The translations under genes were made by a program, and so were the position numbers. A stretch of 64,000 nucleotides of DNA from an uncultured Mediterraneibacter sp. (GTDB lineage Bacteria; Bacillota; Clostridia; Lachnospirales; Lachnospiraceae): positions 1 to 64,000 of the forward strand of contig CALWMN010000013.1 in NCBI GenBank assembly GCA_944381935.1, in the 5' to 3' direction. This document shows, in pieces, positions 1-64,000 of this stretch. The notes beneath the pieces are model-generated. The model did not search any database and was not told the origin of the DNA. It saw only the letters and a list, made by a program, of their open reading frames with translations. How positions within the stretch are numbered: the first letter of the stretch is position 1; the number at the start of each line of letters is the position of its first letter.

Positions 1-33
1 TTAGAGCCATTTTAGAGCCAAACGGCATAAAAT

Positions 34-72
34 AACCCCGGAAATGCCCATTTTATCAGCATTTCCGGGGTT
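34..72 (-). terminator. Intrinsic terminator of guaA
   Basis: A perfect 14-bp stem (34-47 with 59-72) and an 11-nt loop lie just beyond the guaA stop. On the minus strand the stem is followed by TATTTTAT. Bases 1-33 hold nothing recognisable. Confidence 0.85.
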
Positions 73-79
73 CTGTCTA

Positions 80-1627
80 CTATTCAAGCTCAATCGTCCC
101 CGGCGGTTTACTGGTCAGGTCATACATCACCCGATTAACCCCTTTCACTTCGTTGATAATCCTGCCCATCACTTTCTGTAATACCTCAAAGGGGACCTCT
201 GCCGCCTCTGCGGTCATAAAGTCCACAGTATTTACAGCTCTCAGGGCCACAGCATAATCATAAGTCCTCTCATCGCCCATGACTCCGACGCTTCTCATAT
301 TCGTGAGCCCTGCAAAATACTGCCCGATGCTCCGGTCCAGTCCGGCATTTGCAATCTCTTCCCTGTAGATCGCATCCGCGTCCTGCACGATCTTTACCTT
401 CTCCGCTGTCACCTCGCCGATGATACGGATTCCAAGTCCCGGTCCCGGGAACGGTTGGCGGAACACCAGATATTCCGGTATGCCCAGCTCCAGTCCCGCT
501 TTGCGGACCTCATCTTTGAACAGGTCACGGAGTGGTTCGATAATTTCTTTAAAGTCTACATAGTCCGGCAGTCCTCCCACATTGTGGTGGGACTTGATCA
601 CTGCGGATTCACCGCCCAGGCCGCTCTCTACGACATCCGGGTAGATCGTCCCTTGTACAAGGAAATCAACAGCACCGATCTTCTTAGCTTCTTCCTCAAA
701 TACACGGATAAATTCTTCGCCGATAATCTTCCTCTTGTTCTCCGGCTCTTCCACGCCTTTGAGCCTGCCGTAAAACCGCTCCTGTGCATTTACACGGATA
801 AAGTTAAGGTCGTACGGTCCTTCGGGACCAAATACCGCTTCCACCTCATCGCCTTCATTTTTTCTCAGAAGACCGTGGTCAACAAACACGCAGGTAAGCT
901 GTTTCCCGATAGCCTTTGACAAAAGCACTGCCGCAACTGATGAGTCAACACCGCCGGACAACGCACAGAGCACTTTTCCCTCCCCGACCTTCTCGCGGAG
1001 GGACTGGATCGTATTTTCCACAAAGGCATCCATCTTCCAGTCGCCTCTGCATCCGCACACATTTTTCACGAAATTGTTGATCATCTTCGTTCCCTCCGCG
1101 GTATGGAGCACCTCCGGGTGGAACTGGATTGCATACAGCTTCTCAGCCTCATTTTCTGCCGCTGCCACCGGGCAGTCTGCGGTATGGGCCGAAACCTCAA
1201 ACCCGGGCGCCGCTTTTGCAATATAGTCAAAGTGACTCATCCAGCAGATCGTCGGCGTCGGCACGTTCCGGAATACTTTTGACTCGGTCTTGTCAATCAG
1301 GACTTCCGTCTTCCCATATTCCCGCACTTCGGCTTTTTTCACCTCTCCCCCGAGGACATGCATCATAAGCTGCGCGCCATAGCAAAGTCCCAGCACCGGA
1401 ATCCCCAGCTTAAACAGCTCGTCCGAATAGGTCGGGGAATCTGGCAGATAGCAGCTGTTTGGTCCTCCCGTCAGGATGATCCCCTTCGGGTTCATTTCTT
1501 TAATCTTCTCAATATCTGTCCTGTAAGAATAGATCTCGCAATACACATTACATTCCCTGACCCGGCGTGCCACAAGCTGATTATACTGTCCGCCAAAATC
1601 AAGGACGATCACTAATTCGTTCTTCAA
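80..1627 (-). CDS. guaA: GMP synthase (glutamine-hydrolysing)
   Basis: Converts XMP to GMP with ATP and glutamine, the last step of guanine nucleotide synthesis in the cytoplasm. The N-terminal class I amidotransferase half shows GLCYGAQ (nucleophile Cys near residue 82) and FHPEV. The ATP-pyrophosphatase half shows the P-loop SGGVDSS, and the dimerisation domain ends in [10 protein letters not shown], the usual GuaA C-terminus. The reading frame is open further upstream, but the start chosen is the TTG at 1627, six bases after AGGAGG. It gives 515 residues beginning [14 protein letters not shown], the normal family length. The gene has its own promoter and terminator and appears monocistronic. 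Confidence 0.97.
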
Positions 1628-1681
1628 GGCTGTCCTCCTGTAAAATGCGGTTTTTAGAAACCGCTTACTTTTATTTCTTCC

Positions 1682-1710
1682 ATTATAGTAAAGCTTTTCC
1701 TCTTTTACAA
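1682..1710 (-). promoter_or_regulatory. Sigma-A promoter of guaA
   Basis: TTGTAA (1705-1710), a 17-bp spacer and TATAAT (1682-1687) on the minus strand. The short leader contains a small GCGGTTT/AAACCGC hairpin before the ribosome site. I saw no purine riboswitch fold. Confidence 0.7.
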
Positions 1711-1744
1711 CAATTAAAAAACAAACTTTCCTCTGACAGCAAAT

Positions 1745-1772
1745 TTCCCGGCGCTGCAAAGGCTGCCGGGAA
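1745..1772 (-). terminator. Probable terminator after the HPr-like gene
   Basis: An 8-bp GC-rich stem (1745-1752 with 1765-1772) lies downstream of the HPr-like stop. The T-tract is weak (ATTT), so termination may be partial. Confidence 0.45.
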
Positions 1773-1809
1773 TGAAAATTCATATTGGTTATTCGTTTTC
1801 ATGCAGTTT

Positions 1810-2037
1810 CTACGCTGCGTACTTTGCGATTTTCCTCTGGAGTTCTCCACAGTCATCTGAGTGAATGTCAATCTCCATTATGTGATTCAGCCCAAGATGC
1901 ATGATCCCCAGTATGGACTTTGCATCTACCACCACGCGTCCTCTCCGTATATCTACATCAAACTCATACTTGGAAACCGTATTCACAAATTCCCGGATTT
2001 CTTCCGGATGCTTAAATGTGATCTTCATTTCGCTCAT
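1810..2037 (-). CDS. HPr-family protein with altered active site
   Basis: A 75-residue protein of HPr fold and length. The regulatory-serine region is well conserved: VDAKSILGIMHLGL matches the segment around Ser46 of HPr, with the serine at residue 41. The catalytic loop is not conserved. H10 falls where His15 is expected, but the ARP that follows in true HPr is replaced by PEE, so phosphotransfer from enzyme I looks unlikely. It may act like Crh, as a regulatory paralogue rather than a sugar-PTS carrier; that is inference. The start is supported by GAGGTGA upstream. It is a single-gene unit next to guaA. Confidence 0.8.
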   Translation of the reverse strand: MSEMKITFKHPEEIREFVNTVSKYEFDVDIRRGRVVVDAKSILGIMHLGLNHIMEIDIHSDDCGELQRKIAKYAA

Positions 2038-2103
2038 GATTTATCTCACCTCTCTTCGCCTTTGTAAGGTCCGAAATCGCCCGCCTGGATTCAGGCTACG
2101 GGT

Positions 2104-2112
2104 ATCATACCA
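2104..2112 (-). promoter_or_regulatory. Extended -10 promoter of the HPr-like gene
   Basis: TGGTATGAT on the minus strand matches an extended -10 element (TGnTATAAT). No clear -35 is present. Confidence 0.4.
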
Positions 2113-2161
2113 CAATTTTTCGACATGAAAAGGCAGAAATTTCTAAAAAAGGTAGAATTTT

Positions 2162-3706
2162 TTAATGAGCTGACTGTCTAAATTCTGTCGGCAGCATACC
2201 GGTTTCTTCTTTAAATACTTTGCTCATATACTTGGCATCCGCATATCCGGTGAGCTCCGCTATCTGGTTTATTTTCAGCTTTGTGCCGACAAGGAGCTCC
2301 TTGATTCTGTTAATCCGATATCTCCTTACCGTCTCTGTAAAGCCAGTGCCGGTCTCTTTCTTGAACTGAGTGCTCAGATATTCCTCCGATACAAAAAGGC
2401 GCTCCGCAATTTCTTCCAGTGTGATTCCCTGGTCATAATATTTCCTTATGAGCTGGAGCGTTTTTCTCACAAGCGGACTTAGACGTTCGTCAGCGCTGTC
2501 CTCGAAAGCGCTGTAATTCAAAAGATCCAGAAATCTTCCCATCGCTTCTCTGATTTCCCTCCAGCTCATGGCAGATGAGATCATCTGCATACAGCGCTGC
2601 ACCTCTATCTCAGATTCTATTTCGCGCTGCATCTTATATGCATTTAAAAGAGACACATTAAACCGGATCAGACATTCTTTCATGTCCGTCGGTGTATGCG
2701 GCTCACGGCGAAGATGGTCATACAGTCTGTAATAACTCTTTTTGATCCCTTCTCCGTCCTTTTCCAGCACTGCTTTCTTCACCTGGCTTTCTATATCCAC
2801 AGGATATTTCAGCGGTAATATTTCCGCCGTTTCCGCTTCTTCCTGACGGATCAGGTGCCCTCTGTCATATAAAAGGTTCCAGTCACGTATGGCATACATC
2901 CGCTTCATCACTTCACGGAGCGTTCCCATTTTCTGTGTCTCCGCCCAGATGCAGACCACCTCCCCTGTCAGATTGCCGCAGAGTTTTGGCACCATCTCTT
3001 CCTGAAAGTATGTATATTCTGCCTGTGCGTCTGTCAGACGGTACAGAACAACCAGCAGCAGATTCCAGGCGTCCGCTTCAAGTACATGGGACGCATGTCC
3101 CATTTCTATATTCTTTGCCTGTTCCATCAGCTTTTTTGCCGCTTCCTTTTGCTCTCCATATCCCGATCCCAGCCACACGGCAAATACTGCCCCGGCATCT
3201 TCCAGTGTGAAACCATGTCTCCTCAGCATCAGCTCATTGAATGTTTCATCCGCTCTCACCTGCCCGTTCATACATCCCATGAAAATATTTTCCACAGAAA
3301 ACACAGACCATACTGCCCGCCTGTTTCTGATCCTCTCTGCCGACTTCAGAACCGACTGCCTAAGCTGTGCTGCACTGACTGGTTTTATCAAGTAGCTGTC
3401 CGCCCCGAGATCGATCGCCTGCTTTACCTGCCGGAAATCTTCCCCCTCGGCAATCATGATCACATTGATATCCCTTTGATCCCTGCGAAGCTTTTTTAAC
3501 ACAGAAAGGCCATTCATGCCGGGAAGCTCTGTCTCCATTATGACGAGATCCGGACAGGCATCTCTGATCATTTCATATCCCTTCCTCCCATTTGCTGCTG
3601 TCCCGATGAGATCATATCCACATTTTCCCGATGACTGCAGGGACTGGAGCATTTTCTCAGTCCGTTTCTGATCTTCTCTCTGTTTCTGTACAATTATGAC
3701 TTTCAT
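2162..3706 (-). CDS. AraC-type response regulator with degenerate receiver
   Basis: A 514-residue YesN-like regulator: receiver domain (about 1-125), a long middle region, and a C-terminal AraC double helix-turn-helix (about 415-510, ITLEEIAERLFVSEEYLS and INQIAELTGYADAKYMSKVF). The receiver has lost key residues. The phospho-acceptor position reads DLVIMETELPGMNG with E58 instead of Asp, the acidic pair near the N-terminus is QK, and the switch Ser/Thr position is Ala. The lysine in LIKP is kept. The protein therefore probably works without phosphorylation, or is locked by the Glu. No histidine kinase gene is adjacent. Its targets are unknown; the symporter operon lies immediately upstream. 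Confidence 0.88.
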   Translation of the reverse strand: MKVIIVQKQREDQKRTEKMLQSLQSSGKCGYDLIGTAANGRKGYEMIRDACPDLVIMETELPGMNGLSVLKKLRRDQRDINVIMIAEGEDFRQVKQAIDLGADSYLIKPVSAAQLRQSVLKSAERIRNRRAVWSVFSVENIFMGCMNGQVRADETFNELMLRRHGFTLEDAGAVFAVWLGSGYGEQKEAAKKLMEQAKNIEMGHASHVLEADAWNLLLVVLYRLTDAQAEYTYFQEEMVPKLCGNLTGEVVCIWAETQKMGTLREVMKRMYAIRDWNLLYDRGHLIRQEEAETAEILPLKYPVDIESQVKKAVLEKDGEGIKKSYYRLYDHLRREPHTPTDMKECLIRFNVSLLNAYKMQREIESEIEVQRCMQMISSAMSWREIREAMGRFLDLLNYSAFEDSADERLSPLVRKTLQLIRKYYDQGITLEEIAERLFVSEEYLSTQFKKETGTGFTETVRRYRINRIKELLVGTKLKINQIAELTGYADAKYMSKVFKEETGMLPTEFRQSAH

Positions 3707-3782
3707 CTGTCCTGCTCCCCGTACGCTTTCTGTCTTTCAGTATATCTTCCTCTGATGCTTTGGTAAAGCTTTTTCAGCAAAA

Positions 3783-3809
3783 TAAGCCGCGGCATTGCGC
3801 CACGGCTTA
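3783..3809 (-). terminator. Terminator of the symporter operon
   Basis: A stem TAAGCCG...CGGCTTA with one internal mismatch, followed on the minus strand by ATTTTG. It lies after the 38-residue small gene. Confidence 0.7.
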
Positions 3810-3846
3810 CCCGGCCTGTTTTATTTTTACTTATTTTTACTGATAG

Positions 3847-3963
3847 TCAGGATTCCTCATCCTTATCCTTTTTAAACATTTCTCTGAACATATTATACAA
3901 CAGATAAATTGTGATCGCACATCCGCCGCCTATAATAATAACATTTAAGATCATATACAGCAT
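3847..3963 (-). CDS. Small membrane protein coupled to the symporter (38 aa)
   Basis: The ATG overlaps the symporter stop codon (TAATG). The 38-codon frame encodes one hydrophobic helix (about residues 2-22, containing VIIIGGGCAITIY) followed by a charged tail ending KKDKDEES. Length, start-stop coupling and the terminator just after it argue for a real gene. Some Na+/solute symporters have tiny accessory subunits; whether this is one is inference. I do not recognise a named family. Confidence 0.6.
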   Translation of the reverse strand: MLYMILNVIIIGGGCAITIYLLYNMFREMFKKDKDEES

Positions 3964-5351
3964 TACGCCACCTCCCTGCTGTTTTCCGGGTGATATGTAA
4001 CATTACATGCAATAATGAGCGTCACCGTCGAGCATGCCAGTCCGAAAAGGAAATGGCTGATTCCCAGCGGAGAACCCATGAGCCAGTAGACGACTGTCGC
4101 TACTACCGCTACGATTACCGTAATGCCGGCTCCTTTTGCATTGGTCTTTTTCCAGAAGAACATCCCCATGAAGATCGGGATCAGCGCTGCGACGCACGGG
4201 GCTCCCAGGTCTTCCATAATTGTCACGATAGATGTTCCTTGGTATCCCACAATAATCGCCAGAATTGTGAAAATCACGAGCGCGATCCTCTGGATACTAA
4301 GTGTTTCTTTTCCGCTCATTTCTTTCTTCACTCTCCCGGCAACGTCACGCGTAAAGGTAACGCTCACCGCCATCGCAACGGATGCGGCCGTACCCATAAC
4401 GGCTGCAAGCAGCCCGGCGAGAAGAAGCGCTCCCACAAGGTCGTTCGTCATGGAATCGATCATTGCCGGGATAATAGAATCCGATGTCCCCAGTTCCGGT
4501 ATAAGGATAATTCCCATAATGCCGATCAGCCCTGCAAAGATCATATACGGAAGATAGACGAGAAGCGCAGCAGTCAGAGTAGCCCCACGCGCCTCTTTTG
4601 CATTTTTAGCCCCGCAGATTCTCAGGAAATTCTCATTATTAATCATTCCCACAAGTCCAAAATAGAGGAATGTTGACAGCATGGACGGGAGTCCCATCGT
4701 AGTAAGGCTGAGCTGGTCAGCCGAAAGATTCGTGGCAATGCCTTCTGTTCCTCCTATCTTGATCATGGCGATCAGCGGCGTGATTACCATAACGGACAGA
4801 ATCATAATACTTACATTCAGCTTGTCAGTATTCGTAGCAGCCACCATTCCCCCAATGACCGAATATACCATCATAACGACAGCCATAATGATAATTGCGT
4901 TGAGCAGGCTTAAAGACGGAATAAAAATCTGCAGGATCGTCCCCAGTGATCGGACCTGGCTTGCCAGAATCCCGAACACCTGGATGATCGTCAGAATACA
5001 GATCATATTTGCCACCCGTGTGCCAAGCTTGTTCCGGATGAGCTCAGGGATCGTTGTGACGTCTGCTTCCCTTATTTTCTTTGCAAATATAAGTCCTGAG
5101 AGGATCGCCCCTGTAGCTGCCCCCAGTCCGAGAACCATTCCCGAAAATCCGTACTGGTATGTCATACTTGCCACGCCCATCGTTGCTCCTGCCCCGATCT
5201 GAGCTGACGCCATAGAATATACATTCGTCCAGAAAGGTATTTTTTTGCCTGCCGTGGCAAAATCATCTGCCGTCTTCACCTTCCTGGCACTGACAAAGCC
5301 TATGATCAAAATCGCTGCCAGATATACAAGTGCAATAAATATTTTCGCCAT
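3963..5351 (-). CDS. Sodium:solute symporter (SSS family)
   Basis: A 462-residue, about 13-helix membrane protein of the sodium:solute symporter family. The N-terminus carries the usual substrate and Na+ region (ADDFATAGKKIPFW, then QIGAGATMGVASMTYQYGFSG). It probably imports an organic acid or amino acid with Na+. It is third in an operon after ridA and a PLP aminotransferase (2-bp gap), so an amino-acid-like substrate handled by that enzyme is plausible. The exact substrate cannot be read from sequence. Confidence 0.9.
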   Translation of the reverse strand: MAKIFIALVYLAAILIIGFVSARKVKTADDFATAGKKIPFWTNVYSMASAQIGAGATMGVASMTYQYGFSGMVLGLGAATGAILSGLIFAKKIREADVTTIPELIRNKLGTRVANMICILTIIQVFGILASQVRSLGTILQIFIPSLSLLNAIIIMAVVMMVYSVIGGMVAATNTDKLNVSIMILSVMVITPLIAMIKIGGTEGIATNLSADQLSLTTMGLPSMLSTFLYFGLVGMINNENFLRICGAKNAKEARGATLTAALLVYLPYMIFAGLIGIMGIILIPELGTSDSIIPAMIDSMTNDLVGALLLAGLLAAVMGTAASVAMAVSVTFTRDVAGRVKKEMSGKETLSIQRIALVIFTILAIIVGYQGTSIVTIMEDLGAPCVAALIPIFMGMFFWKKTNAKGAGITVIVAVVATVVYWLMGSPLGISHFLFGLACSTVTLIIACNVTYHPENSREVA

Positions 5352-5353
5352 AT

Positions 5354-6544
5354 CTATGCCTCCTTCATAAGCTTAGAGATTCCTCTTTCCACCCGGTCAA
5401 GTCCCTCTTTCAGTATTTCTCTGCTGGTTGCAAGACAGATTCTTACATGTCCTTCTGACCCGGGGCCAAAGAACTGTTTTCCTCCCGGCACAATTGCCAC
5501 CTTTTCTTCTTTCTTCAGATACTCCACCAGCTCCTCCGCACTCATTGGAATACCTGATACATCCGGGAACATGACAAATGTTGCCTGTGGTTTCCCACAT
5601 TTTACTCCTGGCATCCGATTCAGCCTTTCCCATGCATAATCGCGGTTGCCTTCGAGATGTGCCACGAAGCTGTCCAGCCAGCCGTAGCACTGATCCAGAC
5701 ATGCAATGCCCGCAATCTGGGAAAGGGAGGATATCCCTCCGATCGTTGTCTCTACCAGGGAAGCGTCCACGATCTTTTCAAAAATTTCTTTGTCCTGGCA
5801 ATAAACGCATCCCACTCTAAGCCCCGCAATTCCAAAGCTCTTAGAAAAACCGAAAACCGAAAGCGTTCTCTTATTCCTTTCCCTGCCAAGCGAGCAGATA
5901 CTGTTAAATTTTGCATCTGAATACACGATATCCGACCAGATTTCATCATTCATAATGTAAAATCCATATTTCTCAGATAAATCCAGAAGATACTCCAGGT
6001 CTTTCACCGGATAGACCTTTCCAAGCGGATTGTGCGGGTTACACAATCCGAGCATTTTCGTATTCGGGGTGATATAATCCTCAATATCGTCAAAATCTAT
6101 CGTTCCGTCTTCCCTGAATTTCATCGGAAACAGATTAACCTTTGCCCCTGCTGCCTCCATACTTGTTTTAAACAGGAAATCCACAGGGTCAAATACGAGA
6201 GCCTCATCACCCGGTTTCAGGACTGCCTGTGCGATCGCGTGCATTCCGCGCGCCGCGCTGTCAATGGGCAGCACCAGATCCGGATCGATTTCTTCATTCT
6301 TACGCTGTTTTAATGCCCGTACCAGGCTTTCCTTGAACTGAGGGAAACCTCTCTTAGGAGTATAGGAGAAATAGCCTCCCTGGATATACTCGACCAGGGC
6401 ATCAGCAATCTGCCTGGGAGCCGGGAAATCCGGGTCCGCTGCAGTCAATGGGATGACCCCTTCCTCCTGCTCAGCCCATCGCATGTTGTAAGCCCGTTCT
6501 TTCAGTACGTCTAATTTGACTTCCTTGTTAGTAAATTCCGTCAT
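5354..6544 (-). CDS. PLP-dependent aminotransferase / C-S lyase (MalY-PatB type)
   Basis: A 396-residue fold-type I PLP enzyme. The cofactor lysine lies in SVFGFSKSFGIAGLRVG, with the aspartate and Asn-Pro motifs in NPHNPLGKVY and NDEIWSDIV. The MalY/PatB-like subgroup cleaves C-S bonds of cystathionine or cysteine conjugates or transaminates. RidA next door removes the reactive enamines that PLP eliminases release, which favours a beta-eliminating lyase. Start ATG with AGGAGG-type site; 37 bp after ridA. Confidence 0.88.
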   Translation of the reverse strand: MTEFTNKEVKLDVLKERAYNMRWAEQEEGVIPLTAADPDFPAPRQIADALVEYIQGGYFSYTPKRGFPQFKESLVRALKQRKNEEIDPDLVLPIDSAARGMHAIAQAVLKPGDEALVFDPVDFLFKTSMEAAGAKVNLFPMKFREDGTIDFDDIEDYITPNTKMLGLCNPHNPLGKVYPVKDLEYLLDLSEKYGFYIMNDEIWSDIVYSDAKFNSICSLGRERNKRTLSVFGFSKSFGIAGLRVGCVYCQDKEIFEKIVDASLVETTIGGISSLSQIAGIACLDQCYGWLDSFVAHLEGNRDYAWERLNRMPGVKCGKPQATFVMFPDVSGIPMSAEELVEYLKKEEKVAIVPGGKQFFGPGSEGHVRICLATSREILKEGLDRVERGISKLMKEA

Positions 6545-6581
6545 TTTGCTTCCTCCTTTTCTCCATCCCTTACGTCCGGGA

Positions 6582-6953
6582 TCACTCCTTCGCTGCGATT
6601 ACCTCGATTTCACAAAGTGCGCCTTTCGGAATATCCTTTACCGCAACGCAGCTCCTTGCAGGTTTCGAGACAAAATATTTCGTGTAGACTTCATTAAACT
6701 TTTGAAAATCATCTATATCAGCCAAAAAGCAGGTCGTTTTTACAACGTTTTCAAAAGTTAATCCCGCTTCCTTCAGAATTTCCCCTACATTTTTGCAGCT
6801 CTGTTCTGCCTGTGCTTCGATTCCCTCCGGTGCCGTCCCCTTCTCAGGGTCAACAGGAAGCTGCCCTGAAACATATAAAAAAGTGCCTGTCTCAATGGCC
6901 TGAGAATAGGGGCCAATAGCTGCCGGTGCCTTGTCTGTCTGAATTTTTTTCAT
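6582..6953 (-). CDS. ridA: RidA family enamine/imine deaminase
   Basis: A 123-residue protein beginning MKKIQTDKAPAAIGPYSQA, typical of RidA. The catalytic arginine is in PARSCVAVKDIPKGALCEIEV, followed by the usual Glu. It hydrolyses 2-aminoacrylate and related imines made by PLP enzymes. The longer upstream frame is rejected because AGGAGG lies directly before the ATG at 6953 and the promoter lies inside the extension. It is the first gene of the ridA - aminotransferase - symporter - small protein operon. Confidence 0.93.
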   Translation of the reverse strand: MKKIQTDKAPAAIGPYSQAIETGTFLYVSGQLPVDPEKGTAPEGIEAQAEQSCKNVGEILKEAGLTFENVVKTTCFLADIDDFQKFNEVYTKYFVSKPARSCVAVKDIPKGALCEIEVIAAKE

Positions 6954-6973
6954 GAAAATTCCTCCTTTGCTGC

Positions 6974-7004
6974 TTTTATATATTTTCGGCGAAAATATAT
7001 AAAA
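6974..7004. promoter_or_regulatory. 31-bp perfect palindrome in the ridA leader
   Basis: Two 14-bp arms (TTTTATATATTTTC and its complement) around GGC. It begins about 9 bp downstream of the predicted start site and ends before the ridA ribosome site. The position fits a repressor operator, most simply for the YheO-type regulator encoded just upstream, or an mRNA hairpin. Confidence 0.6.
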
Positions 7005-7020
7005 TATATCCGTTTTTTTC

Positions 7021-7049
7021 ATTATACCGATAAACTTTTGTTTAGTCAA
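7021..7049 (-). promoter_or_regulatory. Sigma-A promoter of the ridA operon
   Basis: TTGACT (7044-7049), a 17-bp spacer and a perfect TATAAT (7021-7026) on the minus strand. Confidence 0.85.
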
Positions 7050-7131
7050 TTCAGCAATTAGTAAAATTTATTTCATTTATTTTGGTCAGTTTTACTAAAT
7101 TTCTATTTTCTCTCAAGGATAAAACGGTGAA

Positions 7132-7158
7132 ACAAAAAAACTGCCTCTCCGGCAGTTT
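7132..7158 (-). terminator. Terminator of the YheO-type regulator gene
   Basis: An 8-bp stem AAACTGCC/GGCAGTTT with a 5-nt loop, followed on the minus strand by a run of seven T. It separates the regulator from the ridA promoter. Confidence 0.85.
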
Positions 7159-7176
7159 CTCCTTTGTCCTGTCTCG

Positions 7177-7845
7177 TCAGTTATTCGGTTCCTCTTTCAC
7201 ATATCTCAAGTGCATATACACCGTATTTTTTGAAATATTCAAATACTCCGCTACGCGCTCAACCGCATTCTTCATGTTGAAGATCCCCCTCTTATAGAGG
7301 ATGCGTATTATGTACCGGTTTTTCAGCGACGGCATGATCGACTCATCCGCCGCAACCGTCTGCTTCGCCTTTGCAACTGCATCCTCAAGAAGTTCTGTAC
7401 TGTTGTCCAAAAAAGCCTCCGTCTGATAACTGACCCCAGCGCTGTTCAGCGTTGGCGGAGCTATAAAGGTGGTCAAAAACTGTGAAAACGGAATATTCAG
7501 ATAGTAGTTAATGCAAAGAAGACCGATAATTCTGTCATTTTCTCCCCGTATGGCTATCGTAGTTGATTTAAGCGGCTCCCCCTTCTTATTATTTGCAAAA
7601 TACGAAACGCTTGTTCTGGAACGGTCTTTCTCAATCTCATCCAACATTTCCAGTGCCAGATTTGTGATCGGCGCTCCCACTGCCCGACCTGTGTGATGTC
7701 CGTTCACAATCTTAATCACGGAAGAATCCAGATCCTCCAGGCTGTGGAGCACAATCTCACATGCTTCTCCCAGATAATCTGCAAGGCCATCCAGGACAGT
7801 ATCGTACGATTTCAGTATCTTTGCATCAATTTCCGTAAGCTTCAT
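7177..7845 (-). CDS. YheO/DauR-type transcriptional regulator
   Basis: A 222-residue protein with an N-terminal YheO-like PAS domain (about 10-125; VLHSLEDLDSSVIKIVNGHHTGRAVG and a GLLCINYYLN strand). The C-terminal helix-turn-helix (about 175-220) contains VERVAEYLNISKNTVYMHLRYV. Relatives control D-amino acid or amino acid catabolism and often sit beside ridA genes. It is transcribed in the same direction as the ridA operon but has its own terminator, so it probably acts on the palindrome in the ridA leader. The ribosome site (GAGGTT) is weak. Confidence 0.87.
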   Translation of the reverse strand: MKLTEIDAKILKSYDTVLDGLADYLGEACEIVLHSLEDLDSSVIKIVNGHHTGRAVGAPITNLALEMLDEIEKDRSRTSVSYFANNKKGEPLKSTTIAIRGENDRIIGLLCINYYLNIPFSQFLTTFIAPPTLNSAGVSYQTEAFLDNSTELLEDAVAKAKQTVAADESIMPSLKNRYIIRILYKRGIFNMKNAVERVAEYLNISKNTVYMHLRYVKEEPNN

Positions 7846-8085
7846 AATATGCCAGAACCTCTCTGTCTAAATATTTCTTATCAGCTATTTTAGCTGTCTT
7901 CAAAAATTCTGTCAATGAATTTCATCACGGTTATTCTGCCCCGTTATACCGCTGCAGCCACAAAGGCGCCGGCATTTTTGCTTCATACAGCATCGCCGAT
8001 GCCTTGTTTTGCGTTATCTTTCTGGTTCTTGCTGATCTTACTCCCCATTTCCATCTTTCGCCCAATACCTTTTATCAGATCCGTA

Positions 8086-10002
8086 CTATATCCTCACGTC
8101 CTTCCTCCTGTCATTCCCATCCTGTTCATAATATGCTCTCTTAGCGGCATACATTTTCTTTTCAGCCGCCTTCACCATCCCTGTGATCGAATCAATATCC
8201 GCTCCCCATTTAATGCCGGCAGAAATGTGATATTTGTCCTCCGCCAGTGCTTCTGCAAGCTGACGGCACAGATCCTCCACTTTCTCCTCCGGCATGTCCG
8301 GCACAAATATAAGAAATTCGTCTCCTCCGATCCTGTATGTAAATTCAGTTCCAAACCTGCTGCAGATCTGCCGAGCCACAGTTTTCAGCATGGCATCCCC
8401 GCTGCTGTGCCCTTTTGTGTTGTTCAGCTCATGCAGACCGTTTACATCGATATAAATACAGGCAAGAGAATCCTCATATTTTGTGCGAATTGTCGGAAGA
8501 TCTGACTCATACTTGTTACGATTATGCATTCCCGTCAAGGTATCCTTCTCTCCCTTCTCTTTGACGGCGTTGAATGTCGACAGATTCTGACAGAACATAC
8601 TGAAACTGTATTTCACATTTTGTAGCAGAGACGCATCTGCTTTCTTTGTCCTCATATTGCAGCTTACCAGGATACCACAGATATTTCCATCCAGATCTTC
8701 AACCGGCACGGCCGCGATATTCTGTATCATATCGTGTTCATTATTCGGAAGTTTTTCCCTGAGTATTGCGATATTATCTGCCTCAAATATACTGTTCCCC
8801 TGGCCAAAATATTTCAGCAGTGCATAAATATTCTTTTTCTGTACCTCTTCCTCCTGATCCTTTGCCTGCTCATCTCTTTTCCATAAAAACGGGGTGTCAT
8901 CGCGTGACTTTCCTATCATCCAGAATCCGACTCTTTCCGCGGACAGTATATATGCAATCTTTCCCAGCGCGGTCGAAACATTCCCCTGTTTTTCATGGGC
9001 ATTAAACAGAAGTTTCTCTACATCATACATATAGTTGATCGTTTCCAGTTTATGCTGCTTTTCACTTGTCACATGCCTCGTATAACGAAGCATCCATAAG
9101 AAATAAAGGATAAAGCATATTATCTCAAAAATCAGGATAATATTCAATGCCTCCCTGATCTCGCTGGCCGTTTCAAAAACAATGCTCTCTGGCACCGAAA
9201 GCGCGAGTCTCCACTCGTTGACCTCCAGAGGCTCATAATAGAAATACAGGTATTCCCCGACTGTTTCAGAAACGAATACGACATATCCTTTTTCTCCATC
9301 GATCAAGCCCTGTTTTAATTGTTCATGATCATATCCAGGCGCCATCTTCCTCTCACCGAGAGCCCATATATTTCCGGCTTCGCCGGGATGCCACGTATCC
9401 ATCAGAAAATCCCCGGTCGTCCCGTCTATAATGTATATTGATACATTTCTGTCGAATCCTGACAACACTTCAGGCAGCTCTTCCAGGCTGATGACACCGT
9501 ACAGCATAGCAACCGTCTCGCCGTCCCGGCGCACAGGAACATAATGACGCACAACATAGTTATCACCTGTCAGATCAGTTTCGCGGTCAGTAATATGGGC
9601 TCCGAGAGCCGCCTCTTTTTCAAAAGATAAGAGCCCTCTTGCATCTACATGTTGCCCGCCTTCTGTGAGCACCATATCCCCGGGCAGGAGCAGCTCGATC
9701 TTGGACATCATGCCGACTGAATCATAGGAATCCAGGAAGGTCCACAGATCTCCGGAATCCAGTTCGTCATACTGTGAGATTACAACGGCGATCATCTCAA
9801 GTTCTTCTCTGTCGCTGGCTATATGTGCCCCAATATAGTTTTCGATCTTCTCAGTCTCCTCATGAAGCCTTTCAAAGCTCTCTGCTTCCTCCATATGGTT
9901 AATCCATAGGATCCCGCCATAAGAAACTGATATGATCAAAACAATCAGGGCTATCGTTACTGCGATAGGTTTCCCCCTGCGTATTTCGTTCCTGGTTTCC
10001 AT
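8086..10002 (-). CDS. Membrane diguanylate cyclase with extracellular sensor and GAF domain
   Basis: A 638-residue protein: transmembrane helix near 15-33, an extracytoplasmic Cache-like sensor (about 35-285), a second helix (about 292-315), a GAF-like region (about 345-470) and a GGDEF domain (about 480-630) with an intact YRIGGDEF motif. It should make cyclic di-GMP. I see no RxxD inhibitory site at the expected place. It is the last gene of the VTC-CotH-glycosyltransferase cluster, 151 bp after the glycosyltransferase, which suggests that cyclic di-GMP controls the product of that cluster. The ATG at 10002 is preceded by AAAGGAGA; upstream in-frame codons are not used. Confidence 0.88.
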   Translation of the reverse strand: METRNEIRRGKPIAVTIALIVLIISVSYGGILWINHMEEAESFERLHEETEKIENYIGAHIASDREELEMIAVVISQYDELDSGDLWTFLDSYDSVGMMSKIELLLPGDMVLTEGGQHVDARGLLSFEKEAALGAHITDRETDLTGDNYVVRHYVPVRRDGETVAMLYGVISLEELPEVLSGFDRNVSIYIIDGTTGDFLMDTWHPGEAGNIWALGERKMAPGYDHEQLKQGLIDGEKGYVVFVSETVGEYLYFYYEPLEVNEWRLALSVPESIVFETASEIREALNIILIFEIICFILYFLWMLRYTRHVTSEKQHKLETINYMYDVEKLLFNAHEKQGNVSTALGKIAYILSAERVGFWMIGKSRDDTPFLWKRDEQAKDQEEEVQKKNIYALLKYFGQGNSIFEADNIAILREKLPNNEHDMIQNIAAVPVEDLDGNICGILVSCNMRTKKADASLLQNVKYSFSMFCQNLSTFNAVKEKGEKDTLTGMHNRNKYESDLPTIRTKYEDSLACIYIDVNGLHELNNTKGHSSGDAMLKTVARQICSRFGTEFTYRIGGDEFLIFVPDMPEEKVEDLCRQLAEALAEDKYHISAGIKWGADIDSITGMVKAAEKKMYAAKRAYYEQDGNDRRKDVRI

Positions 10003-10153
10003 TGGTCTCCTTTCCATCCGATCTGTCTTCATGGAACTTCCGCAATTCAAGTTCCACATCAACAAAATATTACGGCATTTCCGAATTAAAAGTTCCGCAC
10101 TTGCCATCCACCATCATCTGTACCATCTTACCATATTCAAATGTATCTTTTTT

Positions 10154-11557
10154 TCATACCCCATCCTGCTTTACACGCTTAATTTCCCCCCATTGTTTTT
10201 TCCGCTTCCCATATCCAATGAATGCCGTCGCGCGTACTACATCAAGGAACAGACGGAAGAATACATTTTCCAGTACGCATACGACAACGGCTTTCACCGA
10301 GTCTAATGCGCTCATCTTCAGGTTCAGCGTATAGATGCGCTGAAAGAATATCGTTATTGTCAGTACCGCATTATACATCGTATACATTAAATAGAATCGT
10401 ATCATAAAATCCCAATTCAGTATACCCGTTACCGCTGATGCAGCCATGGCGGCCCAGCCGATAACCTGAAACATCGGGGAAAGCAGTTCATACAAAAGAT
10501 AATACAGATAAGATACCATTCCCAGCCAGCCGTATACCGGATTCATAAACACTTTCCGGTGCTTCATCAGGCTCTGGAACAACCCCATATGCCATCTTCT
10601 CCTCTGCTTTCTCAGATCTCCCAGAGATTCCGGCACCTGACTCCAGCAGACCGCATCCGGTTCATACCGCACAGAATAGGGAATCTTATTATTTCGGCAG
10701 AATACATGCAACCTTACTACAAGCTCCATATCCTCTCCTAACGTCTCTCTGTCATATCCTCCTGCCGCGATCACCATATCCTTTTTGAACAGGCCGAAGG
10801 CTCCCGAAATGATCATATTGCCGTTAAAGCGGTCCATCAGTATCCTTGCTGCCAGAAATGAGCGGTCATACTCCATGATCTGCATACTCGTCACAAGATT
10901 CCACGGCATACGGTATCCTACGCGCTTTCCATCCTTTATCTTTAGACTTTGGGCAGCACGCACCAGTCCTCCCACTGCCACTACATTATCCTCTTCCATG
11001 ACCGGCTGTACAATCTTCTCCAGTGAGTCAGCCTGAAGCATAGAATCTGCATCAATGCAGAGAAAATACGGATAGGAAGAAGCATTGATCCCCATATTCA
11101 GGGCATCTCCTTTGCCTCCGTTATGCTTGCTGATAAGGATGACGGGAACTCTAAGGCCTTCAGCCTTGTACACCGCCTTCTCTTGCTCACATATCAGGCG
11201 CTTGCGTATGGGCCGGTGCACCATCCTCATTTTAAAATGCTCCACCAGCACTTTGACTGTGTCATCTGATGAACCGTCGTCTACGATGATAATCTCATAA
11301 AGGCGGTATTCCAGTTGAAGGAGAGATTCAATACTGTCCACGATCGTAACCTCTTCATTGTATGCTGGGACAACTATAGATACCGGAAAATAAAAATCAT
11401 GTTTGATCTCATTTTTGATGCGCCGCATTTTATTTGCATAATAAAGATCCCATGCACCTACGCTCACCGACAGCAAAAGATAGGTGGCATAGACCATCAG
11501 ATAAAATAAAAAGAACCAATTAACAAATTTTAGTATATACTCTAATGCTCCTAGCAT
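10154..11557 (-). CDS. Family 2 processive-type glycosyltransferase
   Basis: A 467-residue inner-membrane GT2 enzyme. One helix precedes a cytoplasmic catalytic domain (about 50-320), then four to five C-terminal helices follow. Motifs: PAYNEE, IVDDGSSDDT, the DxD in CIDADS, GEDMEL and the QRRRW signature of processive synthases. It resembles poly-N-acetylglucosamine or hyaluronan-type synthases and probably polymerises and exports a beta-linked glycan; the sugar is unknown. The start at 11557 overlaps the HEAT gene stop by 7 bp, showing translational coupling. The longer upstream frame only shadows that gene. Confidence 0.9.
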   Translation of the reverse strand: MLGALEYILKFVNWFFLFYLMVYATYLLLSVSVGAWDLYYANKMRRIKNEIKHDFYFPVSIVVPAYNEEVTIVDSIESLLQLEYRLYEIIIVDDGSSDDTVKVLVEHFKMRMVHRPIRKRLICEQEKAVYKAEGLRVPVILISKHNGGKGDALNMGINASSYPYFLCIDADSMLQADSLEKIVQPVMEEDNVVAVGGLVRAAQSLKIKDGKRVGYRMPWNLVTSMQIMEYDRSFLAARILMDRFNGNMIISGAFGLFKKDMVIAAGGYDRETLGEDMELVVRLHVFCRNNKIPYSVRYEPDAVCWSQVPESLGDLRKQRRRWHMGLFQSLMKHRKVFMNPVYGWLGMVSYLYYLLYELLSPMFQVIGWAAMAASAVTGILNWDFMIRFYLMYTMYNAVLTITIFFQRIYTLNLKMSALDSVKAVVVCVLENVFFRLFLDVVRATAFIGYGKRKKQWGEIKRVKQDGV

Positions 11558-12627
11558 CCCGTCTTCCCTCTGCTTTCCAGTACATAAATAAACATTTCTC
11601 TTGCGTATCTGTCCTCTCCTGTACACAGCTGCCCAATCTCTTCCTTTGAAAGATCCATCTTCATCAAAGACTCCGCTGAATTTCGCCGCACATCCCACTG
11701 CCTGCTGCGAAGCGCCTCCTTCAGTGCCTCTTTCACTGCTTCGTCCGGATAGTTGCCCAGAGTCTGAGCTGCCGCCACCGCCGTGTCCCCGTCTTCCCTC
11801 AGGATCTTAAGCAGTAGAGGCTCCGCCTCTCTGTTAATATGCGCTGCAAAATACCGGATCGCAGCAAAGCACAGCTCATAGTGCCCGGCCGCAAGCTCAG
11901 GCAGGACCAGATCAGACATGTCTTCCTTCAGCCTGGTCATAAATCGGATCAATACTGCCTTCATCTGTTCATCCCACTTCTGGTTCCACAGCCTCCTTGC
12001 AAGGCTATTCTTGTCTCCCCGGAAATGAAGCATACCGTCGGACAACAGTTTGGGATCATGGAACCATCCGTTTTCCTGAAAGGTCTGAAGCGCCCGTATA
12101 AGCGCATCTTCATTTCCCAGGCTGTACAATGCCTGAAGTACATTCTCCCGGCAGTATACCGTGGAATGATCCAGATAGGACAGAAGGATTTCTCCCATTC
12201 TGTAATATTCCGGCACAGCCTTCTCCGGCAGCAGAGAAATAAAGTATGCAAAAAGCGCCCGCTCCATCGCCTCTTTCTTCCTATAGACTTCAGCTGCGTC
12301 AAATAGGGCATTCCGGCAGGCGATCATATACTCTGTAATATCATCCTCTTCCATCCTCCCATAATTTCTTTCGAGCGCCTCTACACAGATCAGCAGTCCG
12401 TCTTCATTTTTTATCTTTTTGTACAGGCTTCTCCTGTAATGCTGACTCACCCTGACCGGAACATTCTCCATGACACTGCGCTGTTCATCCATTTCCCTGT
12501 GGATCCTGTATTCCATGACCCTGCTTTTTGTACCACTGCTCATCATATAAATAATATTAAAAAATAGAAGAGCAGCACTGATGAAAATATACAAAAATAT
12601 GATCATGCTGACAACACTCTGCTGCAT
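11551..12627 (-). CDS. Membrane-anchored HEAT-repeat protein
   Basis: A 358-residue protein with one N-terminal transmembrane helix (about 5-28) and a cytoplasmic alpha-helical solenoid. HEAT repeats are clearest in the C-terminal third (TAVAAAQTLGNYPDEAVKEA, then LRSRQWDVRRNSAESLMKM). It is probably a scaffold for the neighbouring glycosyltransferase, whose start codon it overlaps. Start ATG after GGAGGTGA, 3 bp from the preceding stop. No enzymatic motif is visible. Confidence 0.82.
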   Translation of the reverse strand: MQQSVVSMIIFLYIFISAALLFFNIIYMMSSGTKSRVMEYRIHREMDEQRSVMENVPVRVSQHYRRSLYKKIKNEDGLLICVEALERNYGRMEEDDITEYMIACRNALFDAAEVYRKKEAMERALFAYFISLLPEKAVPEYYRMGEILLSYLDHSTVYCRENVLQALYSLGNEDALIRALQTFQENGWFHDPKLLSDGMLHFRGDKNSLARRLWNQKWDEQMKAVLIRFMTRLKEDMSDLVLPELAAGHYELCFAAIRYFAAHINREAEPLLLKILREDGDTAVAAAQTLGNYPDEAVKEALKEALRSRQWDVRRNSAESLMKMDLSKEEIGQLCTGEDRYAREMFIYVLESRGKTGC

Positions 12628-12630
12628 CTG

Positions 12631-14793
12631 TCACCTCCATGACGCCCGAACGATATCGTACGACTGCTTTACCCTTTCTGTGTATGTCTTTTCTTCCCAT
12701 GTCAGTGGAAATTCATTCATCCCTATCTCTCCGCCTGCATCCGCTGCAATTCCCAGCCAAAAGCTGTCTGCCCGGATAAAATCCACTCCGTAATTCTCAT
12801 AATAATCATCATGGATGAGCATATCTGCCGGGTTCGCCACATTCAGGAGCGCCCACGGGACTCTGATCTCCACACAGCTGTCCCCATAGCAGAAATCTGC
12901 CAGTGAGTCATAATCTCCGGCTTCAGGATTTCCATTTCCATGACGCAGCTTTCCAGTCTCATATACAGGCAGATATTTCAGTTCACGGTTCGTATAGTCC
13001 ACATAATCCACTATTGTAGTGTTCTTCATGGCCATACTTATCGGAAGAAACACATCCGAATCAATTTCCGGAAAAGAAATATAGGCATCCTCCCCATTTA
13101 TCTCCTGCAGAAAATTGGCGCGGACAGACTCATACCGTTCCTGGACCATAATCCTGCTGTCTTCTTTGCCGTCAATACAAATCAGGAAATCCGCCGCCCT
13201 GGAAAACGAAAGTCCTGGAGTCCGGGATGTGATGCTGCCGCTTTTATCTGTCGTATCTATGGGGATATACAGTGTATGTTCGGGGGAGACGCCATCCCCC
13301 TCTGCCAGAAGTACGAGTCCTTCAGCATCAGCATATGCAGACAACGAAAGGCCATTATTTTCATAGACTATATCCTTTTCTTCCCACTCTGAGGAATCCC
13401 CGTCTATCATACGGCTTTCGGCCGAAAATTCCATCAGGCCATATCCCTGAGCTTCTGTCTGTATATCATGCCACAGCGCATTGTTTGTAAATTCCTGTGC
13501 GTATGCTGTATTCCAGCTCCGCAGCTCCCACCGGTCCTGCCATGCATTGATCACCGCTCCGCTCCATCCTGTACTGCAAAGGTCCTGATAGATTTCCACA
13601 AGCCGTTCTCCCTGTTCCGCTTCGGTAAGAGGGAAACCTTTTTCCGATACTGCGCCCCGCGCCGTGGTAAAGCCATAACTGGTACAGACCACAGGCACTG
13701 TATGGTATTTCCCAAGGAGCTCAGGATAACCGTCATAACTGCCTTCCTTGTCTATTTCTTCCAGAATGTCAGCCAGCTCTGTCGTCTGTTCTTCCGAGAG
13801 ATACCGGTAAAAGTCTTCACAAAAATCGTACAGGCTGTATGCGGCAAAATACCCTGCTTTCATTTTTTCAGTGGCCCTGATATGTTCCGCATCTATCTGG
13901 CAGATTTTATCGAGCTGCCTGGCATATGTAACACCTGCTGTTCCGGAATACGCATACTTTCCCCGAAGTTCTCCATAGTCATCCCTGTATTCCAGCGGAT
14001 CAGTTGCCGGGCTGTTTGCAAATCCGATCAGGTGCTGTTCTTTGTATTTGCTGCTCTCATACTCCGTGATCTCATCCATTACACGTGCCAGCATCCCTTC
14101 AAACGCCCCCGCCTCACTGCCGGCAGTAAAATACGTTCCATTATACATTCCTTTATGTGTTGTCTCATGGTCTGTATATGTGACTGTATCCCCGCCCCAC
14201 TCGGATCCGACAAGAAACCCGATGACCCACTCCGATATATCCTTTGTGTACCATCCGCTCCCCTTACCAGGTACGTTTCTCATGATAAGACGTTTTCCAT
14301 GAATAACATCTATCATCTGTCTGCCGTCTTCCTGGAGCTGTCCCATATAATCAGATTCAAATGCATCACCAGCTCCATAATTCACGGCGTCCTGGATCAG
14401 TATGCCCTGAAGGAGATAAAGCGGCTCTTCCCCGTATGTATTGAATTCAAAGAAAGCATCATAGAACGTATCATCCATGATTCCCGCTGCTTTGATCGTA
14501 TTTGCTCCCATCTCCTGAATCTGAGAAAACCAACGCAAATAATCTTCCTTTTCCGGCGCAAAATCCGATGCAGCATGTCCCGGTATGCTGGCGGATATTT
14601 CCACGCCCTTGATCTGAAATACTTCTGTTCCGCTGCTCCCATTCATAAGGATCCTTGTCCCGTCAGTCGTAAACCCGGCTTCCACCGGAGCATCCGGGTC
14701 CATATCAATATAAAACCCATAGTTCCACACAGCATAAAAAGCTGCCAGTGCCAGCACCCCTGCTGCCAGCACTGCGATCATAAATTTCTTCAT
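12631..14793 (-). CDS. Exported glycosidase-like (TIM-barrel) protein, catalytic Glu apparently lost
   Basis: A 720-residue protein with an N-terminal signal or anchor helix (about 4-22). Residues about 40-440 read like a glycoside hydrolase TIM barrel: FQIKGVEISASIPGH, LRWFSQIQEMGANTIK, and a late strand followed by GWSGAVINAWQDRWELRSWNT. In relatives that late strand normally reads SEYG or SEFG with the nucleophile Glu; here it is VVCTSYGFTTARG, so the Glu seems to be Ser. The C-terminal 270 residues look like a beta-rich carbohydrate-binding region. The role is inferred to be glycan binding or modification outside the cell. Confidence 0.65.
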   Translation of the reverse strand: MKKFMIAVLAAGVLALAAFYAVWNYGFYIDMDPDAPVEAGFTTDGTRILMNGSSGTEVFQIKGVEISASIPGHAASDFAPEKEDYLRWFSQIQEMGANTIKAAGIMDDTFYDAFFEFNTYGEEPLYLLQGILIQDAVNYGAGDAFESDYMGQLQEDGRQMIDVIHGKRLIMRNVPGKGSGWYTKDISEWVIGFLVGSEWGGDTVTYTDHETTHKGMYNGTYFTAGSEAGAFEGMLARVMDEITEYESSKYKEQHLIGFANSPATDPLEYRDDYGELRGKYAYSGTAGVTYARQLDKICQIDAEHIRATEKMKAGYFAAYSLYDFCEDFYRYLSEEQTTELADILEEIDKEGSYDGYPELLGKYHTVPVVCTSYGFTTARGAVSEKGFPLTEAEQGERLVEIYQDLCSTGWSGAVINAWQDRWELRSWNTAYAQEFTNNALWHDIQTEAQGYGLMEFSAESRMIDGDSSEWEEKDIVYENNGLSLSAYADAEGLVLLAEGDGVSPEHTLYIPIDTTDKSGSITSRTPGLSFSRAADFLICIDGKEDSRIMVQERYESVRANFLQEINGEDAYISFPEIDSDVFLPISMAMKNTTIVDYVDYTNRELKYLPVYETGKLRHGNGNPEAGDYDSLADFCYGDSCVEIRVPWALLNVANPADMLIHDDYYENYGVDFIRADSFWLGIAADAGGEIGMNEFPLTWEEKTYTERVKQSYDIVRASWR

Positions 14794-14819
14794 CCGTTCC
14801 TTTCCTTCTTACTCTCACC

Positions 14820-16364
14820 TCAATCAAACACCGTTGCCGCATTTTTCGACGTCTGGCAGTACTGTCTGAGGCTTTCAATATGATCATCCAGCCAGTCTCC
14901 CCGCCTCACCATATAACTGATCATATCCTCCGTAGCTTCCCCATAACTTGCCGGATTTACATCCGCAAATGTCTCCCCGCTCCCTGTTTCCGGGCGCCTT
15001 CGTTCATACATCGGAATCTGCTTCCAGTCCCACGTATACCCCCACACAGTATAATTTCTTTCCACCGCTGACCCAAGCCAGCTCTCTGTCTGCTGTATAT
15101 ATGTACGCAGATATTCTTCCGACAAAAGGCCGCTGCGCAGTTCCCTGTATCTGGATATCACTCTGTTGACAAAGCGTTCGCTCTTCATCAGCTGGCTGTA
15201 GAACCCGTTCTGCGAAAGCAGGAATCCTTCCGCCGGCATTACTGTCGTATAATTATCCAGTACATTGTTATAGTCCCACACCGGCCCTATATGCAGCTTT
15301 CCTCTGACATCTTTATAAAAATAAGTAGATGCCTGGAACATATCGTTGTTTCCGACAAATTCCTGCAGGATATAATAATCAACAAAAGACCTCTCATCCA
15401 GATATTCTAAGTAGAAATCGGGATCACTCCCCGCTTCGTCCGAATAGATTGCTTTCTCGATCTCACTGAAATCTGCCTGTATATATTCTTTTACTTCCCG
15501 GGTCAGATCCTGTCTTCCCGGATACGCAATCTCAATCTGTCTTTCCGGTTCCAGTTTTTTTGCATAAAAAGAAAACGTTGCCACTGATCTGTCCAGCTCT
15601 GCTTTGGGCTCAATATGGAGCATATAGCTCATTACCGGGTCCCCCGCTTCATACTGCGTCAGATCTACCCGTGATTCAGACACCTCGACCGTTTCCATCA
15701 GCACATACACGCCCATGTACTCTTCATCCAGGATAAGCTCGCAGAAACGAACATTTGGCGCATAGCCCATAATCTCTGCTGAAATATTCATCCACATGTA
15801 ATTCCGTATCAGAGTCTTGTCTAAAAACGGACCGTGGAGAACCCAGTCCGCCGACTCCTCCATCCCAAGCAATGGCAGGCTTTTTTTCTGAAGCGGATTA
15901 TTATCCTCAGTCAGCTTGATCCTGTAATTAGACTTGTCAAATGCTCTGGAAGAATTTCCTCTGATGTGGATGAGGATATCACTCTCATTATCCGCCTCGT
16001 CTTCCGAATCATGCCATTCGCTTTCCGCTTCTATCGTCCTGAGCCTTGCCTGAATCTCGGTCTCTCCATTTTCCCCGGTTTCCTCCCCGATAACCGCATT
16101 CTGCTGCTCATCCATTATCGCCTTGCCCGGTATCTTCTGATATACTCCTGCTTTCGTTGTATCGATCTCTATGATTGGCAGATGGGTAACCAGTCCGTCT
16201 GACTCCGGCTTTTCCCCTAATTCTGATTCATCTGGCTGTTCCAGATGCTGATGATACCTCACTGTATCCTCTCCTCTGTCAAGAACAGTGAAGAGAACAG
16301 CCGCACACAGAACGCACACCGTCACGCCCGCGTATATCAATCTGTTTCTTTTCACTGCGATCAC
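14820..16364 (-). CDS. CotH-family kinase, membrane anchored
   Basis: A 514-residue protein with an N-terminal membrane helix (about 9-28) and an extracytoplasmic CotH domain. Family signatures: IHIRGNSSRAFDKSNYRIKL, WVLHGPFLDKTLIRNYMW, GVYVLMETVEV and HIGPVWDYNNVLDN near the active site. CotH proteins are atypical kinases; those in spore coats phosphorylate coat proteins. Here the context is a glycan operon with a VTC domain protein, so the substrate may be a surface protein or polymer. Its start overlaps the DUF4956 stop by 4 bp (ATGA). Confidence 0.87.
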   Translation of the reverse strand: MIAVKRNRLIYAGVTVCVLCAAVLFTVLDRGEDTVRYHQHLEQPDESELGEKPESDGLVTHLPIIEIDTTKAGVYQKIPGKAIMDEQQNAVIGEETGENGETEIQARLRTIEAESEWHDSEDEADNESDILIHIRGNSSRAFDKSNYRIKLTEDNNPLQKKSLPLLGMEESADWVLHGPFLDKTLIRNYMWMNISAEIMGYAPNVRFCELILDEEYMGVYVLMETVEVSESRVDLTQYEAGDPVMSYMLHIEPKAELDRSVATFSFYAKKLEPERQIEIAYPGRQDLTREVKEYIQADFSEIEKAIYSDEAGSDPDFYLEYLDERSFVDYYILQEFVGNNDMFQASTYFYKDVRGKLHIGPVWDYNNVLDNYTTVMPAEGFLLSQNGFYSQLMKSERFVNRVISRYRELRSGLLSEEYLRTYIQQTESWLGSAVERNYTVWGYTWDWKQIPMYERRRPETGSGETFADVNPASYGEATEDMISYMVRRGDWLDDHIESLRQYCQTSKNAATVFD

Positions 16365-17038
16365 CCACTGATTTCATCACTCTGTGCGACCAGGTTCACA
16401 TATTCCACATTTCCCTGACTGTAGAGATACTCTGTAATTTCCTTTTCGTTCTTATAGCTGTCCATATAAACCTTCCGGGTCATTTCATAGATAAGCTCTA
16501 CGTGGGAAGGCGTGGTGTTCTTCACTTTCAGCACAGCTTTCTGGTTATAATATCTCGAGATAATTCCCTCCAGATCCAGTTCCTTCTCATTTGCTGCACG
16601 GATCACGAGCAGCATCCGGTTCTCATTGCGTACACGTCCCAATATCAACAGGATCACAAATACAATCCCTGAACCGATACCCGCCACCTGATAGTCTCCT
16701 ACACCGCAGCAGATTCCGATCATAATCGCCCAGAAAATGTATGTTGTATCTCTTGTATCCTTGACCGCCGTACGAAAACGTACAATGGACAGCGCACCTA
16801 CCATACCGAGCGACAATGCCACGTTATTGCCGATTACGGTCATCACAGCCCCTGTCAATATCGCTAAAGTTAGCAATGACACATTAAACTTCTTGCTGTA
16901 TGTAGTCCCCGCATGGGTGTACCAATATGAAATATACACAAGAATGCCAAACACTGCGGATGCCGCAATACGCAGGATGATATCTTCTGTTGTCAGAGTT
17001 CCGCTCCCATCAAGTATTTGGTATAAATATTCTCTCAT
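16361..17038 (-). CDS. DUF4956 membrane protein
   Basis: A 225-residue protein with four predicted membrane helices in the first 140 residues (including LGMVGALSIVRFRTAVKDTRDT, the family hallmark) and a soluble C-terminal domain. DUF4956 genes usually lie beside VTC-domain and CotH genes, as here. The function is unestablished. Start ATG after GGGAGAAGG; 41 bp after the VTC gene. Confidence 0.88.
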   Translation of the reverse strand: MREYLYQILDGSGTLTTEDIILRIAASAVFGILVYISYWYTHAGTTYSKKFNVSLLTLAILTGAVMTVIGNNVALSLGMVGALSIVRFRTAVKDTRDTTYIFWAIMIGICCGVGDYQVAGIGSGIVFVILLILGRVRNENRMLLVIRAANEKELDLEGIISRYYNQKAVLKVKNTTPSHVELIYEMTRKVYMDSYKNEKEITEYLYSQGNVEYVNLVAQSDEISG

Positions 17039-17079
17039 TCGTATCCTTCTCCCTTTCTTTCCATACCCTGCAGGTATAT

Positions 17080-17775
17080 TTAAAAATGATAATGCATACT
17101 TACAGCCCTTCCAAGACAGTACTTGCTCACCGCCTGCTCTCCTGTGCCGGCGTTTCTCAGTATGTCTTTAATATATTCCAGCAGGAACCCGTTGAACTTT
17201 ACCTCCAAAACAACCAGATATGCATTCATCAGAGGATTCTGCAGAAGCTCTCCTGAAAAAATATCCATATTGCTTTCTGTTCCCGTAATGTGATGGTCAA
17301 ATGTGATCCTGATAGAATTCTCCTTTGCCATAAATGCTTTTCTCTTATATTCGATCACTGTCTTAGGCAAATAGCAGAACTGGTTCATCATCCAGAAGCA
17401 CTCTGCCGCAAAAGGATCTTCGTATTTCAGGAGCACACTGTAGTCCCGGCGGATCAGCGCCTGTGCATCCTCCCGGCTCATCTTCAGGGAACGCTTCTTC
17501 TGCATGGCTCCCTGCTTCTGTTTCATTTCAAGTTTTGCATAAGGAGACGCCGCCCCGTAATTTCTCAGCCGGATCTTCCGCCTCAGCTCTACACCGTCTT
17601 CTTTTTCCTTATAATCCCGGTTGCCGATGCTGTCAAAATACAAAGAGCGGATCGTATATCCCTCGCCCCGGTTATTCGGATCCTCCTTTACTGCCTCTTT
17701 CATCCGGTCACTCAGCTCATAATATTGGGCCAAAGATATAAGGAACTTTTTCTCCTGGCGAAGCACTTCATTCAT
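17080..17775 (-). CDS. VTC-domain protein (polyphosphate-polymerase-like)
   Basis: A 231-residue single VTC domain of the triphosphate-tunnel type. Matching features are RQEKKFLISLAQYYEL at the start, YTIRSLYFDS, VELRRKIRLRNYG, LEMKQKQG and a late EVKFNGFLLEYIKDIL. Yeast Vtc4 makes polyphosphate from ATP with this fold. No SPX or membrane domain is present, and partnership with the DUF4956 membrane protein is likely from the operon order. It is first in a seven-gene unit ending with the diguanylate cyclase. Confidence 0.87.
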   Translation of the reverse strand: MNEVLRQEKKFLISLAQYYELSDRMKEAVKEDPNNRGEGYTIRSLYFDSIGNRDYKEKEDGVELRRKIRLRNYGAASPYAKLEMKQKQGAMQKKRSLKMSREDAQALIRRDYSVLLKYEDPFAAECFWMMNQFCYLPKTVIEYKRKAFMAKENSIRITFDHHITGTESNMDIFSGELLQNPLMNAYLVVLEVKFNGFLLEYIKDILRNAGTGEQAVSKYCLGRAVSMHYHF

Positions 17776-17823
17776 ATGGATGCCGCTCCTTTCCTTTTCA
17801 TACTAAAAAACATGGTCATTTTT

Positions 17824-17853
17824 ATAATAACTATATTCTTAATATTTTGTCTA
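17824..17853 (-). promoter_or_regulatory. Possible promoter of the VTC-CotH operon
   Basis: TAGACA (17848-17853), an 18-bp spacer and TATTAT (17824-17829) on the minus strand. It is only moderately close to consensus. I saw no cyclic di-GMP riboswitch here. Confidence 0.35.
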
Positions 17854-17950
17854 CCCATTAAAAGTATAAGAACTATTTCCGAAAATATAAAGATTTAACA
17901 GTTATTAAAAGGATAATTACAATCTGTAAAAATTTTGTGATAAACGTAAA

Positions 17951-17980
17951 ATTCCCGGCATGTTCTACCCTGCCGGGAAT
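17951..17980 (-). terminator. Terminator after the spoIIID 3' part
   Basis: A perfect 10-bp stem ATTCCCGGCA/TGCCGGGAAT with a 10-nt loop, flanked by T-rich sequence on both strands. It is the first terminator downstream of the spoIIID stop codon, about 100 bp away. Confidence 0.75.
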
Positions 17981-18078
17981 TGTTTTTACGGGTGCAGCAA
18001 GCCAAAGCCCGGACTTGCCCTAGACTTTGGCAGCCGCTTATAATCCCGGAATGTGCCTTTAGCCACTTCCAGCAATTC

Positions 18079-18216
18079 TCAGTACTGATGAAGGTATTTT
18101 TCTCTCGTAGCCATCCCGCCCCGGATGTGACGCTCGGATTTGTTGGTATCCAGAACCTTTCGGGCTTCACGGGCAAGGGATGGATTGATTTGAAGGAGCC
18201 GTTCTGTGACATCTTT
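18079..18216 (-). CDS. spoIIID: SpoIIID, C-terminal part (codons 39-83), separated from its 5' half
   Basis: This frame reads KDVTERLLQINPSLAREARK, then VLDTNKSERHIRGGMATREK and YLHQY before TGA. It matches the C-terminal half of SpoIIID, the mother-cell DNA-binding regulator. It has no start codon or ribosome site of its own and runs directly out of the recombinase gene across TACATA. Joined at that core to the 43-codon frame at 23344-23475, it gives an unbroken 83-residue SpoIIID. It is not scored as dead because site-specific excision would repair it. Confidence 0.92.
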   Translation of the reverse strand, partial: KDVTERLLQINPSLAREARKVLDTNKSERHIRGGMATREKYLHQY

Positions 18217-18226
18217 ATGTATGGTT
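18212..18226. other. Left attachment site (attL) of the spoIIID element
   Basis: The minus strand reads AACCATACATAAAGA. TACATA (18216-18221) is shared with the right junction. The element-side arm AACCATA (18220-18226) is the mirror of the TATGGTT arm at the other end, and the core dinucleotide CA is at 18218-18219. The TAA stop of the recombinase lies across this junction. Confidence 0.8.
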
Positions 18227-19750
18227 ATCGCTAATCAAAACGGTTTCATCCAGCCCTAAATCGCCGAATAATCTGAGGTAAATATCCACGTTTCCGTCCT
18301 TGTCCACTTCAATCTTCTGGATAATCTGCTTTAGCTGTTCATTCGTCATATCGCGTACTGACGTTATATCTTCAATATTTCGGAAAGTCATTTTAATCAC
18401 ATCTTCCAACTGGTCGCTTTTATTCAAATTAAACTGTACCAGTTTCAGATTATTTTCCAGCTTTTCAACTTCTTCTTTCATGCCGCCGATTTTCTCGTTC
18501 AACTCTTCGCGGCTAATCAGGTCATCCGTATACATATCCATGTATTTTTGTCGTGTTCTTTTCAGCTTTGCCAAGCTGTCATTCAGTTCTTTTTCGTAGT
18601 CTTGATTTTCGTCCTTTGCCTTATATATTTTCACAAACTCTTTTACTACATGATTTATGATATCGGTTTTATTTTTTAAAACCTCTGTAAAATAATCTTC
18701 TAATGCCTGTATCAACTCATTCTCATCCAAAGTAACTGCATTAGGACAGCTATCCGCCCCTTTGCCGTTATGACCTGAACACACCCAGCGGACATAAGTA
18801 TTTTTATATGTCCGTACCGTTCTTCTAAACGACCAGCCACACTCTTTACACTTTATCAATGTACTAAAAAGATATTTGTTACTTTGTCTTTCTCTGTTCA
18901 TATTAAATGCTCCGTGACGATTTTTCAAAATTTTTTGTGCCTTTTCAAATTGCTCCTGCTCAATCAGCTTTAATTCCGATCTTTCTGTAACCAACCACTC
19001 TTCCTTATCTTTCTTAACTCTGACACCCGTTAAAAAGTCTGTAACTTCCTGTTTCCCATTAATAATTTTACCTGTATAAATCTCATTCGTCAGTATCCGG
19101 CAAATAGCATTTTGACTCCATTTACAGTTTCTCTTTGTCCTATGCCCCTTTTCATTAAGCAGATTTGCAATCTTTGCTGCTCCATATCCCTCTTTTGTAT
19201 ACCAGTTAAAGATTTGCCGGACCGTTTCAGCTTCTTTTTGATTGATTTGCAGATTGAAATAGTCCCCTATAATCTTATCATATCCATACACAATATTGGG
19301 AACTCTTCCTTTCTCTGCGTTCATTCTTTTACCAAATTTCACTCTCTTAGATGTGTTGGCACTCTCTTCTTGTGCCAATGCTCCGAAAATGGTAAGCACA
19401 AACTCTGACTGTCCAAGAACCGTCATATTAGAAGTCAGGAAAGTTGTTTCTATGCCTAATGCTTTCAAGGTCCTGATACTCTGTAAAAGATCTACTGTAT
19501 TCCGGGCAAACCTAGAAATGTCTTTTACAACCACCATGTCAAACAAACCTTGTCCTGCATCTTTCATAAGCTGTAAAAACTCTTTCCTGTTTTTGATTTT
19601 AGTTCCGGATATCCCCTCATCCGCATATAATTTAACAAGATTATGTCCATTTTTTTCTGTATACTCCGAAAAAAATTTCTTTTGTGCATCCAGACTATTG
19701 AGCTGGTCTGTCTTATCGGTTGATACTCGACAATATGCCGCTATGTTCAT
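18215..19750 (-). CDS. Large serine recombinase (skin-type excisionase/integrase)
   Basis: A 511-residue large serine recombinase: catalytic domain with Ser10 in AAYCRVSTDK and the conserved VVVKDISRFARN, a recombinase domain (GYGAAKIANLLNEKGHRT), a zinc ribbon (CKECGW then CSGHNGKGADSCPN) and a coiled coil (about 385-460). The family integrates and excises DNA, including the sigK skin elements. It is transcribed in the same direction as spoIIID, and its stop codon is built by the junction: the final A is chromosomal. After excision the frame would run about 15 codons further. A TTGACA at 19792-19797 lacks a clear -10, so vegetative expression may be low. The ATG at 19750 follows AAAGGAAAGG. 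Confidence 0.95.
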   Translation of the reverse strand: MNIAAYCRVSTDKTDQLNSLDAQKKFFSEYTEKNGHNLVKLYADEGISGTKIKNRKEFLQLMKDAGQGLFDMVVVKDISRFARNTVDLLQSIRTLKALGIETTFLTSNMTVLGQSEFVLTIFGALAQEESANTSKRVKFGKRMNAEKGRVPNIVYGYDKIIGDYFNLQINQKEAETVRQIFNWYTKEGYGAAKIANLLNEKGHRTKRNCKWSQNAICRILTNEIYTGKIINGKQEVTDFLTGVRVKKDKEEWLVTERSELKLIEQEQFEKAQKILKNRHGAFNMNRERQSNKYLFSTLIKCKECGWSFRRTVRTYKNTYVRWVCSGHNGKGADSCPNAVTLDENELIQALEDYFTEVLKNKTDIINHVVKEFVKIYKAKDENQDYEKELNDSLAKLKRTRQKYMDMYTDDLISREELNEKIGGMKEEVEKLENNLKLVQFNLNKSDQLEDVIKMTFRNIEDITSVRDMTNEQLKQIIQKIEVDKDGNVDIYLRLFGDLGLDETVLISDNHT

Positions 19751-19829
19751 ACCGTTCAACCTTTCCTTTTATTTTTATTCGTTCTGTTACATGTCAATTA
19801 TATAACTGACTATAATAAAAAACAAGAAA

Positions 19830-19852
19830 ATGGAGAGTTTTTCACTCTCCAT
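19830..19852 (-). terminator. Terminator of the ATPase-PIN pair
   Basis: An 8-bp stem ATGGAGAG/CTCTCCAT with a 7-nt loop, followed on the minus strand by TTTTCTTGTTTTTTA. It separates this pair from the recombinase gene. Confidence 0.8.
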
Positions 19853-19863
19853 GCTTTCCAAAA

Positions 19864-20349
19864 CTATCTATTTTTTCGCCTCTTCATAGTCATCATTTCT
19901 CTGTATCCGGCTAAATGTGCGTCCGTACTCCATATCATAATTCGTCCGATTCCCGGTGTAGTCTCTTTGTATTTTTCATAAAACCGGATAATACTCATAT
20001 CTCCAATTCCCATTCCCATGTGTAAAGCCCGGTTTGGAAATTCATCAGCCAGAAACTCTAAATCTTCCTTTGTAAGTTCTACACCATAAAAAGTCCACGG
20101 TGTTTCTTCTCTTGCAGTCTTTTTAAGGAACTCCTGAAATTTCAGTGCCTTCTCTCTTCGTATCGTCCCATTAGCTATATGCGCAATATGATTTCCACTT
20201 TCTATAATTGTAGACATAGGAAGAATCAGTGTCTCTTTTTCTGCAACCGCTTTAGCAAATTCCAATTTTACACTTTCTGCGTCTGCACACATATGTGGTA
20301 CTTCAAGGAGATTCATCACGATAGAGGTGTCCATAAATCTAACATTCAT
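19864..20349 (-). CDS. PIN-like putative nuclease paired with an ATPase
   Basis: A 161-residue protein with PIN-type acidic residues in order: D7 (RFMDTSIVMNLL), E50 (STIIESGNHIAH), D117 (GIGDMSIIRFYEK) and D143 (WSTDAHLAGY). PIN domains are metal-dependent RNases. The start is the ATG at 20349, preceded by GGGGGTG, only 2 bp after the ATPase stop, so the two are coupled. An ATPase followed by a small nuclease resembles two-gene defence or toxin modules such as PARIS, whose second gene is TOPRIM rather than PIN. Function is inference. Confidence 0.7.
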   Translation of the reverse strand: MNVRFMDTSIVMNLLEVPHMCADAESVKLEFAKAVAEKETLILPMSTIIESGNHIAHIANGTIRREKALKFQEFLKKTAREETPWTFYGVELTKEDLEFLADEFPNRALHMGMGIGDMSIIRFYEKYKETTPGIGRIMIWSTDAHLAGYREMMTMKRRKNR

Positions 20350-20351
20350 AT

Positions 20352-21629
20352 TCACACCCCCAACCATTCATAATTTGCTTGCTGAAGTGGATTTTTTATC
20401 ATATTGATAATCGAATCATCGAGCATGGCATCTCCCAATCCACCTTTAGCAAGTAATTTCGGATACTGTTCAATGTCAACAAGCGAAATAAAATTGCTCG
20501 TTCCTTTTTCTCTGTCTCTATATACAACAGAAACACCTAATAACTTCTCTTTATCATATTTATTCAGTAAAATCGGGTTATGCGTTGTAATAATAATATC
20601 CACATTTCTTTTCTTTCCAATTTCACTCAGCTTATTGATTAGCGTGCTTACTCTGCTTGGATGAATACCATTATCAATTTCCTCTACAACCAAAATTCCT
20701 CCTTCGGGGATGGAAAGTATGGCTGCTACAATGGCAATACAGCGTAATGTTCCATCTGACAGTTTCTTAGCATCCACTACTTCTGAGGCTGTCATATAAC
20801 GTTCTTTCAATGCAAAGATAACGTCATCCAACTTTGTCTTAATAAATTCAATGCCCTTAACTTCATTTTCCGGCAGACTGCATATAATTTCTAGAATCTC
20901 CTTTTTTTGTTCTTCCGTCTGGCATAATTGATACAATACCGAAGAAATATTTTCTGCGTTTTCCTTTAGCGCTGTATCAGTAAGCCTTACATAGTCACGC
21001 ATATCTTTAGGCACAGGATTTAATACAAAAATCCCTTTTAAATTTTCCAAGACTAAATTAACGTAACCGAGGCACTCTTCATCACGCCTTGTATTTTGTG
21101 GAAGTTTGCTTCTTAACTGTGCCAAAACAGAGGATACACGCATACAGATAATATCGGGATTTCTTCCTGTTTTCTTATCATTATATTCTGCCCGTATATC
21201 CCCACTGTCTTTAGAAGAAACGGCTTTCGTTTTAAATATTTTTTCTCCACCGGCAATAGTGGTTTTTCCATTTTCAACTTTATACAGTCCTTCTTCTTCT
21301 ACCCACACCCTCTTACTGGTGCTGATCCGAATATAATAAAGCAAATCGCACTGGTCGTCCAGATCAATCAGACACCCCAACTTAAACGATGTTGTTTTAA
21401 AACGACAACACGCTCCACTGCCGCCTCTTATATGGCTATCATTATTCCTTGTTCCGTCCAAAACAATACTTAAATCTACCCCTGTGGCTAATTCAGCAAG
21501 TATCTGTATTCCCTCAACCGCATTACTTTTTCCAGACGAGTTAGAACCAATCAAGCTGGTAACACTTTCTAAAGACAGTTCTGCCTTTTCAAAGCTTTTA
21601 AAATTTTCAAATATAAAACTCTTTATCAT
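20352..21629 (-). CDS. ABC/SMC-type AAA ATPase (OLD-like, AAA_21)
   Basis: A 425-residue ATPase that begins with the family hallmark SFIFENFKSFEKAEL. Walker A is IGSNSSGKSN (Lys34), the signature-like LSDGTLRCIAIVAAIL, and Walker B GGILVVEEIDNGIHPSR is followed by IIITTHNPILLNKY. This is the OLD/RecF-like class without a TOPRIM domain. Such ATPases act as phage sensors or nuclease regulators when paired with an effector; here the partner is PIN-like. The ATG at 21629 has AAAGGGTGAT upstream; an in-frame GTG lies 9 bp earlier. Confidence 0.88.
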   Translation of the reverse strand: MIKSFIFENFKSFEKAELSLESVTSLIGSNSSGKSNAVEGIQILAELATGVDLSIVLDGTRNNDSHIRGGSGACCRFKTTSFKLGCLIDLDDQCDLLYYIRISTSKRVWVEEEGLYKVENGKTTIAGGEKIFKTKAVSSKDSGDIRAEYNDKKTGRNPDIICMRVSSVLAQLRSKLPQNTRRDEECLGYVNLVLENLKGIFVLNPVPKDMRDYVRLTDTALKENAENISSVLYQLCQTEEQKKEILEIICSLPENEVKGIEFIKTKLDDVIFALKERYMTASEVVDAKKLSDGTLRCIAIVAAILSIPEGGILVVEEIDNGIHPSRVSTLINKLSEIGKKRNVDIIITTHNPILLNKYDKEKLLGVSVVYRDREKGTSNFISLVDIEQYPKLLAKGGLGDAMLDDSIINMIKNPLQQANYEWLGV

Positions 21630-21694
21630 CTTTATCACCCTTTATTCCATAGAGCATTTCTAAAAATCTGCATTTTTAAATTTGTTTATTATGT

Positions 21695-21703
21695 AGTATA
21701 CCA
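21695..21703 (-). promoter_or_regulatory. Extended -10 promoter of the ATPase-PIN pair
   Basis: TGGTATACT on the minus strand is an extended -10 element, about 65 bp before the ATPase start. No strong -35 is seen. Confidence 0.45.
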
Positions 21704-21755
21704 TATTCCTCCTGCTAAATATAGATAATTTCCTCATTATCTCCCGCTCCTTTTG

Positions 21756-21792
21756 AAAGGAAAGCCGCTATCCGGCAATGCGGCTTTCCTTT
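21756..21792 (-). terminator. Strong hairpin after the 60-residue gene
   Basis: A perfect 13-bp stem AAAGGAAAGCCGC/GCGGCTTTCCTTT with an 11-nt loop overlaps the end of the small gene. Its T-tract on the minus strand is poor, so it may be a terminator or an end-processing hairpin. Confidence 0.5.
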
Positions 21793-21950
21793 TCCTGCTT
21801 TCCCTGAATTGTATTTTCCGTTATGTAGTCCTGTACGATCCTGTCTACCTTTTTCAAATTCGCCTGGATCATAACATCTGCTATGTATTTCGCAGTCACT
21901 TCCGGGGAATTGGGGTTATGAAACCGGAATTTTAACTTTCTTTTCAGCAT
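21768..21950 (-). CDS. Small mobile-element protein (60 aa)
   Basis: A 60-residue protein beginning MLKRKLKFRFHNPNSPE with a central VTAKYIADVMIQANLKKVDR. From memory, similar short proteins (KLKFRFHNPN... then EAN-K-V) are common beside large serine recombinases in clostridial elements, but their function is unknown. The ATG at 21950 is chosen because GAGGTGG lies just before it; an upstream in-frame ATG at 21980 has no ribosome site. It supports assignment of this stretch to the mobile element. Confidence 0.6.
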   Translation of the reverse strand: MLKRKLKFRFHNPNSPEVTAKYIADVMIQANLKKVDRIVQDYITENTIQGKQEKESRIAG

Positions 21951-22122
21951 AACCACCTCTTTCTCCTCATGTTGTTCCATCCTATGTATGCAAACTGTTT
22001 TTTATGACTTTGCAGCCAATAACAAAACATCACTTTCATATTTTTCGTTGCGTCTGGATTTTTCACCTGCTTATCTTTCTATCCCAGCTTTGACAAATTT
22101 TTACATAATTATCTGTTTAATA

Positions 22123-22163
22123 TTGACATATGTTCCTTAATAATATATATTACTATTAAGAAC
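22123..22163 (+). promoter_or_regulatory. Promoter and operator of the Fur-type regulator gene
   Basis: TTGACA (22123-22128), a 17-bp spacer and TATATT (22146-22151). An imperfect inverted repeat, GTTCCTTAATAAT with ATTACTATTAAGAAC (22132-22163), overlaps the -10. It has the size and AT-rich form of Fur/PerR boxes and suggests autoregulation. Confidence 0.7.
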
Positions 22164-22188
22164 ACGTTAACAAAAGGAGTTTTTTTGA

Positions 22189-22608
22189 ATGAAACGTAAT
22201 ACCATTCAACGTTCTTTGACATTAGATGCAGTACAAAAACTAAAATGTCATCCGACTGCTGAGGAAGTATATGACTTTGTCGCTTCCGAGCACCCTACTA
22301 TCAGCAGAGGAACAGTTTATAGAAACTTAAATCAGCTTGCCGCCAACGGAGAAATCCGCAAAATGGAAATCCCGTCCGGTGCTGATCACTTTGATCATCT
22401 CTGTCATGATCACTATCATGTCAGATGTTTAAAATGTAGCAGAGTTTTTGATGTAGATATGGATTATATTCCAGATTTGGAGAAATCGATAAAGAATACT
22501 CATGGATTTGAACTAAGCGGGTATGATCTTACGTTCAAGGGTATCTGTCCTGATTGCTCCATGTCAGATCAAACACGTGCGAATACGGGCGCAAATTCCC
22601 GTAAATAA
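22189..22608 (+). CDS. Fur/PerR-family metalloregulator
   Basis: A 139-residue Fur-superfamily repressor: winged helix (about 10-80; HPTAEEVYDFVASEHPTISRG, then TVYRNLNQLAANGEI), regulatory metal site (DHFDHLCHDHYH) and two CxxC pairs for structural zinc (VRCLKCSRVF and GICPDCS). This pattern is closest to PerR-type members. The N-terminus is short, starting MKRNTIQRSLTLDAV. It is followed after 21 bp by the pterin-synthase-like gene, so it probably controls that gene. Location inside the spoIIID element makes it cargo. Confidence 0.88.
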   Translation: MKRNTIQRSLTLDAVQKLKCHPTAEEVYDFVASEHPTISRGTVYRNLNQLAANGEIRKMEIPSGADHFDHLCHDHYHVRCLKCSRVFDVDMDYIPDLEKSIKNTHGFELSGYDLTFKGICPDCSMSDQTRANTGANSRK

Positions 22609-22629
22609 TATATAAAAGGAGATTTATCA

Positions 22630-23196
22630 ATGAGAAGTATCACAACACTTGATCTGCAGTATGCACACCGGTTTTATGGGTTTAAAGGAGAAGCCCAGTA
22701 TTTACACGGTCACACAGGAGTTTTGACCATTGAGGTTGAAGATTCCGTTAATTCTGGAGTAAATATGGTTTTCCCATGTAATGAAATCCAAAAAACTGCC
22801 TGGGAAGTTTTGAAAAACTTCGACCATGCATTGGTTCTGCGGGAAGATGATCCGCTGTTGCCGGCTATTCTTGACGTTTACGAAAAACAGGGTATCAGAA
22901 ACGGCGCGCCAAATAATGTAATGAAAGGACCTGCTTTCAAGACAGAACTGGCTACTGCTTATCCAGAATGTCGCCTGGTGGTTACAAAAGAAACGATGAC
23001 TGTTGAAGGCATGATTAAGATTGTTTATGACCTTCTGAAAGATAAGCTGAACATTGTCAAGCTGACCTTTACCAGCGGTGTTAACGCAGCTTCCGAGGAA
23101 TATAAACCAAACTTGAACGTGGATCGCTGTCCACTGTGTGGTATTGCACTGGACGAAAACGGTGTATGCCCGAAATGTGGATATAAAAAAGGCTGA
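22630..23196 (+). CDS. 6-pyruvoyl-tetrahydropterin synthase-like protein with zinc ribbon
   Basis: A 188-residue protein of the PTPS/QueD superfamily. The three zinc histidines are present (H13 in LQYAHRF, H26 and H28 in YLHGHTG). The catalytic Cys that QueD carries four residues before the HGH motif is Ala22, so normal 6-carboxytetrahydropterin synthesis is doubtful. The C-terminus adds a rubredoxin-like zinc ribbon (CPLCG then CPKCG) not found in standard QueD. Ribosome site AAAGGAGA. It probably forms an operon with the Fur-type gene; a metal or stress-related role is inference. Confidence 0.75.
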   Translation: MRSITTLDLQYAHRFYGFKGEAQYLHGHTGVLTIEVEDSVNSGVNMVFPCNEIQKTAWEVLKNFDHALVLREDDPLLPAILDVYEKQGIRNGAPNNVMKGPAFKTELATAYPECRLVVTKETMTVEGMIKIVYDLLKDKLNIVKLTFTSGVNAASEEYKPNLNVDRCPLCGIALDENGVCPKCGYKKG

Positions 23197-23233
23197 GATT
23201 CTATTGTAAATAATTTTCAAAAGTAAACATAAG

Positions 23234-23267
23234 AAAAGGGCTGGTGAATAATTACCTGCCCTTTTTG
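23234..23267 (+). terminator. Terminator of the Fur/pterin-synthase pair
   Basis: An 8-bp stem AAAAGGGC/GCCCTTTT with a 16-nt loop, followed by T residues on the plus strand. Confidence 0.7.
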
Positions 23268-23343
23268 CTATAGGATTCTAAGAGGATATTCTTAAGGGGT
23301 ATCGTATAAGAACTCATCTATATTATCTCAAACCATAGCCGTT

Positions 23344-23475
23344 CTATTTTGTTACAACCATATGTACCGTACTCTTACTGATCTTAAACTGTTTGGCCGT
23401 CTGCCTCACAGTCGCGTTATTTTCTATAATATAATCAGCAATCTCCACGGCTCTCTCTTCAATATAATCTTTCAA
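23344..23475 (-). CDS. spoIIID: SpoIIID, N-terminal part (codons 1-38), interrupted
   Basis: Starts at a TTG (23475) after AGGGGGA and reads LKDYIEERAVEIADYIIENN, then ATVRQTAKQFKISKSTVH. This is the helix-turn-helix half of SpoIIID. After codon 38 the frame enters the element and adds only MVVTK before TAG, so the unexcised product is a 43-residue stub cut just after the recognition helix. The missing KDVTERL... half lies at 18079-18216. SpoIIID directs late mother-cell genes in sporulation, so without rearrangement the cell should lack it. Confidence 0.92.
   Translation of the reverse strand: MKDYIEERAVEIADYIIENNATVRQTAKQFKISKSTVHMVVTK
23356..23369. other. Right attachment site (attR) of the spoIIID element
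   Basis: The minus strand reads CGGTACATATGGTT. TACATA (23361-23366) is common to both junctions. The element-side arm TATGGTT (23356-23362) mirrors the AACCATA arm at the left end. The core CA is at 23363-23364. Confidence 0.8.
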
Positions 23476-23504
23476 AAAAATCCCCCTGCAAACACTGTTT
23501 TTAC

Positions 23505-23533
23505 AATGTATGCGGGGGTTTTTGAAGTCATTC
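23505..23533 (-). promoter_or_regulatory. Sigma-E-like promoter of spoIIID
   Basis: On the minus strand GAATGAC (23527-23533), a 14-bp spacer, then CATACATT (23505-23512). The -10 matches the sigma-E consensus CATACAnT. It lies about 30 bp before the TTG start, fitting mother-cell expression of spoIIID. Confidence 0.65.
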
Positions 23534-23600
23534 CCACTCACCTGCGTCTTTTATAAATATCTTCCTCACCTCCTGCCCCATAGAGATCTCCGAATTTCCA

Positions 23601-23843
23601 TCACCGATACCTGTCCCTGTTTGCCAGGAGCTCCCGGTACGCCATCTGGAACAGATCGTTTTCTTTGCCAAGACATGGCCCATAGTGTCCCGGAAGGACT
23701 GCATCGCAGCCCACATTTTTCATATTCCGCACAGATCCCATATACCGGTCATAATCGTACCCGCTGTCAATTTTGATTCCCCTGCATACCTGTCCTGTCT
23801 GATCTCCCATCTGTACAGAATCACCCGTAAACCACCTATGCAA
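23601..23843 (-). pseudogene. C-terminal remnant of a metallo-beta-lactamase-fold gene
   Basis: An 80-codon frame whose product contains FTGDSVQMGDQ, a mid-region DYDRYMGSVRNMKNVGCDAV and LPGHYGPCLGKENDL. These resemble the second half of metallo-beta-lactamase-fold hydrolases (the GD and PGH motifs). The N-terminal HxHxDH part is absent, and the frame begins inside the hppA terminator with no ribosome site. It is probably a decayed gene, left by a past rearrangement. Confidence 0.6.
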
Positions 23844-23846
23844 AAT

Positions 23847-23887
23847 CCCACAGACACACCAGGTATTCCCTGTATTGTGTCTGTGGG
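23847..23887 (-). terminator. Terminator of hppA
   Basis: A perfect 12-bp stem CCCACAGACACA/TGTGTCTGTGGG with a 17-nt loop, followed by ATTTTG on the minus strand. Confidence 0.8.
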
Positions 23888-23934
23888 ATCCTTATCACAG
23901 AACAGAACCCTCCTGACAGGTCTGCCTGAAGTTC

Positions 23935-26034
23935 TTAGAACAGATGATAATTTACAACCAGCGCTGCAAATACGATAGAAACCATAGAAAGCAGCTTGAT
24001 CAGGATATTGATGGACGGACCTGACGTATCCTTGAACGGATCGCCTACCGTATCGCCTACAACTGCCGCTTTATGGCACTCGCTTCCTTTTCCGCCGTGA
24101 GCGCCGCCCTCAATATATTTCTTGGCATTATCCCATGCCCCGCCTGCATTTGCCATAAACACAGCCATCAGGAAACCGGTTGCCGTAGATCCGGTCAGCA
24201 GACCGATCACGCCGTTATACCCGAGGATAAGCCCTGTCACGACCGGGGTCACGATCGCCAGCAGGGTCGGCAGGATCATCTCATGAAGGCTCGCCTTTGT
24301 ACAGATGTCAACACATCTCTCATAATCCGCATCCGCCTTGCCTTCCATCAGCCCGGTGATCTCCTTAAACTGGCGGCGCACTTCCATGACAATACTCTGG
24401 GCTGCACGGCCCACAGAATCCATCGTCAATGCCGCAAACACAAACGGCAGGCAGGAACCGATAAAGATTCCGACCAGAACCGTCGGGTTCATAACATCCA
24501 TATTAAGCACAACAGAGTCTCCGCCGACTTCCTGTACTTTCTCAACATATGACGCAATCAGCGCAAGTGCTGTAAGAGCTGCGGAGCCGATCGCAAAACC
24601 TTTTCCTGTTGCAGCCGTTGTATTCCCCAGGGAATCCAGGGCGTCCGTACGTTTCCGCACGTCTTCCTCGAGCCCTGCCATCTCAGCGATACCGCCCGCG
24701 TTATCCGCGATTGGCCCGTACGCGTCCGTCGCCAGTGTGATACCAAGAGTAGAAAGCATACCTACCGCTGCCAGGGCAATACCGTACAGTCCCCTTGTTG
24801 TCTCGATAAATCCGCCTGAAAAAGCATATGCCGCCATAACACAGATCGCGATAATCACGATCGGAACCGCTGTGGAAAGCATACCGAGGCTGAGGCCCCC
24901 GATAATAATCGTTGCAGAACCGGTCTCTGATTTTGCCGCCAGATTCTGCGTCGGTTTATATGTATCTGATGTAAAATATTCGGTAAAGAATCCGATCAGC
25001 ACTCCTGCGAGAAGTCCGCCAAGGATCGCAAAATAGAATCCGATAAAGTCGCTTCCAAGAATAAACCATACGATCGGGAACGCTACCACTGCGATGATAA
25101 TCGCACTTGTGTTGGTGCCGCGCCTGAGCGCTTTTAAAAGCGTGCTCTGGTCTGTGCTCTCGCCGGTCTTTACCAGAAGAGAACCGATGATAGATGCAAG
25201 CACACCGACAGCCGCCAGGATCATCGGGATCACGACCGCATTGACACGGTCAACCGCTTCAATCTGGTTAAATGCAATAACTCCGAGTGAGCATGCAGAA
25301 AGGATCGAACCTACATAAGATTCGTAGAGGTCAGCGCCCATTCCGGCAACATCGCCTACATTATCGCCTACATTATCCGCGATAACAGCCGGGTTTCTGG
25401 GGTCATCCTCCGGAATACCCGCCTCAACCTTTCCGACAAGGTCTGCCCCCACATCGGCTGCCTTTGTATAGATACCGCCGCCGACACGGGCAAACAATGC
25501 CATCGATGAAGCGCCCATTCCAAATGTAAGCATTGTGCTCGTGATATCTTCAATAGAAAGACCAAATACCAGTTTCAGCAGGAGATACCAGATTGAAATA
25601 TCCAAAAGCCCCAGTCCTACCACGGTGAATCCCATAACTGATCCGGCTGAGAATGCCACGTTCAGTCCCTTGTTGAGACTGTTCTGGCAGGCTGCTGCCG
25701 TCCTGGCATTTGCACGGGTCGCAATCTGCATCCCCACAAAGCCTGAGAGGCCTGAGAAAAATCCTCCTGTCACAAAAGCAAACGGAACATACGGTGTCAG
25801 GAAGCCGCCGATCGCCATAACCAGCAGAATCACAAACATAACCGCAAAAAACCCGATGAGGATTTTGTACTGACGTCTCAGATACGCCATTGCCCCCTGA
25901 TGGATGGAACCTGAAATCTTTTTCATCGTCTCATTTCCCTGTGGGAAACGAAGAACCTTCTGTGCTCTGCTCGCAACAAACAGAAGGGCAATGATGGAGC
26001 CGCATAGTGTCAGTAGTGCCAATAAATTATCCAT
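23935..26034 (-). CDS. hppA: Membrane-bound ion-translocating pyrophosphatase
   Basis: A 699-residue, about 16-helix membrane pyrophosphatase that couples PPi hydrolysis to Na+ or H+ export. Signatures: [40 protein letters not shown] and [12 protein letters not shown]. The cation-determining site reads [10 protein letters not shown]; Ala (not Lys) there marks the K+-dependent class, which in anaerobes is often Na+-pumping. The ATG at 26034 follows GGAGGAAG; an upstream frame extension is not used. Monocistronic, with its own terminator. Confidence 0.96.
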
Positions 26035-26208
26035 TTCGTTCTTCCTCCATTCCATTTTAGAATTTTATGTATACGCAATCTATTATAACACCTTTACAGA
26101 TTTTTTAGTATATATTTCTCAATTGTTTTTGCAATTTAGCGAAATCTTTATGCAGAATCCAGTATATTTATCAAACAGAAGTAATCTTTCTGCCTTTTGT
26201 ACACAAAA

Positions 26209-26241
26209 ATGTACCGGGAACCGTTTGGATTCCCGGTACAT
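26209..26241 (-). terminator. Terminator of glgB
   Basis: A perfect 12-bp stem ATGTACCGGGAA/TTCCCGGTACAT, followed on the minus strand by TTTTTGTG. Confidence 0.85.
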
Positions 26242-26255
26242 GTTTCCTTTTCTCA

Positions 26256-28181
26256 TCAAAATTCAAATACTGCCACCCCGTACGCCGGCAGCGGATACGC
26301 GAATGAATATTTCTGTCCGTCACATTCCTGTTTTACAGGCTTATACAGAAGCGGCCTCGCCTCCCCTTTTCCGCCATATTGTACATCATCACTGTTTAAA
26401 ATCAGCTTCATCTGCTTTCTCCTCGGCACTCCAACCCTGTAGTCCGGGCGCTCCACCGGTGTAAAGTTACATACAAACAGCAGGTTTTTCTTATTATCCC
26501 TGGAATGTCTCATAAAGCTGTAAATGCTGCGGAAACAGTCGTCCGCATTGATCCACTCAAAGCCTGCCGGTTCTGAGTCCGTCTCATACATCGCCTTATT
26601 TCTCTTATAGAGGTGGAGCAGATCCCTGTACCAGTTCTGGATCGCCTGGTGCTCCGGCTCTTCCAGAAGATACCAGTCAAGCTCCCTCTCCTCACTCCAC
26701 TCACGGAGCTGGGCGAAATCCTGCCCCATAAAGAGGAGCTTCTTCCCGGGATGCCCGGTCATAAACGCATACCCCACCTTCAGATTCGCATATTTGTCAA
26801 AACCAAGTCCCGGCATTTTATTAATCATCGAACATTTCAGATGTACAACCTCGTCATGAGAAAGCACAAGAATATAATTCTCGCTGTAAGCATACGAACT
26901 GGCAAAGGTCATCATATTGTGCGCATTTTTCCTGAAATACGGGTCTAGCTTCATATATTCTGTAAAATCATGCATCCATCCCATATTCCACTTCAGGCTG
27001 AAGCCAAGCCCGTCATCTTCCGGCGCTCCCGTCACTTTGGGCCACGCCGTCGATTCCTCCGCGATCATGACAGCGCCCTTGTTCCTGCCCAGTACAACGG
27101 AATTAAGATGCTTGAAAAATTCGATCGCCTCAAGATTCTCGTTGCCGCCATATTTATTCGCAACCCACTGACCATCCTGCTTTCCATAATCCAGGTACAG
27201 CATGGACGCAACTGCGTCAACACGGAGCCCGTCCACATGGTAATGCTCGATCCAGAACAGGGCGTTGGCAATCAGGAAATTTCTGACTTCCGGTTTCCCG
27301 TAATCGAATATCTTGGTTCCCCAGTCGGGATGCTCGCCCTTCCTCGGATCCGCATACTCGAATGTAGGCGTTCCGTCAAAATCAGCCAGTCCATGTGCAT
27401 CTCTCGGAAAATGCGCCGGAACCCAGTCGAGAATCACGCCGATCTTATTGCGGTGAAGATAATTGACCATGTAGGCGAAATCCTCCGGTGTCCCGTACCG
27501 CGATGTAGGCGCATAGTACCCGGTCACCTGGTATCCCCAGGAACCGTCAAAGGGATATTCTGCCATTCCCATAAGTTCGACATGCGTATATCCCATATTT
27601 TTCACATATTTTGCAAGTGCCTCTGCAAATTCTCTGTAGGTGTAAAAGCCTTCGTCTTCCCTCCCCGGATGCCTCATCCAGGAGCCGAGGTGAACCTCAT
27701 AGATGGACATCGGATTCTCTTTGTGGTTCCATGTTTTCCTGTTCTCCATCCATGCGTCGTCCGTCCACTTCAGATGGGAAATGTCCGTCACGACAGACGC
27801 CGTCCCCGGTCTTAGTTCTGCATAATTGGCAAATGGGTCTGCTTTAAAAATGCGTTTTCCCTGCTGTGTCTCAATACAGAACTTGTACAGATCCCCCTCT
27901 TCCACACCCGGCACAAAGCAGGTATAAATTCCGACAGGATCCTGACGCTCCATATAATTCGCTTCAAAATCCCAGTCATTGAAATCACCCACAACCGCCA
28001 CTCTGCGCGCATGCGGCGCCCACACTGCAAAATATACGCCTGGCTTTCCGTTTACCGTCACTTTATGGGCGCCCATCTTCTGATAGATCTCATAATGGTT
28101 GCCCTGCCCGAAAAGATACTGATCAAGTTCCCCGATTTCATAAGGCTGCACATTTTTCTTTGTGCTGTTTTTCTTTACCAT
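26256..28181 (-). CDS. glgB: 1,4-alpha-glucan branching enzyme
   Basis: A 641-residue GH13 branching enzyme that forms alpha-1,6 branches in glycogen. An N-terminal CBM48 region (YFAVWAPHARRVAVVGDFNDW) precedes the barrel. Catalytic residues are in DGLRVDAVASMLYLDY (nucleophile Asp), MIAEESTAWP (Glu) and LVLSHDEVVH (Asp). Start ATG at 28181 after GGCGAGGTGG. No other glycogen genes are adjacent, which is common in Lachnospiraceae. Confidence 0.96.
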   Translation of the reverse strand: MVKKNSTKKNVQPYEIGELDQYLFGQGNHYEIYQKMGAHKVTVNGKPGVYFAVWAPHARRVAVVGDFNDWDFEANYMERQDPVGIYTCFVPGVEEGDLYKFCIETQQGKRIFKADPFANYAELRPGTASVVTDISHLKWTDDAWMENRKTWNHKENPMSIYEVHLGSWMRHPGREDEGFYTYREFAEALAKYVKNMGYTHVELMGMAEYPFDGSWGYQVTGYYAPTSRYGTPEDFAYMVNYLHRNKIGVILDWVPAHFPRDAHGLADFDGTPTFEYADPRKGEHPDWGTKIFDYGKPEVRNFLIANALFWIEHYHVDGLRVDAVASMLYLDYGKQDGQWVANKYGGNENLEAIEFFKHLNSVVLGRNKGAVMIAEESTAWPKVTGAPEDDGLGFSLKWNMGWMHDFTEYMKLDPYFRKNAHNMMTFASSYAYSENYILVLSHDEVVHLKCSMINKMPGLGFDKYANLKVGYAFMTGHPGKKLLFMGQDFAQLREWSEERELDWYLLEEPEHQAIQNWYRDLLHLYKRNKAMYETDSEPAGFEWINADDCFRSIYSFMRHSRDNKKNLLFVCNFTPVERPDYRVGVPRRKQMKLILNSDDVQYGGKGEARPLLYKPVKQECDGQKYSFAYPLPAYGVAVFEF

Positions 28182-28282
28182 AAAACCCACCTCGCCGCTC
28201 TGATTTTCGTAACTGTACCCCGGACAGTTACCTTTTTTATATATAGTAACATTATACTTGAAAGCATCCGAAAAAGAAAGAG

Positions 28283-28310
28283 AAAAGGCAGCCTTTTTGG
28301 ACTGCCTTTT
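28283..28310 (-). terminator. Terminator of the TPR-AAA gene
   Basis: A 9-bp stem AAAAGGCAG/CTGCCTTTT with T-rich sequence following on the minus strand. Confidence 0.75.
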
Positions 28311-28319
28311 GTACTCCTT

Positions 28320-31319
28320 TTAATTATTAAAATCTTTCTCTGAAAGTAAAATCCTGTCCGCCTCATCCGTATTCTTTCCGAATACCCGCTTGACCAGTTT
28401 CTTTGCCGAAGCCTTCTGCGAATGTTGGATCGCTTTATCCATCACTTCTTTGACTTCTGCCACCGTAACCGCATGATCCTCTCTCTGCAGAGAGTCTATA
28501 CGGCTGTAAAGGGCCAGAATCCCCATTTCATCGATGCGGTATCCGTTTTCCTGGGCGTAGGTCTGCCCGAAAGTCACAAGTTCATCGTTGATAAAGATCG
28601 GCACCTCAAGACGCGATGTGAATTTCCTCCTGAACTCACGGTTGGAAGACAGAAGCCTGTCAAGCGGCTTCCTCTGTTCTTCCAGAACGATCAGCATCTC
28701 CCCGGTGTCTTTTTCCATTGCCTTATTGAGGCGTGCGACCGTTTTCTCATGGAGCTTGCCTGCCTTTTCAATAATCAGGGCGCCTCCGTAGAGTTTGCTG
28801 AAAATATCCCCGATCTTCTTCTTATTCAAAGATTCCCCGGTAACAATTGCCACTTTTCCCTGGCGGATATTACGCTGTTTCTGGATGGCCTTTACAACAT
28901 CCACTGCAAGTACCGTCTTTCCGTTTCCTTTGTTTCCGATAATCAGCAAGTTTCCTGTTCTCGATGTCCCCTCCCTGTTCGTACAGTTTTTATCCTGTTC
29001 AAGGACGTCCACCAGCTGTTCACTCATACCGCGGACCGGCACGAAATAGGAGAACAGTTTCTTCTGCTCCTCCGTCAGTCCGGCTCTGGTTCCGATGCCG
29101 CTCTGCATCTGAAGGTCATAACGCCCATGCACAATAAATCCTGTATCAGACATGGAAAGTGCGTCCGATATTTCATCCAGCGGAAGCGGCGCCGTTTTCC
29201 CGGTTGCAATCATCTTTGCCGTTTCTTTCCTGCTAAGAGGCGTCGTCGCAGAAAGAATATCCATTTCATCTGCATCATCATCCGGGACCTCACGGTCGTC
29301 AGGTTCACTTCCATATTCCGGTCCCACCCGAAATTCCTCGTCAAAGTCCGGAATCTCTGTCTCATCTGTCAGTTCTTCCGCATCGTCTTCCAAAATCTCC
29401 TCTGCTTCCCCGTATGCAAAACCGTCATATTCCGGATCTTCTTCATACTCTTCTTCGTACTCTTCCCCGAAATCATCTTCGATCTGCTCTTCATAGTCCC
29501 CAGGGAATTCCTCTTCAACAAATTCCTCCGCCGCATCATCCTCCAGGTCGTCTCCCCAGAAATCCTCAGAGTCTTCATCTTCCAGATCGATCTCGTCATC
29601 TATTCGGAGATCCTCCGCAACTTCCTCCATATTCTCACGCGGTTCCTCTGGCTTTCCCTCTTTGCGCTCCTGCAAAGGATCAGATTCTTCCGGCGGGATT
29701 ACGCCCTCGATCTCATCGATCATCCGTTGAATATCCGGCGGGAGGATCGGTTCCGTCTTTTTCTTTTCTGCCATAGTCTCCCCTGTTGTTTCCCCTTCCG
29801 TCAAATCTTCGGCTTCTTCCCCGTCAAGTACATTCTCTTCTTCCGCCGGTTCTGCTTCCACTGCCGCACCTTCTTCTGCCTCCGCTTCCCCAGCTGCTAC
29901 TGGTTCCTCTTTCGGCTCCGCTTCCCCAGCTGCTTCTGCCGCTGCTTCCTTAGGATCTTCTGTCTCGGGTTCCACTTCCGGTTCCGGCTCTGGTTCCCCA
30001 GGCTCTTCTATCTCAAGCTCCACTTCCGGCTCTGGTTCCCCAGGCTCTTCTATCTCAAGTTCCACTTCCGGCTCTGGTTGCTTCAGTTCTTCTTCCCCAT
30101 ACTCTTCTTTCTCCTCGTCCCGGCTCTCCCAGCCGGACATGATATCCTCCAGGCTCATCTGCCCTTCTATCTGTCCGTCATCTTCCGAAAGTTCCTCTTG
30201 TCCCGCTCCCTCTGCTTCTGCCAGGAACTCTTCTGCCCCCGATATATCGAGACCCTCCGCATCGATCTCCATCTCTTCAATATCTTCGTCAGCTTCGTCA
30301 GCTATAAGCTCCTTTATTCCGCCCGAAGCCGGAAAGTCCCTTTTCTCGGTCTCTTCCTTCGATACACGCTCAGCCATCCCGAGATCTGCAACAGCCTCAA
30401 TATCCTCTATCTCTTCTGCCAGATCACTTATATCCTCATCCTCTTGGTCATCCTGCCGGTTTCCGGCTCCCTCTTCGTCCTTGTGCAACAGCTTTTTTAG
30501 AGCTTCATCCAGGCGCATCGTGCTGCCTATTTTTTTGTTTCCGTCAAACTCAGGTTCGGAGCTAAGTCCTTCCTCTTCAGTGGCAGGTTCTGCAGCCACA
30601 TCCTCTATCTCTTCTGCCCTGCTTCCCACTGCCTCTGCCGGTTCAGCCTTCCCGGACGCAACGTATGTCTCCAGATCCGGCATCTCTTCTGTCTCCGAAG
30701 ACGGCTTCTCATATCTGTGATCATATTTCTCCTGCTGTGAGGGTGTCAGAGGCTTATACTGCATCTTCAGTTCCATAGCCTTATAAACATACTGCCCCTC
30801 GCTGAACCAGAGGATCAGGTCGTCACATTCTTCCAGGCACTCAGCCGTCATCCCCGCTTCCTGATATAACTTTGCAAGCTCGTACGCCCACTCCTCAATA
30901 TACTCAGCCTTTTTAAACTCTTCCAGAGCCTCGATCTGCTGCTCTACCGGCGCACGCTGAGCCCGCAGAATCTGGTACCGGAGAATATGCTGGTTCGGGT
31001 CTTTGGGCGCGATCTGCATGAAATCATCATAATAGTCTATCGCTTCATCTACATTACCGGTTTTAAGCGCCAGGGTACACAGACGGTAGATCACCTTCCG
31101 GCTGCCTTCAGCGCGGTGATAAGCGATCCTGAGAACATCATAGCTCTTCTGATATTCTTTATTCTTTTCATAGATATCGCTGACATTCGTCAGCATCGTA
31201 ACATTGCGGACTCTCTTCCAGTCAATCTCATCCGCAATCCCGGCCGCTTTCCTGTATGAGCCGTCTTCCATAAGTTCAAGCATCTGTTCTGTCTTTAACT
31301 TATATTCATACTTATCCAC
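28320..31319 (-). CDS. Large acidic TPR / AAA ATPase protein
   Basis: A protein of 999 residues in three parts. Residues about 1-190 form TPR-like helical repeats. Residues about 200-690 are a very acidic low-complexity linker rich in Glu, Asp and Pro, including two 14-residue repeats (EPEVELEIEEPGEP). Residues about 730-960 are a CbxX-like AAA module with Walker A in IIGNKGNGKT, a GGALIIEKAGKL strand and a sensor region ending in EVPIFINDELV. Start is the GTG at 31319, five bases after GAGGTGA. Such TPR-AAA proteins occur in Lachnospiraceae but their role is unknown; a scaffold or chaperone function is a guess. Confidence 0.75.
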   Translation of the reverse strand: MDKYEYKLKTEQMLELMEDGSYRKAAGIADEIDWKRVRNVTMLTNVSDIYEKNKEYQKSYDVLRIAYHRAEGSRKVIYRLCTLALKTGNVDEAIDYYDDFMQIAPKDPNQHILRYQILRAQRAPVEQQIEALEEFKKAEYIEEWAYELAKLYQEAGMTAECLEECDDLILWFSEGQYVYKAMELKMQYKPLTPSQQEKYDHRYEKPSSETEEMPDLETYVASGKAEPAEAVGSRAEEIEDVAAEPATEEEGLSSEPEFDGNKKIGSTMRLDEALKKLLHKDEEGAGNRQDDQEDEDISDLAEEIEDIEAVADLGMAERVSKEETEKRDFPASGGIKELIADEADEDIEEMEIDAEGLDISGAEEFLAEAEGAGQEELSEDDGQIEGQMSLEDIMSGWESRDEEKEEYGEEELKQPEPEVELEIEEPGEPEPEVELEIEEPGEPEPEPEVEPETEDPKEAAAEAAGEAEPKEEPVAAGEAEAEEGAAVEAEPAEEENVLDGEEAEDLTEGETTGETMAEKKKTEPILPPDIQRMIDEIEGVIPPEESDPLQERKEGKPEEPRENMEEVAEDLRIDDEIDLEDEDSEDFWGDDLEDDAAEEFVEEEFPGDYEEQIEDDFGEEYEEEYEEDPEYDGFAYGEAEEILEDDAEELTDETEIPDFDEEFRVGPEYGSEPDDREVPDDDADEMDILSATTPLSRKETAKMIATGKTAPLPLDEISDALSMSDTGFIVHGRYDLQMQSGIGTRAGLTEEQKKLFSYFVPVRGMSEQLVDVLEQDKNCTNREGTSRTGNLLIIGNKGNGKTVLAVDVVKAIQKQRNIRQGKVAIVTGESLNKKKIGDIFSKLYGGALIIEKAGKLHEKTVARLNKAMEKDTGEMLIVLEEQRKPLDRLLSSNREFRRKFTSRLEVPIFINDELVTFGQTYAQENGYRIDEMGILALYSRIDSLQREDHAVTVAEVKEVMDKAIQHSQKASAKKLVKRVFGKNTDEADRILLSEKDFNN
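29993..30076. repeat. 42-bp tandem repeat inside the acidic linker
   Basis: Two nearly identical 42-bp copies, in phase with the reading frame, encode the repeated 14-residue acidic unit. A weaker partial copy follows on each side. Confidence 0.8.
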
Positions 31320-31407
31320 CGCAGTCACCTCATAAAAAAATGTTTCATTGCCATCGGTCACATATCTTTATTTTATCCCTGTCTATATAAGCCGATACTC
31401 TTTCCCT

Positions 31408-31436
31408 AGTTTATCATATGACATCCGTAATGTCAA
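31408..31436 (-). promoter_or_regulatory. Promoter of the TPR-AAA gene
   Basis: TTGACA (31431-31436), a 17-bp spacer and TAAACT (31408-31413) on the minus strand, about 90 bp before the GTG start. Confidence 0.65.
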
Positions 31437-31437
31437 A

Positions 31438-31473
31438 AAAATGCATCCTCAATTGACATTGATGATGCATTTT
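31438..31473. terminator. Bidirectional terminator
   Basis: A 10-bp stem AAAATGCATC/GATGCATTTT with T-runs on both sides. It ends minus-strand transcription coming from the promoter at 32162-32190. Confidence 0.8.
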
Positions 31474-32161
31474 ATTTTTTATTTAATTTTTTCATTACTT
31501 TTACTTTATAATTAAATCGGAGGCGCTTGCCTGATTACGTTCCTGTGAGACCTCTGCCATCTGTTATTCCGCAATATTGAGGTCTTAACCTCCTCTATCA
31601 CCTGGAATAATCAAGTGAGGTTCATAGCAAAATCCTTATCTCTCCTTCTTTTTCGATTCCGGTACCATTCTTATATTTTTTAAGAAATCTCCCAAGTTAT
31701 TCTTCCTATAATTGTTCACCCGAAGCAGTATTGTTATTCAATATTCCAACGGCTTAATAAATTATTACTTCTATAACTATGAACTTCTTACTATAAAATG
31801 ATAGTCTACTCGATGTTTCTTTACACATCTTTCAAAACTCTGCTATATGTGGTATCTATATTCAATACGTCTGCAAATGTTAAATCTGTTGATTTTCATC
31901 CAGATTCTGTACTCTCCGATCCTTCCTTTTCATTCTGATCTTTTTCTGGATTCTTAACTTATCTACAGCAAAGGTCTCTTACTTCACAGGAACTTCCATT
32001 TGCCGTACCACTGACATATTGATTATTAACTGTCGCTATACTGTCCATTGGACTTACCTCCCGTTGCCTTATATTTTTAATCTAAAAGAACAGGATATGT
32101 ATAACTGAACTTTTAGATAAATACCTTTTGAGAACTTTTTGTATCTCTTTTGGATGGTTCT
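31474..32161 (-). other. AT-rich region with decayed reading frames
   Basis: About 690 bp of low-GC DNA without an intact gene beyond the 29-codon frame noted separately. On the minus strand, short open pieces follow one another through stop codons after that small frame (for example TDLTFADVLNIDTTYSRVLKD near 31840-31900), as expected of a gene broken by mutations. It lies between a strong promoter and a terminator. I could not identify the ancestor. Confidence 0.45.
31959..32048 (-). CDS. 29-codon reading frame with a Cys-rich end
   Basis: ATG at 32048 follows GGGAGGT and a near-consensus promoter. The product begins MDSIATVNNQYVSG and ends GSSCEVRDLCCR. It is either a short secreted or signalling-type peptide or the surviving 5' end of the decayed gene that continues downstream. 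The second view is favoured, because open frames in the same region continue beyond the stop. Confidence 0.35.
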   Translation of the reverse strand: MDSIATVNNQYVSGTANGSSCEVRDLCCR

Positions 32162-32190
32162 ATAATATCACTGCCGCAAATATTTGTCAA
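32162..32190 (-). promoter_or_regulatory. Near-consensus sigma-A promoter
   Basis: TTGACA (32185-32190), exactly 17 bp, then TATTAT (32162-32167) on the minus strand. It is one of the best promoters in the window, yet no intact gene follows. Confidence 0.75.
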
Positions 32191-32324
32191 CACATTTTTC
32201 TTTTATTTTAAATAAATTTTTATAATTGTATAATTTTGATCGAATTTTCTGATAAATATGTTTTTCTTTGATCTTCCTCTGCTGCCCCATACCATATATA
32301 TGTGGCAGAAAAAGTATTTACAGA

Positions 32325-33443
32325 TTATTCAGACAAATCATATTCCCGGATCCTATATCCTGCCTTGCCCTGCTGCTTTGCCTCATACAGCGCCTTATCT
32401 GCCTGCTCAAAAAGCCTGGAATATTCGACGTTCTGTCTGTGTGCCAGCACGACTCCCATGCTGCTTGTCACCTTGCAGCCGACATCTCTCATCGTCTCAT
32501 GGCTGAGCCTGCCCTGAATTTTCTCACACTTTGCCCGAATCAATTTTTCAGATGCGATGCCTTTTATAAGAACGACAAATTCATCTCCCCCGAACCTCCC
32601 GACTATATCCGTGGATTGAAATGTATCCAGCAGAATCTGTCCTGTTCTGCGCAGGACCTGATCGCCCGCCGCATGTCCTTTCGTATCGTTCACCTCTTTG
32701 AAATTATCCAGGTCTACAATCATCATCATACAGGTCACATGAGGATTGTGCAGCTGAAAATACAGGCTGAATGCCTCCTGGCTGCTCTGTTTGTTCAGAA
32801 TGTCCGTCAGGGAATCTTTTGTGCTAAGCTGCTTATATTTTATTCGGATCTCATAATCCCTCACCCTCAGGACGAGTATCATATTCGCAACTACCACGGA
32901 ACACAGCAGGGCGAACATAGAACCGAATATATCATACTGACCGATCCGTTCATCCTTGAACGTTAAGATCTCAACAATATAAACGATCTCTGCCGCTCCG
33001 ATTACACTGTAAGAAATATAGAACGGAAGCGTAAAAAGCACCGGCATCACGACATAGAGAAGCGGAACGAAAACAGACGAACCCTGCGGTGTCCCCGCAG
33101 TATCTATCAGCGTGCTGAACCCGAAAAGAATGATTTCCAGCAGAATACACAACCCTGTGACATCTCTGAAATTCCCTCTGTTCTTCCCCCGTAATTCATA
33201 AAAAAATGTGATGGCGCAGCAAAACACGCTTGCAGGCAGAAATCCGATATGCCAGACTGTGGCTTGCCATCCGTTGATAATATACGGCGTGATAAGGAGA
33301 AAAAAACTAAGCAGCGCCACTGTCACTACATTCGCAGGCAGCAAAAGCCGCAGATTGTTAGAAGCTATCTCCTTTTTTGCATCATGGAAATATCTTTTCC
33401 TCTTCTCAAGTTCTTCCCTGATCAGCACAACCGTCCTCACCAT
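32325..33443 (-). CDS. Membrane diguanylate cyclase (GGDEF)
   Basis: About six N-terminal membrane helices (residues 30-195) precede a GGDEF domain (about 205-370) with an intact GRFGGDEFVVL motif and the substrate-binding VDLDNFKEVNDTKGHAAGD. It should synthesise cyclic di-GMP. No EAL domain or RxxD inhibitory site is seen. The ATG at 33443 gives 372 residues; a TTG 6 bp upstream is closer to the AAAGGGGA site and could be used. It is monocistronic. Confidence 0.9.
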   Translation of the reverse strand: MVRTVVLIREELEKRKRYFHDAKKEIASNNLRLLLPANVVTVALLSFFLLITPYIINGWQATVWHIGFLPASVFCCAITFFYELRGKNRGNFRDVTGLCILLEIILFGFSTLIDTAGTPQGSSVFVPLLYVVMPVLFTLPFYISYSVIGAAEIVYIVEILTFKDERIGQYDIFGSMFALLCSVVVANMILVLRVRDYEIRIKYKQLSTKDSLTDILNKQSSQEAFSLYFQLHNPHVTCMMMIVDLDNFKEVNDTKGHAAGDQVLRRTGQILLDTFQSTDIVGRFGGDEFVVLIKGIASEKLIRAKCEKIQGRLSHETMRDVGCKVTSSMGVVLAHRQNVEYSRLFEQADKALYEAKQQGKAGYRIREYDLSE

Positions 33444-33517
33444 TTTCAACGCAATCCCCTTTCTGTCATTTATCGGTCTTTTTCCCCTGAATCTTCCTAA
33501 AATTGACTGCCTCTTTT

Positions 33518-33546
33518 ATCATAGAGGAAACGCTTATCATATTCAA
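33518..33546 (-). promoter_or_regulatory. Promoter of the second GGDEF gene
   Basis: TTGAAT (33541-33546), a 17-bp spacer and TATGAT (33518-33523) on the minus strand. Confidence 0.55.
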
Positions 33547-33599
33547 TTATATATCCTTCAAATTACAGTCAATTTCATGTTCCCTGCTACGCCCGAATG

Positions 33600-34337
33600 C
33601 TATGCGCCGGTCCCTCCCCTGCGCCTTGTAGCGACATCCTGGAACCGGAAATAATCGGGACGGTGTCTCGACTGCGTATATTCAAACTGTATTCCATTGT
33701 CGTCATAGGTCTGGCTTGTTATAACTGCCATGCAGTTGTAGTCTTTCAGATCTATATATTTCTCATCAATCTGCGTGACTCGCTCTACTGTCAGTGTCCG
33801 TTTGCTTGTGGTAATGGTCAGTCCCAGCTCTTCTTCCAGAAAGTCATAGACCGAAGCAGACGCGATCTCAGGCGTCAGTCCGCGGGTCAGATCTTTCAGG
33901 AAATAGTTGTGGTCAAGAATCAACGGTCTCCCATCCAGCGACCGGAGCCTCTGTATGTAGTAAAGCGCCGTCCCCCTCTTAAATCCCGTTTTCTTCTCTA
34001 TCTTATCGTCTGCCGTGATCTCGGCAAACTGAAGGACTTTTGTAAAGGGCTGCTTCTTATTCCTCTGGGCGGATTCCTTGAACGATTCGATTCCCCCCAC
34101 GGTAAATGCCGTCTGCTCAATCGGCTGGAAAATATTCCTCACCCCTTTTCCATGCATCGGCTGGACATATCCTCCCGCCGTAAGCTCGGCAAGAGCGCGG
34201 CGCACCGTATTCCTGGAACAACCATACTCCGCCGCCAGCATATTTTCAGAAGGAAGCATCTCCTGATATGCGTAAAACTCCGTCTCTATCTTCTCTTTTA
34301 AATCCCGATATATCCGGTCATACTTTGCTCTTGGCAT
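33600..34337 (-). CDS. treR: Trehalose operon repressor TreR (GntR/HutC family)
   Basis: A 245-residue regulator: N-terminal GntR winged helix (about 5-70; LPSENMLAAEYGCSRNTVRR) and a C-terminal UTRA effector domain (about 95-235; ALYYIQRLRSLDGRPLILDH). It lies divergent to treP and treC and should bind trehalose-6-phosphate, releasing the operators. One operator-like TTGTTTAAACAT lies in its own promoter, suggesting autoregulation. Confidence 0.92.
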   Translation of the reverse strand: MPRAKYDRIYRDLKEKIETEFYAYQEMLPSENMLAAEYGCSRNTVRRALAELTAGGYVQPMHGKGVRNIFQPIEQTAFTVGGIESFKESAQRNKKQPFTKVLQFAEITADDKIEKKTGFKRGTALYYIQRLRSLDGRPLILDHNYFLKDLTRGLTPEIASASVYDFLEEELGLTITTSKRTLTVERVTQIDEKYIDLKDYNCMAVITSQTYDDNGIQFEYTQSRHRPDYFRFQDVATRRRGGTGA

Positions 34338-34353
34338 CTCATCCGCCCCCTTC

Positions 34354-34463
34354 TTGTTTAAACATCTTTATTATAAAACAGCCTCCTGGAAAATCAAGGT
34401 ATTTCTTTTGCTTTTCCGTTGACACGTTTAAACAAGTATGCTATATTCTAGTTGTTCAAACAA
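34354..34463. promoter_or_regulatory. Divergent treR/treP promoters with three TreR operators
   Basis: Plus-strand treP promoter: TTGACA (34419-34424), 17 bp, TATATT (34442-34447). Minus-strand treR promoter: TTGATT (34392-34397), 16 bp, TATAAT (34370-34375). Three copies of a TTGTTTAAACAA-like palindrome lie at 34354-34365, 34424-34435 (inside the treP spacer) and 34452-34463 (just downstream of the treP start site). Confidence 0.8.
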
Positions 34464-34534
34464 GTTCTCCGCTGATGATATTTTTTATTTTGGGGAACAC
34501 TAGAATGTATTTTAGAAGGAAAGGAAGTAAAACG

Positions 34535-36484
34535 ATGGGTAAATATGATAATGACGTAAAACGTTTATTAGACCTCATCGGGGGAAAGGAAAATATTCAG
34601 GCAGTGTCCCACTGTATGACAAGAATGCGCTTCGTCCTTGTCGATCCGAAAAAAGCAGATGAGAAGGAGATCGAGGATCTGCCGAGCGTGAAAGGCACTT
34701 TTACCCAGGCAGGTCAGTATCAGGTCATCATCGGAAATGATGTGTCTGTATTTTATAACGAGTTTACCGCTTATGCGGGAATTGAAGGCGTGAGCAAAGA
34801 TGCGGTAAAAGCTGCAGCGAAAACCAACCAGAATCTTCTCCAGAGGATCATGGGAACTCTTGGCGAGATCTTCGCCCCGCTGATCCCCGCCCTGATCTGC
34901 GGCGGTCTGGTACTCGGATTCCGCAATGTGATCGGTGAGATCAATTTCTTCAACAACGGGACCCAGAGCCTTGCAGATATTTCCCAGTTCTGGTCCGGCA
35001 CCTACGACTTTCTGTGGCTGATCGGTGAAGCAGTGTTCCACCTGCTGCCCGTCGGCATCGTGTGGTCGATCACAAAAAAGATGGGCACGACACAGATTCT
35101 CGGTATCATCCTCGGGCTGACTCTTGTGTCTTCCCAGCTCCTGAACGGTTTTGACGTATCCTCTACGCCTGCCGATCAGATCCCGGTATGGGACTTCGGC
35201 TTTGCCAGGGTGGAGATGATTGGATATCAGGGACAGGTCATCGCGGCAATGATGGCAGGATTCGTCCTTGTATATCTGGAAAAATTCTTTAAGAAGATCT
35301 GTCCGGAAGTCATCAGCATGATCGTTGTCCCCTTCTGTTCCCTTGTCCCGGCAGTCATCATCGCGCACACAATCGTAGGGCCGATCGGATGGGCGATCGG
35401 AGATGCCATCGGAACTGTTGTTTACGCAGGACTTACATCGAATGTCAGATTCCTGTTCGCCGCACTGTTCGGTCTGTTGTATGCACCGCTTGTCATGACC
35501 GGGCTGCACCATATGACAAACGCCATTGATTCGCAGCTTCTTGCCTCTCCGGCTAAGAGTACGATCTTATGGCCCATGATCGCCCTTTCCAACATTGCGC
35601 AGGGTTCCAGCGTGCTCGCAATGAGCGTTCTCCAGAAGAAGAACGAGCGGGCACAGCAGGTCAACGTGCCGGCATGCATCTCCTGTTACCTAGGCGTGAC
35701 GGAGCCTGCGCTCTTCGGCGTCAACCTGAAATATGTATTCCCGCTTGTGTGCGGCATGATCGGCTCCTGCTGCGCGGCAATGATCTCCGTGGGATTCGGC
35801 GTGGAGGCGCTCAGCATCGGCGTCGGCGGGCTCCCCGGCATCCTTTCCATCAAACCGGAATATTACCTCATCTTCCTTCTGGCAATGGCGGTCGCAGTTG
35901 TCATTCCGTTCACACTGACCTTTATCGTAGGGAAAATCAAACTCTCACGGGAAGACAGATTCGGAAAAGAAGCTGCACCGGCCGTTTCCGCCCCGGCAGA
36001 ACAGCCTGCAGACAATGCAGCATCCGATGTAAAGGAACTGAAATCTATCCTGGATGGGAAAGTCATGCCGATAGAGGAAGCTCCGGACGATGTCTTCTCC
36101 CAGAAAATCATGGGCGACGGCCTTGCCATTGAGCCTTCCAATACAGTTGTCACAGCACCGGCAGACTGCGATGTAAGCGTCGTCATGGCCGACACCGGGC
36201 ATGCATGCGGACTGACACTGCCAAACGGCGTGGAACTCCTGATCCATGTAGGCGTCGATACAGTAGATATGGGCGGAGACGGATTCAAGCTTCTCGTAAG
36301 CGAGGGCGAACATGTGAAAGCGGGACAGCCGCTGATCGAATTTGATCCCGAAAAGATCAAGGCTGCCGGGCATCCATGCACGACTATGCTGATCGTGACC
36401 GGAGAGGGAAATGCAGCTAACCTGAAGCTTCACTTTGGCATGGACGCCAAAGCAGGCGAGACCACAGTCATTTCCTGGGATTAA
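34535..36484 (+). CDS. treP: PTS trehalose transporter, EIIBCA
   Basis: A 649-residue phosphotransferase permease: EIIB (about 1-85, phospho-Cys in AVSHCMTRMRFV), membrane EIIC (about 100-475) and a fused glucose-type EIIA (about 520-649) with both histidines (TGHACGLTL and ELLIHVGVDTV). It imports trehalose as trehalose-6-phosphate, using its own EIIA. The ATG at 34535 follows GAAGGAAAGGAAG; the longer open frame upstream covers the promoter. Operon with treC. Confidence 0.94.
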   Translation: MGKYDNDVKRLLDLIGGKENIQAVSHCMTRMRFVLVDPKKADEKEIEDLPSVKGTFTQAGQYQVIIGNDVSVFYNEFTAYAGIEGVSKDAVKAAAKTNQNLLQRIMGTLGEIFAPLIPALICGGLVLGFRNVIGEINFFNNGTQSLADISQFWSGTYDFLWLIGEAVFHLLPVGIVWSITKKMGTTQILGIILGLTLVSSQLLNGFDVSSTPADQIPVWDFGFARVEMIGYQGQVIAAMMAGFVLVYLEKFFKKICPEVISMIVVPFCSLVPAVIIAHTIVGPIGWAIGDAIGTVVYAGLTSNVRFLFAALFGLLYAPLVMTGLHHMTNAIDSQLLASPAKSTILWPMIALSNIAQGSSVLAMSVLQKKNERAQQVNVPACISCYLGVTEPALFGVNLKYVFPLVCGMIGSCCAAMISVGFGVEALSIGVGGLPGILSIKPEYYLIFLLAMAVAVVIPFTLTFIVGKIKLSREDRFGKEAAPAVSAPAEQPADNAASDVKELKSILDGKVMPIEEAPDDVFSQKIMGDGLAIEPSNTVVTAPADCDVSVVMADTGHACGLTLPNGVELLIHVGVDTVDMGGDGFKLLVSEGEHVKAGQPLIEFDPEKIKAAGHPCTTMLIVTGEGNAANLKLHFGMDAKAGETTVISWD

Positions 36485-36537
36485 TCCCGGCACCTGCGCA
36501 AAATAAAAGAATAAATGAAAGGACAGAACCACAGGTT

Positions 36538-38205
36538 ATGAAGAAAGATTTCAGAAAGAGCACAGTTTACCAGATTTATCCAAAATCCTTCCGCGATACA
36601 AACAAAGACGGACTGGGGGATCTCCGGGGCGTGATCGAAAAGCTGGATTATATCAAAGAGCTTGGGGCTGACTATATATGGCTCACTCCGTTTTTCGTGT
36701 CCCCCCAGAACGATAACGGCTATGACGTGGCAGATTACTATCGGATCGACCCGGCTTACGGGACGATGGAGGATGTGGAAGAGCTGATCGGGGAGAGCGC
36801 GAAACGCGGCATCGGACTTATGTTCGACATGGTATTCAACCACGTGTCCACCAGCCACGAATGGTTTCAAAAGGCGATGGAAGGCGACCCGTACTACAAG
36901 GATTTCTTCTTCTTCCGCAAAGGCAGGGCAGACGGAACACCCCCGACCAACTGGGAGAGTAAGTTTGGCGGAAATGCATGGGAATATGTAGAGAAATTTG
37001 ATGAATATTATCTCCATCTGTTCGATGTGAGCCAGGCGGATTTAAACTGGGATAACGAAAATGTCCGCAGAGAAATCCAGAAGATCGTGAAATTCTGGAT
37101 GGAGAAGGGAGTAAAAGGCTTCCGCTTCGACGTCATAAACCTGATCAGCAAAAGAGCCTTCGAGGACGACGATTGCGGCGACGGCAGAAAGTACTATACC
37201 GACGGTCCGAATATCCACAGATATCTGAAAGAACTGCATGACACGACTTTCGGCACTGACGCGGAAATCATCACGGTAGGGGAGATGTCCAGCACTTCCA
37301 TCGAGAACTGCTATCAGTATGCCGGGCATGACACCGGGGAACTTTCTATGGTGTTCAGCTTCCATCATCTGAAAGTCGATTTCATGGGCAATGAAAAATG
37401 GGTTCTGGTTCCTGCGGATTTCCAGAAATTAAAGGACATTATATTTGAATGGCAGACAAAGATGGAGCAGCACAATGCCTGGAACGCGGTTTTCTGGTGC
37501 AACCACGATCAGCCGCGTGTCGTCTCCCGCTTCGGGGATGAGGGCAGGTACTGGAAGGAATCGGCAAAAATGCTCGGAACCGTTATCCACTGCCTTCGCG
37601 GCACGCCGTATGTCTATCAGGGAGAAGAGCTTGGCATGACGGACACGGATTTCACGGAGATCTCACAGTTTCGGGATGTTGAGAGCCTGAACCACTACCA
37701 GATCCTTCAGGACAAGGGACTCTCCCCGTCCGATGCGCTCCGTATCGTACAGGTCCACTCCCGGGATAACGGACGCACGCCGATGCAGTGGGATGCTTCC
37801 CTGTATGCAGGCTTTACTGACAAAGACGGGGTTGCCCCCTGGATCGGAGTAAACGGGAATCATACCAGGATCAATGCAGCGGCCCAGCTGGAGGATGAAG
37901 ATTCCGTCTTCCGTTACTACCAGAGGCTGATCGCCCTCAGGAAAGAACTTGATGTCATTGCATTCGGCAGCATCGAGCCGCTGGCGGTAAAGCATCCTTC
38001 CGTCTTTGCTTACCGCAGAAGCTATAAAGGGGAGGAGCTCCTCGTCGCCGCAAACTTCTACGGAAAAGACTGCGAATGGAAAACTGCCCCCGACACAGCC
38101 GGGTACCGTCAGGTGATCGGGAATTATAAAGACAGCAGCACACCGGAGAATGGCGTGTGGAAGCTGCGTCCTTACGAAGTGTCAGTCTGGTTTAAATCGA
38201 ACTAA
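36538..38205 (+). CDS. treC: Trehalose-6-phosphate hydrolase
   Basis: A 555-residue GH13 enzyme splitting trehalose-6-phosphate into glucose and glucose-6-phosphate. Signatures: the start (STVYQIYPKSFRDTNKDGLGD), nucleophile Asp in GFRFDVINLISK, acid Glu in ITVGEMSSTS and the third Asp in CNHDQPRVVSRFG. It follows treP by 53 bp and ends at a strong terminator. Also called treA in Bacillus. Confidence 0.94.
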   Translation: MKKDFRKSTVYQIYPKSFRDTNKDGLGDLRGVIEKLDYIKELGADYIWLTPFFVSPQNDNGYDVADYYRIDPAYGTMEDVEELIGESAKRGIGLMFDMVFNHVSTSHEWFQKAMEGDPYYKDFFFFRKGRADGTPPTNWESKFGGNAWEYVEKFDEYYLHLFDVSQADLNWDNENVRREIQKIVKFWMEKGVKGFRFDVINLISKRAFEDDDCGDGRKYYTDGPNIHRYLKELHDTTFGTDAEIITVGEMSSTSIENCYQYAGHDTGELSMVFSFHHLKVDFMGNEKWVLVPADFQKLKDIIFEWQTKMEQHNAWNAVFWCNHDQPRVVSRFGDEGRYWKESAKMLGTVIHCLRGTPYVYQGEELGMTDTDFTEISQFRDVESLNHYQILQDKGLSPSDALRIVQVHSRDNGRTPMQWDASLYAGFTDKDGVAPWIGVNGNHTRINAAAQLEDEDSVFRYYQRLIALRKELDVIAFGSIEPLAVKHPSVFAYRRSYKGEELLVAANFYGKDCEWKTAPDTAGYRQVIGNYKDSSTPENGVWKLRPYEVSVWFKSN

Positions 38206-38207
38206 GG

Positions 38208-38243
38208 AAAAGGCATCCGTTTCATGAACCGGATGCCTTTTTT
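38208..38243. terminator. Bidirectional terminator between treC and the envelope cluster
   Basis: A perfect 12-bp stem AAAAGGCATCCG/CGGATGCCTTTT with a 10-nt loop and T-run on the plus strand; A-rich flanks let it serve the convergent minus-strand operon too. Confidence 0.88.
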
Positions 38244-38255
38244 GACGTACATTTT

Positions 38256-39056
38256 TCATTCCTGCAGCAGGTTTTCCAGAAAATCCCGGAATTTTTGCGC
38301 AGCCTGTGTCTCTGCCGCGTTGTCGTCCAGCCTTTCCATCTCAATGTACTGCCTTGCCGTCCTCCCCACGTGATACAGGCAGTCATCTCCTGCCCTCTCC
38401 AGGCGCGCAAGCGCCTCATGGATCTGTTCAGGGTTGTTCAGTTCCCCGCAATACTGCCGCGAAAGCTTTGACAGCAGTTTGCGGATCTTATGGTCACGGA
38501 TCTGTTCCGCATATCTTTCCAGCGCCGCAGCCTTCTGGCGCTCCATAAGCGCGCGCTCCTGCTCTTTAAGCGTCACTTTGAAGCTGCGGCATGCCCTGCA
38601 TTTGTCCTGCCACCGCTCCCATGCTTTTGTGTAGGCTTCAATCATCTCCGTGCCAAACAGCACCATTCCCTCCTGGCGGTCCATGGCTGCCGGGTGGAAC
38701 CGTTTTTTGCGGATCATCTCCCTTACATATTTCCTGGCCCTTGCACTGCCGCAATGCCCTTCTTTTGCCAGTTCCCTGATTTCCACCCATTCTCTTCCGG
38801 CGGCAACGCTCTCAAAGAGCCGATAGCAGCGCTGCCGGCGCATATCCGACGCGCTCACAAAAATCAGGAGCACACCTGCCGCAAACACCAGCAGATATGA
38901 CAGCATCCTGCCATCCACACTCTGGTATACAGGAAGATATGTCTGTCCCAATGTGCGGATTATCCTGTATGACCATATATTCTGAAACATCGCCAGAACC
39001 AGTATGATTCCCAGGATAAGTCCCGCCATATCCCGAATCCAGATTTTCCTGCTCAT
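38256..39056 (-). CDS. Membrane protein, paralogue of the next gene (XpaC-like)
   Basis: A 266-residue protein with two N-terminal helices (about 10-30 and 50-70) and a cytoplasmic helical domain. A motif after the helices (WVEIRELAKEGHCGSARARK, then a basic MIRKKRFHPAAMDRQEG) parallels ISLEELSRGIHCKTDGLKRL and NYFPQGHMNQE of the upstream gene, so the two look like diverged duplicates. The C-terminus resembles XpaC-type proteins only weakly. It is last of four linked genes; function unknown. Confidence 0.7.
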   Translation of the reverse strand: MSRKIWIRDMAGLILGIILVLAMFQNIWSYRIIRTLGQTYLPVYQSVDGRMLSYLLVFAAGVLLIFVSASDMRRQRCYRLFESVAAGREWVEIRELAKEGHCGSARARKYVREMIRKKRFHPAAMDRQEGMVLFGTEMIEAYTKAWERWQDKCRACRSFKVTLKEQERALMERQKAAALERYAEQIRDHKIRKLLSKLSRQYCGELNNPEQIHEALARLERAGDDCLYHVGRTARQYIEMERLDDNAAETQAAQKFRDFLENLLQE

Positions 39057-39060
39057 ACGC

Positions 39061-40035
39061 TCAGCCTTTCATCCATTTCTTCTGCTCAATCAGTGCCGTC
39101 ATCATATCGATGTCCCGGACCAGGTCTATCTCTTTCTCATCGCACAGGCCCGCTGCAATCCGGTCAAACGCCTCCGTAAGCGCCGCGAGTCCCCGGGGAA
39201 GTTCCCGGCGCAGGCTGTCTAAGTTTTCTCCTTTTCGGTCTGCAAATTCGCCGACCTTGCGGTACTCTTCGCAAAATTTCTCCGAAAGCGGGAGATAATA
39301 GTTCAGGAACGTTCTCAGTGACAGCATGTTCGATGGATTCCCTCTGCACACATCCAGGAGCCTCTCCACAAGACCCTCCATCTCAAGAAGAAGCGCCCTG
39401 TCCGCCTCGGGGCCCAGCATGCCCAGCGTCTCCCGGATGGCCTCCAGGCATTTTTCCGCCCGGTCCAGATCCCGGCGCTGGCCCGCGCCAAACCCGAGCG
39501 CCTGCCACGCGCTTTCCCTGATGCTCCACTCCTCCAATATCTCAAGGTATTCCCCGTATCTCTCATCGGATGTAATGAAACAGGTAAACTCCTGATTCAT
39601 GTGCCCCTGAGGGAAATAATTGTCGCGGACCATCCGGGTGAGCAGCCTTTTCAGCCCGTCCGTTTTGCAGTGGATGCCCCGGGAAAGCTCCTCCAGGGAT
39701 ATCATCTCCCTGTCACCCATCACCTTTTTGATCCGGCAAAACCTCCAGAGCAGGAAAAGCCGCCGCGCTCCTGCGGCAGCCAGCAGAAATAGCAGGATGC
39801 ACGCCGCAGCCGAAACCAGGGCGTAGACCAGCATCATGTCCGCCACTGAGCTTCCTTGTCTGTCCATATTATCCCGGATCATGGAAACCGCCGAGGCAAA
39901 GCCGATCCCTTCATACAGCGCACCCACGCCGCCCAGCAGAACGAATACCGGTCCCGATACCATGCCCGGCGGCGCTGCACTGTATTGTCCCGGCTGTCTC
40001 TGTCTGTCTCTCTTCACTGTCTCACCGCCTCTCAT
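39061..40035 (-). CDS. Membrane protein of XpaC-like type
   Basis: A 324-residue protein with two helices (about 28-48 and 68-92) and a cytoplasmic helical domain ending in DEKEIDLVRDIDMMTALIEQ. This recalls the C-terminus of XpaC (5-bromo-4-chloroindolyl phosphate hydrolysis) family proteins. The start at 40035 overlaps the previous stop as ATGA; an in-frame GTG six codons later is an alternative. The larger open frame upstream overlaps the neighbour and is rejected. Function unknown; probably envelope-related. Confidence 0.7.
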   Translation of the reverse strand: MRGGETVKRDRQRQPGQYSAAPPGMVSGPVFVLLGGVGALYEGIGFASAVSMIRDNMDRQGSSVADMMLVYALVSAAACILLFLLAAAGARRLFLLWRFCRIKKVMGDREMISLEELSRGIHCKTDGLKRLLTRMVRDNYFPQGHMNQEFTCFITSDERYGEYLEILEEWSIRESAWQALGFGAGQRRDLDRAEKCLEAIRETLGMLGPEADRALLLEMEGLVERLLDVCRGNPSNMLSLRTFLNYYLPLSEKFCEEYRKVGEFADRKGENLDSLRRELPRGLAALTEAFDRIAAGLCDEKEIDLVRDIDMMTALIEQKKWMKG

Positions 40036-41417
40036 CTTGTCAGGATGGTATAATCTGGATAGGCGCCGGTTATATTCAGGACGAGGAAGCCGTCCCAGCG
40101 GGAGAATACGCCGCTGCTGAATGTCCCGGCAGGACAAGCCTGGGTCTCCTGCATAAGTTCCCAGCCATTGTAATCATCGTGGGCAGCGCCGTTCTCCGCT
40201 CCCGGATAAAGTGTCTCCGCATCGATTATAACCGTACATTGGATACCCGTTATCCGTTCCACATCTTCTCTCCGTTCAAAACGAAAAGACTGCGCCGCTT
40301 TCCATCCGGGCGCCTGTGCCTGGATCAGGCTGAGAACCTCTTCCGGTGTCTCTCTTTCACTGTATGCATAATCTGCCAGCCATTCTCTGCCCTCCGATGA
40401 GACTACATAGATTCCTTCTGCCGCTTTTTCCGCCTCGGGGCGTATCATTTCCCCGTAGGAGTAGCTAAGAAGCGTGTATGCCGGGTTGTAAAAAACTTGT
40501 CCCGGTCCATAGTCTTTATACTCTGTGGGCCACACTCCGTTCTCTTCTGCCTCAACCGCCCGGACTATACCCTCGTAGTGTTCCCGTATCATGACACAGG
40601 ACAGGATCGTAAGGCCATATTTCTTCTCCAGCTCCCGCAGCGCGTTCTCATACTGCTTTTCATAGTCTGCTTCCGGGTTCTCCAGCCTGGTTCTCAGATC
40701 CTCTGTCACCGGATCCGCAAAATAGAGCGCTGCCGCGCCGTTGATCCCCCCGTATTCTTCCATGATTCCGCTTCCGCTTAACGCCTCCCGCGCTTCTTTC
40801 TCCTGGCGGAAGAACCCTTCCAGGTCCCCCTCATACTTCGTAATATAGCCGCCGCTGTGCAGCCACGGGCAGTCGTAATAGATTTCTCCGAACTCTGTCC
40901 GGGACAACGCCGCCTTGTCCATACAAACGTCCCTCAGTCCCGTCATTGCGGCAGCCTCCGCTTCCAGATCCTCCGATATCTTATCCCACTGAAATGTATC
41001 AAGAAAGACCGCTTCCCAGGGTGAGAGAAAGATCATGTAAACCTCTTTCTTTGCCACTTTGGTGTAATTGTCCATGTACTGCCCGCGAAAACACAGATAT
41101 GGATTTGTATTCAGCGCAGACCACTGTCCCACCTCAAGGTCATCTGCACTGCACGTCCCCTCTCCGTATTTTTCATTAAGGTAGTCCGACATCCGCACTG
41201 CCGGCAGACGGTAATCTGCTTCCCTCGACGCCCGCTCGATTTCGGCGTATTCGCTCATTTCATAGCGGACCAGAGAGAAAAGGGCTGCTCCAAGCACACA
41301 GCACAGGCAGACTCCCGCAAAAGCCAGACGCAGCCTTCGCTTTTTCTTTTTCTTCTCTGCCTCAAGGAGCCTCTCCTTCTCTGCTCTCACAAAATAGGAT
41401 TCCCAGTCAGGTCTCAT
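40032..41417 (-). CDS. Single-pass membrane protein of unknown function
   Basis: A 461-residue protein. A positively charged cytoplasmic start (EKKKKKRRLR) and one helix (about 31-50) place the rest outside the cell. The external part is acidic and rich in Tyr, Trp and Glu with no motif I recognise. It follows the lipoprotein gene by 22 bp and overlaps the next gene by 4 bp, so the four proteins are made together. A structural or sensing role at the envelope is all that can be inferred. Confidence 0.72.
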   Translation of the reverse strand: MRPDWESYFVRAEKERLLEAEKKKKKRRLRLAFAGVCLCCVLGAALFSLVRYEMSEYAEIERASREADYRLPAVRMSDYLNEKYGEGTCSADDLEVGQWSALNTNPYLCFRGQYMDNYTKVAKKEVYMIFLSPWEAVFLDTFQWDKISEDLEAEAAAMTGLRDVCMDKAALSRTEFGEIYYDCPWLHSGGYITKYEGDLEGFFRQEKEAREALSGSGIMEEYGGINGAAALYFADPVTEDLRTRLENPEADYEKQYENALRELEKKYGLTILSCVMIREHYEGIVRAVEAEENGVWPTEYKDYGPGQVFYNPAYTLLSYSYGEMIRPEAEKAAEGIYVVSSEGREWLADYAYSERETPEEVLSLIQAQAPGWKAAQSFRFERREDVERITGIQCTVIIDAETLYPGAENGAAHDDYNGWELMQETQACPAGTFSSGVFSRWDGFLVLNITGAYPDYTILTR

Positions 41418-41439
41418 ATGCCGCCTCCGCCACGCTCAC

Positions 41440-42822
41440 TTATTCTTTGATGTTGGAAAATGCCAGGTCCAGTACAGAACCGTCGCCTCCGTATTCCAGT
41501 TCACCGTCTTCGCCCACAGACTCTTCTATCTTGCACACGAGAAGGCGTTGCCCGTCAATCGCTGCCCAGGCATCATAATCCCTTTCCTCAAGTGTCCTGT
41601 ATTTGAAAGAACGCGTATAGTAATATACGGTCAGATCCCCGACCTGCCTCTGTTCCAATCCGCTTATTTCCACGTCTGTATATTCGGAATTGTCCTCAAA
41701 CACCTGGAGCGCGACCTGGATTCTGCTCTCTTCCAGTTCAATCGTTTCCTGCGTGTTCTCCTTCAGCCGGTATGTCAAACTCAGACTGCCGTAAGTGTCG
41801 TCCGTCCGCATTTTGGAATAGACCCTTGTCTCCTCGTCCGAATAGCTGCTCTCCTCGAAACCTTCCGGAGCCTTGACCTTCACCGTCATGAGTTCCCCGT
41901 TTTGCAGAATACTGTATCCTTCTTCTGCGTCTTCCTCCTGCTCCTGCTGCTTCCTTTCCATCACATCGTCCCAGCTGCTTGTGAGCTCGGTGTCATAAGG
42001 CACCGTGTACGGGCCGTTTTCCATACTCTTTAACTCTTCAAAGATATCCCAGCGGGATTTCACCTCAACTGTATCGTACCCGCTGCCTGCCCCCTGCCAG
42101 AACTGATATCCGAAAAGATAGCTCATGGCAGCCTCATCCCAGTCAGCGTATGTAGACTGATACTGCTGCGCAATGGGCAGCGACAGGTCAAGACATTCTT
42201 CCAGGCTGATATACCCGCACTGATAACAGTCTCCAAGGATCTGGAGCGCCCGCGAGTAATCCCACCCGTCAATCCCGCTTTCCCCAAAATGATGATACGC
42301 CTGATATGCCGCCTCGTAGCGCCCTTCCTCCTCTTCGGGGTAACGTGCTGCCGCTTCCTCCTCTGAAAGCTCCAAGATGCCTTCCTTTTCCATCTGTGCA
42401 ATCAGTTCGCGGTAAGTCTGGCGGTGTCCCTTCTGCATCAGGTCCGCAATGGTCCCTTCCACATCCTCCCGGCCGCGGATGCCCCATCCGTCCTCCAGAG
42501 CCACTTTGACTGCCGGGACGTCATACTCCCGGTCCTCCTGGGTGAGTCCGCCAATGTAGCCGAGCGCCTTGTGGTTATACTGGGTGTATATGGCGTATGC
42601 ACTGCACATCCACTGGACCGTGTCGCTGTTTACATCCGCCTGCGTAAAAGCTGACTCCTCATAATCCCCATCCAGAGTGGCCTCAGTGGCTTTTTCCTCC
42701 TGCCGCCCGCTTCCCCCAACCCCTCTGCGGGGCATTACAATGCCGCAGCCAGACAGAGATGATGCCGTAAGCGCTGCCGCCATGCATACAGCTGTGCATA
42801 ATTTAAAGCACTTTTTCTTCAT
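41440..42822 (-). CDS. Lipoprotein of unknown function
   Basis: A 460-residue lipoprotein precursor: signal peptide with lipobox LSGC (Cys26), then an acidic extracytoplasmic region. No catalytic motif is recognised. It opens an operon of four envelope genes running to 38256, with a promoter at 42869-42897 and ribosome site GGAGGAAAAGGG. The C-terminal part (about 300-460) looks like a beta-rich domain. Confidence 0.78.
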   Translation of the reverse strand: MKKKCFKLCTAVCMAAALTASSLSGCGIVMPRRGVGGSGRQEEKATEATLDGDYEESAFTQADVNSDTVQWMCSAYAIYTQYNHKALGYIGGLTQEDREYDVPAVKVALEDGWGIRGREDVEGTIADLMQKGHRQTYRELIAQMEKEGILELSEEEAAARYPEEEEGRYEAAYQAYHHFGESGIDGWDYSRALQILGDCYQCGYISLEECLDLSLPIAQQYQSTYADWDEAAMSYLFGYQFWQGAGSGYDTVEVKSRWDIFEELKSMENGPYTVPYDTELTSSWDDVMERKQQEQEEDAEEGYSILQNGELMTVKVKAPEGFEESSYSDEETRVYSKMRTDDTYGSLSLTYRLKENTQETIELEESRIQVALQVFEDNSEYTDVEISGLEQRQVGDLTVYYYTRSFKYRTLEERDYDAWAAIDGQRLLVCKIEESVGEDGELEYGGDGSVLDLAFSNIKE

Positions 42823-42868
42823 TTTCCCTTTTCCTCCATTACTTGACTCTCTATGTCAGTTTTGCATC

Positions 42869-42897
42869 ATTATATCACAGATAAATTCCCTGTTAAA
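42869..42897 (-). promoter_or_regulatory. Promoter of the four-gene envelope operon
   Basis: TTTAAC (42892-42897), a 17-bp spacer and TATAAT (42869-42874) on the minus strand. Confidence 0.6.
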
Positions 42898-42903
42898 GTT
42901 GTA

Positions 42904-42985
42904 AATCGGGGACGTAGTGAAATGCAATTTCACTACGTCCCCGATTGAAGTTCACTGTGTCCCAAATTGAATTTTGCCCTGTCCC
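42904..42985. repeat. Interspersed hairpin/22-bp repeat, copy A (downstream of metG)
   Basis: A perfect 19-bp inverted repeat (42904-42922 with 42928-42946; arms include GGGGACGTAGTGAAA) with a 5-nt loop. It is followed by two 22-bp units ending in CTGTGTCCC and CCTGTCCC. Closely related sequence lies on the other side of metG. It resembles REP-type repeats mobilised by IS200-like transposases; no such gene is in the window. Confidence 0.85.
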
Positions 42986-43020
42986 TTTTTGACTGTTTTT
43001 GAGACAGAATTTTCACTTTT

Positions 43021-44925
43021 TCAGCAGATTTCCGCCCCTGACGGCATATCTTTCTCCGGCACGACCAGCGAAAGTTTCCCTTCCGAATCTTCCGCGCAGA
43101 GCAGCATGCCCTCGGAGAGGACTCCGGCAAGTTTCGCCGGCTTGAGATTCACAAGAACCATCACTTTCTTGCCCACCATTTCTTCTGGTTTATAATAGGC
43201 TTTGATGCCGGATACGATCTGTTTTACCTGGCTTCCGATCCTGACCTGTGAACAGAGGAGTTTCTTTGATTTTTTTACTTCCTCACAGGAAATGATTTCT
43301 CCAACCTGGAACTGCATTGCCCCAAACTGGTCAAATGTGATCTCAGGCTTTGCCTCGATATCAATCACATTTTCCTCCCCCTTCTCCTCCTCTTCTACTG
43401 GGGGATGAAGCTCTTCTACCTTTTTCATCACTTCTTCTATGTCAAGTCTCTGGAAAAGGATTTCCGGCTTGTCTGTCACATGCCCGCCGCCGAGCTGATC
43501 CAGAATCTTTCTGCTCGTAGATGGCATGAAGGATTCCAGAAGATTTGCTCCTGCGGAAATTCCCTGGATCAGGTTCCATAAAACGGTCTCCAGACGGTCT
43601 TTTTTCGCCTCGTCCTTCGCCAGCACCCACGGCATGGTCTCATCGATATATTTGTTACAGCGTTTGAACAGGTTGAAAATCTCTGTGATTGCATCTGCGA
43701 CCCTCAGACCGTCCATTTTATCATCGACCGCTTTCGGTGTGTTTGCGATGACTGCTTTCAGGTCTGCATCAACTTCTTCCTCTGCCCCTTTGTCCGCAAC
43801 TGTACCGCCAAAATATTTATTTGTCATAGAAACAGTGCGGTTGACCAGATTTCCCAGTGTGTTTGCAAGATCAGAATTGAGGCGTTCCACCATCAGCTCC
43901 CATGTGATCACCCCATCGTTTTCAAACGGCATTTCATGGAGGACAAAATAGCGCACCGCATCTACCCCAAAGAAATCCACCAGCTCATCGGCATAAAGCA
44001 CATTGCCCTTGGACTTGCTCATCTTGCCGTCCCCCTGAAGCAGCCACGGATGCCCGAAGATCTGCTTCGGCAGCGGAAGTCCCAGCGCCATAAGGAAAAT
44101 CGGCCAGTAGATCGTATGGAACCGGATAATATCCTTCCCGATCAGGTGAAGGTCCGCAGGCCAGTATTTCTTGAATTGTTCCGTGCTGCTGCCCTCACAG
44201 TCATATCCGATTCCCGTGATATAGTTGGTGAGTGCATCCAGCCACACATAGACGACATGCCTGTCATCAAAGTCCACCGGGATTCCCCATTTAAAAGAGG
44301 TCCGCGACACACACAGGTCCTGAAGTCCCGGCAGGAGGAAATTGTTCATCATCTCGTTTTTGCGCGACACTGGCTGAATAAATTCAGGATGCGTGTTAAT
44401 GTGCTCAATCAGCCGGTCCGCATATTTGCTCATTTTAAAGAAGTATGCCTCTTCCCTCGCCGGCTGGACCTCCCTGCCGCAGTCCGGGCACTTGCCGTCC
44501 ACGAGCTGCGACTCTGTAAAGAACGACTCACACGGCGTACAGTACATTCCTTCATAATATCCTTTGTAAATGTCACCCTGCTCATACAATTTTTTAAATA
44601 TTTTCTGCACCTGCTTCTCATGGTCCTTGTCCGTTGTACGGATAAATTTATCATAGGATGTATCCATCAGATCCCAGATTCTCCTGATTTCCCTGGAAAC
44701 ATCATCTACAAACTCCTTGGGAGAAACTCCCGCTTCTTCCGCTTTCAGTTCAATCTTCTGTCCATGCTCGTCTGTTCCGGTCTGGAAAAAGACATCATAT
44801 CCCTGACTCCTCTTATAGCGTGCGATTGCGTCCGCAAGCACAATCTCATACGTGTTTCCAATGTGCGGCTTGCCCGATGTGTAGGCAATCGCAGTTGTAA
44901 TGTAATACTTTGGTTTCTCTGACAT
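43021..44925 (-). CDS. metG: Methionyl-tRNA synthetase
   Basis: A 634-residue class I synthetase charging tRNA-Met. HIGH-type motif in SGKPHIGNTYE, KMSKS in GKMSKSKGN, a zinc knuckle (CTPCES then CPDCG) and a C-terminal EMAP-like tRNA-binding domain (about 530-634; QFQVGEIISCEEVKKSKKL). The ATG at 44925 follows GAGGAGGAGG. It is controlled by a T-box leader with an ATG specifier, and interspersed repeats lie directly before and after the gene. Confidence 0.97.
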   Translation of the reverse strand: MSEKPKYYITTAIAYTSGKPHIGNTYEIVLADAIARYKRSQGYDVFFQTGTDEHGQKIELKAEEAGVSPKEFVDDVSREIRRIWDLMDTSYDKFIRTTDKDHEKQVQKIFKKLYEQGDIYKGYYEGMYCTPCESFFTESQLVDGKCPDCGREVQPAREEAYFFKMSKYADRLIEHINTHPEFIQPVSRKNEMMNNFLLPGLQDLCVSRTSFKWGIPVDFDDRHVVYVWLDALTNYITGIGYDCEGSSTEQFKKYWPADLHLIGKDIIRFHTIYWPIFLMALGLPLPKQIFGHPWLLQGDGKMSKSKGNVLYADELVDFFGVDAVRYFVLHEMPFENDGVITWELMVERLNSDLANTLGNLVNRTVSMTNKYFGGTVADKGAEEEVDADLKAVIANTPKAVDDKMDGLRVADAITEIFNLFKRCNKYIDETMPWVLAKDEAKKDRLETVLWNLIQGISAGANLLESFMPSTSRKILDQLGGGHVTDKPEILFQRLDIEEVMKKVEELHPPVEEEEKGEENVIDIEAKPEITFDQFGAMQFQVGEIISCEEVKKSKKLLCSQVRIGSQVKQIVSGIKAYYKPEEMVGKKVMVLVNLKPAKLAGVLSEGMLLCAEDSEGKLSLVVPEKDMPSGAEIC

Positions 44926-44945
44926 AATTACCTCCTCCTCATTTC

Positions 44946-45066
44946 GGGACGTAGCAAACTTCAATTTTACTACGTCCCAAATTGAAGTTTACTGTGTCCC
45001 AAATTGAAATTCACTGTGTCCCAAATTGAAGTTTACCCTGTCCCTTTTTGCACTTTACTGTGTCCC
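44946..45066. repeat. Interspersed hairpin/22-bp repeat, copy B (upstream of metG)
   Basis: A hairpin with arms GGGACGTAG (44946-44954) and CTACGTCCC (44970-44978), then four tandem 22-bp units at 44979, 45001, 45023 and 45045, each ending in TGTCCC. It shares arms and units with copy A. It lies in the transcribed leader between the T-box terminator and metG. Confidence 0.88.
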
Positions 45067-45084
45067 GGATTGGCAGATAACGGA

Positions 45085-45475
45085 TAAAAAAACCGTCTTC
45101 CTAAATAATTGCTTATTTAAGAAGACGGACTATTCCGTGTTACCACTTCTCTTTATGCTCTCCTCACGGAAAGCACCTCTGCAGGTGCCGGTCAGCACCC
45201 TCCCGCTATAATGGGCGGACCCATCGCAGCCTTGCTGTGAGCACTTAGTAAGGTTCTTACGAACTTAGTGCAAACGCACACCCGGGCACTTCGTGAGGCC
45301 TTTACAAACTTAGTGCGGTATCTTTCACAGTTCAGTGCGCTGCTCGGAAGCCATTTTCATCTGCTTTCTATCTGTCCCTCTCAGCATCAGGTCCGCACAT
45401 CTGCACCTTGCCCCTGCCCGCGGCCCCTCCGGGACTTCTCTGTAAAATATCCAGCAAACTACTTTCTTCGTCATT
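45085..45475 (-). promoter_or_regulatory. T-box riboswitch of metG
   Basis: On the minus strand: stem I features (GACGAAGAAAGTAG near 45470, GCTGAGAGG), a specifier region AAAATGGCTTCCGAGC with ATG at 45352-45354, then the T-box AAGTGGTAACACGG (45135-45148). The terminator CCGTCTTC/GAAGACGG (45093-45128) and seven T follow. The ATG specifier fits methionine. When uncharged tRNA-Met binds, the antiterminator should form and metG be transcribed. The leader is longer than usual because of two inserted hairpins. Confidence 0.87.
45241..45316. repeat. Two 31-bp hairpin repeats inside the T-box leader
   Basis: Copies at 45241-45271 and 45286-45316 both start GCACTT and end ACTTAGTGC and differ at about six positions; each can fold on itself. 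They lie between stem I and the antiterminator. Confidence 0.8.
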
Positions 45476-45521
45476 GCGTTTTCTTTGTAAAAGCTTGATT
45501 AAATTGCTTAAATCTGTAAAA

Positions 45522-45550
45522 AGATTAGCACACGGAGGCGATGATGTCAA
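45522..45550 (-). promoter_or_regulatory. Promoter of the metG T-box transcript
   Basis: TTGACA (45545-45550), a 17-bp spacer and TAATCT (45522-45527) on the minus strand. Confidence 0.65.
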
Positions 45551-45604
45551 GACCTGCGCTTCATCTGTACGCCCTTTGCGATCACCCATTGGGATCACCT
45601 GATC

Positions 45605-47710
45605 CTATGAGAAAATATCCCTGTCATAAATGCTTTTCCACTCAACCTGCGGATTTGCCTGTGCGAACTCGTCCATCTCAGAACTTCCGAATATAAAGTC
45701 GTAATCTGTCTCTTCCGACAGGAGCGTGCCGTCCTCGATTACAAGCCTGTAAATGTAACACTGACCGGTTCCGCGGCTGAACTGCAGGTCATACATTCCC
45801 GTCCCATCTCCCGCAATGTATAGCGACAATACCGGAATATCTCCTACGATCTGTTTCAGCTCGTATCCCAGACCGACTTTTGTACAGGTAAATACGCGGC
45901 AGTCCCGGGCAATAAATGTTCCGTCCTCAAACTCTGCCCCCACGATCAGCTCTTCTATCCCATCTCCGTCCAGGTCGCTCACAAAATATCCATAGGATTC
46001 CGCAAATCCGCCTGCCGCCGGAAAGTCATATCCGGGTTCCTGATCCTGTATGGACTGGAGTACCCCCTCATAGATATCCTGTATGGAGGAGCCCCAGCCT
46101 TCCTCATCCGCAGGTCCCTGTTCCACGTCCGTGATACTCTCTATGCGGTACAGGCCACTTCCGGTCGGTCTGAGCACTGCCCGCCTCTCTGTCGTAGTTG
46201 TCGGGTCTTCTCCTACATCTGTCGGCTCGAAAGTAGTGCGCTTATAAGTATAGGAAATCACCATCTCTTCCTCCGTATATTCTGCGGATGTGATCTCCGC
46301 AGACGCAGTATAGCTGAGTGAAGCTCCCGAAAATATTATCCTGTCTCCTTCCACATTGACCCCATACTCCGTATCACTGTCATTGTCCTCTGAATACTGG
46401 AAGGTTGTGAAAGACAGGAACAGCCGGTTTACATCCGCAAGCGAATACTGTGCCTGCCAGTTTTCAGTTGCCCCATAGTCCTCGATCGGGCTTTCCCGGC
46501 CGCTGTACTCTTCCGTATACAGCGCACCCTCGCACAGTGTATTCAAAATAATGTCATACTCATCTTCCGGAATACCCGCCTCCGTCTTCTCATCCGGACC
46601 GTAGGCAAACACAAACTCGAGTTCTTCCTTTGTCAGGTTCCCTTCTATCAACTCAGGATACTCTTCTTCCTGCATCTCTCTGGGGCCTTCTGACTCCTGT
46701 GTCTGTGCCGGTTGATTTTCTGCTTCATCCCCAACGACAGCCGTATCAGAGTCAGACCGGTTCAAAAACTGCGTTATGCCAATTGCAGCCCCCGCTCCTG
46801 CCACGCAGACTCCCAGGATAATCACTGCCGCCTTTCCTGCCGCTGTGTGGAGGAATCCGGTTTTGGCTGCCCCCGCTGCCGCATGCGCGCTTTTCGCTGC
46901 CGCCGCTTTTGACGCCGCTCCTTTTGATGCCGTCCCGTTAGCAGCCAGAGTGCTATCCCCAGTCGCAGAGCCGCCGGATAAGCTGTGCGCCTGGGCAAGC
47001 GCTGAGGGAAGAGAGGAAAAGATCCTGTCCGCCATCGCCCTTCCCGCCTGGATAAATGCCTTGTCTGCCGCCAGATATCCTGCATCTGCGCGAAGCAGGA
47101 ACAGCAGCATCGGGACCGGAGCGACACTGTACAGCTTGTATCCTTTCTTCTGCAATGCCTCTGCCTTGATCTTCAGATTCTTTCTCCCGTAATTCAGCCG
47201 GGACTTCACGGTATTCTCCGAGCAGTTCAGTGCGCGCGCAATCTCCCGTATCGACGCCCCCTCAATATGGAACATCAGCATGCACAGCCTCTGTTCCTCG
47301 GAAAGGGAATCGAGCAGTTCATGGACAAGCTCGCGCGTTTCCTGCCTTGTGTATGCATTTTCAGGCTGCGTTTCCAGGCTGTCATCCTCAATCTGATATT
47401 CAAACTCTTCCCCCTCATCATCTTTCGCCACGTCGGAAAAGAGCATAGGGTTCTTCTTCGCCAGCATATTTTTTGCGGTATTCGCCACGATCTTTCCAAG
47501 CCAGGAGGGAAATGTCTCCGGATTTTCCAGCGTATCCAGCTTTGAAAACGCTCTGAGATATGCCTCCTGCATCACATCCTGCGCCGACTCCTCGTTTTTC
47601 ATATACTGGAGAGCCAAATAATATTTACTTTTGTAAGTCTTTTGGTATAAAAAACCAAATCCCCTTTCATCGCCTGCCTTTGCAAGCTCGACCGCTTCTG
47701 TATAATTCAT
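45605..47710 (-). CDS. ECF sigma factor fused to a membrane helix and extracellular domain
   Basis: A 701-residue protein. Residues about 15-90 are sigma region 2 (ALQYMKNEESAQDVMQEAYL, ETFPSWLGKIVANTAKN). Residues about 125-180 are region 4 (LSEEQRLCMLMFHIEGASIR, EIARALNCSENTVKSRLNYG). A low-complexity Ala/Ser linker leads to one membrane helix (about 290-310), and about 390 residues follow outside, including a VSDLDGDGIEELIVGAEF Asp-rich motif. Normal ECF factors stop near 180 residues, with a separate anti-sigma. Here sensor and sigma appear to be one polypeptide. Start ATG after AAAGGAGG, overlapping the small gene upstream by 4 bp. Confidence 0.87.
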   Translation of the reverse strand: MNYTEAVELAKAGDERGFGFLYQKTYKSKYYLALQYMKNEESAQDVMQEAYLRAFSKLDTLENPETFPSWLGKIVANTAKNMLAKKNPMLFSDVAKDDEGEEFEYQIEDDSLETQPENAYTRQETRELVHELLDSLSEEQRLCMLMFHIEGASIREIARALNCSENTVKSRLNYGRKNLKIKAEALQKKGYKLYSVAPVPMLLFLLRADAGYLAADKAFIQAGRAMADRIFSSLPSALAQAHSLSGGSATGDSTLAANGTASKGAASKAAAAKSAHAAAGAAKTGFLHTAAGKAAVIILGVCVAGAGAAIGITQFLNRSDSDTAVVGDEAENQPAQTQESEGPREMQEEEYPELIEGNLTKEELEFVFAYGPDEKTEAGIPEDEYDIILNTLCEGALYTEEYSGRESPIEDYGATENWQAQYSLADVNRLFLSFTTFQYSEDNDSDTEYGVNVEGDRIIFSGASLSYTASAEITSAEYTEEEMVISYTYKRTTFEPTDVGEDPTTTTERRAVLRPTGSGLYRIESITDVEQGPADEEGWGSSIQDIYEGVLQSIQDQEPGYDFPAAGGFAESYGYFVSDLDGDGIEELIVGAEFEDGTFIARDCRVFTCTKVGLGYELKQIVGDIPVLSLYIAGDGTGMYDLQFSRGTGQCYIYRLVIEDGTLLSEETDYDFIFGSSEMDEFAQANPQVEWKSIYDRDIFS

Positions 47711-47865
47711 TCTTTTCCTCCTTTGTGCAGGCCCACATGTTCGTCCTGCAGCTTATCCTTTACACTTCTGTAGATTTCCGGGTCTTCTCTGGCCTCCCTT
47801 TCAAATTCCTTCATATCTCTTCTGACCAGGCAAATGAACCATTGGATAAAACTTAATTTCTTCAG
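47707..47865 (-). CDS. Small protein coupled to the sigma-fusion gene
   Basis: A short frame whose TGA overlaps the sigma ATG (ATGA). The product, about 52 residues, starts near LKKLSFIQWFICLVRRDMKE and continues with charged EFEREAREDPEIYRSVKDKL. The best-placed start after AGAGAGGTGG is a CTG at 47865; an internal ATG lies 17 codons later, and the frame is open to 47901. It may be a regulator of the sigma protein or a leader peptide. A TATAAT at 47934-47939 and a TCCATCGATGGA palindrome at 47919-47930 precede it. Confidence 0.45.
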   Translation of the reverse strand: MKKLSFIQWFICLVRRDMKEFEREAREDPEIYRSVKDKLQDEHVGLHKGGKE

Positions 47866-48150
47866 CCTTACCACCTCTCTTTCACAGCTAAGACAGTACA
47901 AGGACCGAAAAAGTTTTATCCATCGATGGATTTATTATATCATTTTCCTCCCGCAAAGACATAAAATTTTACTTACCATGAAAATTTTCATCCTTTCCAA
48001 GAGTTAAATTTTTGCTAAAACGCATTGGCAGATCTTGTATTTTCTCAGGGTTTTCCGTATAATTCCCTCTACTCGTATATAGACAGATTCTGAATAAATA
48101 AAACAGACCATACCTATAATGTAGAAAGAAGAATGAAGGGAGTTTTCATT

Positions 48151-48987
48151 ATGGAAGGAAAAAGCAGCAGCGACAACAATATTCTCACCGCCCTCAAAGG
48201 CCTGATCATAGGCGGCACCATGCTAGTTCCGGGCGTGAGCGGAGGTTCTATGGCAATGATACTTGGAATTTACGACCGTCTGATCTCTTCTGTGAGCTCT
48301 TTTATGAAAGACAAGAAGAAAAACCTGGTCTTCCTCGTAATCTTTTCAATGGGAGGGATCCTGGGCATCCTCCTGTTTGCCAATCCTCTCCTGCAGCTCA
48401 TTGAGCGCTATACCATGCCGATGCTCTATTTCTTCATCGGGGCGGTCGTCGGGGGAATCCCCCTGATCATCCGGCAGTCGGGAGCCAGAAGATTAACCTG
48501 GCGCATTGCAGGCTATGTATGCCTCGGGCTCATTTTTGTCCTGGCCCTTTCCTTTCTTCCTGCGGATCTGTTTCAGACAGGAGGAACTTCGGGCCCTGTA
48601 GGAATCCTGATGCTTTTTCTCGCAGGCTTCATCACCGCCGCTGCCCTTGTACTGCCCGGCGTCAGCGTATCCTACCTGCTTCTCCTATTGGGATTATATG
48701 ACAAGACCATGAGCGCGATCGGCAGTCTCCACCTTCCCTTTCTGCTCCCGCTGGGAATCGGGCTGATCCTGGGAATCCTGCTGATCACAAGGGCATTGGA
48801 GCGGGCGCTGTCCACGCACCCCCACCCGTCCTATTTTATCATACTTGGATTCCTGCTCGGCTCTGTTGCTGAGATCTTTCCCGGAATCCCCACAGGGGCG
48901 GATCTCTTCATCTGCTGCGCAGCCTTTGCTGCAGGCGTTCTGGCTATCCTTTTCCTCTCCCGCATGGAACTGGAAAAGCAGTCCTGA
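48151..48987 (+). CDS. DUF368 membrane protein (undecaprenyl-phosphate translocase type)
   Basis: A 278-residue polytopic protein of the DUF368 family. Two similar half-motifs, MLVPGVSGGSMAMILGIYD (about 25-45) and LVLPGVSVSYLLLLLGLYD (about 165-185), show an inverted internal duplication. The family (PopT) has been shown to recycle undecaprenyl phosphate across the membrane for wall synthesis. Start ATG at 48151 with AAGGGAG eight bases before; an earlier ATG at 48133 lacks a good site. A TATAAT at 48115-48120 probably starts its transcript. Confidence 0.88.
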   Translation: MEGKSSSDNNILTALKGLIIGGTMLVPGVSGGSMAMILGIYDRLISSVSSFMKDKKKNLVFLVIFSMGGILGILLFANPLLQLIERYTMPMLYFFIGAVVGGIPLIIRQSGARRLTWRIAGYVCLGLIFVLALSFLPADLFQTGGTSGPVGILMLFLAGFITAAALVLPGVSVSYLLLLLGLYDKTMSAIGSLHLPFLLPLGIGLILGILLITRALERALSTHPHPSYFIILGFLLGSVAEIFPGIPTGADLFICCAAFAAGVLAILFLSRMELEKQS

Positions 48988-49077
48988 GTGTGGAAATCCC
49001 TCTTATATCTTTATGTATGATACCGATATATAGAATAAAGGGATTGCTTTCTACTTTACTCACGAGGAGGGATACGC

Positions 49078-50403
49078 ATGTTTATCGGACAAATAGGCAG
49101 AAACTCATTTTTCAATACCGTAATTGCAGGCCAGAAACAGACGGCTGCAGCGCAGATTCCGTTCCAGACGGCTGCGTTTCGCACAGACCGGGCGGAGATC
49201 GGAACTCTTTCCCAGGAGGATTCTTCTTCCGGCATTTACAGACCATCTTCCAATCAGATGAAATCTCTTGAGCCCGTTTCTTTCTCCTGGGCTTCACCGG
49301 ATGACGAAAGGGGACTTGACATTACAGATGTTCCCACACTCCTGCCGCCATCTGAACGGGAGGAATATACAGAGGAAGACGCCCTGCTCAACCAGTACAG
49401 CAAACAGTTTCGGATTGAGGGATATTTTGAAGGGGATGAATTTATCCTTACTTCTGAAGGTCCCGTAAGGCTGATGGGCGACGTCTCAGAAGAGCAGCTT
49501 GAAAATTTCAGAAAGGAACTGATCGAAAACGGCCTCGGGACCGAAATTGACTGGTATGGCGTGAGAAGCGACATGGTGTCAATGAATATCAGACTGGAAA
49601 ATGCCGAACGCTTCGGACAAAAGGCAGACTATCTCGCGTCCCGGTACGCTGTTTTAAAAGACCGCATCCAGAACCAGTTTACCGGGGAGAAACAGGAAGC
49701 GGAACTTCAGAAGTTAGAACAGCTCTATACAGAAGTGAAAGAGGAAATGGCAGATACTTATGCCAAAAACATCGGCGGATTTTATGAGAGTCTCGGACAG
49801 TCCGGGGCAGCCGACGATACGCGGGAAAGCGTCCTGGCTATGATTGATGGGAAAGCGGATGCATATGCCGCTTACCTTGCGCAGAACGATATTTACGCAG
49901 ACATAACTGAGCCGGACCGGCAGTGGCTGAAACAGGACGACGGATACATGGCGGCAAAATTGCGGGAAAGCGCTTCGGCAGCATCAGAGCAGATGCCGGT
50001 TGCCGACAGGCAGGCTCCTTACAGCGAGAAGGATCTTGTCTATGCCGGTATGTACGCAAAAGAGCTCTCACAGCAGATAAAGGATATCGAAGACAGTTCT
50101 CTTGCAGCGCTGACAGGCTGGAAATCATCTGATGTCAGAGGAGATGACAGCGCCATAGGCAGATACCTTGCCAAAGAGTACAACGCACTTTCCAGCGAGA
50201 TCGACAGCGCCGGGATCAGTGACAGGCTGGCGAATCTGTTAAAGGCTTCCTTTGAACCGTTCATCGATAAATTCCTGGATGCACTGGACGCAAAGATCGA
50301 CCATAACCGGGAACGGGTTGCCGATTCTCCGTGGAGCGCCGGTCTGATCCGGACGGAATATATTGACCGGGATAAGGTATACAGCGCTTTTGGGGCAGCC
50401 TAA
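49078..50403 (+). CDS. Hypothetical protein, 441 aa
   Basis: Starts at ATG 49078 after CGAGGAGGG. No signal peptide or membrane helix is visible. The first 110 residues are low-complexity and polar; the rest is helical, with long Glu/Lys/Gln-rich stretches (about 165-245, likely coiled coil). The C-terminus ends DRDKVYSAFGAA. I do not recognise the family. It overlaps the convergent MBL-fold gene by 4 bp at its end, and no terminator separates them. Confidence 0.72.
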   Translation: MFIGQIGRNSFFNTVIAGQKQTAAAQIPFQTAAFRTDRAEIGTLSQEDSSSGIYRPSSNQMKSLEPVSFSWASPDDERGLDITDVPTLLPPSEREEYTEEDALLNQYSKQFRIEGYFEGDEFILTSEGPVRLMGDVSEEQLENFRKELIENGLGTEIDWYGVRSDMVSMNIRLENAERFGQKADYLASRYAVLKDRIQNQFTGEKQEAELQKLEQLYTEVKEEMADTYAKNIGGFYESLGQSGAADDTRESVLAMIDGKADAYAAYLAQNDIYADITEPDRQWLKQDDGYMAAKLRESASAASEQMPVADRQAPYSEKDLVYAGMYAKELSQQIKDIEDSSLAALTGWKSSDVRGDDSAIGRYLAKEYNALSSEIDSAGISDRLANLLKASFEPFIDKFLDALDAKIDHNRERVADSPWSAGLIRTEYIDRDKVYSAFGAA

Positions 50404-51131
50404 CTTTCTGGAATACGCAGACGCCTGATCTCCTCCATTGCTTTCTCAATATAAGTGTAGCCTTTCTCCATCAGAAATGCTCCGTGTGAGGGGAGGAGGA
50501 TATCCGGGCGGATCTGTTCTAATACCCTGCAGGTCCTGATATACTTCTGCAGATCGCAGTCCCATATCGCCTGCAGGGATATTTTCCCGTAATTGAACAC
50601 CGCATCGCCGGAAAACAGTATTTTCTTTTTGTCAAATTTCATTTCATAGCAGGCATGTCCGCTGCAGTGCCCTTCCGTGCGGAGCACCTTCAGGCACAGA
50701 TCCCCGACCTTTATTTTCTCGCCGTCCTCAAGCGGCAGGACCGGGCAGGCGTCAAATGCATAATCTTTCGCATACATTCCCGCCCGTATCGCTTCCCTTA
50801 TGGACAGCGCCTCAAGGTTGCCGGTGGAGACATATTCCGCGGTTTCTCTGAGCGCACATACCTTTGCCTGGCAGGCATGGCTTAACGCTGCGGCGCCGCC
50901 CGAATGATCGCCGTGGCCGTGGGTCAGGAAGATGCTGCTGATCTTCATCCGGTCAATCCCTGTTTTCTCAATATTTTTCAGTATCCGCTCCGGCTGTATG
51001 CCCGCCCCGGCGTCGATCAGGGCATATTCCCCTGCCCCGTCTATCAGATAGACCGTACAGTCTGTCTCATTTGAGATTCCAAATCCCGAAATCCCGGAAC
51101 CCACAATATGTATTCTCTCATGTATCTGCAT
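50400..51131 (-). CDS. Metallo-beta-lactamase-fold hydrolase
   Basis: A 243-residue hydrolase with the metal motif THGHGDHSGG, later EGHCSGHACYEM and FSGDAVFNYG, giving a complete binuclear site. Likely substrates are thioesters, lactones or phosphodiesters. It is the last gene of the catabolic operon that begins at 61133. The ATG at 51131 follows TAGGAGTG, 10 bp after the racemase-like gene's stop. Confidence 0.87.
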   Translation of the reverse strand: MQIHERIHIVGSGISGFGISNETDCTVYLIDGAGEYALIDAGAGIQPERILKNIEKTGIDRMKISSIFLTHGHGDHSGGAAALSHACQAKVCALRETAEYVSTGNLEALSIREAIRAGMYAKDYAFDACPVLPLEDGEKIKVGDLCLKVLRTEGHCSGHACYEMKFDKKKILFSGDAVFNYGKISLQAIWDCDLQKYIRTCRVLEQIRPDILLPSHGAFLMEKGYTYIEKAMEEIRRLRIPES

Positions 51132-51141
51132 GTCTGCACTC

Positions 51142-52239
51142 CTAGACGCTCTTTCCCCGCGCGTCAATGGGGATCATTCTGTCAAATGTTCCGCCCCGGA
51201 AGCCGTACGCCTCATCTACAAGGTTCGTCACCACACAGGCGTGGTTCGGTATAATCTCGATCTTTTCCCCGATCTGGAGCGGGTTCTCTGCTTCGCACCT
51301 GATAAAGGCATGCTCTTCATTGAGGGCGTAAATCTCAAGTCCTGGATGCCCGACGATCTGTCCGTACCCTTTTCTGTAGTGACACATATCACTTGTCAGG
51401 GATTTTGTCCCCACGTCCGCAATCACCACATGCGCATCCGGTTTGCTTACCACAGTGGATACTACTCTCAGGGCACACTGGCCCTCTTCTGCCAGTCCCA
51501 CATCGATCTGTCCGCAGTCGTTAAAGATATAGTGTCCGCTTCTGATCTCCGTGATCCCTTCCATTTCCTCTGGAACCTTCCCGGTAAAGCTGGACCCCGC
51601 GCTTAAAGTCTCTATCGGTATCCCGCCCTTCTCAAGCATCTGCGCGGTCTCTACCAGGATATCCCGCTCCTGCCTTGCATATGTACGGATCTCTTCTGTA
51701 TTATGGCTGTTGTAGGCAAGGCCTCCATAGTACATCAGTCCCCTGATGCGGATCCCTTTCAGGTCCCGGATCCTGCGGGCAAATCCCAGAGTGTCCTTTC
51801 CCGGTTTTATCCCGCCCCGGTTCAATCCCCCGTCCACCTCGATGAGCACGTCCGCTTTTGCCCCCGCTTTTTCAAAATAACTGCTGAGCGCTTCCGCTCC
51901 GATATAGCTGTTTACAGCGGACGAAATCCGAATCTGCCCCGACAGCCTGAAAAGTCTCTCAAGCTTATCTTCTCCGATGATGGGGTATGCGACAAAGATA
52001 TCTTTGATTCCGGCTTTCGCCATTGCCTCCGCCTCTCCCAGTTTCGCTGCAGTGATCCCGATACAGCCTGCCCGCACCTGCATCTCTGCCAGGTACCCGG
52101 ACCGGTGTGTCTTAATATGAGGGCGGTGGCGGATGTGCGCCTTTTCCGCACCCTTTAACATCTCGTCTATATTTTTCTCAACAATATCCAGGTCGATCAC
52201 GACGGCTGGCGTCGGAAGGCTTTTCCATTCTTCCTTCAT
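51142..52239 (-). CDS. D-threonine aldolase / D-serine dehydratase-type PLP enzyme
   Basis: A 365-residue fold-type III (alanine-racemase N-terminal) PLP enzyme. The PLP lysine is in RPHIKTHRSG near the N-terminus. The metal-binding His and Cys typical of the D-threonine aldolase/D-serine dehydratase group appear in IPNHACVVTNLVDEAYG. It probably cleaves or dehydrates a D-beta-hydroxy amino acid. It overlaps the M20 gene by 4 bp. Confidence 0.85.
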   Translation of the reverse strand: MKEEWKSLPTPAVVIDLDIVEKNIDEMLKGAEKAHIRHRPHIKTHRSGYLAEMQVRAGCIGITAAKLGEAEAMAKAGIKDIFVAYPIIGEDKLERLFRLSGQIRISSAVNSYIGAEALSSYFEKAGAKADVLIEVDGGLNRGGIKPGKDTLGFARRIRDLKGIRIRGLMYYGGLAYNSHNTEEIRTYARQERDILVETAQMLEKGGIPIETLSAGSSFTGKVPEEMEGITEIRSGHYIFNDCGQIDVGLAEEGQCALRVVSTVVSKPDAHVVIADVGTKSLTSDMCHYRKGYGQIVGHPGLEIYALNEEHAFIRCEAENPLQIGEKIEIIPNHACVVTNLVDEAYGFRGGTFDRMIPIDARGKSV

Positions 52240-53360
52240 AGCGTATCTCCTCCCAAAAATTCTCTCACCAGATTCCGATATATGGCTTCCGCATCCCGGA
52301 TCTGCCCTGTTTCCACATATTCATCTCTCGTGTGCGCCTGCCCGAGGCTCCCCGGGCCGCATATGACCGTCGGGATTCCCCTTCTGACAAGGAAGTACTG
52401 TTCACAGGATGCTCCGAACGCGGCCGGATGCTGCTCCACTCCCAGGATTTCCCCTGCGATTGTGCAGCAGTCCCTGACGTATCTGCTGTCCGCAGGCGTC
52501 TCCGCTCCCGGCATAAAGAAATGCGGGGTCAGCCTGCAGTTTTTTATGTGCTCAAGCGCCCCCTCCATCAGGCGCCTGCATGCGTCATATGTCATGCCGG
52601 GCAAAATGCGGAAATCCGTCAGCAGCCTGACATGTCCCGGCACAATGTTGTCCTTCTCATAACCTTCTATCATAGTCACCGCAATACTCGGAGGCGGCAG
52701 GACCTCATGACAGTACGCCTTCAGCCTGTCGTTCATCCCGTACAGGGCGCTCACAGCCGCAGCAGCCTCCTGTACGGCATCACTGCCTTTTCCCGGGAGA
52801 GCCGCATGGAAGGCAGGGGCGGTAATGTCAATATATTCCCGCAGGACACCCCGGTGTGCAACCGCAACGTTCAGCTTTGTCGGCTCCCCGATCACGGCAA
52901 AATCCGGCGTCTTTTTTCTCTTGATCCATTCCTGCATCCCCTTATTGCTGCACTCTTCATCCGCGACAAAGACGAGGGTAAGCTTTCCCTGAAGCTTTGC
53001 CCCGGTTTTTGCCAGCTTCAGCATGACGGCAGACATTGCCGCCACCGCCCCTTTCATATCCGATGTCCCTCTTCCATACAGTCGGTTCCCCTTTTCCGTC
53101 ATCTGAAACGGAGGGTATGTCCACCCTTCTGCGGCAGGCACAACGTCGAGATGGCCGCAGAACAGGAGTTCTCTCTCTCCTTCCCCATAAGCAGCGATGA
53201 GGTTCGCACGGTTTTCTCCCAGATCCTGAAGCCTTGCATCGATGCCTGCCGTGTCAAACAGGCGGCAGAGATACTCCGCTGCCTGTCTCTCATTTCCGGG
53301 AGGATTGCTCGTATCAATCGCGATCAGGTTTTCCAGTATATCAAAGACAATCCCTTTCAT
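52236..53360 (-). CDS. M20-family deacylase/peptidase (ArgE/DapE type)
   Basis: A 374-residue metal-dependent amidohydrolase. Metal and catalytic residues are in FCGHLDVVPA, GRGTSDMKGAVAAM, VADEECSNKG and VIGEPT, with the dimerisation domain starting at AHRGVLREY. Family members remove acyl groups from amino acids or split small peptides. With a D-amino-acid-type lyase downstream, an N-acyl or amide-linked substrate is plausible. It overlaps the kinase gene by 20 bp. Confidence 0.88.
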   Translation of the reverse strand: MKGIVFDILENLIAIDTSNPPGNERQAAEYLCRLFDTAGIDARLQDLGENRANLIAAYGEGERELLFCGHLDVVPAAEGWTYPPFQMTEKGNRLYGRGTSDMKGAVAAMSAVMLKLAKTGAKLQGKLTLVFVADEECSNKGMQEWIKRKKTPDFAVIGEPTKLNVAVAHRGVLREYIDITAPAFHAALPGKGSDAVQEAAAAVSALYGMNDRLKAYCHEVLPPPSIAVTMIEGYEKDNIVPGHVRLLTDFRILPGMTYDACRRLMEGALEHIKNCRLTPHFFMPGAETPADSRYVRDCCTIAGEILGVEQHPAAFGASCEQYFLVRRGIPTVICGPGSLGQAHTRDEYVETGQIRDAEAIYRNLVREFLGGDTL

Positions 53361-54849
53361 CCTTTTGTTCCCCTGCGTCTATGCTGTGCATCATTTCGTA
53401 ATATCTGAGGTATCTCTCATAAATCTTCCGGTATCTCTGAAAATTCCTTTGGTCCGTCTCTCTTCTTTCCGTGATCTCCAGTCTCCTGGCCGCCGTCTCT
53501 TCCAGATTTTCAAATATTCCTGCCGCCGCTCCTCCGATCAGCGCCGCTCCCACGGTGGAGACGTCAGGGTTTTCCGTAATACACACCGGGATCCCAAAGA
53601 CGTCTGTGATGATCTTCGGCCAGACGGCCACATGGATCCCGCCTCCTGCCAGTATCAGCTCCTGTATCTGTCCCGTCTCCTGAAACAGCCGTAATGTCTG
53701 GCGCATATTATATGTGATTCCCTCCAGCTGGCTTCGGAATATTTCCCCCCGCGACGTGCCGGCCCTAAGGCCGATCATATGTGCCCTGTCCGACGGGCAG
53801 AAATACGGAGATCCGCTGCCGACCAGGAAGGGAATCGTAAGCAGTCCTCTGCTTCCCGCCGGTATGCCCTCCGCTTCTTTTGAAAGCCTGCCGATCATGG
53901 CATAATCGATCCTGCCTTCCTCAGACAGGATTTCGGATATCCAGTTTACCGCCGCCCCGCCATTGAAATGGGACCCCAAGGCATAGAACTTTCCCCGGGT
54001 CACATGGGGATGGAAGGTTACTTGCCCGTAACAGGATTCTTTTCTCTCGGGGACAACCGACAAAAATGTGGCGCATGTCCCAAGCGTCAGTCCGGTATCG
54101 CCTGGCTCTGCCATGCCCAGGCCCAGCGCCGCACATGCCATATCCGCCGCTCCTGCCGCAACAGGCGTCCCTTCCTTTAATCCGAATCTTCTGGCGCCCT
54201 CCTCTGAGACAGTGCCGGCAAGGTCAGCGGGACCGACGATCTCCGGGAATATCTCCCGGCGCAGCCCGGCTCCTTCTATGATTTCTTCCCTCCACTCCAT
54301 AGAGGCATCCAGGCATAGCGAGTTGTACGCATCTGTATAATCCGTCCAGATTTCATCTGTCAACCGGAACCGGAGATAATCCTTCGGCGAGAGCCACACC
54401 TTCGTCCGTCTGAAGATCCCCGGCTCCTGTTCCTTCAGCCATACGAGCTTTGGAAGGGAAAACGCATTGTTGACGGGATTTCCCGTGTACTGTCTGATCG
54501 AATCCCCCATCTGTGCCGACAATTTTTCGCTTTGTTTCTGGCTCCTTGCATCTGAGAGCATGATACAGGGGCAGAGGACTTCTCCTTCCCCGTCCAGGAG
54601 CACCACCGCGCTCATATGCCCGGAGAGGGAGATCACCTCAATCTTATCAAGGCTGACCCGCTCTTTCAGCTCTGCGATCCCGCTCTTAAGGGCAGCCTCC
54701 CAGTCCCCGGGAGCCTGTTCCAGCCAGCCGTTTTTCCCTGCCGTGGTCGGATACTGCCGGCTTACCGTCAGGACCGCATTTGCCCGCTCATCCATGACCA
54801 TCAGTTTCATCTGCGAAGAACCCAGGTCTATCGCCAGTATATATGCCAT
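53341..54849 (-). CDS. FGGY-family carbohydrate kinase
   Basis: A 502-residue sugar kinase resembling xylulokinase. N-terminal ATP-site strand AIDLGSSQMKLMVMD, substrate-region SGHMSAVVLLD, and the C-terminal GGGIHVAVWPKIITDVFG motif. It phosphorylates a pentulose, hexulose or polyol; the sugar cannot be told from sequence. It lies 1 bp after the creatininase-type gene in the operon. Confidence 0.88.
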   Translation of the reverse strand: MAYILAIDLGSSQMKLMVMDERANAVLTVSRQYPTTAGKNGWLEQAPGDWEAALKSGIAELKERVSLDKIEVISLSGHMSAVVLLDGEGEVLCPCIMLSDARSQKQSEKLSAQMGDSIRQYTGNPVNNAFSLPKLVWLKEQEPGIFRRTKVWLSPKDYLRFRLTDEIWTDYTDAYNSLCLDASMEWREEIIEGAGLRREIFPEIVGPADLAGTVSEEGARRFGLKEGTPVAAGAADMACAALGLGMAEPGDTGLTLGTCATFLSVVPERKESCYGQVTFHPHVTRGKFYALGSHFNGGAAVNWISEILSEEGRIDYAMIGRLSKEAEGIPAGSRGLLTIPFLVGSGSPYFCPSDRAHMIGLRAGTSRGEIFRSQLEGITYNMRQTLRLFQETGQIQELILAGGGIHVAVWPKIITDVFGIPVCITENPDVSTVGAALIGGAAAGIFENLEETAARRLEITERRETDQRNFQRYRKIYERYLRYYEMMHSIDAGEQKDERDCL

Positions 54850-54850
54850 C

Positions 54851-55579
54851 TCAATCCCCGTCCTTTAATATCGATACAATCGTTTCTACAACAGCGTCTA
54901 TGATCCTTCTGCCCTTTTCTGCTGTGGCTGCCGTCGCATCCCCCAGCACTGCCGTATCCATAAACTCGCTCCATCTCACCGCGCTGTATTCATAATCCTT
55001 TGGAAATGTCACTTTCCGGGAAACCGCCTTTTGCATATCCACCCTGTCCGGGCAGAGATACAACATATATGACGTCTCGATTTCGTCCGCATGGAAATAT
55101 ACATTATGGGGGCGTTCTGACGTGCAGACCTTCTCAATCATCTCATTTGCTCCCGGATATGTGAATTGATAAATTTTCATCCCGAGGACGCCGGCGGCTT
55201 TGCGCATCATGGTCTTGGCAGCGGCTGAGTTTCCCACATGCGTATTGATCACCGCAAGCCTGCTGACGCCGGAGCGGTCCAGGCTTTTTGCGATCTCATA
55301 CAGGTACTCTGCGAGCACCTGCCCGTCCACATGGATGCTGCCCGGCACGTCTCCCAGCGACCACACCTGTCCGTACGGGACACAGGGAAGGACCGCGCAT
55401 CGGTCTACTCCCAGCTTTTCTTCTACTTTCGCTGCCAGCGCATCCGCAAGACAGCAGTCCGTGTCCAGGGGCAGATGGTTCCCGTGCACTTCAATGGCTC
55501 CTGTCGGAAGGAGCACCGTCATGCCGTCCGACTGCAGATATTTCTGCGCCCTCTCCTGATTCAGATCATTATACTTCAT
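54851..55579 (-). CDS. Creatininase-family amidohydrolase
   Basis: A 242-residue enzyme with the family metal motifs: LPTGAIEVHGNHLPLDTDC (Glu, His and Asp ligands), NTHVGNS and HADEIETS. Creatininase relatives open cyclic amides or act as formamide hydrolases in cofactor and sugar pathways. Together with the phosphotriesterase-type lactonase next to it, it suggests ring-opening of a cyclic intermediate. Gap of 3 bp to that gene. Confidence 0.86.
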   Translation of the reverse strand: MKYNDLNQERAQKYLQSDGMTVLLPTGAIEVHGNHLPLDTDCCLADALAAKVEEKLGVDRCAVLPCVPYGQVWSLGDVPGSIHVDGQVLAEYLYEIAKSLDRSGVSRLAVINTHVGNSAAAKTMMRKAAGVLGMKIYQFTYPGANEMIEKVCTSERPHNVYFHADEIETSYMLYLCPDRVDMQKAVSRKVTFPKDYEYSAVRWSEFMDTAVLGDATAATAEKGRRIIDAVVETIVSILKDGD

Positions 55580-55582
55580 TCT

Positions 55583-56557
55583 CTACACCTTCTTAAATGA
55601 AAAGCACTCTCTCGGGTTATTAATAAAGATATCTTCTGCAAGTTTCTCTCCGTTTATCCCTGCTGCCTCCGCTTCCTCAATCAGCCTCGGTACCCACTTC
55701 TGCCTGATGTACGGGAGCCCGAGCGCATTTCCATAGCTGTGATAATAGCTTTTTCTCGCCGTATCGCCGCTTACCAGGATCTGCTTCTGGTATCCGTGCC
55801 TGACAAGTTCCAGGATACAGCCGATCCTGACAGACTCCGGATTATATTTCACCTTCGCGATCCCGTCAAAGCAGAGGAACGCCCCGGTATCCGCGATCTT
55901 GAGATGCATATAGGGATCCGGGTTGCGGTCCATATGCCCGAAGCTGATATTGTGAAGGTCCACGCCTTCCTCCCTTAAATATTTCATCTGCTCCAGCGCC
56001 ATTGTCCCTGCCTCTGTGTGCGCATGTACCGGCGCTCCCGTTGCAAGGTGCGCCCTGCACACCGCCCGGATCGTCTTAATCTCCAGCGGGCTGATACTGT
56101 TGTATCCCGTTCCGAACTTGACCTGTCCGCCCCTGACGGACGTCCCCTGCATCCCTTCGGTCACTTCCTTTATGACAAATTCTGTCAGCTCTTCCACACT
56201 GCTTTTGTCGATCCACTCCTCATAGGTACGGTCTTCACCGGGCATTTTCGCGTCCCATAAGAACCCTTTGTTAAACCCCGCTGTCCCGATGATCTGCATC
56301 CCTGTGCGGACAGAAATATCACACACCGCCTGGGGGTCTCTCCCGTAGTCTATGGCAGTGGCGTCCACGATAGTCTTTACGCCGCATGCCTTTGCATCCG
56401 CTACCTCCTGCTCACTTTTCTGCGGATCATCCAGCAGAAGATCTGTTTCGTTTCTTTCCTCCCAGTGTGCCGGACGGCATATGATATGCTCATGAGAATA
56501 TGTAAACCCCAGCTCCTCGGGACGAATGTCTCCTGTCATCAGTCTAACATATGACAT
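55583..56557 (-). CDS. Phosphotriesterase-family hydrolase (probable lactonase)
   Basis: A 324-residue TIM-barrel metal hydrolase: N-terminal His pair in YSHEHIICRP, the bridging lysine in GGQVKFGTGYN, His residues in PVHAHTEAGT and FGHMDRNP, and the late Asp in VSGDTARKSYYH. Bacterial members of this group often hydrolyse sugar lactones or their phosphates. It follows the second permease gene by 22 bp. Confidence 0.87.
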   Translation of the reverse strand: MSYVRLMTGDIRPEELGFTYSHEHIICRPAHWEERNETDLLLDDPQKSEQEVADAKACGVKTIVDATAIDYGRDPQAVCDISVRTGMQIIGTAGFNKGFLWDAKMPGEDRTYEEWIDKSSVEELTEFVIKEVTEGMQGTSVRGGQVKFGTGYNSISPLEIKTIRAVCRAHLATGAPVHAHTEAGTMALEQMKYLREEGVDLHNISFGHMDRNPDPYMHLKIADTGAFLCFDGIAKVKYNPESVRIGCILELVRHGYQKQILVSGDTARKSYYHSYGNALGLPYIRQKWVPRLIEEAEAAGINGEKLAEDIFINNPRECFSFKKV

Positions 56558-56579
56558 TGTTTTCCTCCTTTCCTGCAGA

Positions 56580-57533
56580 TTATCTGCGTTTCTTCATCTG
56601 ATACTGGTTCAGCGCAACCATGACGGCGATGATCAGTCCCTGGCTTAAATACTGCCCCGCATTGGATATTCCAAGGATCGTCATCAGGCTCTGCAGAACG
56701 ACAATGATCATGACGCCCGGGAATGTCCCTTCCAGCGTCCCGATCCCTCCTACAAAGGCGGTGCCCCCGATTACAGCCGCCGCAATCGAGTTCAGCGTGT
56801 ATTCCGTCCCGACTCCCATAGATGCCACACCCACGTAAGCACTGAGCATCAGACCTGCCACTCCGGCGAGCACGGAAGCCAGGACATACGCCGAGATCAC
56901 GATCCCGTCCGCATGATACCCGGACATCTTTGCCACCTTAGCGCTTGCGCCCGTAAAATAAAGCTTCCGTCCGTAGACCGTCTTTCTCAGCACGACTGAG
57001 AGCAGCGCCCACAGACAGACCCAGATGACGACCGCCACAGGCAGGATTCCCCACCAGCCTTCGGCGATAAACCGGAAGGATTCTGGAAGATTGCCGCTGG
57101 GTATCCCCTGCGTATAGATGTAATATCCTCCTTCAATGACAATAGACATTGCCATTGTGACAAGAAACGGCTGCATTTTAAATTTTGTGATAATCACACC
57201 GTTTACAAGCCCGATCAGCACGCAGAGGCCCAGCGAGGCTGCCACGCCAAGCGGGATATTTCCCGGATCTCCGCTTATGATCGACGCGCACACGAGGTTG
57301 ACCATAGACATTGTAGTCCCGACGGACAGATCCAGTCCGCCCACCAGAAGCGCGATCGTCTGCCCCATCGCCACGATTCCGAGGGGAGCCGCTGATCTTG
57401 CGATGTTCAGCAGATGGGACGGCGAGACCGTACCGTTCGTTGAAAAGAGAAATGCCAGTATCATCACCAGGAAAAGCACATAGACTCCAAACGGGAAATT
57501 CGTATATCTGATCTTTTCTTTTATACTCTGCAT
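56580..57533 (-). CDS. Sugar ABC transporter permease (RbsC type)
   Basis: A 317-residue membrane permease of the ribose/galactoside branch. It keeps the family segment GLDLSVGTTMSMVNLV and a loop ending in VIGGTAFVGGIGTLEGTFPG. It pairs with the neighbouring permease (1 bp gap) and a single two-domain ATPase to move the substrate delivered by the binding protein at 60093. Confidence 0.93.
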   Translation of the reverse strand: MQSIKEKIRYTNFPFGVYVLFLVMILAFLFSTNGTVSPSHLLNIARSAAPLGIVAMGQTIALLVGGLDLSVGTTMSMVNLVCASIISGDPGNIPLGVAASLGLCVLIGLVNGVIITKFKMQPFLVTMAMSIVIEGGYYIYTQGIPSGNLPESFRFIAEGWWGILPVAVVIWVCLWALLSVVLRKTVYGRKLYFTGASAKVAKMSGYHADGIVISAYVLASVLAGVAGLMLSAYVGVASMGVGTEYTLNSIAAAVIGGTAFVGGIGTLEGTFPGVMIIVVLQSLMTILGISNAGQYLSQGLIIAVMVALNQYQMKKRR

Positions 57534-57534
57534 A

Positions 57535-58479
57535 TTATTTCATCTCCTTTCTCTTGATCTGGAAGATCATAAGGGATGCCACCAGTATAATTCCCTTTGC
57601 TATGTACTGATAGTAAGGAGAAATCCCCATATTGTTCATGATATTGTTGATCAGGGTCAGGATGAACGCCCCGAAAAACGCCCCGATTACGCTCCCGACT
57701 CCTCCGTTCATCGAGATGCCTCCCACGACTGCTGCCGCCACGGAGTCCATCGCATAGCTGTCTCCCACAAGCGGATTTCCCGTCGAGATGCGCACAGAGA
57801 GGAAAACTCCCGCAATTCCTGCGATCGCCCCGGAAAGCACATAGATCAGGACAATGTTTTTCTTCGTCTTGATCCCGGACTGCTCTGCATAGACCTCTCC
57901 GTTCCCGATCGCATAGATATTCCGTCCGAAACGGGTATAATGGAGGACCGCAAAGACGATAACATAGATCAGGATTGCCAGAATGATCGATACGTTGAGC
58001 ACTCCGATCCTGCTTCTCATAAAGGAGGAAAATCCCGTATTCACGCTTCCTCCGCCGCTTGGCATCAGGATCAGGCATATCCCCTTGAGAAACGCCTGCG
58101 TGGAGATCGTGATGATCATCGCAGGGATCCCGAACTTCACCACGCCGATCCCGTTCACAAGACCAGTCAGAGCCCCTGCCCCCACTGCCAGAAGGATGCT
58201 GAATATAACCTGTCCTGCCGTATCCTGGCTGAACATGGCGACCATGATGGTGCCAAAAGAAATAATACTGCTGACAGACATGTCGATCCCGCCGATGAGC
58301 AGGACCTTGCACTGTGCCACTGCCACTACTGCCAGCACGGCAGCCTGGGCGGCGATGTTGCGTATGTTGTATGCATTTCTGAACGTTGGTGATACAAGGG
58401 AAGCTATCAGTATCATCGCGATCAGCACGACCATAGACGGAACCGCCTGTTTCACCTGCTTTTTTACTGATCCTGTCAT
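57535..58479 (-). CDS. Sugar ABC transporter permease (RbsC type), second copy
   Basis: A 314-residue permease similar to its neighbour (GGIDMSVSSIISFGTIMVA and VVGGISMNGGVGSVIGAFFG). Two different permeases suggest a heterodimeric channel. Its ATG overlaps the end of the ATPase gene by 4 bp. The larger overlapping frame on the same strand is rejected because it lacks hydrophobic segments. Confidence 0.93.
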   Translation of the reverse strand: MTGSVKKQVKQAVPSMVVLIAMILIASLVSPTFRNAYNIRNIAAQAAVLAVVAVAQCKVLLIGGIDMSVSSIISFGTIMVAMFSQDTAGQVIFSILLAVGAGALTGLVNGIGVVKFGIPAMIITISTQAFLKGICLILMPSGGGSVNTGFSSFMRSRIGVLNVSIILAILIYVIVFAVLHYTRFGRNIYAIGNGEVYAEQSGIKTKKNIVLIYVLSGAIAGIAGVFLSVRISTGNPLVGDSYAMDSVAAAVVGGISMNGGVGSVIGAFFGAFILTLINNIMNNMGISPYYQYIAKGIILVASLMIFQIKRKEMK

Positions 58480-60002
58480 GCCTCTTTTCTCCTTTCCGCC
58501 TCAGACCGGGGACTTTTTGCGCTGAACTGCATGATCTTTTCCTCCGTAGCCTCAGCTCCGGCAATATGCCCGGATATCTGTCCCTCATACATCACGTATA
58601 TCTCATCTGAAAGCCCGATCAATTCAAGCATGTCACTGGTAAAGATCACGACGCTGACGCCTGTCTTTGTCAATTCCCTGATCAGGGAATAGATCTCCAG
58701 CTTGCTCTGCACATCAACTCCCCGGGTCGGCTCGTTCAGATACAGGATTTCCGGCTTTGTCTTAATCCATTTGGAAAAAACAATCTTCTGCTGATTCCCT
58801 CCCGAGAGGTTGGACACCTTCATCTTTGGATTGCTTACCTTAATATTCAGTTCCCGGATCCCTTCTTCAACCGCTTTCTCTTCTTTCTTTTTCTCCACAA
58901 ACCCGGCTTTTGAATTGTCTTTGAGAACCATAGATAAAATATTTTCCCGGACAGAAAGATCCAGGCAGAGCCCCTCGGATTTCCTGTCCTCCGGCACAAA
59001 GGCGATCTTATGCTTCAGGGCATCTGCCGGCGAGTGTATCGCCACCTTTTTCCCGTCGATCATATAATCTCCTGCTGTAAAGGGCGTCAGGCCGAACAGC
59101 GCCCTGCTTAACTCTCTCTGCCCCTGTCCTTCCAGGCCGCCGATTCCCACGACAGTCCCCTCCGGCACATCGATGCTTACGTCCGTTACAGTTGAGCCGA
59201 CGCTTGCGTTCCTGAGGGAAATCTTGATCTTATCATCCTTCGTTTTTCTGCGTTCGGGATAGACATTTTTAAAGTCGCGCCCTACCATCTTGCTGATCAG
59301 CATCTCTTCATTCGTCTGGTCCAGGGGGGAGTGAAATACAAATCTTCCGTCCTTCAGGATCAGGACCTCATTGCATGTCTGGTAGATATCATCCATACGG
59401 TGGCTGATCATAATGACGGATACTTTTTCTTCCAGTATCCGGCGGATGAAGTCAAATAAGATCCGGGACTCCGCCTTGTTAAGCCTTGAGGTCGGCTCAT
59501 CAAAGATCACGATCCTCGGATGGGAGGACCACGCTTTCGCAATCTCTGTGATCTGGCACTGGGCAGGAGACAGCTCGCATACCATCCTGTTGACGTCGAT
59601 CTCGTACCCTATGTCTGCCAGGACCTTTTCCGCCTGCCTGTGCAGTTTCTTCTGGTCAAGGAACGGCCCCTTCTTCGGCTCCCTGCCGAGCATGATGTTC
59701 TCTCCGACCGTCATCTCTTCCATGAGGCTCAGTTCCTGATGCACGAAAGCAATCCCCTTCTCTCCCGCCTCTACCGGGCTTTTGAATCTGATCTCTTTCC
59801 CGTCCATCTCTATGGACCCCTTGCTCGGGGACAACCCTCCGCTTATAAGGTTCATCAGCGTGGACTTCCCTGCCCCGTTCTCCCCGACGATCGCAATCGC
59901 GCTCCCCTCCCGGCACTCAATTGACACATCTTCCAGGACGACGTTCCCATTAAATTCCTTTGATAAATTCTTCCCCAGTAATATCGTTTTCGTGTCCTTC
60001 AC
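58476..60002 (-). CDS. Sugar ABC transporter ATP-binding protein (RbsA type)
   Basis: A 508-residue protein with two ATPase domains. Domain 1 has Walker A GENGAGKST, signature LSPAQCQ and Walker B IVIFDEPTSRL. Domain 2 has the usual degenerate first loop GGLEGQGQREL, signature LSGGNQQ and ILYLNEPTRGVDV. It powers both permeases. It lies 90 bp after the binding-protein gene. Confidence 0.95.
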   Translation of the reverse strand: MKDTKTILLGKNLSKEFNGNVVLEDVSIECREGSAIAIVGENGAGKSTLMNLISGGLSPSKGSIEMDGKEIRFKSPVEAGEKGIAFVHQELSLMEEMTVGENIMLGREPKKGPFLDQKKLHRQAEKVLADIGYEIDVNRMVCELSPAQCQITEIAKAWSSHPRIVIFDEPTSRLNKAESRILFDFIRRILEEKVSVIMISHRMDDIYQTCNEVLILKDGRFVFHSPLDQTNEEMLISKMVGRDFKNVYPERRKTKDDKIKISLRNASVGSTVTDVSIDVPEGTVVGIGGLEGQGQRELSRALFGLTPFTAGDYMIDGKKVAIHSPADALKHKIAFVPEDRKSEGLCLDLSVRENILSMVLKDNSKAGFVEKKKEEKAVEEGIRELNIKVSNPKMKVSNLSGGNQQKIVFSKWIKTKPEILYLNEPTRGVDVQSKLEIYSLIRELTKTGVSVVIFTSDMLELIGLSDEIYVMYEGQISGHIAGAEATEEKIMQFSAKSPRSEAERRKEA

Positions 60003-60092
60003 ATGTTCTCCCTCCGATCATGAAACAGAACCGGTGCCGGTGCACAAAGGATACCGCCCCATATGCACCGGCACCAGATAACCTTTTCGCTC

Positions 60093-61133
60093 TTATTCAA
60101 ATATTTCCGCCAGCACGTCCTCCGGAAGCTCTGTTCCGCACCACACATCATCTGAAAGATCCGGGAAGTATGCCTCTTTCATCTCCGTGAGGCCTGCCAT
60201 CGTCTCAACCGGATAGATATTATCCTTCTCGACCTCTTCTCCATTCATCAGAGAGATCGCTGTATCGAGAGCAATCCGCGTCAGCCAGGTCGGCTTCGCA
60301 ACGGCGATTCCTTCCATATTATTGTCTACACAGGCTTTCAGATATCCATTGTTGTCCTCTCCCGTCATCGGGACAAGGTCTCTTCCTGCCGCCTGGAAAG
60401 CTTCGATCGCGCCAAGCGTCATGGCACCGCCCTGTGACCATACGCCGTCGATCTCCGGGTATGTCGCCAGAAGGTCCGACATGACGGTTCTCGCTGTGGC
60501 GTAATCCCAGTCGGCATCCTCTTCTGCGAGGATCTCAATGTCTGGATACTGCTCGAATACGCTCATCGCTCCTTCTCTTCGCAATGTATTGCTGGAAACG
60601 CCGGAAATTCCATTGAGCATGACGATCTTGCCCTCTCCGCCAAGCTGCTCTGCCAGCCACTGGGCGCCGGTCGCCCCGAAGTCCGTCTCGTCCACTGTGA
60701 TCAGAGAATCATATGCGTCTCCGTCGATCGTCGCCGCGAGAAGGATTACCTTGATCCCCTCATCCATCGCTTCCTGAAGTGTGGCGTTCAGCGCGGTCGT
60801 GTCACACGGGGTCGTGATGATGACATCCACTCCCTGGGCGATCAGGTCCTCGATATTCGCGATCTGCTTTGTGATGTCATTGTCCGACTCTACATAGGTC
60901 ACATCTACCTGGTCCGCATAGTTGTTCTCCACGTTCCACTTAAATTCCTGATAGAGCTGTACAGACCATGAATTTCCGAGATAGTAGATGTCGTACCCTA
61001 TCTTGATCTTCTCGCCACTGCCCGCTGATGAGTCCGAAGAAGACGCGTCTTCTCCGCCCCCGGACGAACATCCTGCCAGGGACAGGAGCATCACACATGC
61101 CAGCAACAAACCGAAAATTCTTTTCTTTTTCAT
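60093..61133 (-). CDS. Sugar-type ABC transporter substrate-binding lipoprotein
   Basis: A 346-residue periplasmic-binding-protein type 1 lipoprotein. Signal peptide with lipobox LAGC, a Ser/Gly-rich spacer, then KIGYDIYYLGNSWSVQLYQE and GVDVIITTPCDTTALNATL. The group binds sugars, polyols or autoinducer-like ligands. The ATG at 61133 follows AAAGGAGG. It is the first and probably most abundant product of the operon. Confidence 0.93.
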   Translation of the reverse strand: MKKKRIFGLLLACVMLLSLAGCSSGGGEDASSSDSSAGSGEKIKIGYDIYYLGNSWSVQLYQEFKWNVENNYADQVDVTYVESDNDITKQIANIEDLIAQGVDVIITTPCDTTALNATLQEAMDEGIKVILLAATIDGDAYDSLITVDETDFGATGAQWLAEQLGGEGKIVMLNGISGVSSNTLRREGAMSVFEQYPDIEILAEEDADWDYATARTVMSDLLATYPEIDGVWSQGGAMTLGAIEAFQAAGRDLVPMTGEDNNGYLKACVDNNMEGIAVAKPTWLTRIALDTAISLMNGEEVEKDNIYPVETMAGLTEMKEAYFPDLSDDVWCGTELPEDVLAEIFE

Positions 61134-61179
61134 TTTTGTCCTCCTTTGTAAATTTTGTATAGTGTTGAGTTCTATCTGA

Positions 61180-61208
61180 ATCATATCATTGTATAGTTGA
61201 CTAGTCAA
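61180..61208 (-). promoter_or_regulatory. Promoter and operator of the catabolic operon
   Basis: TTGACT (61203-61208), a 17-bp spacer and TATGAT (61180-61185) on the minus strand. A perfect 12-bp palindrome TTGACTAGTCAA (61197-61208) covers the -35 and is a likely site for the divergent GntR regulator. The remaining 61209-61285 is AT-rich with no feature seen. Confidence 0.8.
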
Positions 61209-61285
61209 GTACAAATTGTTGAAATAATCAATTATTATTGCTCTTTTAAATAGTAATTGTTATTATTGTTTGATAATTATACTTT

Positions 61286-61315
61286 TTGACAATAGTTTTT
61301 CTCCATAGTTGTATA
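61286..61315 (+). promoter_or_regulatory. Probable promoter of the GntR-family gene
   Basis: TTGACA (61286-61291), an 18-bp spacer and TGTATA (61310-61315). Confidence 0.5.
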
Positions 61316-61412
61316 CTCAAGCCGGGAAACTAATTCATTGACCAATCAGCCTGCCAATGCTATTATTGAAACAGGTAATTTTACCAATTATGAGGTATTG
61401 AGAGGACTATAT

Positions 61413-62186
61413 ATGCAAGAACAGGATAACTACTTACCATATTATGTAAAAATCAAGCAGTATTTGCGCCAATTTATCGCCAGTGCACAGCCTGGTGAGA
61501 AGGTTCCCAGCGAATTTGAGCTTGCAAAGCGCTTTGACGTAAGCCGCGGCACTGCCAAACAGGCAATCATGGACCTGGTTTATGAGGGACTTTTATACCG
61601 GAAGCAGGGAAAGGGGACTTTCATAGCCGGACGCGTCCCCCGTGTATATGACCAGCTTCCCTCCTTTACCGATGATATAAAAAAAGCAGGGCATGTATCG
61701 ACCAGCAAGCTGCTCAGCTTTTCACAGGCTGCACCTGCTCCCAGGGCAAGGAAATTCTTTTCTCTGGGGGACGATGAAAATGCGATCCGTTACAAAAGGC
61801 TGGTCTCAGACAATTACCGTCCCGCCGCTGTTGTCATCAGTTATCTGAACCCACATATTTACAAAGGGCTTCAGGCATCAGACATCCATATCTCCCTGTA
61901 TGACGCTCTGCGCAGCAAATTCGGGTATGCCCCGACAAAGGCAAGAGACAGCTACAGCTTCGTCAACATTTCCCCCCACACTGCAAAGCTCTTAAACTGC
62001 AGTGAAACAGATTATGTCTGCTATTCCGAGCGAATGGGATACCTGGAGGACAAGACGCCTGCGGAATTTGTGGAAAGCTATATCCGCGCCGACTATTTCC
62101 GTCTGGAGATTTCCTTCGGTCTGGACAGCACCGCCCCCGAGACGCCCCAGATTGTCTACCGGGTACCCCCGTCAGTTTCGGATTAA
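61413..62186 (+). CDS. GntR/HutC-family transcriptional regulator
   Basis: A 257-residue repressor: winged helix (about 10-75; VPSEFELAKRFDVSRGTAKQ) and a UTRA effector domain (about 95-245; ENAIRYKRLVSDNYRPAAVV). Divergent from the ABC transporter/catabolic operon, which it most likely controls through the TTGACTAGTCAA palindrome. The ATG at 61413 follows GAGAGGA; the open frame upstream has no such site. Confidence 0.9.
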   Translation: MQEQDNYLPYYVKIKQYLRQFIASAQPGEKVPSEFELAKRFDVSRGTAKQAIMDLVYEGLLYRKQGKGTFIAGRVPRVYDQLPSFTDDIKKAGHVSTSKLLSFSQAAPAPRARKFFSLGDDENAIRYKRLVSDNYRPAAVVISYLNPHIYKGLQASDIHISLYDALRSKFGYAPTKARDSYSFVNISPHTAKLLNCSETDYVCYSERMGYLEDKTPAEFVESYIRADYFRLEISFGLDSTAPETPQIVYRVPPSVSD

Positions 62187-62213
62187 AAGTACTCAAGTTC
62201 AAAACCGAAACAC

Positions 62214-62261
62214 AAAAAGGCGGGCACGCAGATTTTATATAACCTGCGTGCCCGCCTTTTT
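62214..62261. terminator. Bidirectional terminator between the GntR gene and nspC
   Basis: A perfect 18-bp stem (62214-62231 with 62244-62261) with A- and T-runs at its base, placed between convergent genes. Confidence 0.93.
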
Positions 62262-62267
62262 TCTATT

Positions 62268-63428
62268 TTACAATCTCATTTTAAAGTCCTCGTATCCAAA
62301 CCTCCTCACCGTCTCGTACGTCCCATCCTCCCTCTCAAGGAGAATGTCCGGCAGCTTCATGCCGTTGAAGGTGTTGGTCTTTACCATCGTATAGATCGCC
62401 ATGTCCTGAAACTCCAGCCTGTCCCCGCACTCTAACGGCTCCTGAAAAGCATAGTCTCCGATCACATCCCCTGCCAGGCATGTAGGGCCTGCCAGGCGGT
62501 ATACATACGATCCGCTCTCTTTGCCGACCGCCCGGGTATCTGACGCCTGCCGCGCTCCTTTAAGCGGTGGCAGGTAGGGCATCTCCAGCACATCCGGCAT
62601 ATGGCACGCCGCCGAGGCGTCCAGTATGGCAATCTTCATCCCATTGTCCACGATATCCAGTACTTCCGTAAGAAGAATCCCTGCATTTAGCGCCACCGCC
62701 TCTCCCGGCTCCAGGTAGACCTCCACACCGTAAGTCTCCTGTACATGGCGGATGCATCTCTTTAGCAGTTCCCGGTCATAATCCTGCCGGGTGATGTGGT
62801 GTCCTCCGCCGAAATTCACCCATTTCATGTGATGCATCCAGGCTCCGAACTTCTCTTCCACGCTCTCTAATGTCACCGCCAGGTCATCCGAGTCCTGCTC
62901 ACAGAGCGTATGGAAATGCAGTCCGTCCAGGCTCCTGATCGCCTCTTCTGACATCTCCCGCTGAAATGTTTCAAGGGTTGTGCCCAGACGGGAATATGGG
63001 GCGCACGGGTCATAGACCTGGTGCCCCTCCTGGGTGGAGCACTCGGGATTAACCCGCAGTCCCGCGCTGCATCCTGCCGCCTTCGCCCGTTCCCCGTATC
63101 TCTTAAGCTGGGAAGGCGAGTTGAACACAATATGGTCACAGAGGCTTAAGATCTCACCCATTTCGTCTTCCCTGTACGCCGGGGAAAAGATATGGTTCTC
63201 CTTCCCCATCTCTTCGTGCCCCAGGCGCGCTTCAAAAAGCCCGCTCGCCGTCGCCCCGGCAAGATATGTCCCGATCATCGGGTAAAGCGAGTACATGGAG
63301 AACGCCTTCTGCGCCAGAAGGATGCGGCATCCCGTCTCATCCGCGATCTCCTTTAAGATTTCCAGATTCTCCCGAATCCTGTTTTCCTGTACCACAAAAC
63401 ATGGCGTCCGCAGCTCTTCCCTTCTCAT
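62268..63428 (-). CDS. nspC: Carboxynorspermidine/carboxyspermidine decarboxylase
   Basis: A 386-residue alanine-racemase-fold PLP decarboxylase. PLP lysine in LLAQKAFSMYSLYP near the N-terminus, substrate region FHTLCEQDSDDL, glycine-rich NFGGGHHITR and EPGEAVALNAG. It makes spermidine or norspermidine from the carboxylated precursor. The ATG at 63428 follows GGAGGCAG. The preceding gene encodes the synthase for the same pathway. Confidence 0.94.
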   Translation of the reverse strand: MRREELRTPCFVVQENRIRENLEILKEIADETGCRILLAQKAFSMYSLYPMIGTYLAGATASGLFEARLGHEEMGKENHIFSPAYREDEMGEILSLCDHIVFNSPSQLKRYGERAKAAGCSAGLRVNPECSTQEGHQVYDPCAPYSRLGTTLETFQREMSEEAIRSLDGLHFHTLCEQDSDDLAVTLESVEEKFGAWMHHMKWVNFGGGHHITRQDYDRELLKRCIRHVQETYGVEVYLEPGEAVALNAGILLTEVLDIVDNGMKIAILDASAACHMPDVLEMPYLPPLKGARQASDTRAVGKESGSYVYRLAGPTCLAGDVIGDYAFQEPLECGDRLEFQDMAIYTMVKTNTFNGMKLPDILLEREDGTYETVRRFGYEDFKMRL

Positions 63429-63449
63429 ACTCTGCCTCCGCACCGGTCC

Positions 63450-64000
63450 CTACTCCACCAGTTCCGGGTCTTCGCTGATCTTCCACGGAAGCCCCCATTT
63501 GTTCAGGGCGTCCATGAACGGGTCCGGGTCAAGCTCTTCCAGGTTATACACGCCCGGCTTCATCCAGGTGCCGGTCATCAGCATCATGGCTCCGATCATG
63601 GCAGGAACGCCGGTTGTGTATGCCACTGCCTGGGAGCCGACCTCGCGGTAGCACTCCTGATGGTCGCATACATTATAGATATAGAGTTTCTTTTCCCTGC
63701 CGTCTTTCTTCCCGATAAAGATACAGCCGATATTTGTTTTCCCCTTTGTCCTGGGCCCGAGGGACGAGGGGTCTGGAAGCACTGCCTTTAAGAACTGGAG
63801 CGGCACGATCTCCTGACCGTTGAACGTGACCGGCTCGATGGACGTCATCCCCACATCCTCCAGGCATTTAAGGTGGTTCAGGTAACTTTCCCCAAAGGTC
63901 ATGAAGAAGCGGATCCTCTTGATCCCCGGGATGTGAACCGCAAGAGATTCTATCTCCTCGTGGTGGAGCAGATACATATCCCGCTTTCCGATCTCCGGGA
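63450..64000 (-). CDS. Carboxynorspermidine synthase (saccharopine dehydrogenase-like), C-terminal part
   Basis: An incomplete gene; the frame stays open to the window edge. The visible part of about 183 residues reads RDMYLLHHEEIESLAVHIPG, VPLQFLKAVLPDPSSLG and VAYTTGVPAMIGAMMLMTG, the C-terminal domain of the LYS1-like dehydrogenases that condense aspartate semialdehyde with a diamine. With nspC 21 bp downstream it forms the S-adenosylmethionine-independent polyamine route. The NAD-binding N-terminus is outside the window. Confidence 0.92.
   Translation of the reverse strand, partial: PEIGKRDMYLLHHEEIESLAVHIPGIKRIRFFMTFGESYLNHLKCLEDVGMTSIEPVTFNGQEIVPLQFLKAVLPDPSSLGPRTKGKTNIGCIFIGKKDGREKKLYIYNVCDHQECYREVGSQAVAYTTGVPAMIGAMMLMTGTWMKPGVYNLEELDPDPFMDALNKWGLPWKISEDPELVE

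Follow-up and report, generated by a model that had tools for sequence, protein, structure and literature searches.

A recombinase-bearing element splits spoIIID in an uncultured Mediterraneibacter and is predicted to be excised during sporulation

An intervening element separates codons 38 and 39 of spoIIID, present once in this genome, and sequence evidence makes it probable that the element is excised in the sporulating mother cell, whereupon the gene would again be whole. Among developmental DNA rearrangements in spore formers, excision from sigK is the most familiar, and skin-type intervening elements of sporulation genes are already known; here the target is spoIIID. The preliminary description of this DNA knew of no spoIIID interruption, in agreement with our searches of one open-access library, in which none was found.

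Two halves of spoIIID and the element between them

Both parts of spoIIID lie on the minus strand of the window (the whole 64-kb stretch of DNA that was analyzed). The 5′ half (23362..23475) holds codons 1–38, read from a TTG start at 23475 to 23362 as (TTG)KDYIEERAVEIADYIIENNATVRQTAKQFKISKSTVH, and its reading frame continues for five codons into the element before reaching a stop; the 3′ half (18079..18216) holds codons 39–83, read from 18216 to 18079 as KDVTERLLQINPSLAREARKVLDTNKSERHIRGGMATREKYLHQY and then the stop codon. Each half, scored alone, passes the 27-bit cut-off of the Pfam SpoIIID model (PF12116), the 5′ half at 62.8 bits over profile positions 1–41 and the 3′ half at 69.1 bits over positions 38–81. 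As is typical of skin-type elements, the two in-frame parts would rejoin at a short shared core (TACATA, common to both junctions, with a CA inside it at 23364–23363 and 18219–18218), and the 83 joined residues align without gaps to residues 1–80 of B. subtilis SpoIIID (PDB 2l0k, E 3e-26). Complementary halves, their in-frame union and an element of 5.1 kb had all been proposed in the preliminary description and are borne out here, the DNA between the halves (18217..23361) measuring 5,145 bp. That description had also set, beforehand, a second intact spoIIID as evidence that would tell against it; a whole-genome PF12116 search returned no further SpoIIID in the host genome (99.88% complete) beyond the two partial matches, and another intact copy was likewise missing from 12 of 13 named genomes. 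The culturable strains Extibacter muris DSM 28560 and Agathobaculum butyriciproducens DSM 100391 likewise have spoIIID as its two halves and in no other form. A candidate sigmaE-type promoter of spoIIID, GAATGAC-N14-CATACATT, was located by motif match at 23505..23533 (minus strand).

We give practically no credence to an assembly artefact, whereby unrelated DNA would have been placed within spoIIID. The host genome is in 54 contigs, and for one other genome (G140) we do accept such an explanation, a contig break there falling inside spoIIID; here, however, both halves lie within one window, flanked by host genes, and an identical junction recurs in a genome assembled as a single contig of 3.4 Mb (G228) and in isolate genomes, which rules it out for the host window.

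The G+C content of the element is 37.4%, against 46.2% and 49.3% in its flanks. Its cargo includes two members of the same candidate phage-defence pair, PDC-M07B (19864..20367, minus strand, model match 1.7e-50) and the AAA ATPase PDC-M07A (20352..21638, minus strand, 6e-136), together with a FUR-family regulator (22189..22608, plus strand, 1.5e-26) and a PTPS/QueD-like protein (22630..23196, plus strand, 1.2e-10). Cargo varies between loci while the spoIIID junction stays constant: a relaxase is found in element L044, and defence models match in four of 12 elements (the window, L052, L060 and L064; 26 hand-chosen proteins), a count on which defence as a general cargo theme was dropped.

The recombinase and its attachment sites

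The element also carries, as skin-type elements do, its own site-specific recombinase gene. REC (18215..19759, minus strand, 514 aa) has the Resolvase, Recombinase and zinc-ribbon domains of a large serine recombinase in that order and, as had been described, abuts the junction in the same direction as spoIIID; its TAA stop crosses the junction, the element contributing one base and spoIIID codon 39 its first two. Relatives with solved structures, by sequence, include TnpX and the TP901-1 integrase. The fdxN element of cyanobacteria is another case of developmental excision via a serine recombinase (XisF); REC matches the XisF model at 126 bits (1.8e-36; cut-off 375) and the CcrB model more highly, at 161 bits, and membership of the XisF family was rejected on these scores.

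Among 80 REC-related loci, the spoIIID 3′ half lies within 200 bp of the recombinase in 72, at 2–7 kb in four, and is absent from four; at locus L059, ATP-synthase genes are found between the spoIIID halves. REC matches at E ≤ 1e-100 occur in 15 of the 23 genomes with half genes, versus none of 40 comparison genomes (the first 20 listed without SpoIIID and 20 hand-picked ones with intact spoIIID), and one more half-gene genome (G148) bears a REC interrupted by a contig end. Full-length RECs of congeners are 75–77% identical while their spoIIID 3′ halves are 91–98% identical, whereas Sporofaciens stands at 85% for both; this disagreement points to transfer of the element between hosts.

Comparison of the junctions defines two att sites of 24 + CA + 24 bases on the minus strand, at 23339..23388 (5′ junction) and 18194..18243 (3′ junction), and CA is present at both junctions in all 24 complete elements. 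As with large serine recombinases, the attP reconstructed from these 24 elements is symmetric about the crossover dinucleotide (15.3 of 24 positions versus 6.7 when shuffled), and only when centered on CA; an uncut attP with comparable symmetry (16/24) lies on a phage-like contig beside an integrase 69% identical to REC. That the element enters, and could leave, spoIIID by site-specific recombination gains support from the constant junction with its varied cargo and from the symmetric and uncut attP sites. A search of 34 genome assemblies with one pattern for an excised circle found none, all six matches being 5′ junctions, which were hit because the host sequence ACGGTACAT fits the pattern too; two matches of a similar pattern in viral contigs, with neither recombinase nor spoIIID, were discarded.

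The phage-like contig with its similar integrase, the variety of cargo (defence genes and relaxase included) and the empty circle search are all compatible with a mobile island or prophage remnant for which spoIIID is merely an integration site, excision answering to stress or transfer in a host that sporulates poorly or never. We regard this as unlikely, given the persisting constraint on both spoIIID halves, the sporulation genes retained alongside them and the sigmaE-type promoters on both the split gene and the small protein described below.

A small protein as candidate directionality factor

All 24 complete elements encode a small protein, SM, as a conserved partner of the recombinase (here at 21768..21980, minus strand; listed as 70 aa, probably 60 aa from an ATG at 21950), and we consider it a candidate recombination directionality factor. 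One paper describes such factors as all different from one another (PMC10747680).

Promoter matches were counted (12/15 or better being called sigmaE-type) after upstream regions more than 75% alike had been collapsed to one, leaving 52 for SM, 64 for REC (62 for the count of half-sites) and 40 for spoIIID. Sigma E-type promoters were found in 22 of 52 SM upstreams versus 2.8 expected, and in 36 of 40 spoIIID upstreams versus 2.6 expected, with no enrichment ahead of REC (6/64 versus 5.0 expected). The host's own candidate SM promoter (TCATAAA-N14-CATAGGAT, 21977..22008, minus strand) is a weak match by itself, scoring 11/15, a level often reached by shuffles. As a sigmaE yardstick we used the spoIIID upstreams, having rejected spoIVA (6/24 versus 1.3 expected), whose start calls are unreliable. 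Upstream of REC (19780..19825, minus strand), motif comparison identified GTAACAGAACG, which resembles an att half-site, and from the set of relatives we infer a vegetative promoter in this same region. The placing of the sporulation signal, seemingly on SM and not on the recombinase gene, had not been part of the preliminary description.

The course we propose would begin with REC made in growing cells, where by itself it would perform integration only. Activation of sigmaE in the mother cell would bring transcription of both spoIIID and SM, and SM, acting as directionality factor, would then have REC recombine the two CA cores so as to excise the element; spoIIID, rejoined as 83 codons in frame, would yield SpoIIID to act on later genes. 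We infer both the excision event and its confinement to the mother cell from the sequence comparisons; because the mother cell dies, the element would be retained through the forespore. With SpoIIID absent prior to excision, sigmaE would have to trigger the event unaided by it.

Constraint, spread and relation to known excisions

Sequence constraint and sporulation gene content bear on whether the split gene is still used. None of the 24 split spoIIID genes contains a stop codon, and in a cross-genus comparison their pN/pS (0.171; 23 of the 24 genes, L097 being omitted for N letters) is near that of 20 intact genes (0.141), the codon windows of the two sets differing by one codon. These values replace a first dN/dS estimate (split 0.090 and 0.102, intact 0.025 and 0.016) in which the intact genes came mostly from one genus and divergence was unmatched. 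SpoIVA is present in 23/23 half-gene genomes versus 2 of the same 20 genomes without SpoIIID, and sigK-like genes are full-length in 20 of the 23. A dead insertion, leaving spoIIID permanently broken in a lineage that no longer sporulates, is improbable against this stop-free, constrained set, with SpoIVA universally kept and the REC of the host element intact, although some spoIIID fragments elsewhere in the genus do carry stops (for instance G031, G053 and G058) and no spore phenotype for split hosts was found in the literature searched (published descriptions of several other Lachnospiraceae call them non-spore-forming). Since such fragments exist, and since G056 and an Anaerocolumna (G359) have an intact spoIIID copy in addition, elements can evidently become remnants. 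The case for an excisable element is further backed by the constrained halves, the retained SpoIVA and the conserved SM with its candidate sigmaE-type promoter.

Beyond what the preliminary description had noted, such elements are widespread, and sigK is also split, separately, in the host genome. The element type is common: we count at least 16 carriers among the 191 Lachnospiraceae species sampled that have SpoIIID; two further sampled Lachnospiraceae have a different element type in spoIIID, and REC relatives adjoin the identical cut point in many other Clostridia.

Several known elements resemble this one. The skin of B. subtilis (SpoIVCA) likewise splits a regulator gene and contains a recombinase gene, and in that of C. 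difficile (CD1231, with the directionality factor CD1234) the interrupted gene again acts in the mother cell and houses a large serine recombinase; both interrupt sigK, however, and the present element, sitting in spoIIID, is not a sigK skin. SPbeta in spsM, vfbin in spoVFB, vrin in spoVR and yin in yabG are, as far as the source excerpts describe them, prophage-like and have other sporulation targets. To our knowledge, none of these four genes encodes a mother-cell regulator acting before sigmaK. Control differs as well: in the parts of the sources available, the B. subtilis skin uses a promoter dependent on sigmaE and SpoIIID (PMC6957869), whereas here the candidate signal is on SM and would be SpoIIID-independent; C. 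difficile excision is under sigmaE and SpoIIID, its recombinase being expressed in vegetative cells too and its directionality factor under mother-cell control (PMC5025042), whereas the spoIIID element cannot use SpoIIID. The B. cereus gin element in gerE (GirC, GirX) is, on the same partial footing, likewise non-prophage, inserted in a very short regulator gene, with a symmetric attachment site and a small factor required for direction (PMC5595907); it differs in its 28.6 kb, three recombinases and late, sigmaK-stage target, versus 5.1 kb and one recombinase for the spoIIID element.

On balance, if by little, we favor two excisions in series, in which a SpoIIID-independent, sigmaE-triggered one builds spoIIID and SpoIIID then licenses the split sigK, together with at least two recombinase classes (one of them phage-shared) repeatedly invading the same spoIIID codons across gut Clostridia as a recurrent developmental switch. 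The element in spoIIID would represent a rearrangement at an earlier mother-cell regulator than sigK, one needing a trigger without SpoIIID, and SM is a likely directionality factor for the whole recombinase family. Genome-based assessments of sporulation in gut bacteria may count a split spoIIID as broken or missing.

Interruption of spoIIID by a recombinase-bearing element

Two minus-strand frames had been proposed as complementary halves of SpoIIID, separated by some 5.1 kb; both are present, together match SpoIIID end to end and lie 5,145 bp apart (element at 18217–23361). The 5′ half (codons 1–38, 23475–23362, TTG start) and the 3′ half (codons 39–83, 18216–18079) each score above the Pfam SpoIIID cut-off alone, and the predicted single 83-residue product holds up, the joined halves aligning gap-free to residues 1–80 of the solved B. 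subtilis SpoIIID (2l0k). We looked for a second intact spoIIID, named in the preliminary description as grounds for rejecting the skin-like element; the whole genome (3.04 Mb, 99.88% complete) yields the two half matches and no other. G+C content is 37.4% between the halves versus 46.2% and 49.3% in the flanks. The element's large serine recombinase (REC; 18215–19759, minus strand, 514 aa) ends in a TAA stop whose last two bases come from the start of spoIIID codon 39. The cargo at 19864–21638 matches PDC-M07A/B, which are PADLOC phage-defence models; related loci carry other PADLOC phage-defence cargo (AbiLi in L052 and L060, AbiLii in L052, KwaA/KwaB in L064).

Distribution, constraint and transfer

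A check for intact spoIIID in relatives found a full-length copy in 39 of 58 genomes of the genus (the window's included), with partial matches only in 11 and none in eight; REC lies at the 3′ half in seven of the 11 (G000, the window's genome, and G001, G020, G029, G039, G052 and G055). Scanning genome contigs with the window REC gave 88 relatives, of which 80 were retained. The spoIIID 3′ half follows REC within 200 bp at 72 of these loci, lies 2–7 kb from it at four (L057, L058, L059, L115) and is absent at four (L051, L100, L108, L118); 22 also have the 5′ half upstream in the same strand, and two (L116, L122) have an intact copy in addition. Among 13 genomes of named loci, 12 hold just the two halves, 4–31 kb apart on a single contig in 11 of them; such hosts include Sporofaciens musculi, Blautia glucerasea, B. 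schinkii, Extibacter muris and Agathobaculum butyriciproducens, and the remaining genome, Anaerocolumna sp. AGMB13025, has an intact spoIIID in addition.

We then surveyed 296 Lachnospiraceae genomes with a completeness of 95% or more; SpoIIID scores above cut-off in 191. The best match is of half-gene strength only (E 1e-16 to 1e-23) in 23 of the 191, a set from which G346 (E 8.8e-7) was left out. REC (E ≤ 1e-100) occurs in 15 of the 23 versus none of 40 comparison genomes (20 with intact SpoIIID, 20 without SpoIIID); because these counts depend on similarity to the window REC, other element types are under-counted. In all 15, REC adjoins the spoIIID 3′ half, and its identity is 44–78%, the window's own apart. 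G148 is also of REC type, its recombinase truncated by a contig end; G154 and G181 belong to another element class, and G058, G308, G312 and G340 were placed in none. G140 was rejected as an interruption, the gene being broken by a contig end. SpoIVA is above cut-off in all 23 half-gene genomes, all 20 with intact SpoIIID and two of the 20 without, with a weak match below cut-off in one further genome of the last group.

No stop occurs in any of 24 split spoIIID genes, and cross-genus pN/pS is 0.171 for split (n = 23) versus 0.141 for intact genes (n = 20), both with pS 0.79; by this measure the split halves are constrained nearly as tightly as intact spoIIID. In three congeners (L023, L028, L032) full-length REC is 75–77% identical to the window's and the spoIIID 3′ halves 91–98%, while in S. 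musculi both values are 85%. Judged from these identities, the element has changed hosts more readily than the gene it interrupts.

Elements clearly can decay or rearrange too, and fragments with stops occur in G031, G053 and G058. ATP-synthase genes lie between the halves at L059:13782–17856; at L108:11474–11626, REC is followed by the 5′ half in the opposite strand, as if inverted; L041 (G043) has an intact spoIIID with a 5′ half and element arm remaining 4 kb upstream; and at L051:7971 a REC relative with the usual element end has no spoIIID behind it, another target being possible. In a different class, the element has three recombinases in tandem and its end falls at spoIIID codon 39/40 (L025 in G025, L217 in G154, L221 in G181), a few bases from the core of the first class, with TTGACACCA preceding CCAGATGTC in L025. 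Four loci (L035 in G002, L036 in G011, L037 in G049, L038 in G053) pair an intact spoIIID with a second 3′ fragment in the same strand, 1–5 kb downstream and behind TTGACA- or CTGACA-type ends; these are perhaps elements carrying their own copy of the spoIIID 3′ end.

Recombination sites and a candidate directionality factor

Joining the ends of 24 complete elements into a circle junction reconstructed attP. CA is present at both junctions in all 24, and the attP arms are symmetric at a mean of 15.3 of 24 positions versus 6.7 when shuffled, only with CA as centre (5–8 when the centre is moved by 1–3 bases); the host site is asymmetric (7.2). Such arm symmetry is a known form of serine-integrase sites, as described in PMC5595907. 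An independent check on the reconstruction came from a 62-kb IMG/VR contig (L153; features at 9730–11578). Behind an integrase 69% identical to REC, it has an attP of this form that is uncut (16/24 symmetric); its integrase frame continues across attP, unlike the window REC with its junction stop. In our reading of its tail-like and endolysin-like frames, this contig is phage-like. The excised circle was not found among 34 genomes searched.

Comparison of all frames of the 24 elements, those overlapping REC set aside, gave two universal families, REC and a small protein (SM; 21768–21980, minus strand, in the window), a candidate recombination directionality factor (RDF); the next family reaches 7/24. 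SM was recovered from 19 elements by frame comparison (43–82 aa) and from all 24 by six-frame profile search, is encoded in the REC strand, and has a relative immediately upstream of the L153 integrase. It has no match in Pfam, NCBIfam or PADLOC, and ten relatives in a large protein database are all unnamed.

SM upstream regions often contain GACTATT-N14-CATA. Scored out of 15 against the sigmaE consensus, 22/52 SM upstreams reach at least 12 (2.8 expected), as do 6/64 REC upstreams (5.0 expected); a stricter pattern occurs in 18/52 (0.0 expected) and 0/64, respectively. The spoIIID upstreams carry a sigmaE-type promoter in 36/40 cases (2.6 expected), split and intact alike, the best sites having 14-base spacing in 35/40. 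The window SM site scores 11/15, weak by itself, and the first ATG in the frame as listed shares bases with its −10, which makes a 60-aa SM starting at 21950 likelier; five SM relatives share this length. REC upstreams match a vegetative promoter pattern in 39/64 cases (24.8 expected), and GTAACAGAACG, at up to two mismatches, occurs in 39/62 of them (1.0 expected) and 0/52 SM upstreams. This motif (within 19780–19825 in the window) resembles an att half-site, the element arm and spoIIID codons 41–44, and REC may repress itself.

Proposed excision cascade and a second split gene

We propose that REC would already be present, able to run in one direction only; mother-cell sigmaE would lead to production of SM, which would switch REC to excision and so restore spoIIID, while the forespore would retain the element. 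Such a mechanism would belong to an established type. According to PMC5025042, C. difficile skin excision requires both CD1231, made in vegetative cells too, and CD1234, an RDF under sigmaE and SpoIIID control, and PMC6957869 describes a B. subtilis skin promoter dependent on the same two regulators. The element here differs from the C. difficile skin in that SpoIIID-dependent wiring is excluded, because excision would have to restore spoIIID in the first place. Several observations speak against the proposal: a spore phenotype of split-spoIIID hosts was sought, and none was found; the 34 genomes searched gave no excised circle; and some fragments carry stops or have been rearranged.

sigK is also split in three of the 23 half-gene genomes. 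In the window's, its parts lie in two contigs (C22:4428–4712 and C21:1676–2023; loci L210, L211), a 561-aa recombinase-like frame ending at the 3′ part; in G222 they lie ~20 kb apart on one contig (C1:659043–659399 and 679202–679486; L212, L213), where a recombinase-like frame likewise sits at the 3′ part; and in G307 they lie in contigs C19 and C68. In each of the remaining 20, a sigK-like match spans the full length, and in seven of them it exceeds the model's own cut-off. If SpoIIID controls the sigK skin as in C. difficile, we infer that two excisions would occur in series.

Intervened sporulation genes reported include sigK, spoVFB, spoVR, spsM, gerE and yabG. The earlier statement that no interrupted spoIIID was known agrees with our search of one open-access library, where we found no description of one, most subscription journals lying outside this scope. 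What is new is spoIIID as the target, its position in the cascade, the breadth of the interruption in Clostridia and the double split of spoIIID and sigK.
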